DNA from: an uncultured Verrucomicrobiota bacterium | GTDB lineage: Bacteria; Verrucomicrobiota; Verrucomicrobiia; Limisphaerales; UBA9464 | NCBI GenBank assembly: GCA_903907995.1 | Contig: CAIVQH010000026.1 | Location: 62,001 to 126,000 of the forward strand | Length of the DNA: 64,000 nt | Direction of reading: 5' to 3' | Shown here: piece by piece, positions 1-64,000 of the stretch | How the letters are laid out: every line of letters starts with the position of its first letter | How positions within the stretch are numbered: the stretch's first letter is position 1 | Translations under genes and position numbers: made by a program | Notes under the pieces: generated by a model | The model's database searches: none | What the model saw: only the letters and a program-made list of their open reading frames with translations | What the model was told of the DNA's origin: nothing

Positions 1-67
1 CCTCCAACTCGCCATCCTGCTAAACTTCAAACACGCCACCCTCCACTGGAAACGCGTCGCCCGCTGA
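1..67 (+). CDS. C-terminal end of a GxxExxY-like protein (partial)
   Basis: Only the last 21 codons are in the window, ending in TGA at 65-67. The tail reads LLNFKHATLHWKRVAR, which resembles the usual ending of GxxExxY family proteins (LLINF...L.WKR). That family has no firmly assigned function. The following sequence carries an inverted repeat of the ATCCGTGG type. The assignment rests on a short tail only. Confidence 0.5.
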   Translation, partial: LQLAILLNFKHATLHWKRVAR

Positions 68-77
68 GTCATTACTG

Positions 78-252
78 AACCACGGATTGCACCGATTCCA
101 CGGATGGGACCCGACAAGCACAGTGCCTGCACAGTTAAACGAATCCAGCCATCCACGTGCCCACTCGCTGCCTCAAAAAAAAACTCACGCCCGTATTTGA
201 ATATGCCCTATCCCCGGTCCCAATCCGTGTAATCAGTGAAATCCGTGGTTAA
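78..252. repeat. Inverted-repeat element, ATCCGTGG-type arms
   Basis: The left arm (78-107) contains AACCACGGATTGCACCGATT and is nearly the reverse complement of the right arm (218-252), which ends AATCCGTGG-type units before GGTTAA. The arms are made of a degenerate 9-base unit (ATCCGTGTA, ATCAGTGAA, ATCCGTGG). The element fills the gap between the partial gene and the permease gene at 265. Confidence 0.75.
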
Positions 253-264
253 ACCCCTTTCCTC

Positions 265-1719
<1,455 letters not shown>

Positions 1720-1744
1720 CCGCCGGCTCCGCGCCTATTTTTCC

Positions 1745-3085
1745 ATGAGCCACCCCACGCTTCCTCCTTTCGGCCACACGCCCGCGCCTTACACCGGCCC
1801 CTCCGCCGAGGAGGTGATCGCGTTGCGCAAGGAGTTCCTCAGCCCCGCCATCTTTCACTACTACCGGCAACCGCTGATGATCGTCGAAGGTCGCGGCCAG
1901 TATCTTTACGACGAAAAGGGCCGTCGCTACCTCGACGGCTTTGCGGGCATCGTCACCGTCAGCGTCGGCCACTGCCATCCGCACGTCGTCGCGGCGGCCC
2001 AGCAGCAGACTGCACTGCTCCAGCACACCACCACGATCTACCTGCACCCGAACATCGCCGAGTACGCCCAAGCGCTCGCCGCCAAGATGCCCGGTGAGCT
2101 CAAGGTCGTGTACTTCACCAACTCCGGCTCCGAGGCCAACGACCTCGCGCTGCTCATGGCGCGCGCCTACACCGGCAACTACGATGTCATCGCGCTGCGC
2201 AACGGCTATCACGGCGGCGGCCAGGCCACGATGGGGCTCACCTCGCAGAGCACCTGGAAGTTCAACGTGCCTCACTCCTTCGGCGTGCAGCACGCGCAGA
2301 TGCCCGACACGTATCGTGGCCACTGGGGCAAGGATGATCCCGAGGCCGGCCGCAAATACGCGGACGATGTGAAGAGCCTCATCCAGTGCGGCACCTCGGG
2401 ACAGGTCGCCGGATTCATCGCCGAAAGCATCCAGGGCGTCGGCGGGGCGGTCGTGTATCCTGACGGCTACCTACAGCACGCCTACGCGCACACCCGCGCG
2501 GCGGGTGGCGTCTGCATCGCGGACGAGGTGCAGACGGGCTTCGGCCGCACGGGCACGCACTTCTGGGGCTTCGAGACGCAGGGCGTCATCCCCGACATCG
2601 TCACGATGGCCAAGGGCATCGGCAACGGCTGCCCGCTCGCCGCCGTGGTCACCACGCCGACGATCGCCCAGGGGCTCATGGGCCGGATCCACTTCAACAC
2701 CTTCGGTGGGAATCCCGTCGTCACCGCGCAGGGCAAGGCCGTGCTCGAAGTGATCGAACGCGAAGGTCTGCAGGCGAATTCGCTGCGCGTTGGCCATCAC
2801 CTCAAGGCCGGCCTTGCCAAGCTCGCCGGCAAGCACTCGCTCATCGGCGACGTGCGTGGGCTCGGCCTCATGCTCGGCGTGGAAATGGTGAAGGACCGCA
2901 CTACGAAGGTGCCAGCGAAGGAAGAATGCGCCGCCGTCTTCGAGAAGTGCCGCGAACTCGGCCTGCTCATCGGTAAGGGCGGCCTGCATGGCAACACACT
3001 CCGCATCAAACCGCCGATGTGTCTCACCTTGGCTGACGCGGACTTCCTCCTGGCGGTCGTGGACGAGGCCCTGGCCTCGGTCTGA
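1745..3085 (+). CDS. Class III (PLP) aminotransferase, AGXT2/beta-alanine-pyruvate type
   Basis: A 446-residue fold-type I aminotransferase. It shows the substrate-entry region [20 protein letters not shown], the cofactor-phosphate region [12 protein letters not shown], the conserved Asp in [13 protein letters not shown] and the Schiff-base lysine at about K290 in MAKGIGNG. The overall sequence resembles alanine-glyoxylate aminotransferase 2 and 3-aminoisobutyrate-pyruvate transaminases, which act on beta-amino acids from pyrimidine breakdown. An upstream ATG at 1688 would overlap the permease; ATG 1745 ([10 protein letters not shown]) fits the family length better. Its place directly after an NCS1 permease supports a role in degrading the imported compound. 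Confidence 0.9.
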
Positions 3086-3094
3086 TTGACCGGG

Positions 3095-3868
3095 CTATTT
3101 CGGCACCGGTTCTGGCAACAGCGCGGGAAAAGGAAGCCCGATGGCGTCCGGCGGGGCGGCGTCGAACCCCAAAGCGTTGCTCCACCAGGCGTAGGCGGCT
3201 GCGCCTTCGCCGAGTGGGGCGTTGAGGCGGAAACACACGTCGCCAAGCAGCCCGGCCAGCTCCGGTTCGGTGGGAAACGTGTTGTAGTAGCCGGTTTCGA
3301 GGCCCAGGCGCCTGGCCCAGGCGCCCGCCCGGGACGGCTCGCCTCGTGCGAGCAGTTGCAGCACACAGGTTCGGGCCAGCTGCCGGAGAAACCACACATC
3401 GATCAGCTCGAACTCGCCATCCGCCGTGAACTTCTGCTGTGCGCCAAACACGACGTGCTTCTGGGCGAAGGTGAACACGCACATGCCCAGCCCGGTCCAC
3501 GAGCGCAGGGTGTCGGCCACCGCCACGTCGCCGCCGGTGTTCTGCCCGCCGGCGGTGGCGAAGGCCGTCCCCAGCTTGCCCCACAGTTGCAGCCCCGCGC
3601 CCAGTTCCAGGAAGCGCCGCACAAACCACGGTGAACCTTGCGCGTAAGTGGGCGAGGCGAGCACCAGCAGGTCGGCGGTGGCGAGCAGCTCGTGTACGCG
3701 CGGCTTTGACGTGATGGCCGGCAGCGCCCAGACGAGTTCCACCGCGATGTCCGCCCCGGACTCCTTCACGGCCTCGCGCGCGAACCAAACAAACACCAGC
3801 GCCGCCCGGTGGCTGTCATGCCGACCGGTCGCCGTGCTGGGCGAGAAGTGCAGGAGGCGCAGGATCAT
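3095..3868 (-). CDS. Flavodoxin-fold NAD(P)H:FMN reductase-like protein
   Basis: A 257-residue protein. The N-terminal two thirds looks like a flavodoxin/WrbA fold: a beta strand followed by a phosphate-loop region (LLHFSPSTATGRHDSHRA), then LVLASPTYAQGSPWFVRRFL and TAGGQNTGGD, which match the FMN isoalloxazine loops of this superfamily. The C-terminal ~100 residues are not recognised. The start ATG overlaps the stop of the DUF3891 gene by one base (TGATG), so translation is probably coupled. It may supply reduced flavin to another enzyme of the cluster; that is inference. Confidence 0.65.
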   Translation of the reverse strand: MILRLLHFSPSTATGRHDSHRAALVFVWFAREAVKESGADIAVELVWALPAITSKPRVHELLATADLLVLASPTYAQGSPWFVRRFLELGAGLQLWGKLGTAFATAGGQNTGGDVAVADTLRSWTGLGMCVFTFAQKHVVFGAQQKFTADGEFELIDVWFLRQLARTCVLQLLARGEPSRAGAWARRLGLETGYYNTFPTEPELAGLLGDVCFRLNAPLGEGAAAYAWWSNALGFDAAPPDAIGLPFPALLPEPVPK

Positions 3869-4689
3869 CAGGCCGTCAGCTCCACCACCAGCGTCTCCGT
3901 GGGCGCGGCCGCGTACTTGGCCCGCAGCTCGTCCTGGCTCACAAAGCTGTCCCCGGCGACCGGCCGGCCCTGGATCTCAAACTGCAGCCGGGGTTGACAG
4001 AATGGCCACGGCGTCAGCTGAAAGGTCCGCAGGGCCACGCGGCGCACCTGCACCTCGCTGGTCCCGTCATCACGCAGTGGCAGCGGATGCAGCAGGCTCG
4101 CCGGACCATCAAAATCCACACAGGAAAGCAGGCTCATGTTGTCACACGCCTGCAACAGCCGGAAGTGTTCGGTGAGGCGCTCCATCGTCAGGTCTTCATC
4201 CTTGAAGCGGCCCGTGTCCGCTGCGACGGCCCGAAGTTCGAGCTGGCGTTGCTGTTGCCGGGCGATGAAAGCGTCGAGCAGCGGTAGCTCGGCGGGCTTG
4301 ATAGTGCTGCGATCCGCCCGTGCCGCTAGCAGGTTGGCGGTGTGCATGGAGACAAGGATGGCGGCGTAGGGATTGTCCGCGGCCACCAGTTCCATCGCAC
4401 TTCCGCGCACGCCGAGATAGTCGGCCAGGTCGATCTCTTCGAAGGCGGTATACTTGCCCACAAGGTCCGCCCCGAATGCGCTGGGTTTGCCGGCCCGCGT
4501 GATGAGCGGTGCAGCATCCCGCGCCGCCCATCCGTCGTCATGCCGGCGGATGCCCTCGATCACATCGGCGCGCGGCTCGGGCGGACGGAAGCGGTCATTG
4601 CCCCAGGCGGCGGCGAATTCGCCGGCGAGCGCGGCGTGGTCAGGGTGGCGGATGAGGAACCAGCCTTCGGGAGTCTTTTGGCGCAGCAT
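3868..4689 (-). CDS. DUF3891 family protein
   Basis: A 273-residue soluble protein matching the DUF3891 pattern: LIRHPDHAALAGEFAAAWGN near the N-terminus, GIRRHDDGW, then SMHTANLL and CDNMSLLSC. Conserved His and Asp residues (HPDH, RHDDGW) suggest an HD-like metal site, but no activity is established for the family. It sits in the minus-strand run between the ABC permease and the flavodoxin-like gene, separated from the permease by a palindromic repeat. A role in the same pathway is likely only from context. Confidence 0.8.
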   Translation of the reverse strand: MLRQKTPEGWFLIRHPDHAALAGEFAAAWGNDRFRPPEPRADVIEGIRRHDDGWAARDAAPLITRAGKPSAFGADLVGKYTAFEEIDLADYLGVRGSAMELVAADNPYAAILVSMHTANLLAARADRSTIKPAELPLLDAFIARQQQRQLELRAVAADTGRFKDEDLTMERLTEHFRLLQACDNMSLLSCVDFDGPASLLHPLPLRDDGTSEVQVRRVALRTFQLTPWPFCQPRLQFEIQGRPVAGDSFVSQDELRAKYAAAPTETLVVELTA

Positions 4690-4700
4690 GTTGTGGTGGA

Positions 4701-4811
4701 AGTAATCAGTGGGTCAGTAATCAGTAAGCAGTCGGTCAGCAAGTAAGCACCAGGAACAATCGCAGCCCGACTGCTTACTGATCACTGATTTACTGGTCAC
4801 TGCTCACTGGC
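4701..4811. repeat. Inverted-repeat element with AGTAATC/GATCACT-type arms
   Basis: The left arm (4701-4748) carries repeated CAGT/GTCAG units (AATCAGTGGGTCAGTAATCA). The right arm (4770-4811) carries the complementary CTTACTGATCACTGATTTAC. It lies between the ABC permease stop and the DUF3891 start and could form a long imperfect hairpin in the transcript. The units resemble those at 37826-37862. Confidence 0.75.
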
Positions 4812-4813
4812 AT

Positions 4814-5605
4814 TCATTCGGCTTCCGGTTTCATGGCGGCCTCGTGCCAGTGATGCAGGCAGAGCCACTCGAAGAAGATCACGATGAAGAAAAACAGGAA
4901 ACCCAGCGCGCTGGCCGTGAGCACCAGCGCGAAGAGGTAATCGGTCTGGAGCTGGCTGTTCGCATAGGTGATGGAATAGCCCAGCCCGCCCTGCCCTACC
5001 GCGTTCGAGCTGGCAAAGAATTCCCCCGTGATGGCGCCAATGACCGAGATGCCGGCCGAGATGCGCAGGCCCACGAAGAGGTTCGGCACCGCGTGCGGGA
5101 AGCGGAGTTTCAGCAGCACCTGCGCGCGGGAGGCATTCGCCATCATAAACAGGTCCACCAAGTTCCTGGGCACGGTGATGAGACCCTGGGTCGTGTTCGC
5201 AATGATCGGGAACAGGCAGATGATGAAGGCCACCAGCATGACCGAGCGCAGCCCGGAGCCGAACCACATCAGGATGAGCGGCGCGACCGCCACGATCGGC
5301 ACGGTCTGCAACAGGATGGTGTAGGGAAAGAAGGAGCGACGGATGACGGGAGACTGGGCGAAGAAAAACGCGATGATGACGCCCACGAAAATGCTCAGGG
5401 CGTAGCCTCCGGCAGCCTCCAGCGCCGTGATGCGAAAGGCGTTGATGAGGCTCTCGTGCCGCTCGATGACAGCCGCGCACACTGCCGGCGGCGCGGGCAG
5501 GATGTAGCCGGGAATCTTGAAGGCGATGCACGCACCCTGCCACAGGGCCAGCACGGCGACGAGCACGCCCAAAGGCCATCCGGCGGAACGGAGGAGTTTT
5601 TTCAT
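4814..5605 (-). CDS. ABC transporter permease, TauC/SsuC/ThiX type
   Basis: A 263-residue inner-membrane protein with about six membrane segments. The EAA-like loop is visible around RNLVDLFMMANASRAQVLLK...FPHAVPNLFVGLRIS. The family (taurine, sulfonate, nitrate, hydroxymethylpyrimidine, riboflavin permeases) pairs with NMT1/THI5-like binding proteins, two of which are encoded at 16548 and 19023. It follows the ATPase gene by 31 bases in the same run. It is the only importer permease of this type in the window, so both binding proteins may dock on it. Confidence 0.92.
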   Translation of the reverse strand: MKKLLRSAGWPLGVLVAVLALWQGACIAFKIPGYILPAPPAVCAAVIERHESLINAFRITALEAAGGYALSIFVGVIIAFFFAQSPVIRRSFFPYTILLQTVPIVAVAPLILMWFGSGLRSVMLVAFIICLFPIIANTTQGLITVPRNLVDLFMMANASRAQVLLKLRFPHAVPNLFVGLRISAGISVIGAITGEFFASSNAVGQGGLGYSITYANSQLQTDYLFALVLTASALGFLFFFIVIFFEWLCLHHWHEAAMKPEAE

Positions 5606-5636
5606 AGCCGTAAATCAGGGCTGCGTCGGGCGGCGT

Positions 5637-6419
5637 TCATGCCAGGGCTTTCACGGCGCGCAGGGCGGCGCTGACTTCACCCACCAGCGCGAGGTATTCG
5701 GGCGCGCTGCGCAGGGCCGCAGTGCGCGGGAACGGGAAAGGCACCGGAATCTCGCGCTCGATGCGTCCCGGCTTGGCGCGCAGCACAATGATTCGGGTGG
5801 AGAGAAAAACCGCCTCGGCGACGCTATGTGTCACGAAGAACGTGGTGAACTGGTCATTGTCACGCAGCCGCAGCACCTCTTCGTTCAGGAAATCGCGCGT
5901 CATCTCGTCGAGCGCCCCAAAGGGCTCATCCATCAGCAGGACCTTAGGTCGCGTGGCCAGGGCGCGGGCGATGGACACGCGCATCTTCATGCCGCCGCTG
6001 AGCTGGCGCGGGTAATGGTTCGCGACATCGGCGAGACCGACGAGCTTCAGCAAGTCGGTACACTTCGCACGGCGCTGTTCCCGGGTGGACTTGCGCTCGA
6101 GTTCAAGACCGAGTTCGACGTTCCCCAGCACCGTGCGCCACGGTAGCAGCGTGGCGTCCTGAAAGATGAACGACATGATCTCGCGGGCCGCGTCGGGCAT
6201 CATGCCGTCCACGGTGATCCGGCCGGATGTCAGCGGGCTCAGGCCGGACAGCAGCCGCAGCAGCGTGGACTTCCCGCAGCCGCTCGGCCCGATCAGCGAT
6301 ACGAAATCGCCTTTCGCCACGGTGAGACTGACGCGGTCGAGCGCGGTCGAGCCGGAAGACCACGTCTTGGTGACGTCAGCCAGGGAAATGAAGGGTGGAG
6401 TTGAGGAGGCGTCGCTCAC
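5637..6419 (-). CDS. ABC transporter ATP-binding protein, TauB/SsuB type
   Basis: A 260-residue nucleotide-binding subunit. It has Walker A GPSGCGKST near residue 43, the Q-loop in FIFQDATLLPW, the signature LSGGMKMRVSIARAL, Walker B VLLMDEPFGALD and the switch His in FFVTHSVAEA. It drives uptake through the downstream permease. The start overlaps the stop of the upstream hydrolase gene by four bases (ATGA), so it is part of the same operon. Confidence 0.95.
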   Translation of the reverse strand: MSDASSTPPFISLADVTKTWSSGSTALDRVSLTVAKGDFVSLIGPSGCGKSTLLRLLSGLSPLTSGRITVDGMMPDAAREIMSFIFQDATLLPWRTVLGNVELGLELERKSTREQRRAKCTDLLKLVGLADVANHYPRQLSGGMKMRVSIARALATRPKVLLMDEPFGALDEMTRDFLNEEVLRLRDNDQFTTFFVTHSVAEAVFLSTRIIVLRAKPGRIEREIPVPFPFPRTAALRSAPEYLALVGEVSAALRAVKALA

Positions 6420-8440
6420 GGGGTGGCGTGGCTTGGGTCCGGGAGAGAAATGATGGGCAGCTCCAGTGACGAAGGATGATCCGCGTCATGCAGGATCTGC
6501 GTGCGCGCGTGCCGCCAGTCCCATGAGGTGGCGAAAACCGGTGGAACCGCGCAGTTCGGATGCCGGTCGTAGAGCGGGAAGGCGCTGCCGCTGATCTCCA
6601 GGCGGAGCCTTTCGCCGGGAGCGAAGACACAGCTCGTGGGCTCCAGCGCGAATTCCCAGCGCTGCGGCGTGTCCGGCTCGTGGGCCGGATCGCGAAAGAG
6701 AAAGCCGCTGCGCGCGATGCCCAGGCAGACATTGAGCGCCCGGCCATCCCGGGTGACGCGCACCAGCTTGGCGACCAGGTCGGTCTGTGTGGCAGAGGTC
6801 TGGGCGAACAGCACCACGCGGGGCGCTCCACACACGTGCAGCCGCCCGGCCAGTTCCGGCCCGGTATAGACGAGCACATTGTTGAGCAGCTCGGCCCGCG
6901 CGAGGTTGAACTGTCCCGGCGCCCCATTGCCCGGGGCCAGCACCGGCACCTCCGGCTCATAGCAAAACGAATCCCTCGGCTCCTCCGAAAGCGGCGCCGC
7001 CTCACTCAACGCGCCATCCCCCTTCGACGAATTGGCAAAGCCGCCCGAATGCAGAAACCAGGAGACCGTCCGCAGCGAGTCCCCTCTCCCCTCAACGGGG
7101 AGAGGGCCAGGGTGAGGGGTGGGAACGCCCAAGACCTTCCCCTTACCCGACAACCCACCAACGGCTATCCGCTCCGAGTCTCCGGTTTTCAAAACCGCCA
7201 TTGCACGCGAGGCCTCACTCCTCACCCCGCCCCTCTCCCCGTTGAGGGGAGAGGGAGCATCGGCTCCCCCGGTATAACCGGAAGGCCACCCGCTCAGCCC
7301 ATGCCACCGGTTCTCGCCTAGGGCGAAGAGCCGCACCTTGGGCTCCTGCGCAAATTCCCCGCTGTCCTTCAGCCAGTGGTTGAACCAGCGCAGCAGCATG
7401 GCATCGGTGTCCAGGTTCGCGGCCGGACCAAAATCACTCTCCCCGGCGAACTGTCCCCACGGGATATGCACCCAAGGGCCCGCTACCAGATATTGGTTCG
7501 CCCGCGCCGCTTCCGAACCGGCGTGCGCGACGAGATTCTCATAGAGCGAGATGCTCCCGAACAGGTACGGATCAAACCAGCCGGCCAGGTGCAGGCCCGG
7601 AATCCGGATGCGGTCGTAGCGGCGCGAGATGTCGTGGGCGGCCCAATAATCCCCCGGCTCCGTGTGCGTCACCCAGTCGCGGAAATACGAGGGCAGGCCG
7701 CGCGCATTCAGTTCCGGAATCCGCGCGTACGGGGTCTGGGCAAACAGGGACGGCAACATCAGCCACGCGGCTTCGAGGGCCTCGCCCGCCCCGCGCAGTT
7801 TCAGCCGGCGCGCGTCGGTCTTCAGCATCTGCGTCGCCCAGCCGATCGTGCCGGCCAGCCGCAGCGCCCCATGATGGTAGAACCACCCGTGAAACAGGTC
7901 GCCCGCCGTCTGCGCCGGCGCAATGCAGGCCAGTCCCGCAGGCTGTTCGGCGGCGGCGAGCAGTTGCGTCATGCCCTGGTAGCTGAAGCCGTACATGCCG
8001 ATGCGCCCGTTGCTTTCCGGACGCCCAGCGAGCCAGTCGATCGTGAACGCGCCATCGCTGCCCTCATCGCGGAACGGATAAAAACGCCCCGAACTGTCGC
8101 CCCGTCCGCGCACGTCCTGGATGACGACGTTGTATCCGTGCCGCGCAAACCACTCGGGCTGCGCGTAGGTCACCGTCGTGGCAATCGCCCGGCCATACGG
8201 CTGGCGCACCAGCAGCGTGGGCGCGGGCGGACCGTCCCCGGCCCCGGGCGGATAATAATGGTCCGAGACCAGTTCCGTGCCGTCGGGCAGACGGAGGCGC
8301 ACACCCCGTTCGAGCGTCACACCGGAGCCGCAGTCCACGAGCTGCCCCGGACTTTCCACCGGCACCCGCTTCGGACGCGGCGAAGATTTCCCCCCGGCGC
8401 GCGCCGGGCGCTTCTGGGGGGCTGATTTCTTCGATGGCAT
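6416..8440 (-). CDS. CocE/NonD-family alpha/beta hydrolase with a repeat insertion
   Basis: A 674-residue hydrolase of the X-Pro dipeptidyl-peptidase/cocaine-esterase type. The N-terminal alpha/beta domain shows YNVVIQDVRGRGDSSG and the nucleophile elbow YGFSYQG (Ser about 153). The C-terminal jelly-roll domain is recognisable from PGQFNLARAELLNNVLVYTG to the end. Between them, at about residues 390-460, lies a stretch (PLNGERGGVRSE to PHPGPLPVEGRGDSLR) that is the translation of a pair of REP-like hairpins and is foreign to the family. The reading frame stays open across it. The enzyme probably hydrolyses an ester or amide within this cluster. The start ATG at 8440 follows the creatininase-family gene by 37 bases. 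Confidence 0.9.
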   Translation of the reverse strand: MPSKKSAPQKRPARAGGKSSPRPKRVPVESPGQLVDCGSGVTLERGVRLRLPDGTELVSDHYYPPGAGDGPPAPTLLVRQPYGRAIATTVTYAQPEWFARHGYNVVIQDVRGRGDSSGRFYPFRDEGSDGAFTIDWLAGRPESNGRIGMYGFSYQGMTQLLAAAEQPAGLACIAPAQTAGDLFHGWFYHHGALRLAGTIGWATQMLKTDARRLKLRGAGEALEAAWLMLPSLFAQTPYARIPELNARGLPSYFRDWVTHTEPGDYWAAHDISRRYDRIRIPGLHLAGWFDPYLFGSISLYENLVAHAGSEAARANQYLVAGPWVHIPWGQFAGESDFGPAANLDTDAMLLRWFNHWLKDSGEFAQEPKVRLFALGENRWHGLSGWPSGYTGGADAPSPLNGERGGVRSEASRAMAVLKTGDSERIAVGGLSGKGKVLGVPTPHPGPLPVEGRGDSLRTVSWFLHSGGFANSSKGDGALSEAAPLSEEPRDSFCYEPEVPVLAPGNGAPGQFNLARAELLNNVLVYTGPELAGRLHVCGAPRVVLFAQTSATQTDLVAKLVRVTRDGRALNVCLGIARSGFLFRDPAHEPDTPQRWEFALEPTSCVFAPGERLRLEISGSAFPLYDRHPNCAVPPVFATSWDWRHARTQILHDADHPSSLELPIISLPDPSHATP
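7079..7257. repeat. REP-like hairpin pair inside a coding sequence
   Basis: Two copies in opposite orientation. Each is a hairpin of CCCTCTCCCC and GGGGAGAGGG with a 5-base loop, plus a GGGTGAGGGG tail: 7079-7123 and 7217-7257. The second copy is almost the exact reverse complement of the first. Both lie within the CocE/NonD-like gene and are translated in frame. Confidence 0.9.
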
Positions 8441-8477
8441 TTTCGCAGGGGCGGCCAGCGCCTTCCCACCTCGGTGG

Positions 8478-9266
8478 CTAGGAGGTCACGGGGTGGTTGA
8501 ACGCGGCCATCTCCACCAGCGCCGCCGCGGCGCGGGTGGCCATTTCGTCGCACCATTTCCAGCCGTTCTCGGCCGTGGCGGGATTCGGGTCACCCATCAC
8601 GCCGCTGGGCGCGATGTCGCGGGTGAGCCAGGCATAGGTGGCATAGGCAAACTCCGGCTTCAGCGTGCCCGGCGCGCCCACCTGCGCGATGTAGTTCACG
8701 GTGTATTTGTCCCGGTGCACCAGCTCGGGCGTCGCCGCCAGCAGCAGCGCCGTTTCCACCTCGCCTGCGTGGAAGCCATACGCCGCCTCCTGCGGGTTCA
8801 CCCCGCTCGCCGGGCCGCCCCCGTAGAGGCAGAACATTTTGAGCCCGAATTCCGCCCGGAGATCGCGCGCCATCACGTCGAGCAGCGAATGGTTGCCCCC
8901 GTGGCTGTTGAAGAACACCAGCCGCTGGAAGCCCGCGGCCCGGACACTCGCCGCCAGGTCGCGCAGCGTCGCCATGAAGGTGTCGCGGCTGGTCGAGAGC
9001 GTCCCGGGAAAGCCGAGGTGCTCATTGCTCTTGCCGTAGCACACCGGCGCCAGCGCGTACGCGGGAAAATCCGCCGGCAGCTTCGCCAGCGCGTGCCCGA
9101 GGATGAAGTTGTTGATCAGCGTGTCGGTCGCCAGCGGCAGGTGATGCCCATGCTGCTCGATCGCAGCCGTGGGCAGGATGAGCAGCGTCCGGTCCTTGGG
9201 CAGCGCCTCAACCTGCTTCCAGGTCAGGTAGGGCAGGAAGCGTTCGGGTGGAATCCAGGTTTTCAT
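8478..9266 (-). CDS. Creatininase-family amidohydrolase
   Basis: A 262-residue protein of the creatinine amidohydrolase family (creatininase, MftE, FAPy deformylase ArfB). Metal-site motifs are clear: AAIEQHGHHLPLATD, FFNSHGGNHSL and HAGEVETALLL. These enzymes open cyclic amides or remove formyl and peptide groups with a dinuclear metal centre. ATG 9266 (MKTWIPPERFLPYL) is preferred, since the open frame upstream runs into repeats and is unlike the family. It probably performs a ring-opening or deformylation step on the imported compound; the substrate is unknown. Confidence 0.9.
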   Translation of the reverse strand: MKTWIPPERFLPYLTWKQVEALPKDRTLLILPTAAIEQHGHHLPLATDTLINNFILGHALAKLPADFPAYALAPVCYGKSNEHLGFPGTLSTSRDTFMATLRDLAASVRAAGFQRLVFFNSHGGNHSLLDVMARDLRAEFGLKMFCLYGGGPASGVNPQEAAYGFHAGEVETALLLAATPELVHRDKYTVNYIAQVGAPGTLKPEFAYATYAWLTRDIAPSGVMGDPNPATAENGWKWCDEMATRAAAALVEMAAFNHPVTS

Positions 9267-9429
9267 CGGTGAAGTCGCCTCTCTCGAGCCGTTCTGATCA
9301 TTTCCGGTGGCCTTGCAGTCCGTTGGCTCCCTTCCCCATTTCCATGAACCTCCCGACGACAGACTGATTTCCGAAGGCTGGTCGGAGGAAGTTTCCCGCT
9401 CCCCTCCAGGGCGCAGGGACATCGGGGGA

Positions 9430-9640
9430 ACCGTTTCCGGGGGCGTTGCCCCCGGCTAAGTTCCGGTGCGCCTCCGGCGCGAAGCGGAACCCGGCCCATG
9501 CTTCTGAAATCCTCACGGTCCGGTTCCGCCGGTGCGCTTCCAGAGCAGGTATTCTTCGGCCCGGAGGGCCAGCGAAACTTAGCCCCGGGCAACGCCCGGG
9601 GTGGTAGTCCCTCTTCCGGTTTTGCACCCTGGAGGGGTGC
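9430..9640. repeat. Multi-hairpin GC-rich repeat element
   Basis: A chain of stem-loops between the creatininase and FAD-oxidase genes: GGGGGCGTTGCCCCC near 9438, GGCGCCTCC-type hairpins, CGGCCCGGAGGGCC near 9559 and CCGGGCAACGCCCGG near 9585. GGCTAAGTTCCGG (about 9456) and the inverted CGAAACTTAGCC (about 9571) form an outer inverted repeat. No open frame here looks like a real gene. Confidence 0.7.
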
Positions 9641-9736
9641 CGGAACCTCACGGAGCAAGCCTGGCCTTCCCCGACCCACCGCCGGAGGTTCAGGGACCCA
9701 GTTCGCGGCCTTTGCGCGGCCGTGGATTCTCACCGC

Positions 9737-9777
9737 TACCCTCTCCCCCTGGGAGAGGGTCAGGGTGAGGGGGAAGG
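9737..9777. repeat. Single REP-like hairpin
   Basis: ACCCTCTCCCCC, a short TGG turn and GAGAGGGT form a hairpin, followed by a GGGTGAGGGGG tail. This is the same sequence type as the pair in the CocE/NonD gene. With the element at 9430-9640 it occupies the 568-base gap between the creatininase and FAD-oxidase genes, where no further gene is seen. Confidence 0.8.
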
Positions 9778-9834
9778 CAACTCGCGCATCTCCGGGCCTC
9801 TCGCCTCGCCGGGTGGTTTCCCAATGGAATGCTC

Positions 9835-11232
9835 TCATTGGGGCACAGTCGTCTCTGGCACCGCTGCCGCCGTTTCAGGGACCTGTTCGAGGGAGGCCGC
9901 AAAGCCGCGCATCTTGCCCGGGTTGAGCAGCCCGCGCGGGTCGTACTGCTGCTTGGCCACGAGCTTCGCGTCGTCCGGTCGCCAGCGGCCGGAGCCCTCG
10001 AGGAAATTCACGTGCGGGTTCGCCACCCCCACCCCGATCTCCCCGCAGAAGCGGATCATCTCCTGCAGCCGCTCGTCCGTGGAATAGCGGACCACCGGGA
10101 TCGACCCGGGTGTCACCACGCCGTCCCACTTGGTCATCTCGATGTGGAACAGGAACTCGTCGCCAAAGCGCGCCTTGATCTGGCGGAACTGGTCCCGCGC
10201 ATGGCTCGGCGAAAAGCCGCACTGCAGATACGTCAGCGACGGATCGGCCTTCAGCGCCCAGAGCGTGGTGTGATTCCAGGTGTAATCGCTGAGTTGAGGG
10301 CCCCGGCGGGGCTCGGTGAAGGGCGCGACAAACACCGGCGAACCGCCGGTGCTGACGGCCGCATTCGTGAGCCGCTCGAGCTGGTCGTCGGCCACCTCGA
10401 AGAAGGCCAGCGCCCGGCCCGGCGGCACCCACTTCTGCAGCGGCGCAAAATAACCCGGCAGCGGCCACTCAAAGTTGGTCACCAGCCGCTTCTTGAACGA
10501 CTCGTTCAGCGCGATCGCCTCGATGAAGTCGAAGGATTTCGCAAAGCTGTCGTGGGCCACGGCGAGCTGCGCCCAATTGGTCCGCGGGGCCAGTTTCAGC
10601 TCCACACCGATGATGATGCCGTTGGTCCCCCAGGCATGCAGCACCTTGAATATCTCGGGGCCGGTGAGGCGCAGTTCGCGGGGCTCGGCCTCCATCGTGA
10701 TGATGGTCAGCGCGTGCACCGTCCCGTTCTCGCGCAGGCCGCCCCACATGATGCTGCCGATGCCGCCGCTGCCACCGGCGCAGAAGCCCGCGACACTGGC
10801 CTTTTGCACGGTGCTGGGATAGCAGCGCAGCTCCCAACCCACCCGGCGCGCCGCCGACTCGATGGCCCCAAGCCGGGCCGCCGGTTCGCAGATGGCGGTG
10901 CCATCCGAGGTGATTTCCAAAATGCGGTCGAGCGCGGCGAGATCCAGCACGATGCCGCCGTGCGTGGGGATGCACTGGCCGTAATTGCCCGTGCCCGCCC
11001 CCCGCAAGGTCACCGGAATGCTGCGGCCATGGGCAAAGGCGACCAGCCGTTTGATGTCGCCCACGGATTTCGCCTGCACGACGACATCCGCGAGCTTGTG
11101 CTCCAGGTCGCGCTTGAGCACAGGTGAATACCAGTAGAAATCGCGGCTGAGCGATTCGAGCTGCCGGGCCGCTGTCACGATCTGCTCGCGCGGGAAGATT
11201 TCGGCCAGGGAATTGAGGTCGGCGGTGGTCAT
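9835..11232 (-). CDS. FAD-binding oxidoreductase (VAO/GlcD-like)
   Basis: A 465-residue protein with a vanillyl-alcohol-oxidase type FAD domain. Diphosphate-binding segments are visible as PVTLRGAGTGNYGQ and GFCAGGSGGIGSIMWGGLRENG, and the C-terminal end has DPRGLLNPGKM as in GlcD/D-lactate dehydrogenases. It probably oxidises a hydroxy acid or similar intermediate using FAD; the electron acceptor is unknown. It follows the deaminase gene by 30 bases on the same strand. No secretion signal is seen. Confidence 0.88.
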   Translation of the reverse strand: MTTADLNSLAEIFPREQIVTAARQLESLSRDFYWYSPVLKRDLEHKLADVVVQAKSVGDIKRLVAFAHGRSIPVTLRGAGTGNYGQCIPTHGGIVLDLAALDRILEITSDGTAICEPAARLGAIESAARRVGWELRCYPSTVQKASVAGFCAGGSGGIGSIMWGGLRENGTVHALTIITMEAEPRELRLTGPEIFKVLHAWGTNGIIIGVELKLAPRTNWAQLAVAHDSFAKSFDFIEAIALNESFKKRLVTNFEWPLPGYFAPLQKWVPPGRALAFFEVADDQLERLTNAAVSTGGSPVFVAPFTEPRRGPQLSDYTWNHTTLWALKADPSLTYLQCGFSPSHARDQFRQIKARFGDEFLFHIEMTKWDGVVTPGSIPVVRYSTDERLQEMIRFCGEIGVGVANPHVNFLEGSGRWRPDDAKLVAKQQYDPRGLLNPGKMRGFAASLEQVPETAAAVPETTVPQ

Positions 11233-11262
11233 CGGCAGAAGGTCGGGTCTGAGGGATTCGGG

Positions 11263-11802
11263 TCAGTCGGGCTGCTGCTTCCGCCGCTTGCTGTGCCGCC
11301 AGAGCTTCATGGCCGCCTGCATCCGCTCATCCTCGAATATGGCGACACATTCCTTCCGCGCAACTGGTCCATTCACTTCGCAGCGCATATCAGACTTTCG
11401 TGCCACCGTTTTGGCGGGAATGTAGATCTGCCAGCAGTGTTTCGACGCATCAGCGATGGTCGCCCCGAACACCACGCGGTCGATCTGCGACCACAGCGCC
11501 ATGCTCATGCACATCGGGCACGGCTCGCAGGTGGTGTAGAGGGTGTAGCCTTTCAGGCTCAGTCGCTTCAGCTTCTTGCACGCGGCCCGGAGCACCCGCA
11601 CCTCGGCGTGCGAGCTGGGATCATGCTCGGCCGCCACGGCGTTCAGCCGGCGCAGAAACAGCCTGCCGGTGCCGGTCTCCACAACATCGGCACAGAAAGG
11701 CGACTGCTTCGGCGTGCCCAGATGCCGCGCCGTCCACGCCGCCAGATCACGCATCTGGAGGACGTCAAAATCCCGGACGTTGTCCTGCTTGGATAAGCCC
11801 AC
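11263..11802 (-). CDS. Cytidine/guanine deaminase-like zinc hydrolase
   Basis: A 179-residue protein of the cytidine deaminase superfamily. The zinc site and catalytic Glu are HAEVRVLRAA and TTCEPCPMCMSMALW. It resembles guanine and tRNA-adenosine deaminases more than cytidine deaminases. Being first in the minus-strand run that continues through an FAD oxidase and amidohydrolases, it more likely deaminates a free base or related heterocycle than tRNA. It diverges from the amidase gene with about 130 bases between them, where shared control would sit. Confidence 0.88.
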   Translation of the reverse strand: MGLSKQDNVRDFDVLQMRDLAAWTARHLGTPKQSPFCADVVETGTGRLFLRRLNAVAAEHDPSSHAEVRVLRAACKKLKRLSLKGYTLYTTCEPCPMCMSMALWSQIDRVVFGATIADASKHCWQIYIPAKTVARKSDMRCEVNGPVARKECVAIFEDERMQAAMKLWRHSKRRKQQPD

Positions 11803-11932
11803 TCACCATTGCCGAAGCAGGCCTCGCGCCATCTGGGGGCATTGGCCAAGGAACGGGCAATTCATGGCAATCGGCGCGAAGCCTGCACTCGCGACGCTGT
11901 GGAACTTGTGCCCAAGCTGTGCCGCCTTTTGC

Positions 11933-13258
11933 ATGAGCCGAGAAAAAATCACCAGCCTGCCGCTTAAAGAATTGCACCGACGCCTGCTGGACGGGGACCT
12001 GACCGCCACCGACCTGCTCGAAGCGGGGCTGGCCGCCGCGCGGGAATTCGCCAGCACACCGATGTTCCTTTGGCGTGACGACGCGGCCGCAAGGCAAATT
12101 GCCCGGCAGTTCGACGAGCAGCGGGACTTTGCCAGGCCGCTGGCCGGGTTGCCGGTCTCCGTGAAGGATCTTTTTGATCTGGCCGGTGCCCCGACCACCT
12201 GCGGTTCACCCTTCTATGCCTCAACCCGGCCTATGCCACGCGTGGACTCGGGCTACGTCGCCCGCTGGCGGCGCGCCGGGGTCAACTTTGTCGGGAAGAC
12301 CCATCTCAACGAGTTTGCCTACGGCATCACCGGCGAAAACCGGTGGTTCGGGAACTGCACCATTCCGGGATATCCCGACCGGCTGACGGGTGGCTCGAGC
12401 AGCGGTGCCGCGGCGAGCGTGCTGTCCGGCGCGGCCTGTCTGGCTTTGGGCACCGATACGGGGGGGTCGTTGCGCGCCCCGGCGGCATTGTGCGGGCTGG
12501 TAAGTTTTCGCCAATCGCTCGGCTTTGCCGAATGGGAGGGTTCCTTCCCGCTCGCGCACAGCTTTGACACGGCGGGTTGGCTGCAACGCCACCTCGGTGA
12601 TGTCGCAATGGTGGCCCACGCGCTGCATCCCGAAATTGCCCCGCAACCGCTGCGCGAAGCGCCGCGCATCGGCCTCTTGGATGGCCCTTGGATGGCTGCG
12701 TGTGCGCCGGAGGTTCTGTCAGCACTACGCGATTTTGGCGCGGCTCTGGCGGAAACAGGCGCACTGGTAGAATCCACGGTTGCCCCGGGCTGGGAAGGCG
12801 CCCGTGACCTTTTCGTCCCGATCCAGGCCAGCGAGGCGGCGGGCATTCACGCCCCGTTTTTGCCAGCCCATGCCAACCAATATGATCCGGCCATCCTGGA
12901 GCGGTTGAAGATGGGGGCGGCGGTGAGTCCGCAGCGCTACGCCGAACTGCAGGCCGCCCGGACGAAGTTTGTGGAGCAAAACGTCCTGCCGCTGTTTGCC
13001 CATGCCGACTTCCTGGTCGCCCCCGCCTCGGCGATGCCCAAGCTGGCCGCCGATGAGGATCAAAGCGCCACCCGCTCGCGTTTGCTCACGCTGACCACGC
13101 CGGCGAGCCTGGCCGGATTGCCCGTGCTGACGATTCCTTGGAAGCCAGAAAGATCGCCCGGTTTCGGCTTCCAGATACTCGCCCCACGCGGCCACGATGC
13201 CCGGCTGTGGGCTCTGGCCGAATGGCTTTCGGAACATCGTTTCGCGACGGGGCGCTAA
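11933..13258 (+). CDS. Amidase-signature family hydrolase
   Basis: A 441-residue amidase with the Ser-cisSer-Lys triad: Lys about 78 in PVSVKDLFD, cis-Ser about 155 in GGSSSGAAAS and nucleophile Ser about 179 in GTDTGGSLRAP. The family includes GatA, allophanate hydrolase and AtzF/AtzE. No gatB or gatC lies nearby, so a catabolic amidase (for example for a carboxybiuret- or allophanate-like intermediate) is more likely than a tRNA role. The open frame extends to 11576, but ATG 11933 (MSREKITSLPLKELHRRL) begins just where the family's N-terminus does; ATG 11864 is an alternative. Confidence 0.88.
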   Translation: MSREKITSLPLKELHRRLLDGDLTATDLLEAGLAAAREFASTPMFLWRDDAAARQIARQFDEQRDFARPLAGLPVSVKDLFDLAGAPTTCGSPFYASTRPMPRVDSGYVARWRRAGVNFVGKTHLNEFAYGITGENRWFGNCTIPGYPDRLTGGSSSGAAASVLSGAACLALGTDTGGSLRAPAALCGLVSFRQSLGFAEWEGSFPLAHSFDTAGWLQRHLGDVAMVAHALHPEIAPQPLREAPRIGLLDGPWMAACAPEVLSALRDFGAALAETGALVESTVAPGWEGARDLFVPIQASEAAGIHAPFLPAHANQYDPAILERLKMGAAVSPQRYAELQAARTKFVEQNVLPLFAHADFLVAPASAMPKLAADEDQSATRSRLLTLTTPASLAGLPVLTIPWKPERSPGFGFQILAPRGHDARLWALAEWLSEHRFATGR

Positions 13259-13322
13259 CCCACGGATTTCACGGCGGACACGGATGGGATGGGCTCGGTT
13301 CCCTGGGTAAAATCCGTGGAGA
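13258..13322. repeat. Short inverted-repeat element, ATCCGTGG type
   Basis: CCCACGGATTTCACGG at the left and AAAATCCGTGG at the right are inverted, matching the element at 78-252. The rest of the 469-base gap to the TonB receptor (13323-13727) holds no gene or clear signal that I can identify; I looked for a TPP-type leader and did not find one. Confidence 0.65.
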
Positions 13323-13727
13323 ACGCTGTCCCTTTCACCCGCTCAACAGCGAACGTGAATGAGCAGTGTTTCAGAGGCAGGTTTCGCCAGCGCGGACGTT
13401 GACAGACTGGTCAAATACTTACAGGCGTCTGCCAGACGAAGCAGCGGCGCTTCGCCAGTCATTTTGAAATCATCTCAGCATCTGGGGGTGGAATGCTGAA
13501 ATTGCCTCATCACCTCGGCACCGCCCATGATGAGCATTACTCCGAATCCCGAAGGAATTACAGTTGGTTTGTGATTTTGACGTCGATCATCGACGGATCA
13601 TCGTCAGAAATCCCCCGGCCGATTTCCTCAACGAGGACCGGACTGGCACGGCCGATGTTAACCGGGTTCCGCCTGCACCCAACAGGCCGCCCGCCTAACG
13701 CAAACAACCAAACCCGATTTGTCGTCG

Positions 13728-16202
13728 ATGAATCACCATTCCTGCCTGCATATCCCCGCACGGTTGGGCGGAGTCGCCCTGCTTACCTGCCTCGCTTCCG
13801 GATCCGTCGTCGCCCAGACCGCTGCTTCCACCAACGCCCCTACGGTGATGGAAAAGACGGTTGTCGAGGGTTTGCCCCTCGACGAGACCGTGCTGCCGAC
13901 CGCCCGACCGCTGAACTCGGTGCTCGGCGATGACCGCAGCATCATCGATACCCCTCGCTCCGTCAGCCTCATCACCAAGGCCCAGATGGAGGCGCGCGGC
14001 ATCTCCCGGATGACCGACATCGGCCAGCTGGCTCCCGGAGCCTACACGCCCGAGCGTTACGGTCTTCCCGGCGTCCCGGTCATCCGTGGCGACCTGGCGG
14101 AAATCTATCAGAATGGCCAGCGGATGCTCTACAGTCGCGATTCGATCCTGCCCAGCTTCAACCAGGTGGAAGCCCTCGATGTGGTGAAAGGCCCGGGTTC
14201 GGCCGTCTACGGCCCGCAGGGACAGGGACCCGGCGGTTACGTCAACTTTGTCACGAAGCAGCCTTACTTTGACGGCTATCACGGCGAAGTGACTACCAAG
14301 TGGGGCACCTACGTCCCGGGCGGCCAGTCCTACCTCAGCCCCGAATGGACGCTGGACCTCGGCGGCCCGATCACCAAGGACCTGGCCTTTCGCGTGAGCT
14401 ATCTTGGCCGTGAATCGGACAGCTACTACCAGAACGTCAAGGACCGCACCACGGACATCTTCGGCGCCCTTACCTGGCGTGCGAACGACAATCTGCAGTT
14501 CGACTGGACCGGCCAATATATCCGGTCGCGCTTCAACGAGATCACCGGCATCAACCGGGTCACCCAGCAGCTGATCGACGACCACATCTACAACGCGGGA
14601 CCGGTGCAGGCGAACAATGCCTTTGGTGACCCGGTCAACACCATCGGCGCCTTTGGTCCAAACTCGTCTTTCGCGCTGCTGGACCCCGCCCTCGCCCACA
14701 AAGTCAAGATTTACGGTTACCAGGCGTTGACCTCTCCCGGCGACGTCGCCCGCGGCGAGAAGCTCAATTCGCAGCTCATCACCACCTACACAATCAGCGA
14801 CTCGGCGAAGATCGTGAACCTCACCTACGGTGAGTTTCTCGACAGCAGCAAGCTGGAGGGCTACGGCTACACCGAGTTCGTGCCGGAGAACTGGATGGTC
14901 AACAATCGCACAGAGCTGCACTACGATTTCGATGCCAAGACCGGCAAACTGGACCTGCCGATCAAGACGATTTCAGGCATCGATTTCCGCTACCTCCGGC
15001 TGAAATCATACCAGGATTTTTCGACCGAGCCGTTTTTCCTGTACGATCTGTCGGTACCGGCCACCACCGCCAACGCCGCCCAGTTCTATATCCCAGGAAT
15101 CCCGCCCGGCGCCTCAATCGGCGGAGGGCTGAGTGTCCCGGGCCATCCCGGCTACGGAGCCAACCCGTTCCCGAGCTCCGGCGATCAGGATTCCGCCCTG
15201 TACCAGACCGCCCTCTTCACCCAGTGGGACTTCGAGATTACGCAGAAATTTTCCATCGTGGTAGGTGGCCGCGGTGACTACCTTGATGCCACCGCCTACA
15301 GCCCGACCTATGTCGGCGTGCCCCAGGGTGGCCAATACTCGGCCGAAGGCAGCAAGCTGGACGGGTCGGTCTTCGTCAGCGGCATCTACAAATGGACGCC
15401 GACCCTCTCCACGTACGCCACCTATGACCTGGTGAACGCGGTCACCGGCAGCCCCAACTTTGGCGGTGTTGATGGCACGGGCGGCAACGCCGGCCTCAAG
15501 CGCTCCCTGAGCGCCGAGAGCGAGCTGATCGAGGTCGGCTCGAAAGCCAGCATCCTCGAAAACAAGGCCTTCCTCAGCGCGGCCCTCTTCAACCAGACGC
15601 GCCAGCGTCCGGCGCTCACGGGGCCGCCAACCCAGATTGAAAACCGTGGTGTAGAACTCGAGGCCATCTATCAGCCGGACCGCTCGTTCAACATCAACGC
15701 CAACCTGACGCTGCAGGACGCCTATCAGGAATATCCGGCGGGCGCGCAGGCGTACGAGCAGACCGGCAACTATCTGGATGGCTATCCCGTCGGCTATCTG
15801 GCCGACCCGAACGCCACGAGCGGCACGGGCACCGGCACGGGGGTCGGCAGTCCCAACTACACCAGCACCACCCGGCCGCGAGTACGGCTGGCGGCCTTGC
15901 CGAAGGTGCTGTTCAACGCCTACGCCACCTACACGTTCGCGAACGGTCTGGGTTTCAGTTTTGGACCCCAGCTCCAGAGCAGCCAGTGGGCGAACCAGGA
16001 AGGCACGCTCATCATCCCAATCCAGTACACGCTGAACGCTTCCATCTTTTACAAGCGGCCCAACTGGGAGGTGCAGGTCAACTTCTTCAACCTCACCGAC
16101 CAGCGGAACTGGACCTCGATCGACCCGGATTTCGCGGGCAACGACGTTCTCTTCCCCGAGCTGCCGTTCCATATCAGCGGTCTCGTGAAGTACAAATTCT
16201 GA
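13728..16202 (+). CDS. TonB-dependent outer-membrane receptor (island-associated)
   Basis: An 824-residue receptor. The signal peptide is MNHHSCLHIPARLGGVALLT... cut after SVVAQ. The plug domain contains RSVSLITKAQMEARGISRMT, PVIRGDLAEIYQNGQRML and ALDVVKGPGSAVYGPQGQGP. A long beta-barrel follows, ending in an aromatic residue (YKF). It resembles FhuA/FecA-type receptors. Its position beside binding proteins and degradative genes suggests it brings the cluster substrate through the outer membrane. ATG 13728 is used; an in-frame TTG nine bases earlier is less likely. It lacks the shared leader and N-terminus of the tandem receptors at 45635 and 48974. Confidence 0.92.
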   Translation: MNHHSCLHIPARLGGVALLTCLASGSVVAQTAASTNAPTVMEKTVVEGLPLDETVLPTARPLNSVLGDDRSIIDTPRSVSLITKAQMEARGISRMTDIGQLAPGAYTPERYGLPGVPVIRGDLAEIYQNGQRMLYSRDSILPSFNQVEALDVVKGPGSAVYGPQGQGPGGYVNFVTKQPYFDGYHGEVTTKWGTYVPGGQSYLSPEWTLDLGGPITKDLAFRVSYLGRESDSYYQNVKDRTTDIFGALTWRANDNLQFDWTGQYIRSRFNEITGINRVTQQLIDDHIYNAGPVQANNAFGDPVNTIGAFGPNSSFALLDPALAHKVKIYGYQALTSPGDVARGEKLNSQLITTYTISDSAKIVNLTYGEFLDSSKLEGYGYTEFVPENWMVNNRTELHYDFDAKTGKLDLPIKTISGIDFRYLRLKSYQDFSTEPFFLYDLSVPATTANAAQFYIPGIPPGASIGGGLSVPGHPGYGANPFPSSGDQDSALYQTALFTQWDFEITQKFSIVVGGRGDYLDATAYSPTYVGVPQGGQYSAEGSKLDGSVFVSGIYKWTPTLSTYATYDLVNAVTGSPNFGGVDGTGGNAGLKRSLSAESELIEVGSKASILENKAFLSAALFNQTRQRPALTGPPTQIENRGVELEAIYQPDRSFNINANLTLQDAYQEYPAGAQAYEQTGNYLDGYPVGYLADPNATSGTGTGTGVGSPNYTSTTRPRVRLAALPKVLFNAYATYTFANGLGFSFGPQLQSSQWANQEGTLIIPIQYTLNASIFYKRPNWEVQVNFFNLTDQRNWTSIDPDFAGNDVLFPELPFHISGLVKYKF

Positions 16203-16309
16203 GTGTTGCTGCGTGTGTGTGCACCCTCCGTCCGCGCAAGCGGCGGAGGGCTTTTCGTGAAAATGATGTTCTGCCCGACCTCCAAGTTTGCGGACCTGAG
16301 CCTACCAGC

Positions 16310-16510
16310 CTTCGTCAGGTTCAGCCGCCCCAATGGGGCGAAACAAGCCAGCCCGGGGCATCGCCCCGGGTGTTATGGAAGGAGAAACCCAGCCCTGAAG
16401 GGGCGGGAGAAAACCTGTCACGCCCCTTCGGGGCTGGAGGTTGTGAAAATGTCCGCCCAGGGCGTTGCCCTGGGCTGGCTTGTGCCGCGCCGTTGGCGCT
16501 GGAAGGCGGT
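16310..16510. repeat. Multi-hairpin GC-rich repeat element
   Basis: Successive stem-loops: CGCCCCAATGGGGCG near 16327, CCCGGGGCATCGCCCCGGG near 16352, CGCCCCTTCGGGG near 16420 and CCCAGGGCGTTGCCCTGGG near 16458. It lies between the TonB receptor and the first binding protein and explains the open frame upstream of the binding protein's real start. Its layout recalls the element at 29482 and 32123, with different sequence. Confidence 0.75.
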
Positions 16511-16547
16511 GGTTGAGGGCCTTAAGCATTCACATGGATGCAGTGCC

Positions 16548-17624
16548 ATGGCCACTTTGCTGGGGCTTGCCCTGCTGGTTTGCGGCTGCGGGCCGACAAC
16601 AACGCCATCGCCGGTGGCCAGCAAGGGTACCAACACAAGCGCCCCCACCACCCCTGCCCTGCCGACGCTGAACTTTACCCACGACTGGGTGCCGGAGCCG
16701 GAACACGGCGGCTACTACGCCGCGTCCCTGATAGGCATCTGGAAAGAGCTGGGCGTGAACGTGAACGTTCTCACTGGTGGGCCCAATTCCGAGATCGAGA
16801 AGCGCGTCGCGCTCGATCCCTATGGGCTCGGGATCGTGCGTGGCGATGCGGTGTTCATCGCGGTCGAGCGCGGCCTGCCCATCATCGCCGTCAACTCGTA
16901 CTTCCAGCACGATCCGCAGGGCGTGATGGTCCGGGCCGATTCGCCGGTGAAGACCTTCGCCGATCTCGACGACCGCGACCTTGCCATGCAGGTGGGTGCG
17001 CCGTGGCTCCTGTACCTGCAAAAGAAATATGGCCTGACGAAGATCCGCGTGCGGCCGGTCACGGGCAGCGTCGCGAACTTTGTCCGCGATCCGAACTGGA
17101 TCACCCAGGCCTATCCGACCAGCGAGCCCTACTACGCCGCGAAGAAGGGTGTCGCCGCGCGCATGCTCCAGATCAGCGACTCTGGCTTTGACCCGTACCG
17201 CGTGATCATCGCCAACAAGGAACTGGTGACGAAACATCCCGAGCTGGTCGCGAAGTTCAGCCTCGGGGCCTATCGCGGGTGGCAGGAGTACTTCCGCGAC
17301 CCGCAGCCCATCCACGACCACCTGCTGAAGATTTCGCCCATGATGGAAATGGGCGGCATGCGCTTCAGCTACGTGAAGCTGCGCGAGCTGAAGCTGGTGG
17401 AGGGCGATCCGGCCAAGGGCGAAAGCATGGGTGCCGTCAGTCTCAGCCGCTGGGAGGAGCTTGGAAAAATCCTGCTCGACCTCGGCGTCATCAAACAGCA
17501 TCTGGCCCTCGCCGAAGTGGTCACCGACGCCTTTACGCCGGAGAAATTGAAGCTCGATCCCACCTTGCCTCCGCCGTTCTGGAGCGATGCGCCCATCCTC
17601 ACCAAACAGAGCACAAACCACTGA
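16548..17624 (+). CDS. NMT1/THI5-like ABC substrate-binding lipoprotein
   Basis: A 358-residue binding protein. It starts MATLLGLALLVCGCGP, a short signal peptide ending in a lipobox-like VCGC, so it is probably a lipoprotein. The mature part begins FTHDWVPEPEHGGYYAA, the typical THI5/NMT1 opening, followed by DPQGVMVRADSPVKTFADL and TSEPYYAAKKGVAAR. The family binds pyrimidines, riboflavin, sulfonates or nitrate. It is a paralogue of the protein at 19023 and probably serves the ABC permease and ATPase at 4814-6419. The GTG at 16203 that opens the frame would translate a repeat element, so ATG 16548 is chosen. Confidence 0.85.
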   Translation: MATLLGLALLVCGCGPTTTPSPVASKGTNTSAPTTPALPTLNFTHDWVPEPEHGGYYAASLIGIWKELGVNVNVLTGGPNSEIEKRVALDPYGLGIVRGDAVFIAVERGLPIIAVNSYFQHDPQGVMVRADSPVKTFADLDDRDLAMQVGAPWLLYLQKKYGLTKIRVRPVTGSVANFVRDPNWITQAYPTSEPYYAAKKGVAARMLQISDSGFDPYRVIIANKELVTKHPELVAKFSLGAYRGWQEYFRDPQPIHDHLLKISPMMEMGGMRFSYVKLRELKLVEGDPAKGESMGAVSLSRWEELGKILLDLGVIKQHLALAEVVTDAFTPEKLKLDPTLPPPFWSDAPILTKQSTNH

Positions 17625-17655
17625 CAAACGACCGCAAACTCCTGAACCTCCGTTC

Positions 17656-19026
17656 ATGCCAAAACCCGCTCGCCTGCTGCTCAAGAACGTCGGCCACCTG
17701 GTCACGATGGACCCGCAGCGGCGCATCTTGCGGGACGCCTGGTTGCTGGCGGAGAACGGCTTCATTGTCTCCCTTGGTGCCGGTCAGCCGCCCAAGGTGA
17801 CTGGTGCAAAGACGGTCAACGCCCGGGGCGGCATCGCGACTCCGGGGATGATCAACACGCACCACCACATGTTCCAGAATCTGGCGCGTGCGTTCGGGCC
17901 GATCTCAAACCTACCGCTGCTGCCCTGGCTCGCAGGCCACATGCCGCTCTGGCGCCATTTTTCACCCGCCGACCTGTTCGTCGCCACCCAGGTGGCTGCC
18001 GCCGAGCTCATGCTCAGCGGCTGCACGATGACGAGCGACCATCACTACCTGTTCCCGCGCGACGGCGGCCCGGAAATGCTGGACGCCGGCTTCCACGCCG
18101 CCGCCGCGATGGGCATCCGCTACGTCGGGTGCCGCGGCTCCGTGAACCAGCCCAGCGACATCATGCCCGAATGGGCGACGCAGGACCTCGACGTGATCCT
18201 GGCGGACTGCCAGCGGCTGCACGACCGCTTCCATCAGAAAGGCCCGGGCGCAATGGCCCACATCGCCTTTGCGCCCTGCACCATTTTCGGTTGCAGCGGC
18301 GAGCATTACCGGGAAAGCGCGAAGCTCGCCCGCTTGCTCAAGGTGCGCCTGCACACGCACTGCGGCGAAACCATCCCAGAAAACAAGGACGCCCGCGAAC
18401 GGCTGGGCGCGCGCCCCTTTGCCTACATGGCGAAACACGGCTGGGAGGGCGACGACGTGTGGCTGGCCCACGGCATCCATTTCAATGACCGCGACATCGC
18501 GCACCTGACCCGCACCAAAACCGGCATCGCCCATTGCCCCTGCTCCAACATGCGCCTCGGCTCCGGCGTCTGCCGCGTGAACGATCTCCGAAAGGGTGGC
18601 AGCGCGGTCAGTCTCGGCGTGGATGGTTCAGCCTCGAACGATTCCGGCCACATGCTGCACGAGGCACGGCTGGCGCTCCTGCTCACGCGCGTGGTGCACG
18701 GGGCGGAGAGCATCACGCCGGAACAGGCGCTCGAAATGGCCACGCTGGAAGGCGCGCGCAATCTCGGTCGTAGCGCTGATCTGGGCTCGCTCGAGCCCGG
18801 CAAATCCGCCGACATCGCGGTATTCCCGGCGGAGGATCTCTTCAGTAACGGCGCACACAATCCCGTCCACGGCCTCCTGCTCTGCCACGCGCGCAACGTG
18901 GACACCCTCGTCATCCACGGCGAAGTCCGCGTCAGCGAGGGGCGGCTCGTCGGCGTGGATCTGCCGAAACTGCTGACGAAACACCGGAAGACCGCGCGGC
19001 GCTTCCACGATGGATACCGAAAATGA
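17656..19026 (+). CDS. Amidohydrolase: 8-oxoguanine deaminase / hydroxytriazine aminohydrolase type
   Basis: A 456-residue metal-dependent deaminase of the TrzN/AtzB/8-oxoguanine deaminase/guanine deaminase group. Visible are the metal site NTHHHMFQNLARAFGP, LHTHCGETIPENKD, VWLAHGIHF and LGVDGSASNDSGHML, plus the C-terminal composite sheet ending GEVRVSEGRLVGVDL. It likely removes an amino group from a heterocyclic ring. It is sandwiched between two binding-protein genes and its stop overlaps the next start (ATGA), so it is co-translated with the second. ATG 17656 (MPKPARLLLKNVGHLV) is the natural start. Confidence 0.9.
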   Translation: MPKPARLLLKNVGHLVTMDPQRRILRDAWLLAENGFIVSLGAGQPPKVTGAKTVNARGGIATPGMINTHHHMFQNLARAFGPISNLPLLPWLAGHMPLWRHFSPADLFVATQVAAAELMLSGCTMTSDHHYLFPRDGGPEMLDAGFHAAAAMGIRYVGCRGSVNQPSDIMPEWATQDLDVILADCQRLHDRFHQKGPGAMAHIAFAPCTIFGCSGEHYRESAKLARLLKVRLHTHCGETIPENKDARERLGARPFAYMAKHGWEGDDVWLAHGIHFNDRDIAHLTRTKTGIAHCPCSNMRLGSGVCRVNDLRKGGSAVSLGVDGSASNDSGHMLHEARLALLLTRVVHGAESITPEQALEMATLEGARNLGRSADLGSLEPGKSADIAVFPAEDLFSNGAHNPVHGLLLCHARNVDTLVIHGEVRVSEGRLVGVDLPKLLTKHRKTARRFHDGYRK

Positions 19027-20126
19027 AGCTCAACATTCGAAGCTCAAAGCTCCACCGGAGGCCCCGTTCGCACATGGCTCTTCCTGGCGAGGCAACCGCA
19101 CCCAGTGACGGTGGACTCCGCCAGCCTCAGCCACGATACCACCAAATTGGAGCTTTGAGCTTTGAGCTTTTTCGGACCTTTCTCTGGTGCTTGGCGCTTG
19201 GAATCTGGAGCTTCTCCCCCGCCTCCGCCGCCGAGCCGGTGAAGATCCGGTTTCACACCGACTGGTACCCGCAACCCGAGCACGGCGGATTCTATCACGC
19301 CTGGCTGAAGGGCTATTACAAGGAGGCCGGTCTCGAAGTCGATATCACCCCTGGCGGACCCCAGGCTTTCGCCGTGCCCCGGATTGGGGCCGGCCTCGCC
19401 GACATCGGCATGGGCAGCTGTGACGACGTGCTGATCGCCAACGACCGGGGAATTCCCGCGGTGGCGGTCGGCGCCACCATGCAGAACGACCCGCAGGGCC
19501 TGATGTTCCACGTCAATGATCCGGTGAAGACCTTCGCCGATCTCGAGGGCCGGTCCATCGCGGTCACGCCGGGCACCGCCTGGTTTCCTTACCTCGTCAA
19601 AAAGTACGGCCTCAAAAAAGTGCGGGAGATTCCGCACACCTTCAGCATCGGCCCCTTCCTGAAGGACCCGAGTTACATCCAGATGTGCTTCCTCACCAGC
19701 GAGCCATTTTACGCCAAGCTGGCCGGGGTGGATACGCGCGTGCTGCTCATCTCGGACACCGGGTATGCCCCCTACCGGGTCATTTTCACGCGCAAGGATT
19801 TCCTGGAGAAGCACCACGACGCCGTGAAGGCGTTTGTCGCGGCCAGCTACCGTGGCTGGCGCGATTATCTCGCCGATCCTTCGTTCGTGCATGCGGACCT
19901 GCGGAAGCGCAATCCGGAGCTGACGCCGGCGAAGATGGATTACTCGGCCAAGGCGCTCGTGGACTACAAATTCGTCCTCGGCGACCCGGCCAAAGGCGAG
20001 TCGCAGGGCCTGATGACCGCCCAACGCTGGCAGTTCCAGTTCGACACCCTCAAGGAACTCGGCGTCATCAAGGGCAAGTTCAACGTGGCCGATGCCTGGA
20101 CCGGCGAGTTCATCCCCAAACCCTGA
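19023..20126 (+). CDS. NMT1/THI5-like ABC substrate-binding protein (secreted)
   Basis: A 367-residue frame. The mature protein begins near PVKIRFHTDWYPQPEHGGFY and closely parallels the 16548 product (NDPQGLMFHVNDPVKTFADL, TSEPFYAKLAGVDTR, GDPAKGESQG). The first ~50 residues (KLNIRSSKLHRRPRSH...) are the translation of an inverted-repeat element, and the hydrophobic stretch FLWCLALGIWSFSPASAA then serves as signal peptide. ATG 19023 overlaps the amidohydrolase stop; ATG 19074 is another option. The true start is uncertain because of the repeat. Confidence 0.85.
   Translation: MKLNIRSSKLHRRPRSHMALPGEATAPSDGGLRQPQPRYHQIGALSFELFRTFLWCLALGIWSFSPASAAEPVKIRFHTDWYPQPEHGGFYHAWLKGYYKEAGLEVDITPGGPQAFAVPRIGAGLADIGMGSCDDVLIANDRGIPAVAVGATMQNDPQGLMFHVNDPVKTFADLEGRSIAVTPGTAWFPYLVKKYGLKKVREIPHTFSIGPFLKDPSYIQMCFLTSEPFYAKLAGVDTRVLLISDTGYAPYRVIFTRKDFLEKHHDAVKAFVAASYRGWRDYLADPSFVHADLRKRNPELTPAKMDYSAKALVDYKFVLGDPAKGESQGLMTAQRWQFQFDTLKELGVIKGKFNVADAWTGEFIPKP
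19026..19165. repeat. Inverted-repeat element, GAGCTTT-type arms, inside a gene start
   Basis: GAAGCTCAAAGCTCC near 19038 is the reverse complement of GGAGCTTTGAGCTTT near 19148. The right arm is a tandem of GAGCTTT units. The element lies within the 5' coding part of the second binding protein. Confidence 0.75.
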
Positions 20127-20134
20127 AACCCACC

Positions 20135-20623
20135 ATGGAACGCCTGGTCAAAATCGCCCTCGTCGCCGCCATCGCGCTCTACCTCGGGATCGTGGTGCTC
20201 AACAACCTGACCGATTACGGGTCGAACTTCGAGTTCGTGCGCCACGTGCTGTCGATGGACACCACGTTTCCCGACAACCGCCTGAAATGGCGCGCCCTGA
20301 CCTCGCCCGTCATCCACCACATCTTCTACGCCACGATCATCCTCTGGGAGACGGCCAGCACCATCGCCATCGCGGTGGGCGCTTGGAAGCTGTGGAACAA
20401 GCACCAGGCGCCGGCGGCGGAGTTCAACGCGGCGAAGTCGTTCTCCGTCGGTGCGCTCGGCCTGAATCTGCTGCTGTGGTTCGTCGCCTTCCTCAGCGTG
20501 GGCGGCGAATGGTTCGTGATGTGGCAGTCGCAGGTCTGGAACGGCCAGTCCGCCGCCTTCCGCATGTTCGCCTGCATCGGGATCGTGCTGCTATTTTTAC
20601 GGACACCGGATATGGACGTGTGA
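20135..20623 (+). CDS. DUF2165 family small membrane protein
   Basis: A 162-residue protein with four hydrophobic segments (residues about 4-24, 62-82, 100-125, 142-156) and the DUF2165 features WETASTIAIAVGAWKLW and a C-terminal GIVLLFLRTPDMD. Function is unknown. It starts 8 bases after the stop of the second binding protein, so it is probably the last gene of the plus-strand island transcript. It could be an accessory membrane component. Confidence 0.85.
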   Translation: MERLVKIALVAAIALYLGIVVLNNLTDYGSNFEFVRHVLSMDTTFPDNRLKWRALTSPVIHHIFYATIILWETASTIAIAVGAWKLWNKHQAPAAEFNAAKSFSVGALGLNLLLWFVAFLSVGGEWFVMWQSQVWNGQSAAFRMFACIGIVLLFLRTPDMDV

Positions 20624-20685
20624 GTCCCGGGTCCAGGGTCCAAAGTCCGAAGTCACCCGTATCCGGTCACACCAGTCTCATTTCA

Positions 20686-20842
20686 TTAACACCCGGTTTT
20701 AACCGGGTGGCAGCCAGGCTGATCACGTGTAAACCGTTTAAACGGTTTCGGCCGCGACGCCCGCAGTGGCCGCTCCGTTGAGCCCGTTGAAACGGTTGAA
20801 TCCAAATTGAGGCGGATACACCCGGTTAAAACCGGGTGTTAA
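20686..20842. repeat. Nested palindromic element, ACCCGGTTTTAACCGGGT ends
   Basis: The left end (20686-20709) is ACACCCGGTTTTAACCGGGT and the right end (20818-20842) is its near-exact inverted copy; each end is itself palindromic. Inside is a second inverted pair, AAACCGTTTAAACGGTTTC near 20730 and CCCGTTGAAACGGTTGAA near 20783. With 20855-20885 (a lone arm of the GGAAAACA-type repeat) it fills the gap 20624-20895. Confidence 0.85.
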
Positions 20843-20854
20843 GGTGATGCATTC

Positions 20855-20885
20855 GTTCCTGTTTTCCTGGTTTCCAAATTCAATC
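20855..20885. repeat. Solitary arm of the GGAAAACAGGAAA repeat
   Basis: CCTGTTTTCCTGGTTTCCAA followed by ATTCAATCC matches the right arm of the elements at 54675, 27689 and 62849. No matching left arm is seen nearby. Confidence 0.7.
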
Positions 20886-20895
20886 CTCTTCCCCG

Positions 20896-22194
20896 CTACT
20901 CCCGCACGATGCGGGCCAGCTTGTCGCTCGGCGAGCCGGTGAACCAGCCGGCGTACTCCACGAAGTAAAGCGCCCCATCCGGCCCCAGCTGCATCGCCAG
21001 CGGACCGCCCGTGAAACCAATGGCAAACGGCTCGGTCTTCACGACCATGTTGCTCACCGGCTCCACTGTGGCGAAGCGGATCCACTTGCGGACATAATCG
21101 GCGTAGAACATGCCGCCCTGGTACTGCGCCGGGAAGTCATGCTGTTTGCCCATCGGCCGGTAGATCGGCCCGCAGGTCGCATTCGCCCCAGCCTCGTGAA
21201 TCCAGGTGATCCACGGCTCGGTCGCATCCGGCAGCGGACAAGGCCCGCCGCCGAAGGTGGAGTAGTTGGTACCCATGCAGCGCGGCCAGCCGTAGTTCTT
21301 GCCGGTGCGGATCCAGTTGATCTCCTCCCAGTCCTCCTTGCGGTCGTAGCCGACCTCGCCCACGTAAACGTTGCCCGTCACTTTGTCGATATTGAGCGAG
21401 TACGGATTGCGATGGCCGTAGGTGTACACCGCCGGATTGGCATCCTTGCGACCGACGAACGGATTGTCCTTGGGAATCGAGCCGTCCAGGTTCAGCCGCA
21501 GGACCTTGCCCTGAAGCGCGCCCAGCACCTGCGGCGGGTTGTTGGTGTCGTCCCAGAACTTCTGCGTATCACCAGACACGTTGTTGTCGCCTGCCGTGAC
21601 GTAGAGCTTGCCGTCGCGCGGGTTGATCCCCATCGCCCCGCCCTGGTGGAAGCCACGCAGGCTTGGCACCGTCAGCAGGATCTTCTCCGAGTCCATTTTA
21701 AGCCCTGTGGCCCGCGCCGGCTTGTCCACCGTGAAGCGGGACACCCGGTTGCTCCATGCGGTCGCATTGGTCGGGGCCCAGGGGGCGTAGTGCAGGTAGA
21801 TGTATCCGTTCTTCAGGTAGTTCGGATCGAACTCGATGCCGTGCAAGCCGCGCTCATTGGATTCACGGCCCGGGGTCGGCTCCCAGCAGACGTTCAGCTT
21901 CGCGACCTGCTCGTGCTTCTTCGTCGCAAAATCATAGGCCCAGATGTCGCCGCGCCGGCCGGTGAACCACAGCCGTCCATCGGGGGAGAACTGGAGGTAA
22001 ACCGGCTCGGGGATGTCGCCCATCACGAGCACCTCATAGCGGAATCCTTTGGGCAGCTTCACGGCCTTCACGGCCTTTTCCAGCGGGCTGAGCTGGGGTG
22101 CGGCCGGATCGGCAGCGGCGGCGACGGGCGCGTCTTCAGCGCGAAGGCTGCCGGCCAGAGCCAGCAACAGCAGGACATTCAGGAAGCGGAACAT
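20896..22194 (-). CDS. Secreted glucose/sorbosone dehydrogenase-like protein
   Basis: A 432-residue beta-propeller protein of the soluble quinoprotein glucose/sorbosone dehydrogenase family. The N-terminus MFRFLNVLLLLALAGSLRAE is a signal peptide. Family features are YLQFSPDGRLWFTGRRGDIW, NERGLHGIEFDPNY, GYIYLHYAP, VTAGDNN, YGHRNPYSLNID and the C-terminal LGPDGALYFVEYAGW. It probably acts in the periplasm on sugars with PQQ, but PQQ binding cannot be confirmed by eye. The start lies within the last 16 bases of the upstream MOSC gene. Confidence 0.88.
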   Translation of the reverse strand: MFRFLNVLLLLALAGSLRAEDAPVAAAADPAAPQLSPLEKAVKAVKLPKGFRYEVLVMGDIPEPVYLQFSPDGRLWFTGRRGDIWAYDFATKKHEQVAKLNVCWEPTPGRESNERGLHGIEFDPNYLKNGYIYLHYAPWAPTNATAWSNRVSRFTVDKPARATGLKMDSEKILLTVPSLRGFHQGGAMGINPRDGKLYVTAGDNNVSGDTQKFWDDTNNPPQVLGALQGKVLRLNLDGSIPKDNPFVGRKDANPAVYTYGHRNPYSLNIDKVTGNVYVGEVGYDRKEDWEEINWIRTGKNYGWPRCMGTNYSTFGGGPCPLPDATEPWITWIHEAGANATCGPIYRPMGKQHDFPAQYQGGMFYADYVRKWIRFATVEPVSNMVVKTEPFAIGFTGGPLAMQLGPDGALYFVEYAGWFTGSPSDKLARIVRE

Positions 22195-22721
22195 GCGCGG
22201 GCTAGACTGCCGGAGACCGCGCCGGATTCAAGACCCACGCTGATTTCCCTCGTCCCCGCCCGCAACACTCCATCCGACAAAATACGTGCCCGCAGGCCGC
22301 CCCGCCCGCGCAACCACGCCTCCGCGCCGGGGCTTACTGCTTGGTTCATCCAGTAGCAGGGACGACATTCCTCCACGCCCGCAAAGCGCACGCCTTGCAC
22401 GGTGAACTCCCGTCCGATCAGCGCGGGCAGATCGCCTCCTCGCGTCAGCACGTTGCGCCGCAAGGCCGGGAGTTCCAAATTGGGCAGGCCCAGCGCCTCG
22501 GCCAGGCCCAGAAGCGTTTCCTCGGCGAAGAAGGTGATCTGGCCGGGATTGTCCGGCTTGTAATCCAGAAAGCGGTCCCCCTCCAGCCCCCGGCCGGCCA
22601 GACAGCGTACGGAGGCCAGCTCGATCATCGGATGCTGAGCCGGCGGCTCGCCGTGGTGGCCGAAAAAATTATGGCCGGGCGACACCAGCAGCCGCACGAC
22701 TTCGAAAGGATCGCTCACCAC
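22179..22721 (-). CDS. MOSC-domain protein
   Basis: A 180-residue protein matching stand-alone MOSC (molybdenum cofactor sulfurase C-terminal) proteins. It has RCLAGRGLEGDRFLDYK, ITFFAEETL, LRRNVLTRGGDL and the conserved cysteine in ECRPCYWMN. Such proteins handle sulfur or molybdenum-cofactor groups, with YiiM-like members acting on N-hydroxylated compounds. It begins at GTG (22721 or 22718). Its end overlaps the start of the dehydrogenase gene, so the two are co-transcribed. Confidence 0.88.
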   Translation of the reverse strand: MVSDPFEVVRLLVSPGHNFFGHHGEPPAQHPMIELASVRCLAGRGLEGDRFLDYKPDNPGQITFFAEETLLGLAEALGLPNLELPALRRNVLTRGGDLPALIGREFTVQGVRFAGVEECRPCYWMNQAVSPGAEAWLRGRGGLRARILSDGVLRAGTREISVGLESGAVSGSLARACSAS

Positions 22722-22915
22722 CGGGCGGATTAGGGCCGGCAGGGTCGGCTGGCAAGCCCACGCTCCATCCGGCGGGATGGATTGTTTTCACGCCTAGGAC
22801 GAAAGCGGCTCATTCACCTCATTGGCGGCGGGGCTGGCCCGCCCCGGGCGCATCTTTTCATCGTGGCCAACTGCTGGCTTCGGAGGGAAGTCGCCGAAGG
22901 TGAACGCGGGCCGTT

Positions 22916-23074
22916 CTCCCTCCCCTTAATCCTCTCCCGCTGGGAGAGGAAACCGCCGGGAATGCCGCTGGCTCGTTGGAAGATTCTCCGGCCAATCCCA
23001 CGTCCGCCTTCGCCGAGTGGCGGACGACCATTCTCCCTCTTCCCGCGGGAGAGGGCCGGGGTGAGGGAGAAGGG
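22916..23074. repeat. REP-like hairpin pair
   Basis: Two copies of the CTCTCCC/GGGAGAG hairpin in opposite orientation: 22916-22951 and 23032-23074, the latter with the GGGGTGAGGGAGAAGGG tail. They occupy the 5' flank of the next dehydrogenase gene. The rest of 22722-23201 has no gene I can support. Confidence 0.85.
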
Positions 23075-23201
23075 CCACCCGAGCCCGCACGCGCTCCCAA
23101 CGCCAAAGCCAACCACGCTGACAAGATGCGCCCGTCCGCAGCAATCTCCGCGCGCGAAGCTTGAGCGAATTCCCCCGCTCGGCGCATCGTCCCCCTCACC
23201 C

Positions 23202-24566
23202 GTGTACGCCGCTTTCCGTCGCCGCCTCGCTGCCCTGCCCTGCCTATGCTTGGCGCTGACCGCGTCCGGCGCGGACATCCGCCTCCAGCGCACGGTGCTG
23301 GCGACCAACCTGCACGAACCGATCGCCCTCGATGTGGCCGCGGATGGACGCGTCTTCTTCGCCGAACGGCACGGGGCGGTAAAAGTCTGGCAGCCGGATT
23401 CCGGTGAGACCACGACCATCGGCACACTCAACGTCTTCACCGGGCCCGAGGATGGCTTGCTCGGTCTCGCGCTGCATCCTGGGTTTGCGACCAATGGCTG
23501 GGTCTTCCTCTATCACGCCACGCCCGGGGTGCTGGAGAACCGTGCCTCGCGTTTCACCTTCACCCATGGCGCGCTCGACCCGGCCTCGCAGAAAATCCTG
23601 CTGCGCGTGCCCACGCTCATTCCCAAGCCCAACCACTCCGGCGGCGGGCTCGGCTTCGATGCGAAGGGCAATCTCTACGTCTCGACCGGCGACTACACCT
23701 TCGCCGACAAATCTGACGGCTTTGCCCCGCTCGACCGCCGACCCGGCCACGAGCTGAACGACTCCGAGCGCACCGCCGCCAACACAGCCGACTTCCGGGG
23801 CAAGATCCTGCGCATCCACCCGGAGGCCGAAGGCACCTACACGATTCCCGCCGGCAACCTCTTCCCGCCCGGCACGCCCAAGGCGCTGCCGGAGATTTAC
23901 GTGATGGGCTGCCGCAACCCCTTCCGCTTCACAGTCGATCCGCGCACGGGCTGGCTCTGGTGGGGCGACGTGGGACCGGATGCTCTCGGGCCGGACCCTC
24001 CACGCGGCCCGGCGGGCTTTGACGAGTTCAATGTGGCCAAGGCCGCCGGCAACTTCGGCTGGCCCTACTTCACCGCCGACAACCGGCCCTTCACGCTCTA
24101 CGACTTCGCGACCAAGACGAGCGGCGCAGCGTTTGATCCGCAGCATCCCGTCAATGACTCGCCGAACAACACCGGCCTGCGCGACCTGCCGCCGGCACAG
24201 CCCGCCTTCCTGTGGTATCCGCCCGGGCCGTCCTCGCGCTGGCCGGAAGTCGGTTCCGGCGCGCGCTCGGCGATGGCCGGGCCCGTGTATCACTTCGACT
24301 CGGCGCTGAAGTCCGAGCGCAAGCTGCCGGCCGAATACGACGGCGCGGCGTTCCTGTTCGAATGGGAACGCGGCTGGATCAAGGCCGCCTGGCTCGACGA
24401 TACCGGCCATCTCCGCACGCTCAAGCCAGTGATGAGCGACACCAACTTCAAGCGCCCCATCTGCCTCAAGCTCGGCCCCGACGGCGCGCTCTATTTGCTC
24501 GAATGGGGCACCAATTGGGCCGACAACAAAGACGCGGCGCTGGTGCGAATCGAGGCCTCGCCGTAG
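23202..24566 (+). CDS. Secreted glucose/sorbosone dehydrogenase-like protein (second)
   Basis: A 454-residue protein starting at GTG 23202 with signal peptide YAAFRRRLAALPCLCLALTA. The mature part has LHEPIALDVAADGRVFFAER, GPEDGLLGLALHPGF, GWVFLYHATPG, STGDYTFADKSDG, EIYVMGCRNPFRF and LKLGPDGALYLLEWG. These are typical of the sorbosone dehydrogenase family and the N-terminal part of PVC carbohydrate dehydrogenases. The open frame upstream to 22782 only translates REP repeats, so GTG 23202 is preferred. It diverges from the MOSC/dehydrogenase pair on the other strand. Confidence 0.88.
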   Translation: MYAAFRRRLAALPCLCLALTASGADIRLQRTVLATNLHEPIALDVAADGRVFFAERHGAVKVWQPDSGETTTIGTLNVFTGPEDGLLGLALHPGFATNGWVFLYHATPGVLENRASRFTFTHGALDPASQKILLRVPTLIPKPNHSGGGLGFDAKGNLYVSTGDYTFADKSDGFAPLDRRPGHELNDSERTAANTADFRGKILRIHPEAEGTYTIPAGNLFPPGTPKALPEIYVMGCRNPFRFTVDPRTGWLWWGDVGPDALGPDPPRGPAGFDEFNVAKAAGNFGWPYFTADNRPFTLYDFATKTSGAAFDPQHPVNDSPNNTGLRDLPPAQPAFLWYPPGPSSRWPEVGSGARSAMAGPVYHFDSALKSERKLPAEYDGAAFLFEWERGWIKAAWLDDTGHLRTLKPVMSDTNFKRPICLKLGPDGALYLLEWGTNWADNKDAALVRIEASP

Positions 24567-24577
24567 ATCGATGCCGG

Positions 24578-24736
24578 TCAGGGTTTCTCCGCCACGATCT
24601 TGCCATCGCGCCAGATGTAAACGGGTGTTCCATGCATGCGGGCGGTTTTGCGGGCATTACGAGCCGCCCGCCGCATGGCACGGTCAACGCCTGCGATAAA
24701 ACTATTGTGCGCTGGTTTCTTGCTGGTGCTCTTCAT
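24578..24736 (-). CDS. Small conserved basic protein, function unknown
   Basis: A 52-residue Lys/Arg-rich protein, MKSTSKKPAHNSF..., ending GTPVYIWRDGKIVAEKP. Short proteins with this ending occur in many bacteria near toxin-antitoxin-like or unknown genes. No function is assigned. It lies between the dehydrogenase gene and a degraded copy of that gene's 3' end. Confidence 0.6.
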   Translation of the reverse strand: MKSTSKKPAHNSFIAGVDRAMRRAARNARKTARMHGTPVYIWRDGKIVAEKP

Positions 24737-24750
24737 GGTGGCTTTAGGAT

Positions 24751-24855
24751 AAGTCTCGGGCCGATGGCCCACGCTACCTGCTCGAATGGGGCGCCAACTG
24801 GGCGGATAGCAACCTCGTGCGGTTAGAGGCAGTGCGGAAAATGGAAAACACTTAA
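24751..24855 (+). pseudogene. Remnant of the 3' end of a sorbosone dehydrogenase-like gene
   Basis: Translation from 24775 gives YLLEWGANWAD..LVRLEA, then stop at 24853-24855. This mirrors the end of the intact gene at 24490-24566 (YLLEWGTNWADNKDAALVRI). Upstream the match continues with one base missing (CTCGGGCCGATGGC against CTCGGCCCCGACGGC), so it is a frameshifted fragment of a paralogue or a duplicated tail. Confidence 0.75.
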
Positions 24856-24890
24856 TTGTAGAGATTTAAGCAGACTATCACTAAGCGGGT

Positions 24891-26237
24891 CTAGGCAGGA
24901 CGTGTTGAGGAAGCCATACGGTCAACAACTTGCTCATACCCCCTGAGGCATGCAGACTTTCCTAGTTGGACAGGCAAACCGAATGCTTGAGCAAGCCATT
25001 CTCCCATTAATTTCCATGACTCCCATGGATTTTCAAGAGAGATTAAATACTTCCCCTTCATGAACAACTTTGCATCTTCATGTTGAAATGAAGGCAATCC
25101 ACATTTCGAAACAAACTCAGCCCACTCATCTGTATCTATAAATGGAACAAATCGGGATACATTTCGTATTTCAACCGCCAAACGAAACTCTCCGGCGAGG
25201 TTCTTTGAGCCAAGTAGCATCCTGTAATTATTAAGCATTGCCCCTATAGAGATCATAGTCTCGGAGAAATCAAAGAAACGGAGCCACGCTATTCCAGTAT
25301 CAGGATAATCATCCAGATGTCTTACAATTGTATCCTTGCTAAGCCTAGAAGCGTTCGCACTTCCATCATCAAATCGCTTGATAAATTCAACAATCTCTTG
25401 CCCATAGACAGGAATAAACAGCTTCCCAGCACCGTATGCAAAAAACTCCAACGCCGAAGATTTAGTCGCTGTCCTTAAGGACGTAACATCTCTAAAAACG
25501 ACTGACAAGTGGTGATGCTGCCCCACTCCGAAACGGACGTAACCAAACCCACTTTTCGATTCGCCATCCAAAGATGGATTGGCACATAGCGCAAGGTGCT
25601 TTGCGATGTAGTCATCAGGATACATTTCCGACGCAATATTAATTGCACCGGAAGGGTAAGGCACTAAATATAAGTTAATCCAACCAGGATCATCTCTGTA
25701 GGCAGGCCTTTCATCCTCGCAAAACTTTTTAAATACTCTGTTATATTCTTTTCCTCGCGCAATTAATTCATCAAGACCATGCCTATTTGCTTCAGCAATT
25801 GGCTCCTTCGAATCACTTATTCGCCTGTAAATCCTCCCGTTTTTAGTAATGAACGGTGTATCCTGCCCCTCGGGAACCTCCAACAAGAAGACCGCCTTCC
25901 CTCCGCCCAATTCAATTACACGCGAAGCGAATAAAGGTATTGGGTCAATGTGATTTCTAATTACATCCCTAACAAGGGCTGTCGGATCGTGACAGGCAGT
26001 CAATCCAAAACCGCATATTTCCTCAGCTTCGTTGTGTTTGTTGGTCTTCACTCCGACAATGAGCCAGCCGCCAACAGTATTCGCAAAAGCAACTACAGCA
26101 TGCGCAATCTTTTCATTAGATGGGAAATCCGATTTAAACTCCACGAAGTACCCCTCGGAGACCTTTCGATCCAAGAGCACCTTCAGGTCAGCTACATCAA
26201 TGGATTCAATCGGTTTATCAAATGGAGTATATGACAT
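24891..26237 (-). CDS. AlbA_2/Schlafen-type putative nucleic-acid-binding protein
   Basis: A 448-residue protein. The N-terminal ~150 residues match the AlbA_2 (Schlafen AAA_4-like) domain: GYFVEFKSDFPSNEKIAHAV, AFANTVGGWLIVGVKTN and DTPFITKNGRIYRR. The remaining ~300 residues are not recognised. Base composition is clearly more AT-rich than the neighbours, with many A/T-ending codons, which points to recent transfer. It is a single-gene insert between the dehydrogenase remnant and purB. AlbA_2 proteins occur in defence and regulatory settings, but no partner gene is present and a defence role is only a possibility. Confidence 0.8.
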   Translation of the reverse strand: MSYTPFDKPIESIDVADLKVLLDRKVSEGYFVEFKSDFPSNEKIAHAVVAFANTVGGWLIVGVKTNKHNEAEEICGFGLTACHDPTALVRDVIRNHIDPIPLFASRVIELGGGKAVFLLEVPEGQDTPFITKNGRIYRRISDSKEPIAEANRHGLDELIARGKEYNRVFKKFCEDERPAYRDDPGWINLYLVPYPSGAINIASEMYPDDYIAKHLALCANPSLDGESKSGFGYVRFGVGQHHHLSVVFRDVTSLRTATKSSALEFFAYGAGKLFIPVYGQEIVEFIKRFDDGSANASRLSKDTIVRHLDDYPDTGIAWLRFFDFSETMISIGAMLNNYRMLLGSKNLAGEFRLAVEIRNVSRFVPFIDTDEWAEFVSKCGLPSFQHEDAKLFMKGKYLISLENPWESWKLMGEWLAQAFGLPVQLGKSACLRGYEQVVDRMASSTRPA

Positions 26238-26295
26238 AGTGCCTCAGATTATTTATTTGAAGTCCGACTGAATGGCCCTATCATCACATTGAAGC

Positions 26296-27630
26296 TTACA
26301 GCCCCAGTTTCCTAAACCGGTTCTTCACTTCCTTCAGGTGGAAGTCGATGGAGCAAAGGCCTTCCAGTTCGCCCTTCTTGAAGTGCTTGGCAACCTCGCG
26401 GTCGGCCTTCAGCACTTCCAGGAAATCCGCGTCGTCGCGGCCGGCGTGCTTCACCTCCCAGGTCTTCATGGCGTTGCGCTGGACGAGCGTGTAGGCGTCC
26501 TCGCGGGTGAGCCCCTTGCGGATGAGCGCGAGCAGCACCGTCTGGCTGTTCCACATGCCGAGGCTGAGGCCGAGGTTCTTCTTCATGTTCTCCGGATAGA
26601 CGAGGAGGCCGTCCATCAGCCGCGTGAGCAGGCCAAACATGTAGTCGAGCAGCGTGCAGGAATCGGGGAAGATGATGCGCTCGACGCTGCTGTGGCTGAT
26701 GTCGCGCTCGTGCCAGAGGGCGACATTCTCCAGGGCGGGAATGGAGTTGCCGCGAATGACTCGGGCGAGGCCGGTGAGGCGTTCCCAGGTGATGGGGTTG
26801 CGCTTGTGCGGCATGGCGCTGCTGCCCTTCTGGCCCTTGGTGAAGGGCTCCTCGGCTTCCAGCACCTCGGTGCGCTGCAGGTGGCGGAACTCGACCGCCC
26901 AATTTTCAAAGCTCGCGGCGATAAGGGCCAGGGCGAGCATGAACTCGGCGTGGATGTCGCGCTGGACAACCTGAGTGGCGATGGAGGCCGGCTCCAACCC
27001 CAGGCGGCGGCAGACGCTCGCCTCGACGGCGGGCGACAGGTGGGCGTTGGTGCCGACCGCGCCGCTCAGCTTGCCGATGGCGACCACGCTGCGGACGTGC
27101 CGGAGGCGGCTGAGCGCACGGACGAATTCCTCGTGCATCAGTGCGAGCTTGAGCCCGAAGGTGGTCGGCTCGCCGTGGATGCCGTGGCTGCGGCCGATGC
27201 ACGGCGTCATCATGTGTTCCCGGGCGCGGCGCGCGATGACGGGCAACAGGGTCTCGACGTCCTTGATGAGAATGTCGGCGGACTGGACCATCTGTACGGC
27301 AAAGGCGGTGTCCACGATGTCGGAGCTGGTCAGGCCGAAATGCAGCCAGCGGCTCGCGGGATCATCGATCTGTTCGGCGACCGCCGTGGTGAAGCCAATG
27401 ACGTCGTGGTTGAGCGTCTTCTCCAGTTCCTTGGCGCGTTCGGTCAGGGCCTTGGTGTCGGCGAAGCACTTGTCCGCGCCCGCCTTCATCTTGGCGAAAT
27501 CCGGTTTGGGCACGATGCCGGCGCGCATCAGGGCCTCGCTGGCGAGCAGTTCGATCTGCAGCCAGATCTTCAGGCGGTTTTCGTCGGTCCAGATGGCCCG
27601 CATTTCGGGGCGTGAGTAACGTTGAATCAC
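26296..27630 (-). CDS. purB: Adenylosuccinate lyase
   Basis: A 444-residue fumarase/aspartase-superfamily enzyme. It cleaves adenylosuccinate to AMP and fumarate, and SAICAR to AICAR, in purine synthesis. Features are MIQRYSRPEMRAIWTDENRL, TSSDIVDTA, GRSHGIHGEPTTFG and the signature loop KGSSAMPHKRNPI with its catalytic serine. purA, which makes its substrate, is at 52042, so the two are not in one operon. The upstream region is a repeat element. Confidence 0.97.
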   Translation of the reverse strand: MIQRYSRPEMRAIWTDENRLKIWLQIELLASEALMRAGIVPKPDFAKMKAGADKCFADTKALTERAKELEKTLNHDVIGFTTAVAEQIDDPASRWLHFGLTSSDIVDTAFAVQMVQSADILIKDVETLLPVIARRAREHMMTPCIGRSHGIHGEPTTFGLKLALMHEEFVRALSRLRHVRSVVAIGKLSGAVGTNAHLSPAVEASVCRRLGLEPASIATQVVQRDIHAEFMLALALIAASFENWAVEFRHLQRTEVLEAEEPFTKGQKGSSAMPHKRNPITWERLTGLARVIRGNSIPALENVALWHERDISHSSVERIIFPDSCTLLDYMFGLLTRLMDGLLVYPENMKKNLGLSLGMWNSQTVLLALIRKGLTREDAYTLVQRNAMKTWEVKHAGRDDADFLEVLKADREVAKHFKKGELEGLCSIDFHLKEVKNRFRKLGL

Positions 27631-27688
27631 CCCGCGACCCTACCGGGAACCGAATCACCGGTCGAGCACCAGCCAAAGGCGGAGAAGA

Positions 27689-27855
27689 GGGATTGAATTT
27701 GGAAAACAGGAAAACAGGAAAAGAGAGGGGAACCGGAAGAATGGTCTGAGTTCAGAGGGGCACGTAAGTGATCTGGTTAAATCTTCGCCAACGCCCCCTT
27801 TTTGCTCATTCGGTCTTCTCCCCCCTTCCTGCTTTCCTGTGTTCCAAATTAAGTC
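27689..27855. repeat. Inverted-repeat element, GGAAAACAGGAAA family
   Basis: The left arm (27690-27724) holds GATTGAATTTGGAAAACAGG followed by AAAACAGGAAAAG. The right arm (27824-27855) holds CCTGCTTTCCTGTGTTCCAA followed by ATTAAG. It lies between the divergent purB and methyltransferase genes. Related copies are at 54675, 62849 and 20855. Confidence 0.8.
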
Positions 27856-27920
27856 ACTCCCCTTCCCGTTCCCGAAATTTTCCGCTCTGCGTGCGACGTT
27901 CTGTGCGTCAGCATCACGGC

Positions 27921-29099
27921 ATGATTCCGGCTGAATCCTCGGCTTCCGCCCCGCCCACGTCGTCCCGCCGACACGTGGGCGACCGCGTGACCCTCGACAT
28001 CCACGACCTCGCCTTCGGTGGCGAAGGGGTGGGGCGCGTAGATGATTTCGTAGTGTTCGTGCCCTACGTGTGCCCCGGCGAACGCGTTGAGGTGAAGCTC
28101 ACCGAGGTGAAGAAGAGCTTTGCGCGCGGCCAGCTCGTGCGGCTGCTGAGCACGGCGCCCGAGCGCGTCGAGCCGCGCTGCGAGTATTTCGGCGAATGCG
28201 GCGGCTGCCAGTACCAGCACCTGGACTACGCCGCGCAGCTCCGGTGGAAGCACAAGCAGATCGCCGACCTCTTCCAGCGCGTGGGCGGCTTCGATGGGGC
28301 GCTGGTGCAGCCCGTGGTTCCCTGCCCCGCGCCCTACGGCTACCGCAACCGCATCATGGTCCGCAGCCAGTGGAACGGGCCGGCGCAGAAGCTGAACCTC
28401 GGGTTCATCCGCGCCGACTGCGGCCTCGTGTGCGACATCACGTCTTGCGCCATCGCCGAGCCGAAATTGAACGAGGCCATCACACAGTGGCGGCGCAACC
28501 CGCCCCCGAAAGGCGGCATCAAGACGCTGCTGCGCATCCCGCCCGAGGGCTGGGTGGTGCCGGAGCACAGCTTCTTCCAGAACAACTTCTTCCTGCTGCC
28601 CGCGCTGCTGGATGGCACCCGCGCGCGGCTGCGCGACGCCGGCACGCGTCACCTCATCGACGCCTACTGCGGCGTGGGCTACTTCAGCCTCTCGCTGGCC
28701 GATGCCGTGGATTCCTTCCTCGGGGTGGAACTCGACGCCCCTGCCATCCGGGCCGCCCGGGAAAACCAATCGCGTCGGGGCATCACCAACGGTGAGTATG
28801 TGGCGGGCGATACCGACGAGCTGCTGCCCTCGCTGCTGGCCCGGCTGGACCCGGCGAAGACCGCCGTGCTGCTGGACCCGCCGCGCGTCGGTTGCCGCCC
28901 CCCCAGCCTGCACGTGCTCCGCGAAACCGGCCCGGCGCAGATCCTCTACGTGAGCTGCCATCCGGCGACGCTCGCCCGCGACCTCAAGCTGTTGTGCGCG
29001 GACGGCCGCTACCGCCTCGCCAACGTGGAGCCCTTCGACATGTTCCCGCAAACGCAGCACGTCGAATGCGTGGCGGACCTGCGGCTGGTCGGAGGATGA
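27921..29099 (+). CDS. 23S rRNA (uracil-5)-methyltransferase, RlmD/TrmA family
   Basis: A 392-residue SAM-dependent RNA m5U methyltransferase. The N-terminal TRAM domain (GDRVTLDIHDLAFGGEGVGR) is followed by iron-sulfur cysteines in CEYFGECGGCQYQHL. The Rossmann domain has DAYCGVGYFSLSL, the catalytic core has LLDPPRVG and the nucleophile is in ILYVSCHPATLARDL. It methylates a uridine of rRNA; RlmD versus RlmC or TrmA cannot be told by eye. ATG 27921 is taken, since the frame upstream crosses a repeat. The stop overlaps the next start. Confidence 0.92.
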   Translation: MIPAESSASAPPTSSRRHVGDRVTLDIHDLAFGGEGVGRVDDFVVFVPYVCPGERVEVKLTEVKKSFARGQLVRLLSTAPERVEPRCEYFGECGGCQYQHLDYAAQLRWKHKQIADLFQRVGGFDGALVQPVVPCPAPYGYRNRIMVRSQWNGPAQKLNLGFIRADCGLVCDITSCAIAEPKLNEAITQWRRNPPPKGGIKTLLRIPPEGWVVPEHSFFQNNFFLLPALLDGTRARLRDAGTRHLIDAYCGVGYFSLSLADAVDSFLGVELDAPAIRAARENQSRRGITNGEYVAGDTDELLPSLLARLDPAKTAVLLDPPRVGCRPPSLHVLRETGPAQILYVSCHPATLARDLKLLCADGRYRLANVEPFDMFPQTQHVECVADLRLVGG

Positions 29100-29461
29100 A
29101 GGTCAAACCCAAGCCCACGTCGGTGGACGAGTATCTCGCTTCGCTGAACGACGATCAGCGGGTCGCGCTGGAGAAACTGCGGACGACCATCCGTGCCGCC
29201 GCGCCGAAGGCGGAGGAGTGCATCAGCTACGATATCCCGGCCTATCGGCAAAATGGCCGTCTATTGGTGGCCTTCGCGGCGGCCAAGAAGCATTGCTCTT
29301 TCTTTCCGGGTGCTTTGCCGGTGGCCACCTATCAGGACGAACTCAAGGATTACAGCACCAGCAAGGGCACGGTCCGCTTTCCGGCTGACCACCCACTGCC
29401 CGCCGCGCTGGTTCGAAAGCTGGTGAAGACGCGGATTGCGGAACGCGGAACGGCCAAATGA
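29096..29461 (+). CDS. DUF1801 (YdhG/Fra-like) protein
   Basis: A 121-residue protein with the DUF1801 layout: SVDEYLASLNDDQRVALEKL, APKAEECISYDIPAY, CSFFPGA and GTVRFPADHPLPAALVRKLV. Members include the YdhG-like iron-chaperone-related proteins; precise function is unknown. GGAGG precedes ATG 29096, which overlaps the methyltransferase stop (ATGA). A second DUF1801 gene is at 55680. Confidence 0.85.
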   Translation: MKVKPKPTSVDEYLASLNDDQRVALEKLRTTIRAAAPKAEECISYDIPAYRQNGRLLVAFAAAKKHCSFFPGALPVATYQDELKDYSTSKGTVRFPADHPLPAALVRKLVKTRIAERGTAK

Positions 29462-29481
29462 ATCGGACGGAAATATTCCAG

Positions 29482-29702
29482 CAATCCCAACGGGATTGAA
29501 TCATTCAGCCCGGCGTTGCCTGACGCAGGAAGGCTACGCCGGGTAGACCAAAGAAATAGTGGTCATATCTGAAGGAGATGAATCAAAGCCCATCGGAAAA
29601 CCGATGCAACCCGCGTTGGGGTTGAAGACATCTTGCCCTATGACCCAGGGTAGTCGCTGCGCGCCAACCCTGGGCTAAAAGATTGAATCCCTTTGGGATT
29701 CT
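29482..29702. repeat. Multi-hairpin structured element, copy 1
   Basis: A ~220-base chain of stem-loops: ATCCC-aac-GGGAT, CCCGGCG...CGCCGGG, GACCA...TGGTC, a conserved linker CTGAAGGAGATGAATCAAAG, CATCGG-aaaa-CCGATG, AACCC...GGGTT, CCAGGGT...ACCCTGG and GAATCCC-ttt-GGGATTC. Copy 2 is at 32123-32345 with compensatory stem changes. The element fills the gap 29462-29760; no gene is seen there. Confidence 0.85.
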
Positions 29703-29760
29703 CAAAGGTGCTACCAACCCCGGCCGCGTTGCGCCCATACCCCGATCTTCCCCTTACACA

Positions 29761-30096
29761 TCACACCGGCACCAAATCCTTGTCCTCCTGCTCCTCGGTC
29801 ACTTCGGCCTCGTCGGTGTTGTAGTGCAGGGGCGCGAAGCGTTCCGAATTGAAGCCGAGCTCGCCGTTCAGGCCGGTCCGCAGCGCCGGATCGGAGGGGT
29901 TGCGAATTTCCTCGAGCAGCACGCCGATTTCGCCGTCCTTCTGTCCGCTTTCGGCCCTCGTGAGGTTGCCACGGCCGATGTAGATCGCGCGGACAGTGTA
30001 CACCGAATCCTTCTTCGGCAGTTGGTCAAACAGCTCGTAGGCGAGCGGCGGAAACTCGTCGTTGATGCAGACCACTTTTTGACCCTTCTGAAACAT
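29761..30096 (-). CDS. Small SH3-like hypothetical protein
   Basis: A 111-residue acidic protein beginning MFQKGQKVVCINDEFPPLAY, which resembles small beta-barrel (SH3/KOW-like) proteins of unknown function in Verrucomicrobiota and phages. It continues KKDSVYTVRAIYIG and ends in an acidic tail. No catalytic motif is visible. It is divergent from the secreted protein gene at 30273. Confidence 0.6.
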   Translation of the reverse strand: MFQKGQKVVCINDEFPPLAYELFDQLPKKDSVYTVRAIYIGRGNLTRAESGQKDGEIGVLLEEIRNPSDPALRTGLNGELGFNSERFAPLHYNTDEAEVTEEQEDKDLVPV

Positions 30097-30272
30097 GCGC
30101 GGAGATTTTTAAGGCTAAAAAGGCGAGGCGCCAGCCCAAGGTGCGTCAATTCCGCCGTTGCCTGCCCGGGGGATTTCTGCGAAAGCGTCGGGCCGACGTG
30201 AGCCCGTCGCACGTCTGCCGGGAGGATTCGGCAACGTATTACCGCGATGGGCGCCGTCGGTTTTGTCCGCCC

Positions 30273-30776
30273 ATGAAGACCCGTACTCTGAAGTTTGCCG
30301 CCACCCTTGCCGCGCTGTCCCTGCTGAGCCTGTCCGCCGTTTCGGCCCTCGCCCAGACCGCCACCAACGTCATTTCCACCAACACCCCCGCCCTGAAGCA
30401 CACCAAGGCCAAGGCGGAGAAGAAGGAGTAGACCGATGACGTGGCGAAATCGAAGATCTACCCCTTCCACGGGACGGTCGCCGCCGTGGACAAGAAGGCG
30501 CTGACCATCACGCTGCAGGGCAAGGAAAAGCCTCGCGTGATCACTATCGGCTCCAAGAGCCTGATCGAAAAGGATGGCAAGCCGGCCACCTTCGGCCAGG
30601 TCGCCGTCGGCGACTACGCCAAGGGCCGCGTGGAAAAGGAGGGCGACAAGGAAGTGCTGCTGAAGGGCCTTTTTGGACCCGCCCCCGAAAAGAAGACCGG
30701 CGAGGCCAAGCCCGCCAAGAAGTCGAAGGCCACCGCCGCGCCCGGCACGACCCCGGCAGCGACGGAGGCGAAGTAG
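30273..30776 (+). pseudogene. Secreted Lys-rich small protein interrupted by an in-frame TAG
   Basis: ATG 30273 encodes a clear signal peptide (MKTRTLKFAATLAALSLLSL...ALAQ) and a Lys/Ala-rich stretch ending KAKAEKKE, then TAG at 30429-30431. The same frame continues with TDDVAKSKIYPFHGTVAAVD, a beta-rich domain of about 70 residues and a Lys/Pro/Ala tail to the TAG... stop at 30776. Reading across gives one 167-residue secreted protein of a type seen in Verrucomicrobiota. The stop may be a mutation, a sequencing error or a read-through site. GTG 30441 could start a separate cytoplasmic protein, but then the signal peptide would be orphaned. Confidence 0.7.
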
Positions 30777-30951
30777 TCAATCCGTCACAATTTTGAACAG
30801 CGGCCGTCCTGGTTCCAGGTCGGCCGCTTTTTCATTTTCCGGAATCCCGCGTTGGAAACTGTTGCCGAAATTCCGCTACCGGCGTGTTCTTCCCTGTACG
30901 ACAACTTCCCCGCACATTGATTGAAGCAACCCTTCTGAAAGCACACGACCT

Positions 30952-32034
30952 ATGGGCCTGATCGACTATCTCAAGACGCAGCTGCTGGAAATCATCCAGT
31001 GGGAGGATGACTCGCGCGACACCATCTCCTGGCGCTTCCCTGACCAGGACAAGGAGATCAAGCGCGGCGCGCAGCTCATCGTCCGCGAATCGCAGACGGC
31101 GCAGTTCATCTACGCCGGCGCGTTCGGCGACACCTTCGGGCCGGGCACGCACTCGCTCGTCACCGACAACATCCCGATCCTCTCCACGCTCAAGGGCTGG
31201 AAGTACGGCTTCGAAAGCCCCTTCAAGGCCGACGTCTATTTCGTCAACACGCGTCTGTTCACCGGCAACAAGTGGGGCACGAGCAATCCGATCATGCTCC
31301 GGGATGCCGACTTTGGCATCGTCCGCGCACGGGCCTTCGGCACCTACGACTTCAAGGTCGTGGACGTGAAGACCTTCCTCAAGGAGGTCGCCGGCACCGA
31401 CGCCCATTTCCGCCTGGAGGAGTTCCAGGACACCATGCGCTCGCGGCTCGTGAGCGCGTTCACCGATGCGCTCGCCTCGAGCAAGGTGCCGGTGCTCGAC
31501 ATCGCCACGCGCTACACCGAGCTCGGGGAGGCGCTGCTGCCGGTGCTGAATCCGATCCTCACGGCGAAGTACGGCCTCGAGCTGGGCAGCTTCATCGTCG
31601 AAAACGTGAGCGTGCCGCCCGAGGTGGAGCAGGCCATCGACAAGCGCAGCAGCATGGCGGCGATCGGCAACCTGAACGACTACGTGAAGCTCCAGTTCGC
31701 CGAAAGCCTCGGCAAGAACCAGGGCACCGGGACCGCCGGCAGTGCGGCCGAGCTGGCCATGGGCTTTGGCCTCGCGGGCCAGCTCATGAACCAGCCCGGC
31801 GGAATGCTCGGTGGGCCCCAGGGCACACCGCCAGCCGCACCGACCGCACCGTCCGGTGGCGCCGCCGCTTCGGCCATGCCGGAACTGCTCTCGCCCGCCG
31901 AGGTCGCGCAAAAGCTCGGCGTGGGTGAAGCCGACGTGCTGTCCTCACTCGCCGACGGCTCGCTGAAAGGCAAGAAGATCGGCAGCCAGTGGCGCATCAC
32001 GAAGCAGGCGCTGGAAGAGTTTTTGAAGAGCTAG
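30952..32034 (+). CDS. SPFH-domain protein with C-terminal excisionase-like HTH domain
   Basis: A 360-residue protein. The first ~270 residues match the virion-core/YdjI type SPFH family: MGLIDYLKTQLLEIIQWEDD, VRESQTAQFIYAGAFGDTFG, FGIVRARAFGTYDFKV and FIVENVSVPPEVEQAIDKRS. After a Gly/Pro/Ala-rich linker, the C-terminal 50 residues (LLSPAEVAQKLGVGEADVLS...KIGSQWRITKQALEEFL) look like an HTH_17/excisionase-type domain. Relatives often carry a zinc ribbon or GYF-like domain there. Such proteins are thought to scaffold at membranes under stress; the DNA-binding-like tail may instead bind peptide or protein. Confidence 0.85.
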   Translation: MGLIDYLKTQLLEIIQWEDDSRDTISWRFPDQDKEIKRGAQLIVRESQTAQFIYAGAFGDTFGPGTHSLVTDNIPILSTLKGWKYGFESPFKADVYFVNTRLFTGNKWGTSNPIMLRDADFGIVRARAFGTYDFKVVDVKTFLKEVAGTDAHFRLEEFQDTMRSRLVSAFTDALASSKVPVLDIATRYTELGEALLPVLNPILTAKYGLELGSFIVENVSVPPEVEQAIDKRSSMAAIGNLNDYVKLQFAESLGKNQGTGTAGSAAELAMGFGLAGQLMNQPGGMLGGPQGTPPAAPTAPSGGAAASAMPELLSPAEVAQKLGVGEADVLSSLADGSLKGKKIGSQWRITKQALEEFLKS

Positions 32035-32122
32035 GAGGGTTTAGAAATAGGTGTGGCCAAACAAAGCCAACGGCACCGACGGGGCGGTTGAGAAGATGAA
32101 GTGAGTGGGTAGCTTTCTCTAT

Positions 32123-32345
32123 TTACCCCAACGGGGTTGCATCATTCTGCCCAGTGTTGCCGATCAGATCGGCTACGCTGGGTAAGGCCCCGGATATTGG
32201 CCATCTCTGAAGGAGATGAATCAAAGCTCCATGATCAGACGATCCAACCCACGTTGGGGTTGAAGATCATTCTGTCGAGTCCACCAGGGTAGTCCCGCGA
32301 TGCGGGTCAACCCTGAGCTAAATGATGGAATCCCGTCGGGATTCT
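32123..32345. repeat. Multi-hairpin structured element, copy 2
   Basis: Aligns along its whole length with copy 1 (29482) in the same orientation. The linker CTGAAGGAGATGAATCAAAG is identical. Stems differ with pairing kept: ACCCC-aac-GGGGT, CCCAGTG...CGCTGGG, GGCC...GGCC, CCCGC-gat-GCGGG. It fills most of the gap 32035-32459. Confidence 0.85.
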
Positions 32346-32401
32346 GATGTGTCGATGATTTCGATCGGCTGAATTATCTCCGTTCAACGAGGAGGCTTCC
32401 G

Positions 32402-32440
32402 GCGAAAACACACACAGCCCGGCAGCTTTCGATGCCGGGC
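32402..32440 (-). terminator. Probable terminator of the PVC cytochrome gene
   Basis: GCCCGGCA and TGCCGGGC (32417-32440) form an 8-bp stem. On the minus strand the stem is followed by TGTGTGTGTTTTCG, a weak T-rich tract. It lies 20 bases after the end of the minus-strand gene at 32460. Confidence 0.55.
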
Positions 32441-32459
32441 CGTTTGCCTGTAAATCCGC

Positions 32460-35400
32460 TTACTTCGTGGAGGCGAGGAATTCGACGAGGTTCCGCAGCT
32501 CCTGCTTCGTCAGCACGGTGCCGAAGCCTTCGGGCATGCCGCTCAGGCCCTTTTCACGGCTCTCGATGTCGGATTTCTTCAGCTTGAGGATGCCATCTTC
32601 CGGCGAGTTGATCTCCAGAATCTCGGGCGTCTCCGACTTGATGACGCCGGCGTAGGCGGTGCCGTTCTTTACCGTTACCAGCACGCTCTCAAAGCCCTGC
32701 GCGATCTCGGCGTTGGGATAGAGCACTGAGCGCACGACGTAGTCGCGGCCCTTGCGGCCCACGACGCCGGTCAGGTCGGGACCGACCTCGCCGCCTTCGC
32801 CGCTGACCTTGTGGCAGCGCATGCAGCTCACCTCGGCCTTCTCGAAGAACACCTTCTTGCCATCCTCGGCATTGCCACCGAGCAGACAGACCTTCCACGG
32901 ATTGATGTCGAACTCCTTCGCCTTGGGCAAAGCCGCCTCATATTTGGTAACCAGCGGCTTGAGCGCCGGGCGTGCCGTGGCGGCATCCAGCACATCGAGC
33001 TGCAGTTCCGAGGTGACCTTGCCGGCCAGCAGGTCGTTCATCCATTGGCTCAGGAATTCGTCGGCCGAAGTCCCGGGGACTTTCGCGATCGTCGCGAAGG
33101 CATTCTGCTTCTCCGAAAGTGAACCGGACGCAATGACGCCGGCCAGCTTGGCCACGGGATCGTTCGCCATCGCGGGAGCCCTCCCGGCGGTCGCCGCGAG
33201 CGGCGGGGCATCGACGCTGAGTTTCACCGCCGTTTTACGGACGAGCTCTTCGGAATCGTTCTGGGCCGCCGCCAGGGCCGGCCCGTATTCCGGCGTCTGC
33301 ATCTTCGACAGCGCGGTCAGCGCCGCCGCCCGGGTCTTGGCAACGCCCTGCTTCTCGATGACCAGCTTGGCCAGCGCCGCCGAGGCGGACACCGACTTCA
33401 GCTCGCCCGCCGCGCGGGCGGCGGCCGTCCGGACGTCATCCGGCGCGCTGGCCAGAAGCTGCGGCAGCACCGGTTGCAGCGCGTCGCCCGGCAGCTTCGC
33501 GTCCCGCGCAAAGGCGGTGGGACGCCACAGGCCGGTCACGCGGTCACGGCCGGAATTCTTCGGCCACTCACCCAGCGCATCCAGCGCTTCGGCGCGGAGC
33601 TCCTCGGGGAAGGCGTCGTTGGTGGCGAAGTTTGCCAATCGGGCGGCGGTCTCCTTGGTGCCGAAGCGGTAGTTGGCATTCAGCGCGCGGCGGATGAACG
33701 GCCGGCGATGCGGCTGCAGCTTGCCGGGCCAGAGGTCCGGCCCGCCCAGCTTCGCGGCCAGCAGGTCCATCGCGCCCGAGATCGGCTCGTCGTTGATGGC
33801 CCGGGCGGCTTCCGTGACAATCTTCGCATTGCTGTCCTCGAGGAACGTACCGATCTCATTCCGCTGCAAACGGCGCAGCGCGAGCAGCACGCCCATGCGG
33901 ATGCCGTCGTCGGGATTTTTCACCGCCGCCAACAGGGAGTCGATGTCATTCACCGCGACCAGCGCCGTGACCGCCGCATAGCGGATGTGCGGGTCCTGAT
34001 CCGCATTCGCCTTGAGCTGCGCGAAGAGGGTCGGCACCGCCTCACGCCGGCCCAGTTTGCCAAGCGCGATCGTCGCCAACGCCTGCACGTGCAGGTCGCT
34101 GTCGGTTGTGCCCTTCAGGAGCACGTCATACGCCTTGAGGTAGCCGGCGTCGCCCAGGACGCGGGCGGCGTTGGCCCGGACGTGGGCATCGGCATCCGCC
34201 ATGAGCGGCAGGAGCGCGTCGAGTTCAGGAGTCGAAAGATCGCGCCGGGCCTTGTGGGCACGGGCCTCGATCTGGCCGAGCGCCCAGATGGCGTGCAGCC
34301 GGGCATGCACCTCGTTACCGGCCCGGGTCAGCTTGATCAGCGCCGGCACGCTCTTCTCGCCCCGTGCGGCGAGTTCGAACTGCGCGCCCTGCCGGACGCG
34401 GTAATTGGCATGGGCAAGGAGCTTCAACAGTTCGCCGTCCTTGCGCTGGTCAAAGCCGGCCTTCAGCAGGGCCTGCGTGTCTTTCACGCTGGCCGCGCCG
34501 ATGGTGGTCGGGTCGAAGAAACGGTAGATGCGGCCCTTGCCGACCGGCTCCCAGCCGTCCACCCAGTCCAGCACCCAGAAGGCGCCGTCCGGACCCCACT
34601 TCGCGTCGGTGGCCTCGATAGCCCAGACCATTTTCTTGTCATCGACGATCTCGAAGCTCGCGCCCTTGGGCTTGTGCTTGAAGCTCCACACGCCGGAGCC
34701 GGCACCGCTGCCCCGGAAATCGCAGAGCGTGTAGGTGCCCTGCCATTCCGGCCCGAGCCCGGTGCCCGGATAATAGCTCACCCCGGACGGACCGGCGGAA
34801 ATGTTCTTGATCGGCGGCGTCAGGAAGGCCGGCTGCGCGTCATTCTGGGGATACCACATCTTCTCGGAGTTCCACGGGCCGCGCGCGTTGGGCTGCTCGA
34901 GGAACTGCCAACCAATGCGCCAGCCGCTGTCGCCGCTCTCCATGAGCCACGTCCAGCGGGCCTGGTCGCCGCCGTCGGAGTTGTTGTCACCCGTGAAGAG
35001 GTCGCCCCACTCGTCGAACACGAGCTGCTCCGGATTCCGCAGGCCGCGGTAGAACATCTCCATCTCGGAGCCGTCCGGATTGCAGCGGAAGGCCGCGCCG
35101 CTGTCCGGCGTGCCGACGATGTGCCCCTCGGTCTGGAGCATCGAGGCGCGGTCGCCGATGCTGAAATAGAGTTTCCCATCCGGGCCCCAGGCGAGCCCGT
35201 GCAGGTCGTGACCGAGGAAGCCCACGCGGATGCCGTGGCCGTAGCTGATGCTCTGGCGTGAATCGGCAACCCCGTCGCCGTCCTCGTCATGCAGCTTCCA
35301 GATGTTCGGGATGTTCGCGAACCAGAGGTCCTTGCCCCGCGCGAGCACGCCGGAGGCGACGCCGTCCAGCGGGGTCGCAAAATTCTCGGCGTAAACGACC

Positions 35401-35876
35401 GAGAAGTCCGCCTTGCCGACGCCCTTGGTGTCGCGCAGCAGCCGGACAATCTCCGTGTTCTTGTAGTAGCCCTTCATCTCCTCGTCGCTGAGATGACGCT
35501 TCATCTCCGCGAGACGGTCCTCGACCGACTTGGCGGCGAGATCCTCATCCAGCCAGGGCATGATGCCCCGGATATCCGGCACGCCGCGCCACGCTCGGAA
35601 GGATTCGGCCACGAACACCCGGCCATCATCCACCAGATCGAACGCGACGCCGTGCGCGACAATGGGTTCGGCCGCCCACAGCTCGCCTTTCCAGCCAGTC
35701 GGAATCTGGAAGCGCTTCAGGTTCTTTTCCCCCTCGTCCGAGGCGGGAGCGAGCTTGGGAGCATCGAAACTGCCCTGCGGCCCCAGTTTGTGCTGGGCCA
35801 GGGCGGGCACGGCGGCGGCGAACGCCAGCGCGCCAAAAATGGCGCGACGGATCATCTGTCTTGCGGTCAACGGCAT
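32460..35876 (-). CDS. PVC-type membrane-bound dehydrogenase with HEAT repeats and cytochrome c domain
   Basis: An 1138-residue exported protein. From the N-terminus: signal peptide (MPLTARQMIRRAIFGALAFA...ALAQ), a beta-propeller dehydrogenase domain to about residue 450 (FDLVDDGRVFVAESFRAW, LHGLAWGPDGKLYFSIGDR, RGLRNPEQLVFDEWGD), HEAT repeats about 480-720 (LMADADAHVRANAARVLGD, HIRYAAVTALVAV), and a C-terminal cytochrome c with CMRCHK near residue 1018 and KKSDIESREKGLSGMPEG. This domain set is typical of Planctomycetes and Verrucomicrobia and is thought to act in periplasmic sugar oxidation. The start at 35876 gives a proper signal peptide; ATG 35855 is an alternative. Confidence 0.93.
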   Translation of the reverse strand: MPLTARQMIRRAIFGALAFAAAVPALAQHKLGPQGSFDAPKLAPASDEGEKNLKRFQIPTGWKGELWAAEPIVAHGVAFDLVDDGRVFVAESFRAWRGVPDIRGIMPWLDEDLAAKSVEDRLAEMKRHLSDEEMKGYYKNTEIVRLLRDTKGVGKADFSVVYAENFATPLDGVASGVLARGKDLWFANIPNIWKLHDEDGDGVADSRQSISYGHGIRVGFLGHDLHGLAWGPDGKLYFSIGDRASMLQTEGHIVGTPDSGAAFRCNPDGSEMEMFYRGLRNPEQLVFDEWGDLFTGDNNSDGGDQARWTWLMESGDSGWRIGWQFLEQPNARGPWNSEKMWYPQNDAQPAFLTPPIKNISAGPSGVSYYPGTGLGPEWQGTYTLCDFRGSGAGSGVWSFKHKPKGASFEIVDDKKMVWAIEATDAKWGPDGAFWVLDWVDGWEPVGKGRIYRFFDPTTIGAASVKDTQALLKAGFDQRKDGELLKLLAHANYRVRQGAQFELAARGEKSVPALIKLTRAGNEVHARLHAIWALGQIEARAHKARRDLSTPELDALLPLMADADAHVRANAARVLGDAGYLKAYDVLLKGTTDSDLHVQALATIALGKLGRREAVPTLFAQLKANADQDPHIRYAAVTALVAVNDIDSLLAAVKNPDDGIRMGVLLALRRLQRNEIGTFLEDSNAKIVTEAARAINDEPISGAMDLLAAKLGGPDLWPGKLQPHRRPFIRRALNANYRFGTKETAARLANFATNDAFPEELRAEALDALGEWPKNSGRDRVTGLWRPTAFARDAKLPGDALQPVLPQLLASAPDDVRTAAARAAGELKSVSASAALAKLVIEKQGVAKTRAAALTALSKMQTPEYGPALAAAQNDSEELVRKTAVKLSVDAPPLAATAGRAPAMANDPVAKLAGVIASGSLSEKQNAFATIAKVPGTSADEFLSQWMNDLLAGKVTSELQLDVLDAATARPALKPLVTKYEAALPKAKEFDINPWKVCLLGGNAEDGKKVFFEKAEVSCMRCHKVSGEGGEVGPDLTGVVGRKGRDYVVRSVLYPNAEIAQGFESVLVTVKNGTAYAGVIKSETPEILEINSPEDGILKLKKSDIESREKGLSGMPEGFGTVLTKQELRNLVEFLASTK

Positions 35877-36129
35877 AAAGTCGGCGACAATATTGTCAGA
35901 AAGACCAGACGCAAGCCGTAGGTGAGGATTCACGGGAAAGGGATCGTGTCCTAGCACTTTGTTGATGATCTGGACGATCACATCCTGCCATCTGACCTAC
36001 TTCTACGTCCGTTCATGGACCCGCAGGATTGCCTATGGATCGGAGGAGGGATTCTGCTGGCTGTTCAGCAGGGGAATAATCGAGGTCTACAGAGACTTTC
36101 CGTGGTAAAACAAACAAACCAACCAACCA

Positions 36130-36399
36130 ATGAGCGACGCCAAACCAAAAGGCTACATCCAACCTAAACACCTTCCATCGGACCGACTGGATGGAGAGTT
36201 GCTTTACTCAATCGTCATTCGTGAATCTTTACAAAACCAAGAGGGACCGAGGCTTCTGCGGGCGCAACGATCAGGGGAAGGGATGATCCTTGAGGTGAAG
36301 CTGACAACGGGACAGTGGCAGCCGCTGTCGCAGGCAGTGTATGAGCGGATTGTTCAGCGTCCGGACGGGACTCTTTTTGTTGATTCCATCTCCGGATAA
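36130..36399 (+). CDS. Small hypothetical protein
   Basis: An 89-residue frame, MSDAKPKGYIQPKHLPSDRL..., preceded by an unusual run of AAACAAACAAACCAACCAAC and no clear ribosome site. No domain is recognised. It overlaps the 3' half of the opposite-strand frame at 36215-36574, so at most one may be real, or the two genes overlap tail to tail. Confidence 0.4.
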   Translation: MSDAKPKGYIQPKHLPSDRLDGELLYSIVIRESLQNQEGPRLLRAQRSGEGMILEVKLTTGQWQPLSQAVYERIVQRPDGTLFVDSISG

Positions 36400-36574
36400 T
36401 CTCGAAGCCGTCATCAATCACGAACCATCCAGTCTGACCAACCACACCAAGGCTTACACTGGTGCCAACAATGGTGATGAACGACAGCCGGGTGTCGTCA
36501 GTAATCAGCTCTCCCTGACGTCCAGCATTCGGTGTTTCTTCCACCATCCGTTTGATCTCTCCCCAGGTCAGCAT
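36215..36574 (-). CDS. Hypothetical protein overlapping the opposite strand gene
   Basis: A 119-residue frame. The first 65 residues (MLTWGEIKRMVEETPNAGRQ...WFVIDDGFEIIRRWNQ) look like a folded domain with alternating beta pattern. The rest is a Ser/Ala/Pro-rich tail that coincides with the plus-strand frame. No family is recognised. Confidence 0.45.
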   Translation of the reverse strand: MLTWGEIKRMVEETPNAGRQGELITDDTRLSFITIVGTSVSLGVVGQTGWFVIDDGFEIIRRWNQQKESRPDAEQSAHTLPATAAATVPLSASPQGSSLPLIVAPAEASVPLGFVKIHE

Positions 36575-36635
36575 AGGTTAGTTGGGCTCATGGGTTTTGG
36601 GTCAGCAACATTCTGTTGGGACACGATCCGGGAAA

Positions 36636-36819
36636 GGAGACAGGAGCGGCCTTGCGGCCGGGAGACAGGAGTCAGGAGTGGCGCTGAGGACTGATGCGAG
36701 GCGCAAGTGGGCCATTTTCAGTTAATCCTACAGGGACCAGAAATCGCCCCGGCTTTACCGACTCCTGACTCCACGGCGCAAGCCGTCTCCGTGGCGTTAG
36801 CCATCTCCTGTCTCCTCTT
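36636..36819. repeat. Inverted-repeat element, GGAGACAGGAGTC-type arms
   Basis: The left arm (36636-36680) contains GGAGACAGGAGTCAGGAGT. The right arm (36760-36819) contains ACTCCTGACTCC and CATCTCCTGTCTCCT. The unit is a 7-base AGGAGTC/AGGAGAC. It sits just upstream of metF. Confidence 0.8.
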
Positions 36820-36890
36820 TCAAATCAACATATTCGGATTCGTTGATTTGTGTCTTGATCCAACCCACTGTTCGGGCATACATCTTGCCC

Positions 36891-37784
36891 ATGATCTCGC
36901 TGATCCGTGACCTCCATGCAGCCGCCCGGGCCTCTGGCAAACCGGCGGTCTCCATCGAGTTTTTTCCGCCCAAGACCGACGAGGGCGACCGGAACCTGTT
37001 CGAGAAGACCCTCCCGGCCCTGCTCACCATCAAACCCGCCTATTGCTCCGTGACTTACGGGGCCGGCGGCACCACGCGGGACAAGACGCTCACGATCGTC
37101 GAGCGAATCCAGAAGGAGTTCGACCTGACGACGATGATGCACCTCACGTGCGTCAACGCCACCCAGGCCGAACTTGCCGCTGTCATTGCCGATGCCCGCG
37201 CCCGGGGCGTGCGTAACATCCTCGCCCTGCGGGGTGATCCGCCGGCCGGCGCGGCCGAATGGACCGCCACCGAGGGTGGCTTCCGCTATTCCCGTGAGCT
37301 CGTCGCCTACCTCCATCAGCTGGGCGGCTTCACCATCGGTACGGCCGGATTCCCGGAAGGCCACATCGCCCAGACCGGCGGCAAAGAGGTGGATTGGGGC
37401 TTCCTGGCCGACAAGATCCGCGCCGGGTCCGATTTCGTGGTCACGCAGCTTTTTTTCGACAACGCCGACTTCCTGCGGATGCGCGATCATCTGGCGAAGA
37501 AGCTGGGCGTGAACGTGCCGATCATCCCCGGCCTGCTCCCGGTGCTGGCCCGCGCCCAGACCAAAAAGTTCACCGCGCTCTGCGGGGCGGCACTGCCCGC
37601 TCCGTTCGTAGCCCGCCTCGACGAACTCGGCGACAATGACGCCGCCGTGACCCAGTTTGGCATCGAATACTGCGTGAAGCAGGCCGAGGAACTCATCCGC
37701 GAGGGCGTTCCCGGCATCCATTTCTACACGCTGAACAAGGCCCATTCGACCGTGCAGGTGGTCAAGGCGTTGGGACTGGCCTAA
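36891..37784 (+). CDS. metF: Methylenetetrahydrofolate reductase
   Basis: A 297-residue FAD enzyme that reduces 5,10-methylene-THF to 5-methyl-THF for methionine synthesis. The barrel motifs are visible: SIEFFPPKTDEGD, YCSVTYGAGGTTRD, MMHLTCVNAT, NILALRGDPP and FVVTQLFFDN. ATG 36891 (MISLIRDLHAAAR) is preferred over the TTG at 36843. No riboswitch-like leader is evident; the upstream region is a repeat. Confidence 0.96.
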   Translation: MISLIRDLHAAARASGKPAVSIEFFPPKTDEGDRNLFEKTLPALLTIKPAYCSVTYGAGGTTRDKTLTIVERIQKEFDLTTMMHLTCVNATQAELAAVIADARARGVRNILALRGDPPAGAAEWTATEGGFRYSRELVAYLHQLGGFTIGTAGFPEGHIAQTGGKEVDWGFLADKIRAGSDFVVTQLFFDNADFLRMRDHLAKKLGVNVPIIPGLLPVLARAQTKKFTALCGAALPAPFVARLDELGDNDAAVTQFGIEYCVKQAEELIREGVPGIHFYTLNKAHSTVQVVKALGLA

Positions 37785-37796
37785 GCGGCCGTCCCG

Positions 37797-37862
37797 GGTC
37801 CGAATTCCCGGGTCCCGAGTCCTGAGTGACGCACGCTTCTGATCACTGATCACTGATCACTC
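37797..37862. repeat. Short tandem units CCCGGGTC and TGATCAC
   Basis: GGGTCCGAATTCCCGGGTCC and then TGATCACTGATCACTGATCA, tandem 7-base units, fill the gap between metF and the convergent permease gene. The second set resembles the arms at 4701-4811. No second arm is seen here. Confidence 0.65.
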
Positions 37863-37865
37863 GGC

Positions 37866-40553
37866 CTAACCTTCCTGCCGCAAAATCTCCAGCGGGGGCT
37901 GATCGGCAATTCCTCGGCTGGTAATGAGCCCAACCAGCACGGTCAGCACCGTCACTCCGGCCACCGCCAAAACCGGTGGCCAAGGTGCAAAGGCGTAGTC
38001 GGCCTTGAACGCGAATTTTGCCAGCGCCCAACTGGCGGTGACGGCCAACCCGGCACCGGTGATTCCGGCCAGCAACCCCAGCGTGGCGTATTCGGCGAAA
38101 AGGATTTTGCGGATCTGCGCGCGGGTCGCGCCGAGGGTGCGCAGCAGAATGGCCTCCTGCATCCGCTGCCAGCGCCCGCTGATGATGGCTCCCGCGAGCA
38201 CGATGAGGCCGGTCACCACCGTGAACAGCGCCATGAAGCGGATCACGAAGCCCACCTTGGTAAGGATGCCATCCAGGGTTTGCAGCACGAGCGTGAGGTC
38301 GATGGCGCTGACGTTGGGGAACGCCTTCACCAGTTCGCGCTGCATCCGGGCGGATTCGGCGGAATCGGCGACATGCGTGGCCACGACGTGCATCGCCGGG
38401 GCGTCCTCCAGCACGCCGGCGGGAAACACGACGAAGAAGTTCGGCCGCACCTGCCGCCAGTCCACCTTGCGCAGGCTCGCCACCCGGCAGGCCACCGGGA
38501 CGCCCTGGATGTCGAAGATCAGGTCATCCCCCAGGCCGACTTGGAGTTCCTTCGCGATGCCGTCTTCGACGGAAACGGGGACGCGAGCCAGTGAGCCAGT
38601 AAGCGAGTGAGCCAGTGGGTCAGAAGCGGACACGGCAGGCTGCCCACTCTGGCTTTCTGGCTTACTGGCTTTCTCACCTGCATTCCCCTCGTCAGACTGG
38701 CTGAACACGGGCACAAACTTCCCCGCCACAATCTCCTCGCTGTCCACGAGGTTCGTGCGCCAGGTGGAACGGTATTCACGGCGCAGCACCCATTCGGGAA
38801 TGTGTTTCGATTTGTCCTGCGCCAGCGTCTCGGTGGCCACCCCTTTGATGGATTTCAGGCGCATGGTCACGATGGGAGCCTGGTCGAGCACCGGCAGATT
38901 CTGTGCCTGCAACAGGGCGATGACGCCGTCCCGCTGGTCCGGCTGGATGTCGAAGAGGATGGCGTTGGGTTTCGCACCGTTGCCCGGAGGGAAGAGCTGG
39001 GTCAGCAGCGTGTCGCGCACCAGATGCAGGGTGAGAATGAGAAACGTGCCGAGGCCAAGCGACAGCAGCAGGAGCGTCGTGCGATTCTGCGGACGATGCA
39101 GGCTGGCCAACCCTTGCCGCCACACAAAGGGCAGCGAACGGGGCGTCAGGCGGCGGGCCAGCCAGACCACCAGCTTCGAAACACCTGCCAACAGCGCAAA
39201 CGCTACGGCCAGGCCGGCGGCAAAGGCCAATCCTTCGCGGGGGCGTTCGGTCTGGGCCATCGCGAAGGCGGTCACCGCGAGGACGATCAGGGCGATCACC
39301 ACGGCGCGGACCGGGTCGCGGGGGACCAGCCAGCCCCGAAGCTTTCCAACCGCGCCACGTTCTCCGGCCTCGTTGCCCACCTCAAAGGCCGCCCGAATCG
39401 CCGCGAGCGGACTCACGCGCCGGACTTCGAGCAGCGGCAGCAGGGCGAACAGGACGCAGATGGCGAAACCGGCGGCCGTCGCCTCAATGGCCGCGCCCCA
39501 CGCGAAGTGCGGGGCGAACGCGAAGGGCACGAAGCTCGCCACGAGGGCTGGCAGCCGTTGCGCCACCAGCGCACCAAGGGCCACGCCGGCTAATGAACCG
39601 ATGGCTCCCAACGCCAGCCCCTGCGCGAGATAGATGCCAAAGGTATCCGCCAGCGGTGCGCCGAGGCAGCGCAGCACGGCGACATTCGGGAGCTTCTGCC
39701 GCACATGCACATGGATGGCGCTCGCGATGCCGACCGCGCCGAGCAGCAACGCCACGAGGGCCACGAGGTTCAGGAAGCGGTATAGGTTCCCGAGGGCCTC
39801 GCCCAGATCCTTCTGGCGCTTCTTCACCGTGTCGAAGTCGAGGCGCAGCCGGGTGAATTCCGGTTCGAGCGGCTTGGTCAGCGCCTCGATGTCGGCGTTT
39901 TCCGGAAAGCGGAAGTGGACGCGATAGCGGGCCAGCGAGCCGCCCTTGAGCAGTTCCGTTTGGGGCAGATCGTCGCCGGGCAGGTAAAGGCGCGGAGCAA
40001 TGGTCGCGAAGGCCACGCCATCACCGGGCACTTTTCGCAAGGCACCCAGAATGCGGAAGGAAGCGGCCCCCAATTTGACCGTGTCACCGGGCTTGGCATC
40101 GAACTGCTGCAAGACGCCTTCCTCGATCAACAGGCCTTGGCCCGCGCGAAACTCGGCGGCAGCCGAGGCCGGCTCCGTTTCCAACTGGCCATAGAACGGA
40201 AAACCGCCGCTGATCGCCCGGGCATTGACCAGCCGCGTGCCGTTGGTCAGTACGAGCATCGTGGAAAAGCTCGTTTCCCGAGCGGTCTCGCCACCGAGCC
40301 GCGAGATCAAGGCTTCCGCTTCCGGGGAGAATGGCTGACGCGCCGTGATGACCAGGTCGGCACCGAGCAGGGCCTTGGACTGCTGCTGGATGGCCTGTTC
40401 CAGGTTGCGTCCGAGCGAACCGATGGCCACGAGCGCAGCGATCCCCAGCGAAATGCTGCTGGAGAAGAGCAGCAGACGGCGGCGCGACGAACGCGTGTCC
40501 CGCCAGGCCATCAGCCAGGTCCAGCGGGAGAACAGCGCGCGCAGCCACTTCAT
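37866..40553 (-). CDS. FtsX-like ABC permease (YbbP type) with a repeat insertion
   Basis: An 895-residue inner-membrane protein of the YbbP/FtsX (MacB-like) permease family. An N-terminal membrane anchor (LLLFSSSISLGIAALVAIGS) is followed by a large periplasmic domain, four to six membrane segments in the middle (LVALVALLLGAVGIASAIHV), a second periplasmic domain and a C-terminal FtsX segment (FTVVTGLIVLAGAIISGRWQ...RTLGATRAQIRKILFAEYA). No partner ATPase gene is adjacent. At about residues 624-656 a Ser/Ala-rich stretch (SKPESQSGQPAVSASDPLAH) is the in-frame translation of an inverted repeat. Confidence 0.9.
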   Translation of the reverse strand: MKWLRALFSRWTWLMAWRDTRSSRRRLLLFSSSISLGIAALVAIGSLGRNLEQAIQQQSKALLGADLVITARQPFSPEAEALISRLGGETARETSFSTMLVLTNGTRLVNARAISGGFPFYGQLETEPASAAAEFRAGQGLLIEEGVLQQFDAKPGDTVKLGAASFRILGALRKVPGDGVAFATIAPRLYLPGDDLPQTELLKGGSLARYRVHFRFPENADIEALTKPLEPEFTRLRLDFDTVKKRQKDLGEALGNLYRFLNLVALVALLLGAVGIASAIHVHVRQKLPNVAVLRCLGAPLADTFGIYLAQGLALGAIGSLAGVALGALVAQRLPALVASFVPFAFAPHFAWGAAIEATAAGFAICVLFALLPLLEVRRVSPLAAIRAAFEVGNEAGERGAVGKLRGWLVPRDPVRAVVIALIVLAVTAFAMAQTERPREGLAFAAGLAVAFALLAGVSKLVVWLARRLTPRSLPFVWRQGLASLHRPQNRTTLLLLSLGLGTFLILTLHLVRDTLLTQLFPPGNGAKPNAILFDIQPDQRDGVIALLQAQNLPVLDQAPIVTMRLKSIKGVATETLAQDKSKHIPEWVLRREYRSTWRTNLVDSEEIVAGKFVPVFSQSDEGNAGEKASKPESQSGQPAVSASDPLAHSLTGSLARVPVSVEDGIAKELQVGLGDDLIFDIQGVPVACRVASLRKVDWRQVRPNFFVVFPAGVLEDAPAMHVVATHVADSAESARMQRELVKAFPNVSAIDLTLVLQTLDGILTKVGFVIRFMALFTVVTGLIVLAGAIISGRWQRMQEAILLRTLGATRAQIRKILFAEYATLGLLAGITGAGLAVTASWALAKFAFKADYAFAPWPPVLAVAGVTVLTVLVGLITSRGIADQPPLEILRQEG
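38585..38680. repeat. Inverted-repeat element within the FtsX-like gene
   Basis: The left arm (38585-38623), GAGCCAGTGAGCCAGTAAGC and on, is the approximate reverse complement of the right arm (38644-38680), CTGGCTTTCTGGCTTACTGG. The arms are tandem copies of an 8-base GCCAGTAA-like unit. It lies in frame in the permease gene. Confidence 0.8.
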
Positions 40554-40644
40554 GCGCGCAGGTTAGCGGGTAAACTATTCGACGCCACCCTGAGACGCAG
40601 GACACTACCGGGCGGATGGCCTGGGGAGTGCCGAAGTCACCAAA

Positions 40645-40663
40645 CCTCCGGCAAAGCCGGAGG
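40645..40663. terminator. Hairpin upstream of the metallopeptidase gene
   Basis: CCTCCGGC and GCCGGAGG with an AAA loop form an 8-bp stem, followed by ATTTCCTTT. It may be a terminator or a small palindrome. The surrounding 40554-40793 has no gene. Confidence 0.45.
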
Positions 40664-40793
40664 ATTTCCTTTCGCTTGAACTTAAAAGGCTTGGTTCGCG
40701 GTATTTTAAGGTCACAGAAACTCTTCCCCGCAGCCTGATAAATGGCATGAACACTGCGCCCTTTTGCGTCCAGTGCTAAGGTTTCCTCGTCTC

Positions 40794-43700
40794 ATGCGCA
40801 TTGTCTTTCGAATAGTCGCCGCCCTGTTTGTGGCGGCGGCTGTGACCGTGGCCGTTCGTCGGTCATCGCCCCATTCTCCTACCGAACCCATTGGAATAAG
40901 CCAACCTCCGGCATTGGCCGGCCCGGCCCTTCCGGCTTCACCTGCCCCACTGGCAGTTCAACACCCAATCTGGACCAATGAGGTCCGGCTGATGCCCTCC
41001 GCCGACCTCCGCTGGCACACCGCGATGCCGGAGCATGATTTCGCCCATTTTCGCGATTGGACTGACCGCTATCTGGCCGCCGACCCGGCCGGCAAAGCAG
41101 AGCTGACCACGGAGGGAGTGGCCGAAGCCAAGGCGCGGCGGGAAGACTTGGCGGCCCTGATCCGACAGGACCCGCGACGGGCGCTGGAACTGGCCGTGCC
41201 CATTGGCATCCGGTCGGCACTGCCGACGGAAGTCGTTGCCCAGCTGGAACAACGCGTGGATGGCCGGGGCGAATTGGCCGTGCTGGGGGCCACGCCGGGA
41301 CCGGACGCGGGGGCGGATTTCGAATCCTTCTTTCGCACGGCGGCGGTCAACGGCGACCGCTTCCGGGCCTATGTCTATGGCCGTCGTGATGGCGACCCGA
41401 CCCGTTTCGACATCCCCTTGCACGGCATCGCGCTCGACGGGCAGCTCGCCGTCGATGAAAACCCGCTGCGCGTGCTGGAAACGGCCGAAGCAGCCCCCAT
41501 CCTGGCGCGCGATCCGGTGTGCGCGGTCTCCGGGCTGGCCGCCTCCAGTTTCGGCGAGCCGGTGGTCGTGGACAACGGTTCCCAAAATCTCGTGCTCTGT
41601 TCGCCCGCCCATGCGGAACTGCTGAACGAGCAGCTGATCCTGGCCGAATCCGGCGGCAGCGGTCTGGCCACCCCCAATGGCAATCCGCTGCCGGCCTCGG
41701 CCTACACGGAGGGGGTGAAGCGGCTGCTGTTCATCCGCGTGGACTTTTCGGACCTCGCGGGCACGCCGTTCAGCGACACGACGGGCACCAATCTCACCAG
41801 GAATCTCAGCCAGTTTTACCAGGATCAGTCGTATGCTCGGACCAGCTTCAAGCTGATCGGGGCCGGCTCGGCGATCACCCCGACGCTGCGGATGCCCAAG
41901 ACGGCGAAGTACTACGGCACCAACGACGCGGCGCTGCTGATGACCGACGCCCGCAACGCCGCGACCACGGCGGGCTTTCCCCAGGGCAGCTTTGACTGGG
42001 ACCTGATCTGCTTCGGCGCCGTGCCGGGTTTCAACTTCGCCGGCCTCGGCTACGTGGGTGGACGCGGCTGCTGGATCCGGGCGGCTTTTGACATGGCCGG
42101 CGGCGTGCCAGGACATGAGCTGGGGCACAACTACGGGCTGAACCACGCCAATTTCTGGGATACCGGCGGCGTGAGCGCGACGGCGGCCAACGGCAACAAC
42201 GTGGAATACGGCGACCCCTTCGATACGATGGGAAATGCCACCGCCGGCAAACGGCACTTCAACGCCCGCAGCAAGGCCTTGCTGAACTGGCTGGTGCCCG
42301 CCGGCGTACGCACGATCACCACCAACGGCACCTACCGCGTCTTCGCCATGGACGCGACCAACGCGACCGGCATCCGGGCCTTAAAGCTCGCCCGCAACGC
42401 CAAGACCAACTACTGGTTCGAGTTCCGCCAGCTCTTCACCGACAACCGCTGGCTGATGAGCGGCCTAGGCGTGCGCTGGGGTCGCTCCGACAACAACCAG
42501 CAGAGCCTCCTGCTGGACACGACGCCCGGCTCGGCCGACGCCAAAGACGACTCCGCCGTGGTGATCGGGCGGACCTTCAACGACCCGGCGATCAACCTGC
42601 ACGTCACGCCCATTGGCAAGGGCGGCACGGTGCCGGAATCGCTGGATGTCGTGGTGATGATCGGCGCGTTTCCCAGCAACCAGCCGCCCACGCTGGCCAT
42701 CAAGGGTTCAACGGTGGTCCCGGCGGTCAATGCCACTGTGACGTTTACCGCCTCGGCGGCGGATGCGGATGGTGATCCGTTGGCCTATTATTGGGATTTC
42801 GGTGACGGAACCTTCGGCAACAACAGTGCGACCGCCCAGAAGAGCTGGGCCACCGCGGGAGAGTACCTGGTGCGCTGCACCGCTACCGACATGAAAGGCG
42901 GCACCGCCAGCGACTCGGTGGTGGTGCGCGTCGGTAGCCCGACCACCGTTCGGCTGGCCGGGCGTGTCCTGCACGACGGTCAGCCGGTCGAGGGCGTACG
43001 CGTGTCGGTCTCGAACACCAAGCTCACCTTTACCGATAGCGACGGCACCTACCTGCTGGTCGGCCTCGCCAAGGGCACCTATACGGTGACGGCGGCGGCA
43101 GAAGGGCTGCTCTTTACCAAGAACGGCTTCACGAATCCCCTGAATCTGACCGCCAACCGGACGGGTATCGACTTCACCGCTTCCCTGCCGGGTGATTTGC
43201 AGATGGTCACCCTCGTGCCCTCAGGAGCGGAGTGGCGCTTCTCGGACCTGGGCAAGGACTTGGGCACGGCGTGGCAGGCGAGCGCGTTCGACGATTCGCT
43301 CTGGCGCAAGGGCGCGGCCCTTCTGGGTTACGGCGACCCCGGCGTGGTAACGACCCTGGATTTTGGCCCCGATCCCAATGCCAAGTACATCACCTCGTAT
43401 TTCCGGCACGCCTTTATGGTGGATGATCCGACACGCTTCCTCGCGGTCACGCTCGGACTGTTGCGGGACGATGGCGGCGTGGTTTACCTGAACGGCAAGG
43501 AGGTCTTCCGCAGCAACATGCCCACGGGAACCGTGAACTTTGGCACCCTGGCCTCCACCACCGTGGGCGGCACCGATGAACGGACTTTTTTCGAGACCGA
43601 TCTCAATGCCGCCAGTTTCGTGAAGGGAACCAACTCCCTGGCGGTGGAGATCCACCAGTCGGTCGCCACCAGTTCGGACCTCAGTTTCGACCTCCAGCTC

Positions 43701-43940
43701 ACGGCCCTGGTAGCCCCACCGTTGGTGCCTCCGGCACTGACTTTCGCACCGGCCACGGGCGGTGGCTTGCGGATCAGCTGGCCCGTCAGCTACGTGGGCT
43801 GGCAGATGGAGACCGCCTCCCAGTTGGGTGGAAACGCCCCGTGGCAGGGGGCCGACGCGACGGTGGAAAGCGGTGGCGGGGAACAATTTGTCATCCTGCC
43901 ACTGAGCGATACGGCGCGCTTTTACCGATTGGCACACTGA
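40794..43940 (+). CDS. Secreted zinc metallopeptidase with PKD and carboxypeptidase-like domains
   Basis: A 1048-residue exported protein. The N-terminal hydrophobic segment (MRIVFRIVAALFVAAAVTVA) acts as a signal or anchor. The catalytic domain carries HELGHNYGLNH (first His about 441), a metzincin/gametolysin-like zinc site. A PKD domain follows at about 640-725 (DADGDPLAYYWDFGDGTFG), then a carboxypeptidase regulatory-like domain at about 728-800 (GRVLHDGQPVEGVRVSVSN), then a galactose-binding-like C-terminal region with VYLNGKEVFRSNMP. It is likely an extracellular protease or adhesin. The start is ATG 40794. Confidence 0.88.
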   Translation: MRIVFRIVAALFVAAAVTVAVRRSSPHSPTEPIGISQPPALAGPALPASPAPLAVQHPIWTNEVRLMPSADLRWHTAMPEHDFAHFRDWTDRYLAADPAGKAELTTEGVAEAKARREDLAALIRQDPRRALELAVPIGIRSALPTEVVAQLEQRVDGRGELAVLGATPGPDAGADFESFFRTAAVNGDRFRAYVYGRRDGDPTRFDIPLHGIALDGQLAVDENPLRVLETAEAAPILARDPVCAVSGLAASSFGEPVVVDNGSQNLVLCSPAHAELLNEQLILAESGGSGLATPNGNPLPASAYTEGVKRLLFIRVDFSDLAGTPFSDTTGTNLTRNLSQFYQDQSYARTSFKLIGAGSAITPTLRMPKTAKYYGTNDAALLMTDARNAATTAGFPQGSFDWDLICFGAVPGFNFAGLGYVGGRGCWIRAAFDMAGGVPGHELGHNYGLNHANFWDTGGVSATAANGNNVEYGDPFDTMGNATAGKRHFNARSKALLNWLVPAGVRTITTNGTYRVFAMDATNATGIRALKLARNAKTNYWFEFRQLFTDNRWLMSGLGVRWGRSDNNQQSLLLDTTPGSADAKDDSAVVIGRTFNDPAINLHVTPIGKGGTVPESLDVVVMIGAFPSNQPPTLAIKGSTVVPAVNATVTFTASAADADGDPLAYYWDFGDGTFGNNSATAQKSWATAGEYLVRCTATDMKGGTASDSVVVRVGSPTTVRLAGRVLHDGQPVEGVRVSVSNTKLTFTDSDGTYLLVGLAKGTYTVTAAAEGLLFTKNGFTNPLNLTANRTGIDFTASLPGDLQMVTLVPSGAEWRFSDLGKDLGTAWQASAFDDSLWRKGAALLGYGDPGVVTTLDFGPDPNAKYITSYFRHAFMVDDPTRFLAVTLGLLRDDGGVVYLNGKEVFRSNMPTGTVNFGTLASTTVGGTDERTFFETDLNAASFVKGTNSLAVEIHQSVATSSDLSFDLQLTALVAPPLVPPALTFAPATGGGLRISWPVSYVGWQMETASQLGGNAPWQGADATVESGGGEQFVILPLSDTARFYRLAH

Positions 43941-44038
43941 TTCTCGACCCGGGTTCCGACATCGGGAGGCTCAGTCTTCAAGAGAATGGGGATTCGTCAC
44001 TTCGTCGCCCCCAACTGCCGGCCTTCTTGAAAGGACAG

Positions 44039-44200
44039 CTATCGCCCTTCGGTCATGGGCGCCGGCAGGCTGTTTTCGGAGCCCTTCGGCGCGTTCCAGG
44101 GGCGTGAGGAGAGCTCATCGTCGGATTTGCAGCCAACGACCAGCAGGGAAAACCCGGCCAGCATCAGCGGCAGGAGGGAAAAACGACGCACGGACTTCAT
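44039..44200 (-). CDS. Tiny lipoprotein, copy A
   Basis: A 53-residue protein, MKSVRRFSLLPLMLAGFSLL, lipobox VVGC, then KSDDELSSRPWNAPKGSEN and MTEGR. About 40 of 53 positions match copy B at 44389. It probably sits in a membrane by a lipidated Cys. Upstream lies a degraded copy of the coiled-coil gene's 3' end, whose stop is changed from TGA to TGG so that it now reads into this gene. Function is unknown. Confidence 0.75.
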   Translation of the reverse strand: MKSVRRFSLLPLMLAGFSLLVVGCKSDDELSSRPWNAPKGSENSLPAPMTEGR

Positions 44201-44202
44201 GT

Positions 44203-44330
44203 TGAACCAATAGAGGAATCGGTCGCCTTGGCCATCTGCAACCTCAGCCTGTTTCCTGCCCAGCGGCTGGTTGGCGCTGCCGCCCACGACGATTTTGCCT
44301 TGGGTCGGGGCGTCCTGGGCCTCCTTGGCA
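44203..44330 (-). pseudogene. Degenerate copy of the 3' end of the coiled-coil protein gene
   Basis: Minus-strand translation gives KIVVGGSANQPLGRKQAEVA and then DGQGDRFLY. This mirrors the end of the 44557 product (RIVSVDKNRSIANLLP...AVAEGDKFLY). The two genes with their lipoprotein neighbours look like a tandem segmental duplication in which the first member decayed. Confidence 0.55.
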
Positions 44331-44341
44331 TTGCCAAAAGC

Positions 44342-44377
44342 AAAAACGCCGACGGGTTAACCGTCGGCGTTTTTTTA
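44342..44377. terminator. Strong bidirectional terminator
   Basis: AAAAACGCCGACGG, a GTTAA loop, then CCGTCGGCGTTTTTTT. A 10-bp GC-rich stem is flanked by A and T runs on both sides. It ends the minus-strand coiled-coil/lipoprotein B transcript and separates it from the duplicated segment. Confidence 0.92.
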
Positions 44378-44388
44378 AATTGTCGGGC

Positions 44389-44550
44389 TTAGCGCCCTTC
44401 GGTCATGGAAGCCGGAAGGCCGTTTTCCCAGCTCTTCGGCGTATTCCACGGGCGGGCGGACAGCTCATCGTCGGATTTGCATCCGGTGACCAGCAGCGAA
44501 AGTCCGGCCAGGGCTAGCAACAGCAGAAAAAGACGGCTCACTGACTTCAT
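44389..44550 (-). CDS. Tiny lipoprotein, copy B
   Basis: A 53-residue protein, MKSVSRLFLLLLALAGLSLL, lipobox VTGC, then KSDDELSARPWNTPKSWEN and MTEGR. It begins seven bases after the coiled-coil gene ends and is followed by a strong terminator, so the two form a short operon. The short conserved tail suggests an interaction motif. Function is unknown. Confidence 0.8.
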   Translation of the reverse strand: MKSVSRLFLLLLALAGLSLLVTGCKSDDELSARPWNTPKSWENGLPASMTEGR

Positions 44551-44556
44551 GCTGGA

Positions 44557-45312
44557 TCAATAGAGGAACTTGTCGCCTTCCGCAACTGCGACATCGCCCT
44601 GCTTCCAGTCGGGCAGCAGGTTGGCGATCGAGCGGTTCTTATCGACACTGACGATACGGGCCTTGCCGATGAGCTTGTCGCCATGGCGGACCATCACCAC
44701 GCCGTGCTCCTTGGCACCCTGGTCTTCGCCGGCGTCGAGCAGCACAAAGTCCCATTTCGCGTCCACGGCGATGATGTTGCCCTTCAGGCCGGGCATTTCG
44801 ACAACCTTTTCGCTGTCATCCTCGTACTTGTGCAGGCGGTTTTCCAGGCTGGCGATGCTGCGGAGGAAAATCTTGCGTTCCTCACCCAGGGCGTTGCGGG
44901 CCTCGTTGGCATCGCGCAGATCGGTCTGCAGTTTGACGATCTGGTCGGGTTGGACGCCCAGGGCCTGCCAGCGGGCGAGTTCCTGGTTGGCCTCGTTGCG
45001 CTCCTTGCTGGCCTTGCTCAGATCCGTGGCCAGCTTGTCGGCCCGGGTCTTCTGCATGGTCGCGTCGTTGGAGGCGGTCTCGAGGGCCGACTTGGTTTCC
45101 GACAGCTCCTTGCCCGCCTTCTCGGCGTTGGCCTTGGCCAGCTTGGCGTCGGCTTCGGCCTTCCCGCGGGCGGCGGTCTCCGCCGTAAGCTTGTTCTGGG
45201 TGTCGCCCAGGGTGGCGGTTTGCTGCTCGATGGCAGGCTTGGTGACGACGAAGTTGACGACCAGTGCGGCGATGCCGGCCACCAGTGCGAGAACAAGAGC
45301 AAGACGAAGCAT
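44557..45312 (-). CDS. Membrane-anchored coiled-coil protein with C-terminal beta domain
   Basis: A 251-residue protein. A membrane segment at residues 4-24 (LALVLALVAGIAALVVNFVV) is followed by an Ala/Lys/Glu coiled coil to about 165 and a beta-rich domain (GNIIAVDAKWDFVLLDAGED...GDKLIGKARIVSVDKNRSIA). The layout recalls MreC or FlgT-like barrels. It is probably a periplasmic structural protein working with the lipoprotein that follows. Not identified further. Confidence 0.75.
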   Translation of the reverse strand: MLRLALVLALVAGIAALVVNFVVTKPAIEQQTATLGDTQNKLTAETAARGKAEADAKLAKANAEKAGKELSETKSALETASNDATMQKTRADKLATDLSKASKERNEANQELARWQALGVQPDQIVKLQTDLRDANEARNALGEERKIFLRSIASLENRLHKYEDDSEKVVEMPGLKGNIIAVDAKWDFVLLDAGEDQGAKEHGVVMVRHGDKLIGKARIVSVDKNRSIANLLPDWKQGDVAVAEGDKFLY

Positions 45313-45507
45313 GACTAAGGCGAGTTGAGAATTGTGACGGCACGACGCTACGGGTGCCCCGTAAAGGTGTCAACGTTCGCTTGCGTGAACGTGACGGACG
45401 GGTTTTCGGACGCACCCATGGGTGACTCGGAGATTCCGGAAATCACGGCTGAGCCACGGGGAAAAGCGTCGGCCGGGCCGCTCGAAAATTAGCCGGATCG
45501 TTGCATT

Positions 45508-45634
45508 TGTTGCTTGTCAGGTCTGCGATTCAGGAGTTTAACCCCTTCGTAAGCATGGCCACCCAAACTTGGCCATGGTGCGGAAACCCATAATGCGGCC
45601 GTCCAAACTCCGGCCGCTGTTCTGTTACAACCGT
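45508..45634 (+). promoter_or_regulatory. Shared 5' leader of TonB receptor, copy 1 (twin hairpin)
   Basis: Hairpin A is CATGGCCA-cccaaact-TGGCCATG (45554-45577). Hairpin B is GCGGCCG-tccaaactc-CGGCCGC (45595-45617). Both loops contain CCAAACT. The same leader precedes the receptor at 48974 with G-U-type changes that keep the stems. In-frame codons here differ only by amino-acid-changing substitutions between the copies, which argues that it is untranslated RNA. Confidence 0.7.
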
Positions 45635-48600
45635 ATGAACTACACAGCCAGCCAGCCGTCAACCCGTGTCGATTTCTATCGGCGCGCACTCCTCATGGGC
45701 CTCGGCGCCCAGCTCATCGCACCCTCCGCCTTTTTGCTGGCGGAAGATGCCTCCACCAAGGCGCCGGCGGAGATGAAGAAAACCGTCATCACCGGCTCCC
45801 TGATTCCCACCGCCGACACGGTCGGAATGTCCCCGATTGACACCATCAGCAGCGCCGACATCCAGAAAGTGGGCGGTACGGACATCCTGCAAACCCTGAA
45901 GGCCCTGAACACCTCGTTCATGGGCAACGGCAACATCGGGCAATCGCTGAACAACGGCGGCTTCGGCGAGGCCTATCTGGCCATCCGCAACCTGCCCACC
46001 CTGATCCTGGTGGACGGCAAACGGGTGAACATCAGCGCCTTCAGCACCTATGTCGGCACCTTCTCGGTCGACCTGAACACCATTCCGGTGGCCATGGTGG
46101 ACCGCATTGAAGTCCTGAAGGACGGCGCCTCGACCACGTACGGCTCGGATGCCATCGGCGGCGTGATCAACATCATCACCAAGCAGGGTTGGAACGGCGC
46201 CGAGGTTTCCGGCCGCTATGGCTTCGGACTCGACAAGGGGGTTTACAATGAGGCCCGTGGCTCCGCCGTGATCGGTTATGCGAAAGACCAGACACGCCTC
46301 ACCGTGGGGGCCAACTACTACTACTCCGACCCGATCTATGCCGGGGACCGCGGCCTCGCCGCCCTCGGGGTCAACGAGCTCGCGGCGGCGGGCCTGAACG
46401 CACCCAGCTACATCAGCGGCAACTATCCCGGACGGGCGGGCAATTACATTCTGGCAGGCTCCCCGCTCGCGGTGGGCGCTCCCGGATACAAGGCGGGCCT
46501 GAACGCGCCTCCCATCGTGAGTGGCGGACCCTTTGCCTCGGTGGCCGATTACAACGCCGCCGCCTTCCAACAGCTGGGATATAATCCCTATATCCTCATC
46601 AATACGACGCCGGCCAGCGAGGCCCTGGGGGGGTCGAAAACCATTTTCAACACCACCACCCTTCACCCGGTAACTATCCAGCGTCAGGACCGCCGGAACG
46701 TGGTCGGAAATCTGGAACAGGACCTGTTTCAGGAGCACCTCACCTTCTATGCGCAGCTGCTTTACTCCAAGACCGAGAGCCTGGCCCAGCTGGCCCCCTC
46801 ACCGGTCAGTTCCCTGGGCCTCTACAACCTGTTCGTGCCGGCCAACAATCCGTACAACCCCTTCGGAACGGACACCGGACTTGGCGCCGCGGCAAATTAC
46901 GGCATCCGTACGCGCCTGATCGAGACGGGCAACCGCCAGTTCAACTCCGACTCCGATGCGATTCATGCCGTGGCCGGGTTCAAGGGCGATGTCTTCGAAG
47001 ACAAATACCACTATGACGTCAGCGTGGATTACAGCCGGACGCAGCAGGAGCAGATCCAGAACAGCGCCGGCTCACCGGCGCTGAACCTGGCGATGACGCC
47101 CCTGGCGGGATCGAGCACGCTGAGCCAGCTGAAGGATTCCAGCGGAAACTATGTGCCGCTCTACAATATCTTTGCTCTGCCCGGCTTCAACAGCCCCCAG
47201 ACGATCAACGCCATCAAGGCCTCCGGTTTCCAGACCGGCTTCTCCGACCTGCTCGCGGTGGAAGGGACGATGCATGGGGAAATCTTTGACCTGCCCGCCG
47301 GACCGTTGCAACTGGGCGTCGGGGGCCAGTATGTCGGGGAAAGCCTCAGCCTCTCCGCCGATCCCCTGCTCGCCTCCGGAAATCTCATCGGTCTGGGCAG
47401 CTATCCGGTCTTCCCCGGTGGCAATCGCGACCGGGTGGCGGGGTTCGTCGAGGCGGCCATCCCACTCACCTCCCCCCAGCAGGGGATCCCGGGATTGTAC
47501 CGGTTCGACCTTTCGGCCTCCGGACGCATTGAGTACTTGGATTCATTGAACAACTCCAAGTCGTCAACCGTTCCCAAGGTGGGCTTCCGCTGGCAGCCGC
47601 TGGACGAGCAGGTGACCATCGCCGGCACCTATTCCCAGGGTTTCGTGGTGCCGGCACTCACCCAGCTTTACGGGCCGGCCGTGTCGAGCGACCCCTACAT
47701 CGTCCTGCCGGATGATACCAACGGATTCAAACCTTCGGCGACCCAGAACGGGCAGGTCAATTTCCTGAGCAACTCGGACCTGGGGCCGGCCTCCTCCGAG
47801 ACGTTCACGACCAGCCTCACCTATTCCCCGAAGCAGATCAAAAATCTGACCCTGGGAGTCAGCTACTATCACATCACTGAGACGGATGTGGCCTTTTACC
47901 CCACCGCCACCGCCATCGCGGCCGATCTCAACCAGAATGGCGCGGCGTCCACCTGGGTGAACAACCCGAATCTTCATGGCGCTCCCATTTACCTCGACCA
48001 GAACAACAACCCCTATGTGCCCACGGCGGGGGTCCAGTCCACCTACATCAACGCCAGCAACGTCGGGATATTCAACCTCCCCCTCATGCCGGGTGGCGCG
48101 CTGCGGACCCAGGGCTTTGATGTGTCGGGCGACTACCTGCTGGATACCGGCGCTGCGGGCACGATCCGGTTCTTTGCCCAGGCAAACATCCTGCTCTCCT
48201 ACGAAATCAAGCTGCCGGGCGGTTCGGAATACCTGAACTACAAGGGTCAATATACCGACACCCAGGCCGTGGCCGCTCCCCAGGGGATGATCCCGAACTA
48301 CAACATCACGGCCGGCTTCACGTGGAGCTACCGGGATTTGGACTACACGGTCGTCGCGCACTATCAGCCCGGAGTGATCGACCTGGGCGACCTCCATCCC
48401 TCGGTGGGCGCCCCGTCCAATGACTTCACGGCCAGCGGAGCCGCCTGGCATGTGCCCGCCTACTACAAGATCGACATGCAGCTCGCCTACACGTTCAAGA
48501 GCCCCGAGAAGAAGTGGTATGACAATACCCGCATCGCGGTCGGCCTGAACAACGTGACCGACGAGCAGCCCAAGCTGATCGCCTCATCTTCCGAGGACAA

Positions 48601-48667
48601 TACCGACAAGGCCAGCTACGACATCATCGGCCGCTTCCTCTACGTCGAGGTTTCCAAGAAATTCTGA
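45635..48667 (+). CDS. TonB-dependent receptor (tandem copy 1)
   Basis: A 1010-residue receptor starting MNYTASQPSTRVDFYRRALL with signal segment LMGLGAQLIAPSAFLLAED. The plug has KKTVITGSLIPTAD, ISSADIQKVGGTDILQTLKA, RNLPTLILVDGKRVN and DRIEVLKDGASTTYGSDAIG. A long barrel follows, ending in VEVSKKF. It belongs to the large receptor group common in Opitutae-like bacteria and probably imports oligosaccharides or other ligands. Upstream in-frame ATGs fall inside a structured leader. A hairpin terminator follows. Its N-terminal ~60 residues nearly match those of the next receptor, while the plug and barrel differ. Confidence 0.93.
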   Translation: MNYTASQPSTRVDFYRRALLMGLGAQLIAPSAFLLAEDASTKAPAEMKKTVITGSLIPTADTVGMSPIDTISSADIQKVGGTDILQTLKALNTSFMGNGNIGQSLNNGGFGEAYLAIRNLPTLILVDGKRVNISAFSTYVGTFSVDLNTIPVAMVDRIEVLKDGASTTYGSDAIGGVINIITKQGWNGAEVSGRYGFGLDKGVYNEARGSAVIGYAKDQTRLTVGANYYYSDPIYAGDRGLAALGVNELAAAGLNAPSYISGNYPGRAGNYILAGSPLAVGAPGYKAGLNAPPIVSGGPFASVADYNAAAFQQLGYNPYILINTTPASEALGGSKTIFNTTTLHPVTIQRQDRRNVVGNLEQDLFQEHLTFYAQLLYSKTESLAQLAPSPVSSLGLYNLFVPANNPYNPFGTDTGLGAAANYGIRTRLIETGNRQFNSDSDAIHAVAGFKGDVFEDKYHYDVSVDYSRTQQEQIQNSAGSPALNLAMTPLAGSSTLSQLKDSSGNYVPLYNIFALPGFNSPQTINAIKASGFQTGFSDLLAVEGTMHGEIFDLPAGPLQLGVGGQYVGESLSLSADPLLASGNLIGLGSYPVFPGGNRDRVAGFVEAAIPLTSPQQGIPGLYRFDLSASGRIEYLDSLNNSKSSTVPKVGFRWQPLDEQVTIAGTYSQGFVVPALTQLYGPAVSSDPYIVLPDDTNGFKPSATQNGQVNFLSNSDLGPASSETFTTSLTYSPKQIKNLTLGVSYYHITETDVAFYPTATAIAADLNQNGAASTWVNNPNLHGAPIYLDQNNNPYVPTAGVQSTYINASNVGIFNLPLMPGGALRTQGFDVSGDYLLDTGAAGTIRFFAQANILLSYEIKLPGGSEYLNYKGQYTDTQAVAAPQGMIPNYNITAGFTWSYRDLDYTVVAHYQPGVIDLGDLHPSVGAPSNDFTASGAAWHVPAYYKIDMQLAYTFKSPEKKWYDNTRIAVGLNNVTDEQPKLIASSSEDNTDKASYDIIGRFLYVEVSKKF

Positions 48668-48692
48668 TTCCGGCGGTACGCCAAGCCTACAG

Positions 48693-48720
48693 GGCCGGTC
48701 CTTAAGGACCGGCCTTTTTC
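48693..48720 (+). terminator. Terminator of tandem receptor 1
   Basis: GGCCGGTCC-ttaa-GGACCGGCC followed by TTTTTC, a 9-bp GC stem 25 bases after the stop. Nearly the same terminator follows receptor 2. Confidence 0.92.
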
Positions 48721-48846
48721 TTTAGGGCGAGCCCGGTCGCCGTCCTCTTCCATAACACCTTCCTGAAAACTCCGCCCGGACCGCCCCGAATCATTTCCTA
48801 CGGGTGCGGATTGGAAGGCGGCAAAATTAACCTGACCGTTGGATTT

Positions 48847-48973
48847 ACTTCTTGTCAGGCCTGCGATTCAGGGGTTTAACCCTTTCGTAAGCATGGCCAC
48901 CCAAACTTGGCCGTGGTGTACAAACACACAAATGCGGCCGTCCAAACACCGGTCGCTGTTCTGTTACAACTGT
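48847..48973 (+). promoter_or_regulatory. Shared 5' leader of TonB receptor, copy 2 (twin hairpin)
   Basis: Hairpin A is CATGGCCA-cccaaact-TGGCCGTG (48892-48915). Hairpin B is GCGGCCG-tccaaacac-CGGTCGC (48934-48956). The changes relative to copy 1 become G-U pairs in RNA. The sequence from GCGATTCAGG to the ATG is nearly the same in both copies. Confidence 0.7.
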
Positions 48974-51829
48974 ATGAACTACACAGCCTACCAACCGTCC
49001 AACCGCGTTGATTTCTATCGGCGCGCCCTCCTCGTGGGCCTGGGAGCCCAGCTGCTCGCCCCCGCCGCCATCCTCATGGCGGAAGACGCGTCCACCAACG
49101 CGCCCGTGGAGATGAAGAAGACCATCATCACCGGATCCAACATCCCGACCGCTGAGACGGAGACCGCCCAGCCTGTTGACATCTATGACCGGGCCCGGAT
49201 TGATCGCATGGGGGTGACCACCGTGAACGACCTCCTCCAGCGCGTGCCCCAGGCCAGTGCCGCAGGATTGAACGGCAACAACGGCGGCACCGGCTTCGCC
49301 GCCGGCGCAACCGGGGTTTCCCTCCGTGGCCTGGGTTTGAATGCCACGCTCATCCTGTTGAACGGTCGGCGGATCGCCCCGTATGGCTTCGCGGACAACG
49401 GCACCGACGCGTTTGTCGATCTGAACGCACTGCCCCTCGAGGCCATCGAGTCGGTTGAAATCCTGAAAGCCGGCAATTCCGCCGTGTACGGCGCCGACGC
49501 CATCTCCGGCGTCATCAACATCAAGACCAAGAAGGATTACCGCGGTGGTGAACTGGATTTCTTCTACGGCAACACGCAGCATCAGGACGCGGCGACCGTG
49601 AAGGGCGCGATCACGTTCGGGGCTGGCAATGACAAGACCGACGTGATGATCGTGGCGGACTATTATCACCAGAACGACCTGTACAACCGGGACCGGCCCT
49701 TCTCAGCCATCAACAACCTGGCACCCTTGGGTGGGGCCAACCTGGGCAGCTCGTACGTTTATCCCGGCCGGTTCACGGTTCCGAGAACCGCACCCGGCCT
49801 CGTGGGCACCGGTTTTGCGGGCACCAATGGCGCCGTCACCCTGGTTCCGCCAATCAACACCAACGGCTCGGCCTCCCCGGGCAGTTACCATCAGTTCACC
49901 GACGCCGACCGTTATAACTTCAACTCCTCGTCGCAGGCGCTGCCGCGCTCGGAACGCATGGGCGTGTTTGGCACCTTCAACCACAAGATCTTCGACGAAA
50001 AACTGGAAGTCTTCGGTGAAGTCATGTTCCGCCATCTGGACGAGCACATCGAACTCGCGCCCTCGACACTCGATCTCTCGGGCTCGGGTAGCGGCCAGGG
50101 CATTCCCCTGGGCACGGTGACCATTGACAAGGGCGTGCGCACGGTGGGCAACCAGCTCGTCATTCCCGCTTCCAATCCCTTCAATCCGTTCGGAGTGGAC
50201 ATCTCCACCGGACGCGAGCGGATGGTCGAGGCCGGCAACCGAACTTTCGACATCGACACGGATGCCTACCGGTTTGTCGGCGGGTTGCGGGGCGAGATCA
50301 ACGAGCACTTCAACTACGAGACGGCGGTCCTCTACAATCGCGCCCAGACGATCGACAACGCGCACGCCCTCGGCCTGAATGCGATCCAGGCGGCCCTGAA
50401 TGACACCAACCCCGCGACGGCCCTGAACCTGTTTGGAGGGCCAAGCGCGCCGAACAATCCCGACACGATCAATGGGATCAAGGTTAGGACCACTGAGATC
50501 GGCACCACCGAGCTGCTGTCCTGGGATGCCAAGTTCTATGGGGATGTATTCACCCTGCCAGGCGGAACCTTGCAATACGCCGCCGGCGTCGAGTATCGGA
50601 CCGAGCAGTTCTCCGACCGCCATGACCAGCTCCAGCTGGATGGTGCCATTGTCGGCCAGACTCCCCAGCTGGACAACTCCGGCCGCCGCAATGTGACCAG
50701 CGCCTACGTGGAAACCCGCATCCCCATCGCGGGGCCGAAGTGGAACGTGCTCCCTTTCTATCGGTTGGACATCACGGCGGCGGGACGGCTGGACCACTAC
50801 AGCGACTTCGGCAGTTCAGAAGTGCCCACCGTCGGCATTGAGTGGCGTCCCTTCAACGAGGAACTGCTGCTCCGGGCCTCTTATGCGGAGAATTTCCGCC
50901 CGGCCTCGCTGCAGCAGCTCTTCAACCATTCCCTGGATGCCCTCAGCGGCTCGCCATTCACCGATCCGCTCCGGGGTACTCCGGTGCAGGAAGTCAACCT
51001 CAAGAGTGGCGGCAATCCCAACTTGCAGCCGGAAACCGCCTCCCAATGGACGGCCGGCCTCGTGTATTCCCCGGCGTTTGCCAAGGGCCTGAAAGCCTCC
51101 GTGGACTGGCTGCAAATCAAGCGGGTGAACGAAATCGGGACTACCTCCGACTATTTCGGCTACGAATATGTGGCGGTACAGCCCGGACGATATACCCGGG
51201 CACCATATGAGGGCGATGCCGCCTTCATGGCCTCCAATCCCGGCTTGCCCCTGCCCGCAATCGACCCCGCCACCGGACAGCGCGCGGGAGAGCTGCTGTC
51301 TCTGAACGACTCCTACGCCAACCTCGGCGCCACCATCTCCGACTACATCGACTTCGGGCTCAATTACGAACTGCCGACCGACACGGCCGGAACCTGGTCA
51401 TTCGATCTCCGGTCCCAGTATCTGCTCAGTTTCCGCATTCTGGACCCGGCCTCGGGAACATATCTGCCGCAGGACGGGCAGGTTTATTACAGCGGCACAG
51501 ATGGCCTGCCCAAGTGGCGGACCACGGCCAGCCTGTTCTGGGACTATCGCAAGTTCGAGATCGGGCTCATCGCCAATTACATTGGCGAAGTGGACTACCA
51601 GAACCCGGTTACTGGTGACGGCATGACGGTGGATGGCTTCCTGACCTTCGATGTGCAGGCATCCTACAAGCTGCCGTGGGACGTCAAGGTCACGGTCGGT
51701 GTCAACAACATCGCCGATTCGGCCCCGCCGCTCTATGTCGGTGCGAGCAACAGCAACTTCGCCTACCTGAGCAGCCTCGAGAGCCCGCTCCAGCGTTACT
51801 ACTACTTCTCGCTCCAGAAGAAGTTCTGA
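48974..51829 (+). CDS. TonB-dependent receptor (tandem copy 2)
   Basis: A 951-residue receptor starting MNYTAYQPSNRVDFYRRALL. After the shared signal region come KKTIITGSNIPTAETE, DLLQRVPQASAAGLNGNNGG, VSLRGLGLNATLILLNGRRI and ESVEILKAGNSAVYGADAIS, then the barrel ending YYFSLQKKF. It is a diverged duplicate of receptor 1 in leader, signal region and terminator but has a different plug and barrel, so its ligand probably differs. Confidence 0.93.
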   Translation: MNYTAYQPSNRVDFYRRALLVGLGAQLLAPAAILMAEDASTNAPVEMKKTIITGSNIPTAETETAQPVDIYDRARIDRMGVTTVNDLLQRVPQASAAGLNGNNGGTGFAAGATGVSLRGLGLNATLILLNGRRIAPYGFADNGTDAFVDLNALPLEAIESVEILKAGNSAVYGADAISGVINIKTKKDYRGGELDFFYGNTQHQDAATVKGAITFGAGNDKTDVMIVADYYHQNDLYNRDRPFSAINNLAPLGGANLGSSYVYPGRFTVPRTAPGLVGTGFAGTNGAVTLVPPINTNGSASPGSYHQFTDADRYNFNSSSQALPRSERMGVFGTFNHKIFDEKLEVFGEVMFRHLDEHIELAPSTLDLSGSGSGQGIPLGTVTIDKGVRTVGNQLVIPASNPFNPFGVDISTGRERMVEAGNRTFDIDTDAYRFVGGLRGEINEHFNYETAVLYNRAQTIDNAHALGLNAIQAALNDTNPATALNLFGGPSAPNNPDTINGIKVRTTEIGTTELLSWDAKFYGDVFTLPGGTLQYAAGVEYRTEQFSDRHDQLQLDGAIVGQTPQLDNSGRRNVTSAYVETRIPIAGPKWNVLPFYRLDITAAGRLDHYSDFGSSEVPTVGIEWRPFNEELLLRASYAENFRPASLQQLFNHSLDALSGSPFTDPLRGTPVQEVNLKSGGNPNLQPETASQWTAGLVYSPAFAKGLKASVDWLQIKRVNEIGTTSDYFGYEYVAVQPGRYTRAPYEGDAAFMASNPGLPLPAIDPATGQRAGELLSLNDSYANLGATISDYIDFGLNYELPTDTAGTWSFDLRSQYLLSFRILDPASGTYLPQDGQVYYSGTDGLPKWRTTASLFWDYRKFEIGLIANYIGEVDYQNPVTGDGMTVDGFLTFDVQASYKLPWDVKVTVGVNNIADSAPPLYVGASNSNFAYLSSLESPLQRYYYFSLQKKF

Positions 51830-51859
51830 GCCCTGTCTGCTGCTTCAGCCCATTCTCAG

Positions 51860-51887
51860 GGCCGGTCCTCACGGACCGGCCTTTTTC
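51860..51887 (+). terminator. Terminator of tandem receptor 2
   Basis: GGCCGGTCC-tcac-GGACCGGCC followed by TTTTTC and TTT. It is a close copy of the terminator at 48693. Confidence 0.92.
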
Positions 51888-51932
51888 TTTGGGACAAGCC
51901 GTCCCGCTTCGTACCCTCAGGCAAGCCGGGCA

Positions 51933-52010
51933 TTGACACCCGGCCCGACCTTTCTACGCTCCCCCGGTAAATACCGGTCAGCAGCCCCGATTTACCTTCG
52001 GGGCTTTTTC
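51933..52010 (+). promoter_or_regulatory. purA promoter and attenuator-like leader
   Basis: A TTGACA box (51933-51938) and TACGCT box (51955-51960) are 16 bases apart. The predicted leader contains CCGGTAAATACCGG (51964-51977) and a terminator hairpin AGCCCCG...CGGGGCT then TTTTTC (51983-52010). GGTAAAT (51966-51972) is complementary to ATTTACC (51990-51996), and CCCC (51961-51964) to GGGG (52000-52003), so an alternative fold would sequester the terminator. Confidence 0.5.
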
Positions 52011-52041
52011 TTGCCGGCGCATCACACTTAGACACGCATAC

Positions 52042-53313
52042 ATGGCCAACACGATTCTCGTCGGCGCCCAGTGGGGCGATGAAGGCAAGGGCAAGATCAT
52101 CGACGTGCTCACCGAGCAGGCCGAGATCGTCGTCCGCACCCAGGGCGGCAACAACGCCGGGCACACCGTTTACGTCGGGCCCGTCAAATACGTCCTGCAC
52201 CTCATTCCCAGCGGAATCCTGCGGGCCGACAAGGTCTGCGTGATCGGTAACGGCGTGGTGCTGGACCCCATCGGCCTGGTCAAGGAGCTCGACGGCCTCG
52301 AAAAGCTCAATGTGAAAGTCACGCCGGAGAACCTGCTGATTTCCGAGACCGCCCACGTCGTGTTTCCCTGGCATCGCGAGCTGGACGGCCAGCGCGAGGT
52401 CCGCAAGGGCAACGCGAAGATCGGCACCACCAAGCGCGGTATCGGCCCGACCTACGGCGACAAGGCCGCCCGGGTCGGCATGCGCGTGATCGACATCATC
52501 AATGCGCAGCGTTTCCCCGTGAAGCTCCGCGAGCGCCTCGAGGAGAACAACGAGGCGCTCAAGGCCCTCGGTGCCCAGCCGTTGGATTACGACCAATTGC
52601 TGGCCGAGTATACCAAGGCTGCCGACCGGCTTCGACCGTTCGTCACCAACACGGTCATCTACCTGCACAAGGCCACCCGCCGTCACGCGAACATCCTCTT
52701 TGAGGGCGCGCAGGGCACTTTCCTCGATATCGACCACGGTACCTATCCGTTCGTCACCTCCTCCAACACGACCTCCGGCGGGGCCTGCACCGGTTCCGGC
52801 GTGCCGCCGAACCGCATGGACCGTGTGGTCGGCGTGATGAAGGCCTACACCACCCGCGTGGGCGAAGGGCCGTTGCCGACGGAAAATGCCGAGATCTCCG
52901 ACCTGCTTCACGGGATGGGCCGTGAGTTCGGCGCCACCACCGGCCGGGCCCGCCGCTGCGGCTGGTTCGACGCCGTCGCCACCCGTCACGCCGCGATGGT
53001 CAACGGCATCGACGAGCTGGCCATCACCAATATCGACGGGCTGGACTCGCTCAAGACCATCAAGGTCTGCACCGGCTACCGTGTCGATGGCCAGTTGCTC
53101 GACTACGTTCCCGCCGATTGCGAGGTGCTCGCCCGGTGCGAACCGGTGTTCCAGGAGTTCCCCGGCTGGCAGACTTCGACCGAGCAGATCACCTCCTGGG
53201 AGGCTCTGCCGGTGAACTGCCGCCACTACCTGCTGACCCTGGCACAGCTCACCAACGCCCGACTCACCATTGCCAGCGTCGGTCCCGCCCGCGAACAGAC
53301 GATGTTCCTCTGA
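52042..53313 (+). CDS. purA: Adenylosuccinate synthetase
   Basis: A 423-residue enzyme that joins IMP and aspartate using GTP to give adenylosuccinate. The GTP loop GAQWGDEGKGKIID, TQGGNNAGHTV, the IMP-site region GTTKRGIGPTYGDKAARVGM and FEGAQGTFLDIDHGTYPFVT are clear. The start is ATG 52042. A hairpin with a T run lies directly upstream and may attenuate it. A Uma2-like gene follows. Confidence 0.97.
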   Translation: MANTILVGAQWGDEGKGKIIDVLTEQAEIVVRTQGGNNAGHTVYVGPVKYVLHLIPSGILRADKVCVIGNGVVLDPIGLVKELDGLEKLNVKVTPENLLISETAHVVFPWHRELDGQREVRKGNAKIGTTKRGIGPTYGDKAARVGMRVIDIINAQRFPVKLRERLEENNEALKALGAQPLDYDQLLAEYTKAADRLRPFVTNTVIYLHKATRRHANILFEGAQGTFLDIDHGTYPFVTSSNTTSGGACTGSGVPPNRMDRVVGVMKAYTTRVGEGPLPTENAEISDLLHGMGREFGATTGRARRCGWFDAVATRHAAMVNGIDELAITNIDGLDSLKTIKVCTGYRVDGQLLDYVPADCEVLARCEPVFQEFPGWQTSTEQITSWEALPVNCRHYLLTLAQLTNARLTIASVGPAREQTMFL

Positions 53314-53360
53314 GCGCATCCTGCCTTGCCCGGCTGCGCCGCCCGAAGCACATTGCCTGC

Positions 53361-53927
53361 ATGGAATCGCCCGCCCAGCGGCCGTTTATCACCGTAGAGG
53401 AATACCTCGACGGTGAGCCTGCCAGCACCGTACGCCACGAATACATCGGCGGCGCGGTCTATGCGATGGCCGGTGGCAGCAAGGAGCACAACCAGATCTG
53501 CGGGAATTTTTACTTGGCCTTGGACCGCCATTTTGGCGACGCCAACGCCTGCCGGGTGTTCTTCAACGATCTCAAAGTTCGCCTCCTCATCAGCGGGGAG
53601 GACATCTTCTACTACCCGGACGTGATCGCCGCCTGCGACCCGCGCGACACGGATTCGCATTCCCTCCGTTTTCCAAAACTGATTGTCGAAGTGCTGTCGC
53701 CCACCACCGAACAGACCGACCGCCGGGAAAAGCTCCTGGCTTACCGAACCATCCCCACGTTGGAAGAATACGTCATCGTCGCGCAGGATCGGATCGAGGT
53801 GACGCTGTTCCGTCGGGCGCAGGGCTGGCAGTCGGCCACGTTCACCCAGCTTGACCAGACCGTCCGCCTGGCCTCCGTGGACTTGGAACTGCCCGTGTCG
53901 GCCATCTATCGGCGCGTCTTCACATGA
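53361..53927 (+). CDS. Uma2-family (DUF820) putative nuclease
   Basis: A 188-residue PD-(D/E)XK-like protein of the Uma2 family: FITVEEYLDGEPASTVRHEY, GGAVYAMAGGSKEHNQI, EDIFYYPDVIAAC and FPKLIVEVLSPTTEQTDRRE with the catalytic Asp/Glu pattern. The family is abundant in some phyla but its role is unproven. The uppS ATG overlaps its stop. Confidence 0.88.
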   Translation: MESPAQRPFITVEEYLDGEPASTVRHEYIGGAVYAMAGGSKEHNQICGNFYLALDRHFGDANACRVFFNDLKVRLLISGEDIFYYPDVIAACDPRDTDSHSLRFPKLIVEVLSPTTEQTDRREKLLAYRTIPTLEEYVIVAQDRIEVTLFRRAQGWQSATFTQLDQTVRLASVDLELPVSAIYRRVFT

Positions 53928-54658
53928 GCGCCGATCCCAAGCTCTCCGCCGCCGCGCAGGCGAACCTGCCCCAGCACGTCGCCGTCATCATGGATGGCAA
54001 CGGGCGCTGGGCCAAGCAGCGCCACCTGCCGCGCGTCGAGGGCCACCGTAACGGGGTCGAGTCCGTGCGCAACATCGTGCGCGCCTGCGGCGAGGTCGGC
54101 GTGAAATACCTCACGCTCTACGCCTTCTCCGTGGAGAACTGGAACCGCCCCAAGGACGAGGTGGACACGCTGATGAAGTATCTCGCCCGGTTCCTGAAGA
54201 ACGAGATCGGCGAGCTGAACCGCAGCAACGTGCGCCTCGAGGCCATCGGCCAGATCTGGCGCCTGCCCGAGGCCGTCCAGCAGCAGCTGGAAAAGACCAA
54301 GGCGGCCCTGGCCAAAAACAACGGCCTCACGCTCATCCTGGCGCTCAGCTACGGCGGACGCACGGAGATCGTCGAAGCCATCCGCACCATCGCCGGGAAG
54401 GTGAAATCGGGCGCGCTTGAGGCGGCCGAGATCAACGAGCGCATCCTCGCCGAGCATCTTTACACCCGCCACTTCCCCGATCCCGACCTGCTCATCCGCA
54501 CCAGCGGCGAAATGCGCGTGAGCAACTTCCTGCTCTGGCAGATCAGCTATTCCGAATTCGTCGTCACCCCGACCCTCTGGCCCGACTTCCGCAAGGCCCA
54601 GCTCTTTGAGGCGCTGGAGGAATACGCCCGCCGTCACCGCCGCTTCGGCGGCCTGTGA
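53924..54658 (+). CDS. uppS: Isoprenyl (undecaprenyl) diphosphate synthase
   Basis: A 244-residue cis-prenyltransferase that makes the C55 carrier lipid for cell-wall synthesis. Motifs are HVAVIMDGNGRWAKQR, HRNGVESVRNIV, TLYAFSVENWNRP, ALSYGGRTEIVEA and DLLIRTSGEMRVSNFLLWQ. The start overlaps the Uma2 stop by four bases. The GcpE/DXP genes often found beside it are not present here. Confidence 0.96.
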   Translation: MSADPKLSAAAQANLPQHVAVIMDGNGRWAKQRHLPRVEGHRNGVESVRNIVRACGEVGVKYLTLYAFSVENWNRPKDEVDTLMKYLARFLKNEIGELNRSNVRLEAIGQIWRLPEAVQQQLEKTKAALAKNNGLTLILALSYGGRTEIVEAIRTIAGKVKSGALEAAEINERILAEHLYTRHFPDPDLLIRTSGEMRVSNFLLWQISYSEFVVTPTLWPDFRKAQLFEALEEYARRHRRFGGL

Positions 54659-54674
54659 ACCGCACGAAGACAGG

Positions 54675-54850
54675 TGATTCAATTTGGAAAACAGGAAAGC
54701 AGGAAAAGGCAGTGCCAAATGAATGAGTCAGGGTGGCAATGGCTCGATGAGCCGGTAACGCGCAACTCGCCCCCCTGTTCGCCGAGCGAAGTTCCAAATT
54801 CCAAATTCCCTGTCCTTCTTTCCTGTTTTCCTGCTTTCCAAATTCAATCC
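54675..54850. repeat. Inverted-repeat element, GGAAAACAGGAAA family
   Basis: The left arm (54676-54707) is GATTCAATTTGGAAAACAGG then AAAGCAGGAAAAG. The right arm (54818-54850) is TTTCCTGTTTTCCTGCTTTC then CAAATTCAATC. It fills the gap between uppS and the reductase gene. Confidence 0.88.
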
Positions 54851-54950
54851 CTCCTCTCGTTCGTGAATCCGCAGCTTGCGTGCGCCCCGGCTTTCGGCGG
54901 ATTCTTGCCGCGCCGGCGCGAACCGCCGGGTCCAGATTTCCCCTGCTACC

Positions 54951-55673
54951 ATGGCCAAAGTCATCGCTGAAATGCTTGTCGAGTCCGTGAAGATGGAACT
55001 TCCGGATGTCAAAACCGTCCGCTTCCAGTGGCCCGAGGGCTACGATCCAGGCGACTTCAAGACCGGCCAGTTCATCACCGTCTACTGGCCGCACAAGATC
55101 AAGTACAAGCGCGCCTACTCGCTCAGTTCCTCCGGCCTCGACAAGGGCCACTACGAGGTGACGGTGAAACGCGACGGCAAGATGGGCACCAGCATCGTGG
55201 ACTGGGTCGAGGCCGGCGATAAGATGTTCGTCATCCCGCCGGCCGGCCGCTTCCTCCCCGTGTTCGAGCCGCCGGGCAAGCACCTCATCTGCGTGGCCGG
55301 CGGCTCGGGCGTCACGCCCTTCCGCGGCTTCGTGCGCGAGGCGACGAAGCGCAATCTCGATACGCACATCACCGTGCTCTACACGGTCAAGACGACTTCC
55401 GACATCATCTTCGAGGAGGAATTCCGCGCGCTGGAGGCGGAGAACCCGCGCTTCAAGTTCCACGTCACCTGCACCCGGCTCGCCCCGGAGCACCCGTGGA
55501 CCGGCCGTCGCGGACGCATTACGCCCGACTGGGTGAAGAGTTTCGTGACCGATCCCGCGAACACCGTGTTCTACGCCTGTGGCACCAATGAGATGGTTGC
55601 CGCCGTCGAGCACCTCGTCCTCCACGATCTGGGCCTGCCCAAGGAGCAGATGAAGCTGGAGAAATGGGGCTGA
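54951..55673 (+). CDS. Ferredoxin-NADP+ reductase-like flavoprotein
   Basis: A 240-residue FNR-family protein. The FAD domain has FKTGQFITVYWPHK and KRAYSLSSSG; the NAD(P) domain has LICVAGGSGVTPFRGFVREA and TVFYACGTNEMVAAVE. It lacks an iron-sulfur domain, so it needs an external electron partner. ATG 54951 is the natural start. The next gene begins at GTG seven bases after its stop. Confidence 0.9.
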   Translation: MAKVIAEMLVESVKMELPDVKTVRFQWPEGYDPGDFKTGQFITVYWPHKIKYKRAYSLSSSGLDKGHYEVTVKRDGKMGTSIVDWVEAGDKMFVIPPAGRFLPVFEPPGKHLICVAGGSGVTPFRGFVREATKRNLDTHITVLYTVKTTSDIIFEEEFRALEAENPRFKFHVTCTRLAPEHPWTGRRGRITPDWVKSFVTDPANTVFYACGTNEMVAAVEHLVLHDLGLPKEQMKLEKWG

Positions 55674-55679
55674 GCCTCC

Positions 55680-56033
55680 GTGACCTCCAAGGCCAAGACG
55701 GTGGAAGCGTTTCTGGCCGGACTTCCGGCTGAGAAGCGCGCCGTGCTAGAGCCCCTGCGGAAGGCCATCGGCAAGGCCGCGCCCAAGGCGTTCGAGTCCA
55801 TGGACTACGGCATGCCGTGCTGGAAGCTCGGCGAGGAAATGCTCTGCGCCCTCAACGCGCAGAAGAATTACTTCGCGTTCTACATCGGCTCGTCCGTCCA
55901 CGCGGCCTGCGCCGAACTTTTGAAGGGCCTGGATTGCGGCAAAAGCTGCATCCGCTTCAAGCGGGCGGAACAGTTGCCGCCCACTTCGGTCACGAAGCTG
56001 GTGAAAGCGCGGCTGGCCAACTGGCCGGATTGA
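55680..56033 (+). CDS. DUF1801 protein (second copy in window)
   Basis: A 117-residue protein starting at GTG 55680, TSKAKTVEAFLAGLPAEKRA. It has APKAFESMDYGMPCWKLGEE and FAFYIGSSVHAACAELLKGL, matching the DUF1801 layout and only distantly similar to the 29096 product. Function is unknown. It sits between the reductase and CHASE2-like genes with short gaps. Confidence 0.8.
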   Translation: MTSKAKTVEAFLAGLPAEKRAVLEPLRKAIGKAAPKAFESMDYGMPCWKLGEEMLCALNAQKNYFAFYIGSSVHAACAELLKGLDCGKSCIRFKRAEQLPPTSVTKLVKARLANWPD

Positions 56034-56041
56034 TTTCCGCC

Positions 56042-56908
56042 ATGTCGCCGAGTTTGAAACTATTCCTCGTCGCCGTCGCCGCAACGTCGCTTTTCCTTTA
56101 TCAAGTCATGCGACCGCAGACGTTGCCTGCGTATCGGACTGTCACGCAGCTCAACCATCACCACCCGATCTCGATCATCTATGTCGATGAGGCAAGCCAG
56201 AAGGCCCTGGGCAAGTTTCCGATCGATCGCCGCTACTTCGGCGAACTGGTAACCCGGCTGGCACCGGCGAAACCCCGCTTCGTGGTGCTGAAATTCTTCT
56301 TCACCGATCCGCGTCCGGGGGATGCGGCGCTGATCCAGGCCCTCCAGTCGGTGACAAATGTGCTCACCCAGTTCGGTGGTGTGCCCCAAGACGAAGGCTA
56401 TTCGGTGGCCCAGCTCGCCCGCTGGTCACGCGGCTCGAACACGTTTTCTTTCCCCGATTTTCCACACGCGTGGCCGCCCACACCGGAACTCGCGAAAGCC
56501 TTCACCGCCGCCGGCACGGTGAACCTGAGTGCCGACCACGGATTCAGCCTGGTCACCAGCATCCGGGGGATCGTTTACCCGTCGCTACCGCTCGCAGTGC
56601 TGGAGCAGGAGCTGGCCACGACGGCGGTTATCCATCGTGATCAAGTCACCGTCGGCAAGATCAGCGTGCCACTCAGACCGGACGGCACGTTTACCTTCGA
56701 CCTCTCGGAGCCCGGCAAGCTCTACCCGGCCTACTCGTTCGTTGAGGTGCTCGCCGGACGCGTTCCGGCCGCCACTTTCTCCAACCAGATCGTGCTCGTC
56801 TTCGCCAAAACACCGGATGCCCCGAGCTTCCAGCTCGGCTATCCGCAGCCCCATGACGCCGCCGAATTGGTGGCCGACACCATCAATACAGTTTTGAAAC
56901 AGTTCTGA
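56042..56908 (+). CDS. CHASE2-like sensory domain protein without output domain
   Basis: A 288-residue protein. An N-terminal membrane segment (LKLFLVAVAATSLFLYQVM) is followed by a periplasmic region with ISIIYVDEASQKALGKFPID, FVVLKFFFTDPRP and VTSIRGIVYPSLPLAVLEQE, which resembles CHASE2 domains. No kinase or cyclase domain follows, so it is either a stand-alone sensor or a truncated relative. Confidence 0.65.
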   Translation: MSPSLKLFLVAVAATSLFLYQVMRPQTLPAYRTVTQLNHHHPISIIYVDEASQKALGKFPIDRRYFGELVTRLAPAKPRFVVLKFFFTDPRPGDAALIQALQSVTNVLTQFGGVPQDEGYSVAQLARWSRGSNTFSFPDFPHAWPPTPELAKAFTAAGTVNLSADHGFSLVTSIRGIVYPSLPLAVLEQELATTAVIHRDQVTVGKISVPLRPDGTFTFDLSEPGKLYPAYSFVEVLAGRVPAATFSNQIVLVFAKTPDAPSFQLGYPQPHDAAELVADTINTVLKQF

Positions 56909-56932
56909 CTGCGGTTAAGCATACGCCCGCAA

Positions 56933-58084
56933 ATGGAACCGACCTCCGTGCTCAAACGCACCCCGCTCTTCGCCGCGCACCAGAAGCTCGGCGGCAAACT
57001 CATCGAATTCGGCGGCTGGGAAATGCCTGTCCAGTATTCGTCCATCGTGGATGAGCACCTGTGCGTCCGGCGCGCGGCCGGCATCTTCGACATCTGCCAC
57101 ATGGGCGAGGCCCTGGTCACCGGCCCCGGCGCGGAGGCATTCCTGAACGAGACGCTCACCAATGACATCCGCAAGCTCACGGTCGGGCTCGGCCAGTACT
57201 CCCAGATGTGCCATGCGCATGGCGGCACGGTGGACGACCTCTACGTCTATCGCCTCGCGCCGATGGAGTTCCTGCTCATCATCAACGCCAGCCGGATCGA
57301 TGTGGACGTCGCCACCTTACAGGAGCGCCTCTGCGCCTCCCCGCACCGCTCCGGCGTGATCTTCGAGAATGCCTCCGACCGCCTGGGAGCCACTGCGATC
57401 CAGGGACCGCGGGTGGCCGGCTTCATCGACGCGCTTTTTGTGGGCCCCTCCCTGGCCGGCACGACGGTAAACACCGCCAGCGAACTGAAGAAAAACCAGA
57501 TCGGCGCATGGAACTGGACCGGCCAGCGCATCTGGGTCGCCCGCACAGGCTACACCGGAGAGGATGGCTTCGAGGTCGTCGCGCCGGCCGCCCTCGTTGA
57601 GGACATCTGGTTCAAGGCGCTCGCGGCCGGACACACAGCGTGCATCCAGCCCATCGGGCTCGGCGCACGGGACACGCTGCGGACTGAGGTTTGCTACCCG
57701 CTTTACGGTCACGAACTCGATGAACAGACTTCGCCCATCGAGGCCGGCCTCGGTTTCTTTGTCTCCTTCGACAAGGGCGATTTCGTGGGCCGGACCGCGC
57801 TGCTGGAGCAGAAGACCAACGGGACGAAGAAGAAATCCGTCGCCTTCAAGATGGCCGAGAAGTCCGCCCCGCCGCGCCCCGGCTACGCAATTTTCTCCGA
57901 CGGCCAGAAGGTCGGCGACGTCGTGAGCGGCACGCAAAGCCCCTCGCTCAACCTCGGCATCGGCCTCGGCTACGTGCCGCCGGAGCTCTCCGTGCCCGGT
58001 ACCAGGATTGAGATCGAGATCCGTGGTCGCCGCTTCGCCGCCGAAGTGGTGAAGAAGCCGATCTACCGGAAATCGGTGTCGTAA
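56933..58084 (+). CDS. gcvT: Glycine cleavage system T protein (aminomethyltransferase)
   Basis: A 383-residue folate-dependent enzyme of the glycine cleavage system. Features are EFGGWEMPVQY, GIFDICHMGEALVTGP, GGTVDDLYVYR, ARTGYTGEDGFEVV and GLGARDTLRTEVCYPLYGHE. gcvH follows 142 bases downstream, separated by an inverted repeat that starts within the last codons. gcvP is not in the window. No glycine riboswitch-like sequence is seen, since the upstream gene ends 24 bases before. Confidence 0.97.
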   Translation: MEPTSVLKRTPLFAAHQKLGGKLIEFGGWEMPVQYSSIVDEHLCVRRAAGIFDICHMGEALVTGPGAEAFLNETLTNDIRKLTVGLGQYSQMCHAHGGTVDDLYVYRLAPMEFLLIINASRIDVDVATLQERLCASPHRSGVIFENASDRLGATAIQGPRVAGFIDALFVGPSLAGTTVNTASELKKNQIGAWNWTGQRIWVARTGYTGEDGFEVVAPAALVEDIWFKALAAGHTACIQPIGLGARDTLRTEVCYPLYGHELDEQTSPIEAGLGFFVSFDKGDFVGRTALLEQKTNGTKKKSVAFKMAEKSAPPRPGYAIFSDGQKVGDVVSGTQSPSLNLGIGLGYVPPELSVPGTRIEIEIRGRRFAAEVVKKPIYRKSVS

Positions 58085-58167
58085 TCCTAATCGCAATCTT
58101 CCCCTTGCTCTTGCCGAACTGCTTGAAGCGGCCTGATTAAGATTAGGATTAGGATGAAGATTACGAC
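58079..58167. repeat. Inverted-repeat element, GATTAGGATTAG-type arms
   Basis: GTCGTAATCCTAATCGCAATC (58079-58100) is mirrored by GATTAGGATTAGGATGAAGA then TTACGAC (58137-58167). The unit is GATTAG. The gcvT stop codon (58082-58084) lies inside the left arm. Confidence 0.85.
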
Positions 58168-58226
58168 ACGGCCCAGTGGAAAGCCTGATTGACCCCCGCA
58201 CGACGACCTTCCCACACTCCACCAAC

Positions 58227-58613
58227 ATGAGTTCGCAAGTGCCCGCCGATCTTCGTTACGCCAAGTCTCACGAATGGGTCCGCCTCGCCGGCGACGTGGC
58301 CACCGTGGGCATCACCGACCACGCGCAGCACGAGCTGACGGACGTGGTGTTCGTCGAGCTGCCCGCCGCGGGCCGCAAAGTGAAGGCCGGCGAAAGCATC
58401 GCCGTCGTCGAGTCCGTGAAAACCGCCAGCGACATCTATTCGCCGGTCAGCGGCGAGATCATCGCGGTGAACCAGGCCGTGGCCGACAATCCGGGCCTCG
58501 TGAACACCGCCCCTTACGCCGAGGGCCATTTCCTCCAGATCCGTCTCAGCGATCCCGCCGAGGCCGCCGCCCTGCTCAGTCCTGCCGACTACACCAAGCA
58601 GATCGGAGCGTAA
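58227..58613 (+). CDS. gcvH: Glycine cleavage system H protein
   Basis: A 128-residue lipoyl carrier with YAKSHEWVRLAGDVATVGIT, GITDHAQHELTDVVFVELP and the lipoylated lysine at about K65 in VESVKTASDIYSPVSG. It shuttles the aminomethyl group between P, T and L proteins. ATG 58227 (MSSQVPADLRY) is chosen over the frame opening at 58176. Confidence 0.96.
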   Translation: MSSQVPADLRYAKSHEWVRLAGDVATVGITDHAQHELTDVVFVELPAAGRKVKAGESIAVVESVKTASDIYSPVSGEIIAVNQAVADNPGLVNTAPYAEGHFLQIRLSDPAEAAALLSPADYTKQIGA

Positions 58614-58616
58614 CAA

Positions 58617-58752
58617 GCGGGTAGGGAAGGCGCGCTGCGCCGTCTCCGTCGCCGCGCGAAGCATCAGGCGACGGAACGAAAGCCCATCGCGCAAGCACAT
58701 CTCCACCGCCTAGACCGCACGCGGCAGAGTCCCTACCTGGACAGCCCTACCC
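58617..58752. repeat. Inverted-repeat element, CGGGTAGGG ends
   Basis: CGGGTAGGG near 58619 and CCCTACCCG near 58744 are inverted, with internal GTAGGGAAGGC/AGTCCCTACC and a GGCGCGCTGCGCC palindrome. It lies between gcvH and the convergent YacP-like gene and overlaps that gene's last codons. Confidence 0.7.
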
Positions 58753-59214
58753 GTTCCGATACCGCTGCCGCTCCTTGCGGTTGTAGGTCTTCAGGTCGAA
58801 GGCCATTTCATCCAGCGCCCCGTTGACCTGCGCGATGAACGTGGTGCAACTCGAAGCCAACCCGCCGAAGCCGATCACCGTGTCGCGCTCGGCGTGGTCG
58901 TCGGTCACCACCAACACCTCGCCAAACTCCTTCAGCCGGTAGGCGGCGCGCTCGATCAGGTCGTCCGCCGTCTTGCCGTCGCGGGAAAAGAGCACCTCCA
59001 CGTCACGGGTGGACGGCAGCTTCGCCGTGCCCGGCGCCGCGCCCTGCCCGTCGAACACGATCGTGATCGGAGTGTGCGTGGCGTCGCGGTACTGCGTGAG
59101 CCGGGTCACCAGCGCCTCCCGGGCGGCGGCGGAATGGCGCGCCATGCCCGGGGCAAGTTCAGGCCAGCCATGGAGCAGGCTGTAGCCATCGACTAGAATG
59201 CGGACCAGCGGCAC
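58747..59214 (-). CDS. NYN-domain (YacP/Rae1-like) ribonuclease-like protein
   Basis: A 155-residue protein matching YacP: RILVDGYSLLHGWPELAPGM, ITIVFDGQGA, KTADDLIERAAYRL and VLVVTDDHAERDTV, with the acidic PIN/NYN metal site. It is probably an RNA-cleaving protein, as for Bacillus Rae1. GTG 59214 (VPLVRILVDGYSL) fits the family start; the longer TTG start at 59289 is less likely. Confidence 0.82.
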   Translation of the reverse strand: MPLVRILVDGYSLLHGWPELAPGMARHSAAAREALVTRLTQYRDATHTPITIVFDGQGAAPGTAKLPSTRDVEVLFSRDGKTADDLIERAAYRLKEFGEVLVVTDDHAERDTVIGFGGLASSCTTFIAQVNGALDEMAFDLKTYNRKERQRYRNG

Positions 59215-59357
59215 AGCGGCATTCTGCCCCAGAGGCCCGGGCGCATGAAGCCGAATGCGCCGGCAAAAACCGGTCACGGACGACCGCAAGCGTTACGGGG
59301 GTGAACTCCGCAGTTCCAGCCTTGCCCCGAAAGCAACAATGCCCCAAGGCTCTGGCG

Positions 59358-59765
59358 GTGAGCTTGGAAGACCTGCAGCATATGTTTTTCTATGGGGACC
59401 ATTTCCTCGGCATTACCTGGAATGCCTGGAAAGTGGTCGGCTGGCTGGCCAACGCGGCCTTTGCCTCGCGTTTCATCGTGCAATGGTACGCCACGGAGAG
59501 GCTCCGGCAGGTCGTCGTGCCCGTCGCCTTCTGGTGGCTGAGCATCTTCGGATCCCTCCTGCTGCTGGCTTACTCCCTCTACCGACACGATTCGGTGTTC
59601 ATCTTCGCCAACGCCTTCAACTGGATCCCCTATATCCGCAACCTTGTGATCCATAAACGGCATGTGCGGGCCCACATCGAATGTCGGGTCTGCCTGAAGG
59701 TGAACCCGCCCGGCTCGCGCTTCTGCTCCGAATGCGGCAAAGGGCTGCCCCTGGCCCCTGTCTGA
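59358..59765 (+). CDS. LAB_N-domain membrane protein with C-terminal zinc ribbon
   Basis: A 135-residue protein. Residues about 15-95 match the lipid-A-disaccharide-synthase N-terminal-like (LAB_N) domain with three membrane segments: KVVGWLANAAFASRFIVQWY, VPVAFWWLSIFGSLLLLAYS and VFIFANAFNWIPYIRNLVI. The C-terminus carries four cysteines, CRVCLKVNPPGSRFCSECGK, a zinc-ribbon pattern. The start is uncertain: GTG 59358, or GTG 59301. It is probably involved in lipid or glycan handling at the membrane. Confidence 0.8.
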   Translation: MSLEDLQHMFFYGDHFLGITWNAWKVVGWLANAAFASRFIVQWYATERLRQVVVPVAFWWLSIFGSLLLLAYSLYRHDSVFIFANAFNWIPYIRNLVIHKRHVRAHIECRVCLKVNPPGSRFCSECGKGLPLAPV

Positions 59766-59791
59766 AGCATCGGTGCGAGTAGAAACCGAAC

Positions 59792-60142
59792 TTACTTCTT
59801 CGCGCCGCCCGTGGACAGGCCGGAGGACGCCAACGGCTGCAGGTTGAACCGGACCAGCACATTGCTGGCATAGGCCGGGTGGGCGGCACCAAACTTCTGC
59901 AGCTCGGTCACAATCGCCAGCACTTCCGGATTCCGCTTCTGGGCCTCGATGAAATAGGGCTTCTGAGCCTCCAACTGCCGGGCCAGCACGCGGTCGGCGC
60001 GATAGATGAAAGCGCCCAGGCCCAGGGTGATGACCAACAGGCCCCAAAGGCTGAGCCGGATCACCGAGACCAGCTGATCGACCTCGGCACGCAGCGCCTT
60101 GATTTCCGAACTGTCAGGGGAAGATTCGAGCAGGTCGTCCAT
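59792..60142 (-). CDS. Small membrane protein, unknown
   Basis: A 116-residue protein. An N-terminal acidic helix (SSEIKALRAEVDQLVSVIRL) is followed by one membrane segment (LWGLLVITLGLGAFIYRA) and a helical Gln/Glu-rich region. No family is recognised. It begins 4 bases after the preceding minus-strand gene, so they are co-transcribed and may form a complex. Confidence 0.65.
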   Translation of the reverse strand: MDDLLESSPDSSEIKALRAEVDQLVSVIRLSLWGLLVITLGLGAFIYRADRVLARQLEAQKPYFIEAQKRNPEVLAIVTELQKFGAAHPAYASNVLVRFNLQPLASSGLSTGGAKK

Positions 60143-60146
60143 GGGA

Positions 60147-60431
60147 TCAGCGGGTTGATTTCGCGGGAGCGTTGGTGGTGAGCTTGATTCCCAGGCGGTT
60201 CAGCAATGGGCTCAATGCCGTACCCACGCCGGGATTGGCCTGTCCATACTCGACCGACATGCCGACCAGCGTTTCAATGACCCGGCTGTTCTGCTGAAAA
60301 GCCGCCAATTCGTTGCTGTTCTGCTCCAGCACGCGCGCGTAGATGACGTGGTAAGCACACAGGGCGGCCAAGGCGACCGCCACCACCAGCTGACAGCCTG
60401 CAAGGAGGCCCAGAGTTGAAGTTTTTTTCAT
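60147..60431 (-). CDS. Small membrane-anchored protein, unknown
   Basis: A 94-residue protein: MKKTSTLGLLAGCQLVVAVA is a membrane segment or signal, followed by a helical region (VLEQNSNELAAFQQNSRVIE). Its layout resembles that of the next gene's product. ATG 60431 is used. It follows folK by 57 bases. Confidence 0.65.
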   Translation of the reverse strand: MKKTSTLGLLAGCQLVVAVALAALCAYHVIYARVLEQNSNELAAFQQNSRVIETLVGMSVEYGQANPGVGTALSPLLNRLGIKLTTNAPAKSTR

Positions 60432-60488
60432 GTGCGAACGCCACACAGCCTAATCCCGCCGACGCCCATTCCAAGGTTTTTCCCCGGT

Positions 60489-60995
60489 TCAGGCCAGCCG
60501 CCGGAAATCCGGATCAGGCGGCAGTCCCGCGAGCAATTCTCTCACGGTGCGCGACTGTCCCGGAAGCATCAGGCCGGGAGCGAGTTCCGTCAGGGGCTCC
60601 AGCACGAAACGACGCCGGTGGGCCCGGGGATGGGGCAGCACCAGCGCCGCCGACTCGCGTCGCTCGTCACCCCATGCGATCAGGTCCAGATCAAGCAGAC
60701 GCGACTCGTTCAGCACCTTCTTGGGCAGGCGGCCAAACTCACGCTCGGCCGCCTGAAGTTTCGCCAGCAATGACTCCGGTGTTTCACCCGGAAGCGGATT
60801 GAACAGGGCCACGGCGTTGACGAATAACGGCGAGCCGGGCGGGCAATCCACCGGCGTGCTCTGCCACAGCGAAGAACGGTGTAGCGGCCCTTCAGCCAGG
60901 CTACCGAGCCAAGCCAGAGCCGCCTGGACCTGTGCGACGGGGTCGCCGAGGTTCGATCCCAACGCCACCACCGCCTCGCCTCCGGCTGTTTTCAT
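60489..60995 (-). CDS. folK: Hydroxymethyldihydropterin pyrophosphokinase
   Basis: A 168-residue HPPK that pyrophosphorylates 6-hydroxymethyl-7,8-dihydropterin in folate synthesis. Motifs are VVALGSNLGDPVAQVQAALA, FVNAVALFNPL, ESRLLDLDLIAWG and LPHPRAHRRRFVLEPL. It starts 10 bases after dapB on the same strand. Confidence 0.95.
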   Translation of the reverse strand: MKTAGGEAVVALGSNLGDPVAQVQAALAWLGSLAEGPLHRSSLWQSTPVDCPPGSPLFVNAVALFNPLPGETPESLLAKLQAAEREFGRLPKKVLNESRLLDLDLIAWGDERRESAALVLPHPRAHRRRFVLEPLTELAPGLMLPGQSRTVRELLAGLPPDPDFRRLA

Positions 60996-61005
60996 CTGTC
61001 CTGCC

Positions 61006-61740
61006 TCACTTCAACCCCAGCACGTCCTGCATGTCGTAGATGCCCGGTGCGCGCCCGACCACCCATTGAGCCGCGCGCAGGGCGCCGTTGGCGAAGGTGT
61101 CGCGGTTGCTGGCCTTGTGGGTCAGTTCCACCCGCTCGCCATTCGCCGCGAAGATCACCGTGTGATCGCCGACCACATCCCCGCCCCGGATCGCGTGGAT
61201 GCCGATCTCGGAATCCGTGCGTTCGCCGACGATGCCATGCCGGCCGTGCCGCAGCGCCTCGGCCAACTGCACCTCCCGCACCTCGCCGAGAATCTCCAGC
61301 AAGGTCGTGGCGGTGCCGCTGGGGGCATCTTTCTTCAGCCGGTGGTGCATTTCGACCACTTCGAGATCGAAGGATGGCCCGAGAATTTCCGCCGCCTTGC
61401 GCGTGAGCCAGAAGAGGGTGTTCACGCCGGTCGAGTAGTTGGAGGCCCAGACCATCGGCACCTTGGGCGCGTGCGCCCGGATGGCCGCCTTCTCCGTCTC
61501 GGAGTGGCCGGTCGTGCCGATGACCAATGCCTTGCCCGCCGCGGCACAGGCGGCGGCCACGCCAGCTGTGGCGTCATGAAAGCTGAAGTCGATGACCGCG
61601 TCGGCCTGCGGCAGGATCACCCGCAAGTCGTCCCCCTGGTCCACCGTGGCGATCACCTGAAGTCCCGGAATGCGGGCGGCGCAGGCAATGAGTGCCTGTC
61701 CCATGCGGCCCTTGGAGCCGTTGATGATGAGTCTTGTCAT
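61006..61740 (-). CDS. dapB: 4-Hydroxy-tetrahydrodipicolinate reductase
   Basis: A 244-residue NAD(P)H enzyme of lysine/diaminopimelate synthesis. The nucleotide loop is INGSKGRMGQALI. The DapB active-site signature is EMHHRLKKDAPSGTA, and GTTGHSETEK and ASNYSTGVN are also present. ATG 61740 (MTRLIINGSKG) is the natural start. It lies 138 bases after dapA, in the order dapA-dapB-folK. Confidence 0.97.
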   Translation of the reverse strand: MTRLIINGSKGRMGQALIACAARIPGLQVIATVDQGDDLRVILPQADAVIDFSFHDATAGVAAACAAAGKALVIGTTGHSETEKAAIRAHAPKVPMVWASNYSTGVNTLFWLTRKAAEILGPSFDLEVVEMHHRLKKDAPSGTATTLLEILGEVREVQLAEALRHGRHGIVGERTDSEIGIHAIRGGDVVGDHTVIFAANGERVELTHKASNRDTFANGALRAAQWVVGRAPGIYDMQDVLGLK

Positions 61741-61878
61741 AACGTCAAAAGTACAATTGAGCGGCGATGGTGCGAAGCCAACCTGCGGCAAGCTGGGCGA
61801 CGGTGCATATGTCACCGCTGCGACCGCCCGACCCGCAGGCCGATCACCGGGTCGCGCAACGCGCCTCCCGGGCGTGCT

Positions 61879-62757
61879 TTATTTCAGCAGCCCGAGCTCC
61901 GCGATGGTCGCCTTCATGATCTCGCGCATCTTCGGCGTGGCCGGTACAAGGGGAAGGCGGACCTCGTCGGTCATCATGCCCATCAGTGCCAAAGCCGCCT
62001 TGGCCGGGACCGGATTCGTCTCGAGGAAGAGGTTCTTGAACAGCGGATAAAGGGCGGTGTGCAGCCGCAACGCGCCTTTGGCATCCCCGGCGGCGAACTT
62101 CGCCACCATGGTGCTCACCTGCTTCGGCGCGACGTTGGAAGCCACGCTGATGACACCCCGCGCGCCAACCGCCATGAACGGCAGCGTCAGGGAATCGTCG
62201 CCGCTCAGGATGACGAACTTCGGGCCGCAGGCGGCCGCGAGCTGGCTCACGCGATCGGCGTTGCCGCCGGCTTCCTTGATGCCGACAATGTTCGGGAAGT
62301 CCTTCGCCAGCCGCTGGGTGGTCTCCACTCCGATCTCGATCCCGCAGCGTCCCGGGATGCTGTACAGCAGGATGGGCAGCTTGGTCGCCGTGGCGATGGC
62401 CTTGAAGTGCTGGTAAACGCCTTCCTGCGACGGCTTGTTGTAATACGGGGCGACCTGCAGCGAACCGTCGGCCCCGACGGCCTCGGCCTTCCTGGTCAGC
62501 TCGATGGCCTCCTTCGTGGAGTTGGCGCCGGTGCCCGCGACCACCTTGACCTTGCCGCCGGCGAACTTCACCGCCAGCTCGACGACCCGGATGTGCTCAT
62601 CGTAGTCGAGCGTGGGCGACTCGCCGGTGGTGCCCACCGGCACAATGCCGTCCACACCACCCTTGATCTGCGATTTGACCAGCTTCTCGAGTGCGGCCTC
62701 ATCAAGCAGGCCGTTTCGGAAGGGCGTGACAATCGCGGTATAGGTGCCGGTAAACAT
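61879..62757 (-). CDS. dapA: 4-Hydroxy-tetrahydrodipicolinate synthase
   Basis: A 292-residue TIM-barrel aldolase that condenses pyruvate with aspartate semialdehyde. Features are GTYTAIVTPFRNG, VGTTGESPTL, Tyr132 in LYSIPGRCG and the Schiff-base Lys161 in NIVGIKEAGGN. ATG 62757 is used. The upstream region is an inverted repeat. Confidence 0.97.
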   Translation of the reverse strand: MFTGTYTAIVTPFRNGLLDEAALEKLVKSQIKGGVDGIVPVGTTGESPTLDYDEHIRVVELAVKFAGGKVKVVAGTGANSTKEAIELTRKAEAVGADGSLQVAPYYNKPSQEGVYQHFKAIATATKLPILLYSIPGRCGIEIGVETTQRLAKDFPNIVGIKEAGGNADRVSQLAAACGPKFVILSGDDSLTLPFMAVGARGVISVASNVAPKQVSTMVAKFAAGDAKGALRLHTALYPLFKNLFLETNPVPAKAALALMGMMTDEVRLPLVPATPKMREIMKATIAELGLLK

Positions 62758-62848
62758 AACGAAAACGGGCCGGAACATCGGCAACGCGGGACGCTTTGGA
62801 AAGGGATTTTGTGCCGGGGCCTTCCGGCGGGGTCCACGGGGAGAGAGT

Positions 62849-62931
62849 GCATCTGGAAAACAGGAAAGCAGGAAGAAGGCGGAAACAGGCCTTCCTCTCC
62901 TTTCCAGTGTTCCTGTTTTCCAGATTCAATC
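62849..62931. repeat. Inverted-repeat element, GGAAAACAGGAAA family
   Basis: The left arm (62850-62875) has CTGGAAAACAGGAAAGCAGG. The right arm (62898-62931) has CCTTTCCAGTGTTCCTGTTT followed by TCCAGATTCAATC. It lies between the divergent dapA and GDSL lipoprotein genes. Confidence 0.8.
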
Positions 62932-62986
62932 TTCCCCGTCCATCTCGCCGGTTGAGCTGCAGCGGTCTCGGGGCCATGCTCCGCTC

Positions 62987-64000
62987 ATGCTTCGAACGTC
63001 CCCTGCCCTCAGCTGTGTTTTGCTGGGCGGCCTTTTCCTCGCCGCCTTCGCCGGTTGCGTGACAGAGTCGCAGCCGCCCGCGCGCCGAATGATCGGCGAA
63101 TCGGTCGTCTGCATCGGCGAAGAGCCCGCGGCCCTGGCCTTCCGGCCGCTGGCTTCAGCTGCGCTCACGGTGCGGAGCACCTACCGACCCGGCACCGACA
63201 CAGTGGACTACGTCGCCGGTCGCGACTACTCGGTCGATTTCAAGAACGGCACGCTGCGCCGGCTGCCCGGTTCGCGCCTGCCCGATTTCCGCCAGAACAT
63301 GCTGTTCGGCCAGACGGAATTCGACCATTCGAAATTCCCCGGCTTCGGCAACAACGGCTTCTTCGCCTTCGTGGATTACACGTTCGCCGCGACCAACGCC
63401 TGGCCCGTGCCTGCGTCTCCCACGCCGCTGCTGCCCAAGTCGGCGGCCAAGCTGCGTGCCGGCGGTGAGTTCCGGCTGGTGGCCTTTGGCGACAGCATCA
63501 CAGCGGGCGGTGACGCGACCCAGCCGGCACTGATCTTCTGGAACCGCTGGGCGGACGCGTTGCGCGGCAAATATCCTCAAGCACGCATCACGGCCGTGAA
63601 TGGCGCGACCGGTGGCGACAGCACCGTGCAGGGGCTGGCGCGCCTGCAGGCCAAGGTGCTCCATCAGCATCCCGATCTGGTGCTGATCGGCTTCGGCATG
63701 AATGACCACAACAAGGGCGGCGTGCCGGTGCCGCAGTTTGCCGCCAACCTGAAGGAGCTGATCGGGCGCATCCGCACCACGACCGGAGCGGAAGTGGTGC
63801 TCTTCTCCGCGTTCCCGCCCAACCCGCGCTGGAAGTACGGCTCGCATCACATGGAAGATTACGCCGCCGCGACCGAGCAGGTCGCCCACGACACCGGCTG
63901 CGCCTACGCGGATGTGTTTCATCCATGGCAAACCTTCGCCTCGCGGAAGAAGCCCGAGGACCTCCTCGCCAACGACATCAACCATCCGAACGATTTTGGC
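62987..64000 (+). CDS. GDSL/SGNH hydrolase lipoprotein (cut by window end)
   Basis: At least 338 residues, with no stop before the window end. The signal peptide ends at a lipobox-like FAGC. An N-terminal beta region (VRSTYRPGTDTVDYVAGRDY) is followed by the SGNH domain: GDSITAGGD (block I, Ser nucleophile), NGATGGDST, IGFGMNDHN (block III) and DINHPND (block V, His). It is an exported esterase, probably acting on acylated polysaccharides. The C-terminus is missing from view. Confidence 0.85.
   Translation, partial: MLRTSPALSCVLLGGLFLAAFAGCVTESQPPARRMIGESVVCIGEEPAALAFRPLASAALTVRSTYRPGTDTVDYVAGRDYSVDFKNGTLRRLPGSRLPDFRQNMLFGQTEFDHSKFPGFGNNGFFAFVDYTFAATNAWPVPASPTPLLPKSAAKLRAGGEFRLVAFGDSITAGGDATQPALIFWNRWADALRGKYPQARITAVNGATGGDSTVQGLARLQAKVLHQHPDLVLIGFGMNDHNKGGVPVPQFAANLKELIGRIRTTTGAEVVLFSAFPPNPRWKYGSHHMEDYAAATEQVAHDTGCAYADVFHPWQTFASRKKPEDLLANDINHPNDFG

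Follow-up and report, generated by a model that had tools for sequence, protein, structure and literature searches.

Two copies of a hairpin-rich element lie in the same orientation within the window, the 64,000-nucleotide stretch of DNA analysed here, and neither of them contains an ORF of at least 90 aa. Covariance-model matches at 29484-29702 (copy 1) and 32125-32345 (copy 2) agree with the sequence, and with the positions and orientation reported in the initial annotation, within 1-2 bases. The features of the two copies are as follows.

29483..29702, + strand: element copy 1, 220 bp, six hairpins; very probably a non-autonomous transposon, with convergent genes on either side
29483..29497, + strand: copy 1 hairpin h1L, AATCCC/GGGATT
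29509..29543, + strand: copy 1 hairpin h2L, CCCGGCGT/ACGCCGGG, with a bottom-strand GTAG foot
29564..29580, + strand: copy 1 hairpin h3L, with a single internal mismatch; holds much of the linker that the initial annotation called identical
29607..29624, + strand: copy 1 hairpin h3R, CAACCC/GGGTTG
29644..29674, + strand: copy 1 hairpin h2R, CCCAGGGT/ACCCTGGG, with a GTAG foot and an inner stem
29686..29700, + strand: copy 1 hairpin h1R, AATCCC/GGGATT
32125..32345, + strand: element copy 2, 221 bp, six hairpins; very probably a non-autonomous transposon, with convergent genes on either side
32125..32137, + strand: copy 2 hairpin h1L, ACCCC/GGGGT, a compensatory change relative to the other 18 copies
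32150..32182, + strand: copy 2 hairpin h2L, CCCAGTGT/ACGCTGGG, with a bottom-strand GTAG foot
32202..32218, + strand: copy 2 hairpin h3L
32245..32262, + strand: copy 2 hairpin h3R
32285..32315, + strand: copy 2 hairpin h2R, with a GTAG foot and an inner stem; lacks the two outermost pairs
32329..32343, + strand: copy 2 hairpin h1R

The linker common to both copies is present and corresponds mostly to the 3′ side of hairpin h3. The compensatory stem pairs quoted in the initial annotation were also found, but one of them, GACC/GGTC versus GGCC/GGCC, falls in a variable spacer outside the 19-copy RNAalifold consensus. We rejected a link between the element and the SPFH gene or the amber-interrupted one: the closest relative has both genes and neither copy, and in our genome they sit between two insertions.

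The element is not restricted to the window. A sequence search identified 19 near-full-length copies in the same genome, the window pair counted, plus partial copies; a second search, with 150 of 1147 candidates scored, also supports this. Because the other copies are 70–81% identical to copy 1, recent amplification is not evident. Folding z-scores, far outside the range of chance, were −7.1 (RNA) and −7.3 (DNA) for copy 1 and −6.9 (DNA) for copy 2, and across the 19 copies 97.8% of the 731 cells of the six local hairpins are paired. Covariation, which the initial annotation had proposed to test, is clear in these 19 copies: base changes on both sides of a stem affect 10 pairs (5.5 on average after shuffling) and 43 cells (13.9 after shuffling), none of 500 shuffles reached these values, and the signal was gone when partner columns were slid by 1-3. 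The outer ends of the element are also complementary to one another. This end-to-end long-range pairing shows no double change in the 19-copy set and was therefore rejected as a conserved fold, so the supported structure is that of six local hairpins. A GTAG foot stands beside hairpin h2 in 18 of the 19 right halves and 15 of the 19 left halves.

Where do these hairpins come from? On contig C55 of the same genome, a Y1 transposase ORF (7231-7683) lies exactly between two element halves (left, about 7104-7207; right, about 7682-7788) in the order h1-h2-h3, transposase, h3-h2-h1, and a gene-less full copy follows at 7890-8114, about 100 bp from the transposase element. The parental element spans ~690 bp: a left end h1-linker-h2-spacer-h3, one HUH/Y1 ORF and a right end h3-spacer-h2-linker-h1. 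The C55 protein belongs to the Y1_Tnp family and, by NCBIfam, to the IS200/IS605 transposases, and among solved chains the closest are single-strand transposases, IS608 TnpA for example. IS200/IS605 elements have one subterminal hairpin per end, and gene-less derivatives of the PATE type exist. In the transposase alignment the motifs DHVH, WQ and Y---Q--HH are conserved, and the 9-row alignment also shows a conserved stretch at the C-terminus; alignment A2 omits locus L073, which has a stop inside the gene.

The association between element halves and transposase extends to other species. Half-element profiles built from the 19 copies, required to match in the correct orientation and no more than 250 bp away on each side, placed halves around 15 of 17 homologous transposases with at least 70% identity, 4 of 6 at 60–70%, 11 of 28 at 56–60% and 9 of 29 at 50–56%. 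No half-element match was found at the other three strong Y1 loci of the same genome, and thus the element ends go with the C55-type transposase. Among 30 transposase loci of relatives (C55 included), six had a half directly adjoining the gene on each side, oriented as expected, five more had one-sided or displaced halves, one had a weak piece and 18, mostly encoding less similar proteins, had no element half. Element DNA was present in 23 of the 58 genomes searched, our own included.

The initial annotation took the repeat for a conserved structure, of RNA or of single-stranded DNA, and not for a simple spacer repeat, and could assign it to no named family. The covariation has been confirmed, and it is what a free-standing structured RNA such as a riboswitch or a small RNA, with no link to transposition, would also display. 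Such an RNA nevertheless seems scarcely credible, since no Rfam family matched at gathering scores across the window, or up to E=1 on either copy, which led us to reject an Rfam-type RNA; since the five copies between tandem genes run three along the genes and two against them; since the halves are the inverted repeats flanking a transposase gene across species; and since presence or absence differs between close species. We favour the single-stranded DNA option because the element corresponds to the two ends of a HUH/Y1 transposase element minus the gene. A covarying hairpin family like this one could be mistaken for a structured RNA.

With its ends, its covariation, its presence or absence between close species and a transposase that several species carry between element halves, the 220-bp family very probably consists of non-autonomous, MITE-like derivatives of a small single-strand HUH/Y1 transposon. 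As in MITEs, the copies lack coding capacity, have inverted ends in common with an autonomous element and are dispersed. They would have arisen through internal deletion of the transposase gene and could be mobilised in trans by the C55-type transposase. The substrate recognised by this enzyme would be a folded single strand, with the GTAG-footed h2 hairpin as the probable site; the catalytic tyrosine may nick beside that hairpin, and the segment would be moved in a peel-and-paste-like or a copying reaction. On this view, the covariation might reflect selection that favours, among source elements, those with foldable ends matching the transposase.

Comparison with the closest species (G003) is informative about insertion and about what follows it. 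Presence could be settled for 8 of the 19 copies: three, the window pair (L001 and L009) and L007, are absent between collinear genes, and five are shared. For a ninth copy, L016, the site is rearranged. According to the search matches, G003 alone holds a further copy, L128. No base-precise empty site was found in that species for the window copies or L007, where the genes are collinear and the intergenic sequence has diverged, because intergenic sequence turns over. At orthologous sites, elements diverge less than their adjacent flanks: in three clean pairs, 7 of 234 stem positions, 13 of 196 spacer positions and 44 of 239 flank positions differ. This is not what simple neutral decay after insertion predicts, and it counts against the MITE-like reading, as do the failure to find a base-precise empty site, the absence of evident recent amplification, genomes such as G010 and G054, where 32 and 12 element matches contrast with zero transposase matches at E 0.001, and the 18 of 30 transposase loci that carry no half.

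One possibility, on balance rather unlikely, is that the copies, although transposon-derived, now function for the host as RNA or DNA structures between genes (bidirectional terminators, 3′-end stabilisers or protein sites) and are kept by selection. This would be compatible with a MITE-like origin, as it concerns the fate of the copies after insertion. Besides the low divergence in place, gene orientation points in this direction: of the 18 copies that could be classified, 13 have convergent neighbouring genes and none has divergent ones (L008 has no right-hand gene), compared with 7 convergent among 33 window gaps longer than 60 bp (Fisher p 7e-4). However, other genomes did not show this bias (convergent neighbours at 2 of 8 classifiable copies; two more were unclassifiable), and stems and spacers of the three clean pairs do not differ significantly (p 0.11). 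The two further ortholog pairs of the five have mosaic spacers, which suggests conversion or replacement, and an earlier table over all five pairs consequently overstates the conservation of hairpins in place. Of the terminator-like matches, 7 in the scanned region against 3.1 expected, three lie on the minus strand within copy 1, which speaks for a host function, and none within copy 2, which speaks against it.

To which class does the transposase behind the MITE-like copies belong? Judged by motif rather than by the published subclass HMMs, the C55 enzyme looks like a member of TnpA-Y1 subclass 1.2, with which it shares DHVH, WQ and Y---Q--HH, a length of about 150 aa and few copies per genome. 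Among the best 80 of 523 relatives, retrieved with peptide patterns that favoured part of Y---Q--HH, so that the counts describe the closest relatives, this motif was found in 80 of 80, and the HUH motif was DHVH in 75, DHIH in 4 and DHLH in 1. Our genome has five Y1_Tnp matches, of which one, at 23 bits, lies right at the cut-off; the four strong ones all have Y---Q--HH, and two of these four deviate from DH[IV]H (C55 and L034, DHVH; L031, NHVH; L033, DHAH). In the sections of Quentin et al. (2018, PMC6006769) used here, subclass 1.2 is found mainly in Cyanobacteria and Bacteroidetes, is marked 'no' for REP and usually lacks both the typical IS200 terminal secondary structures and IS properties. 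Our hosts, in contrast, are Verrucomicrobiota and other phyla, and the reported absence of terminal structures, a descriptive rather than a defining character, does not hold for these hairpin-rich inverted ends with their dispersed gene-less family. Subclass 1.1 of IS200/IS605 (IS608, ISDra2) also combines a Y1 HUH transposase with hairpin ends, but Table 1 of the same article lists small subterminal hairpins and Y[IV]ENQ for it, criteria that do not fit three hairpins per end, an inverted-repeat layout and Y---Q--HH.

REPtrons and REPINs of class 2 RAYTs (see also PMC3116915) are, in the portions of PMC3733652 and PMC8266576 consulted, palindromic, GTAG-footed and arranged in inverted pairs, and their units both flank the transposase gene and are scattered between genes. 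The GT[AG]G foot that stands next to a hairpin in each half of our element, and its paired inverted layout, recall them. A canonical REP or REPIN of a class 2 RAYT (TnpAREP) is still very unlikely here: theirs are REPs of 20-40 bp with a Y---NP transposase, whereas our units are 220 bp long with six hairpins, three per end, and the cognate protein has Y---Q--HH instead and did not match the REP-associated transposase model at E 0.001. On these two protein characters we rejected canonical REP/RAYT membership. TIRtrons (Di Nocera et al. 2013, PMC3733652) resemble the parental element in having long inverted repeats around a tyrosine transposase gene, some self-complementary and some forming repeat families, and are described with a GGGGWSAS motif; a three-hairpin plan was not found in the part of their text description consulted, and the 26 described TIRYTs are assigned, in the consulted sections of PMC6006769, to subclasses 2.1, 2.2 and 2.5, not to 1.2.

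Inverted ends are common around these transposases. Flanking inverted repeats (z>5, against shuffles that moved two-base blocks rather than strict dinucleotide shuffles) were found at 62 of 81 transposase loci and at none of 72 controls, the remaining 19 of 81 having no significant repeat; L168 and L193 (too short) and C55 stood outside this set. All four Y---Q--HH loci of our genome have hairpin-rich inverted ends, each of its own sequence. Together with the 62 loci, this suggests that an orphan transposase class has its substrate family in the six-hairpin element. Subclass 1.2 may well, with somewhat better than even confidence, represent phylum-spanning minimal single-strand transposons rather than an orphan HUH nuclease, with private inverted multi-hairpin ends (h1-linker-h2-spacer-h3) around each gene and gene-less six-hairpin derivatives that spread, some of them then conserved in place. 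If so, a subclass previously described without recognisable ends would gain a concrete DNA substrate, gene-paired in several species, which would make transposase activity directly testable in vitro. Such elements would also link the class 1 Y1 transposases, which are IS200-like, with those of class 2, which are REP-like and GTAG-footed. Hairpins were counted in 79 upstream and 79 downstream flanks from 80 loci. In the Bacteroidota pair, L219 has hairpins at both ends, and L220 has a repetitive inverted repeat and no perfect 6-bp hairpin upstream. Across the wider transposase set GTAG is mildly enriched, in 33 of 59 downstream flanks versus 16 of 59 on the opposite strand, and in 30 upstream flanks versus 18.

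We explain the six-hairpin element, for which the initial annotation had no known family, as the gene-less derivative of a Y1 single-strand transposon. A search of the whole genome (5.1 Mb, 60 contigs) found 19 near-full-length copies, the two of the window included, 70-100% identical to copy 1 by blast, besides shorter pieces. The transposase relatives described below carry labels of Verrucomicrobia, Limisphaerales or Verrucomicrobia subdivision 3, and this genome probably belongs with them. A covariance-model search, in which 150 of 1147 candidates were scored, placed the same 19 at the top of the ranking with weaker extra matches below, one of them full-length.

Element copies and their coordinates
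Window 29483-29702: copy 1, same orientation as copy 2 (sequence and covariance model)
Window 32125-32345: copy 2, same orientation as copy 1 (sequence and covariance model)
C54:51032-51254, another contig of the genome: additional full-length match, weaker than the 19 (covariance model)

The initial annotation had also proposed that the stems of the two window copies vary in a pairing-preserving way, and this holds across the genome. In the 235-column alignment of the 19 copies, six local hairpins (h1-h2-h3, h3-h2-h1) show standard pairs in 97.8% of 731 cells, and both sides changed in 10 pairs and 43 cells, versus 5.5 and 13.9 in shuffled alignments, none of 500 being as high. Because shuffles can also be exceeded by related sequences without structure, it counts as well that the signal was abolished when partners were slid by 1-3 columns, and that h3 pair types are diverse, with A-U, U-A and G-C all at one position. 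The outer arms are complementary to each other too, this long pairing having no double change in the alignment. In each half, GTAG lies beside the inner stem of h2 on the strand that reads outward (right 18/19, left 15/19). Folding z was -7.1 as RNA and -7.3 as DNA for copy 1, and -6.9 as DNA for copy 2.

Where do these hairpins come from? The genome has five Y1_Tnp matches, four of them strong, and the ORF on contig C55 lies exactly within the element: left half, ORF and right half follow in order, with a gene-less 220-bp copy ~100 bp beyond the right half. Half-element profiles, built from the two halves of this genome's copies only, were applied with a distance limit of 250 bp to the best 80 of 523 confirmed transposase relatives, so that the counts cover the closest relatives. 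Halves in the expected inverted orientation flanked both sides at 15 of 17 loci with at least 70% transposase identity (16 labelled Verrucomicrobiota, one only "bacterium"); both sides carried halves at 4/6 loci at 60-70%, 11/28 at 56-60% and 9/29 at 50-56%. Among 30 transposase loci of this and related genomes, six had abutting halves on both sides, five had one-sided or displaced halves, one had a weak element piece and 18 had none; the three remaining strong Y1 loci of this genome had no halves. Of 58 genomes, 23 (this one among them) contain element DNA and 35 have a transposase homolog. Some are rich in element matches and show no transposase match, as G010 (32 and 0, at E 0.001), where a 6.4-kb stretch (541-6927 of G010:C110:7800-16000) holds a cluster of one near-full element and nine halves or partial copies. 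A 58%-identical transposase with strong halves stands on a contig labelled Desulfovibrionales MAG, through either horizontal transfer or a binning error.

The C55 protein is a Y1_Tnp, named IS200/IS605 transposase by NCBIfam, and the REP-associated transposase model did not match it at E 0.001. Its closest solved chains are transposases, ISHp608 TnpA among them; the top chain, 2xm3, is presumably ISDra2 TnpA. The conserved motifs DHVH, WQ and Y---Q--HH place it, by motif and not by the HMM of Quentin et al., in TnpA-Y1 subclass 1.2, whose signature they are; the HUH motif deviates in two of the genome's four proteins (NHVH in L031, DHAH in L033). According to Quentin et al. 2018 (PMC6006769), the source of that signature, this subclass generally lacks typical IS200 terminal structures, is scored "no" for REP, has low copy number and occurs mostly in Cyanobacteria and Bacteroidetes.

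The ends were also examined in a wider set of loci. We compared 220-base flanks with each other's reverse complement for 80 relatives (the best of 523) and three loci of this genome, 81 being long enough, with 72 control pairs located 470-700 bases away. Inverted repeats with z>5 were found at 62/81 loci versus 0/72 controls. Among these closest relatives, folding z fell below -2 against shuffles in 54/79 upstream and 45/79 downstream flanks versus 12/146 controls, perfect hairpins averaged 2.01 and 1.94 per flank versus 0.68, and 18/78 loci had at least three on each side. All four strong transposases of the genome have inverted ends rich in hairpins, private in sequence to each; the three hairpins per side are partly a by-eye reading, the script counting two to four. 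Three of these Y---Q--HH genes (L031, L033, L034) lie on C46, each within its own hairpin-rich inverted ends. Two Bacteroidota plasmid members have inverted ends as well (z 12.8 and 12.6), the hairpin plan being recognisable only in L219. What is new is that subclass 1.2 has multi-hairpin ends and that a dispersed family goes with them; the literature collection searched yielded no description of such ends.

The anatomy, the covariation, the association with the transposase and the presence or absence at sites are observed. By analogy with IS200/IS605 and TnpAREP systems, as treated in PMC6006769 and PMC8266576, the element would be recognised as a single strand and nicked, and gene-less copies might be mobilised in trans.

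G003 is the closest species, with 87-93% identity in segments around the window. Its genes are collinear with ours around both window copies and a third copy, L007, and the element is missing there at all three sites; no base-precise empty site was obtained. Five other copies are common to both genomes at orthologous sites, which makes eight of the 19 with a settled state in G003. The arrangement at the C55 site differs: the right half of the G003 transposase element (on G003:C69) and the gene downstream of it align with the right half and downstream gene belonging to the gene-less copy of our genome, hinting at recombination between direct halves around the same gene. Between the window copies, the amber-interrupted small secreted-type gene (30273-30776) has an in-frame stop at a position across which its G003 ortholog is open.

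As to the fate of inserted copies, the two genes that flank each window copy are convergent. Gene orientations predicted from codon usage by a simple finder put 13 of the genome's 18 classifiable copies in convergent gaps and none in divergent ones, compared with 7 convergent among 33 window gaps >60 bp; in other genomes only 2/8 classifiable copies are so placed. In three clean orthologous pairs, 7/234 stem, 13/196 spacer and 44/239 flank positions (<=40 bases) differ (stem versus flank p 3e-8; stem versus spacer p 0.11). Two more pairs keep the stems (4/156 differ) and have left spacers only 45% alike, a sequence pattern that suggests conversion or replacement between copies. Copy 1 contains three terminator-like matches on the minus strand, and copy 2 none; later host use is possible, not established.

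A second window element (16327-16502) follows the h1-h2-h3/h3-h2-h1 plan by eye with a sequence different from copies 1 and 2, and scores 50 bits with the covariance model. Blast found two short end matches and no further full copy in the genome; this second element may belong to a different Y1 transposase, as its gene-less relative.
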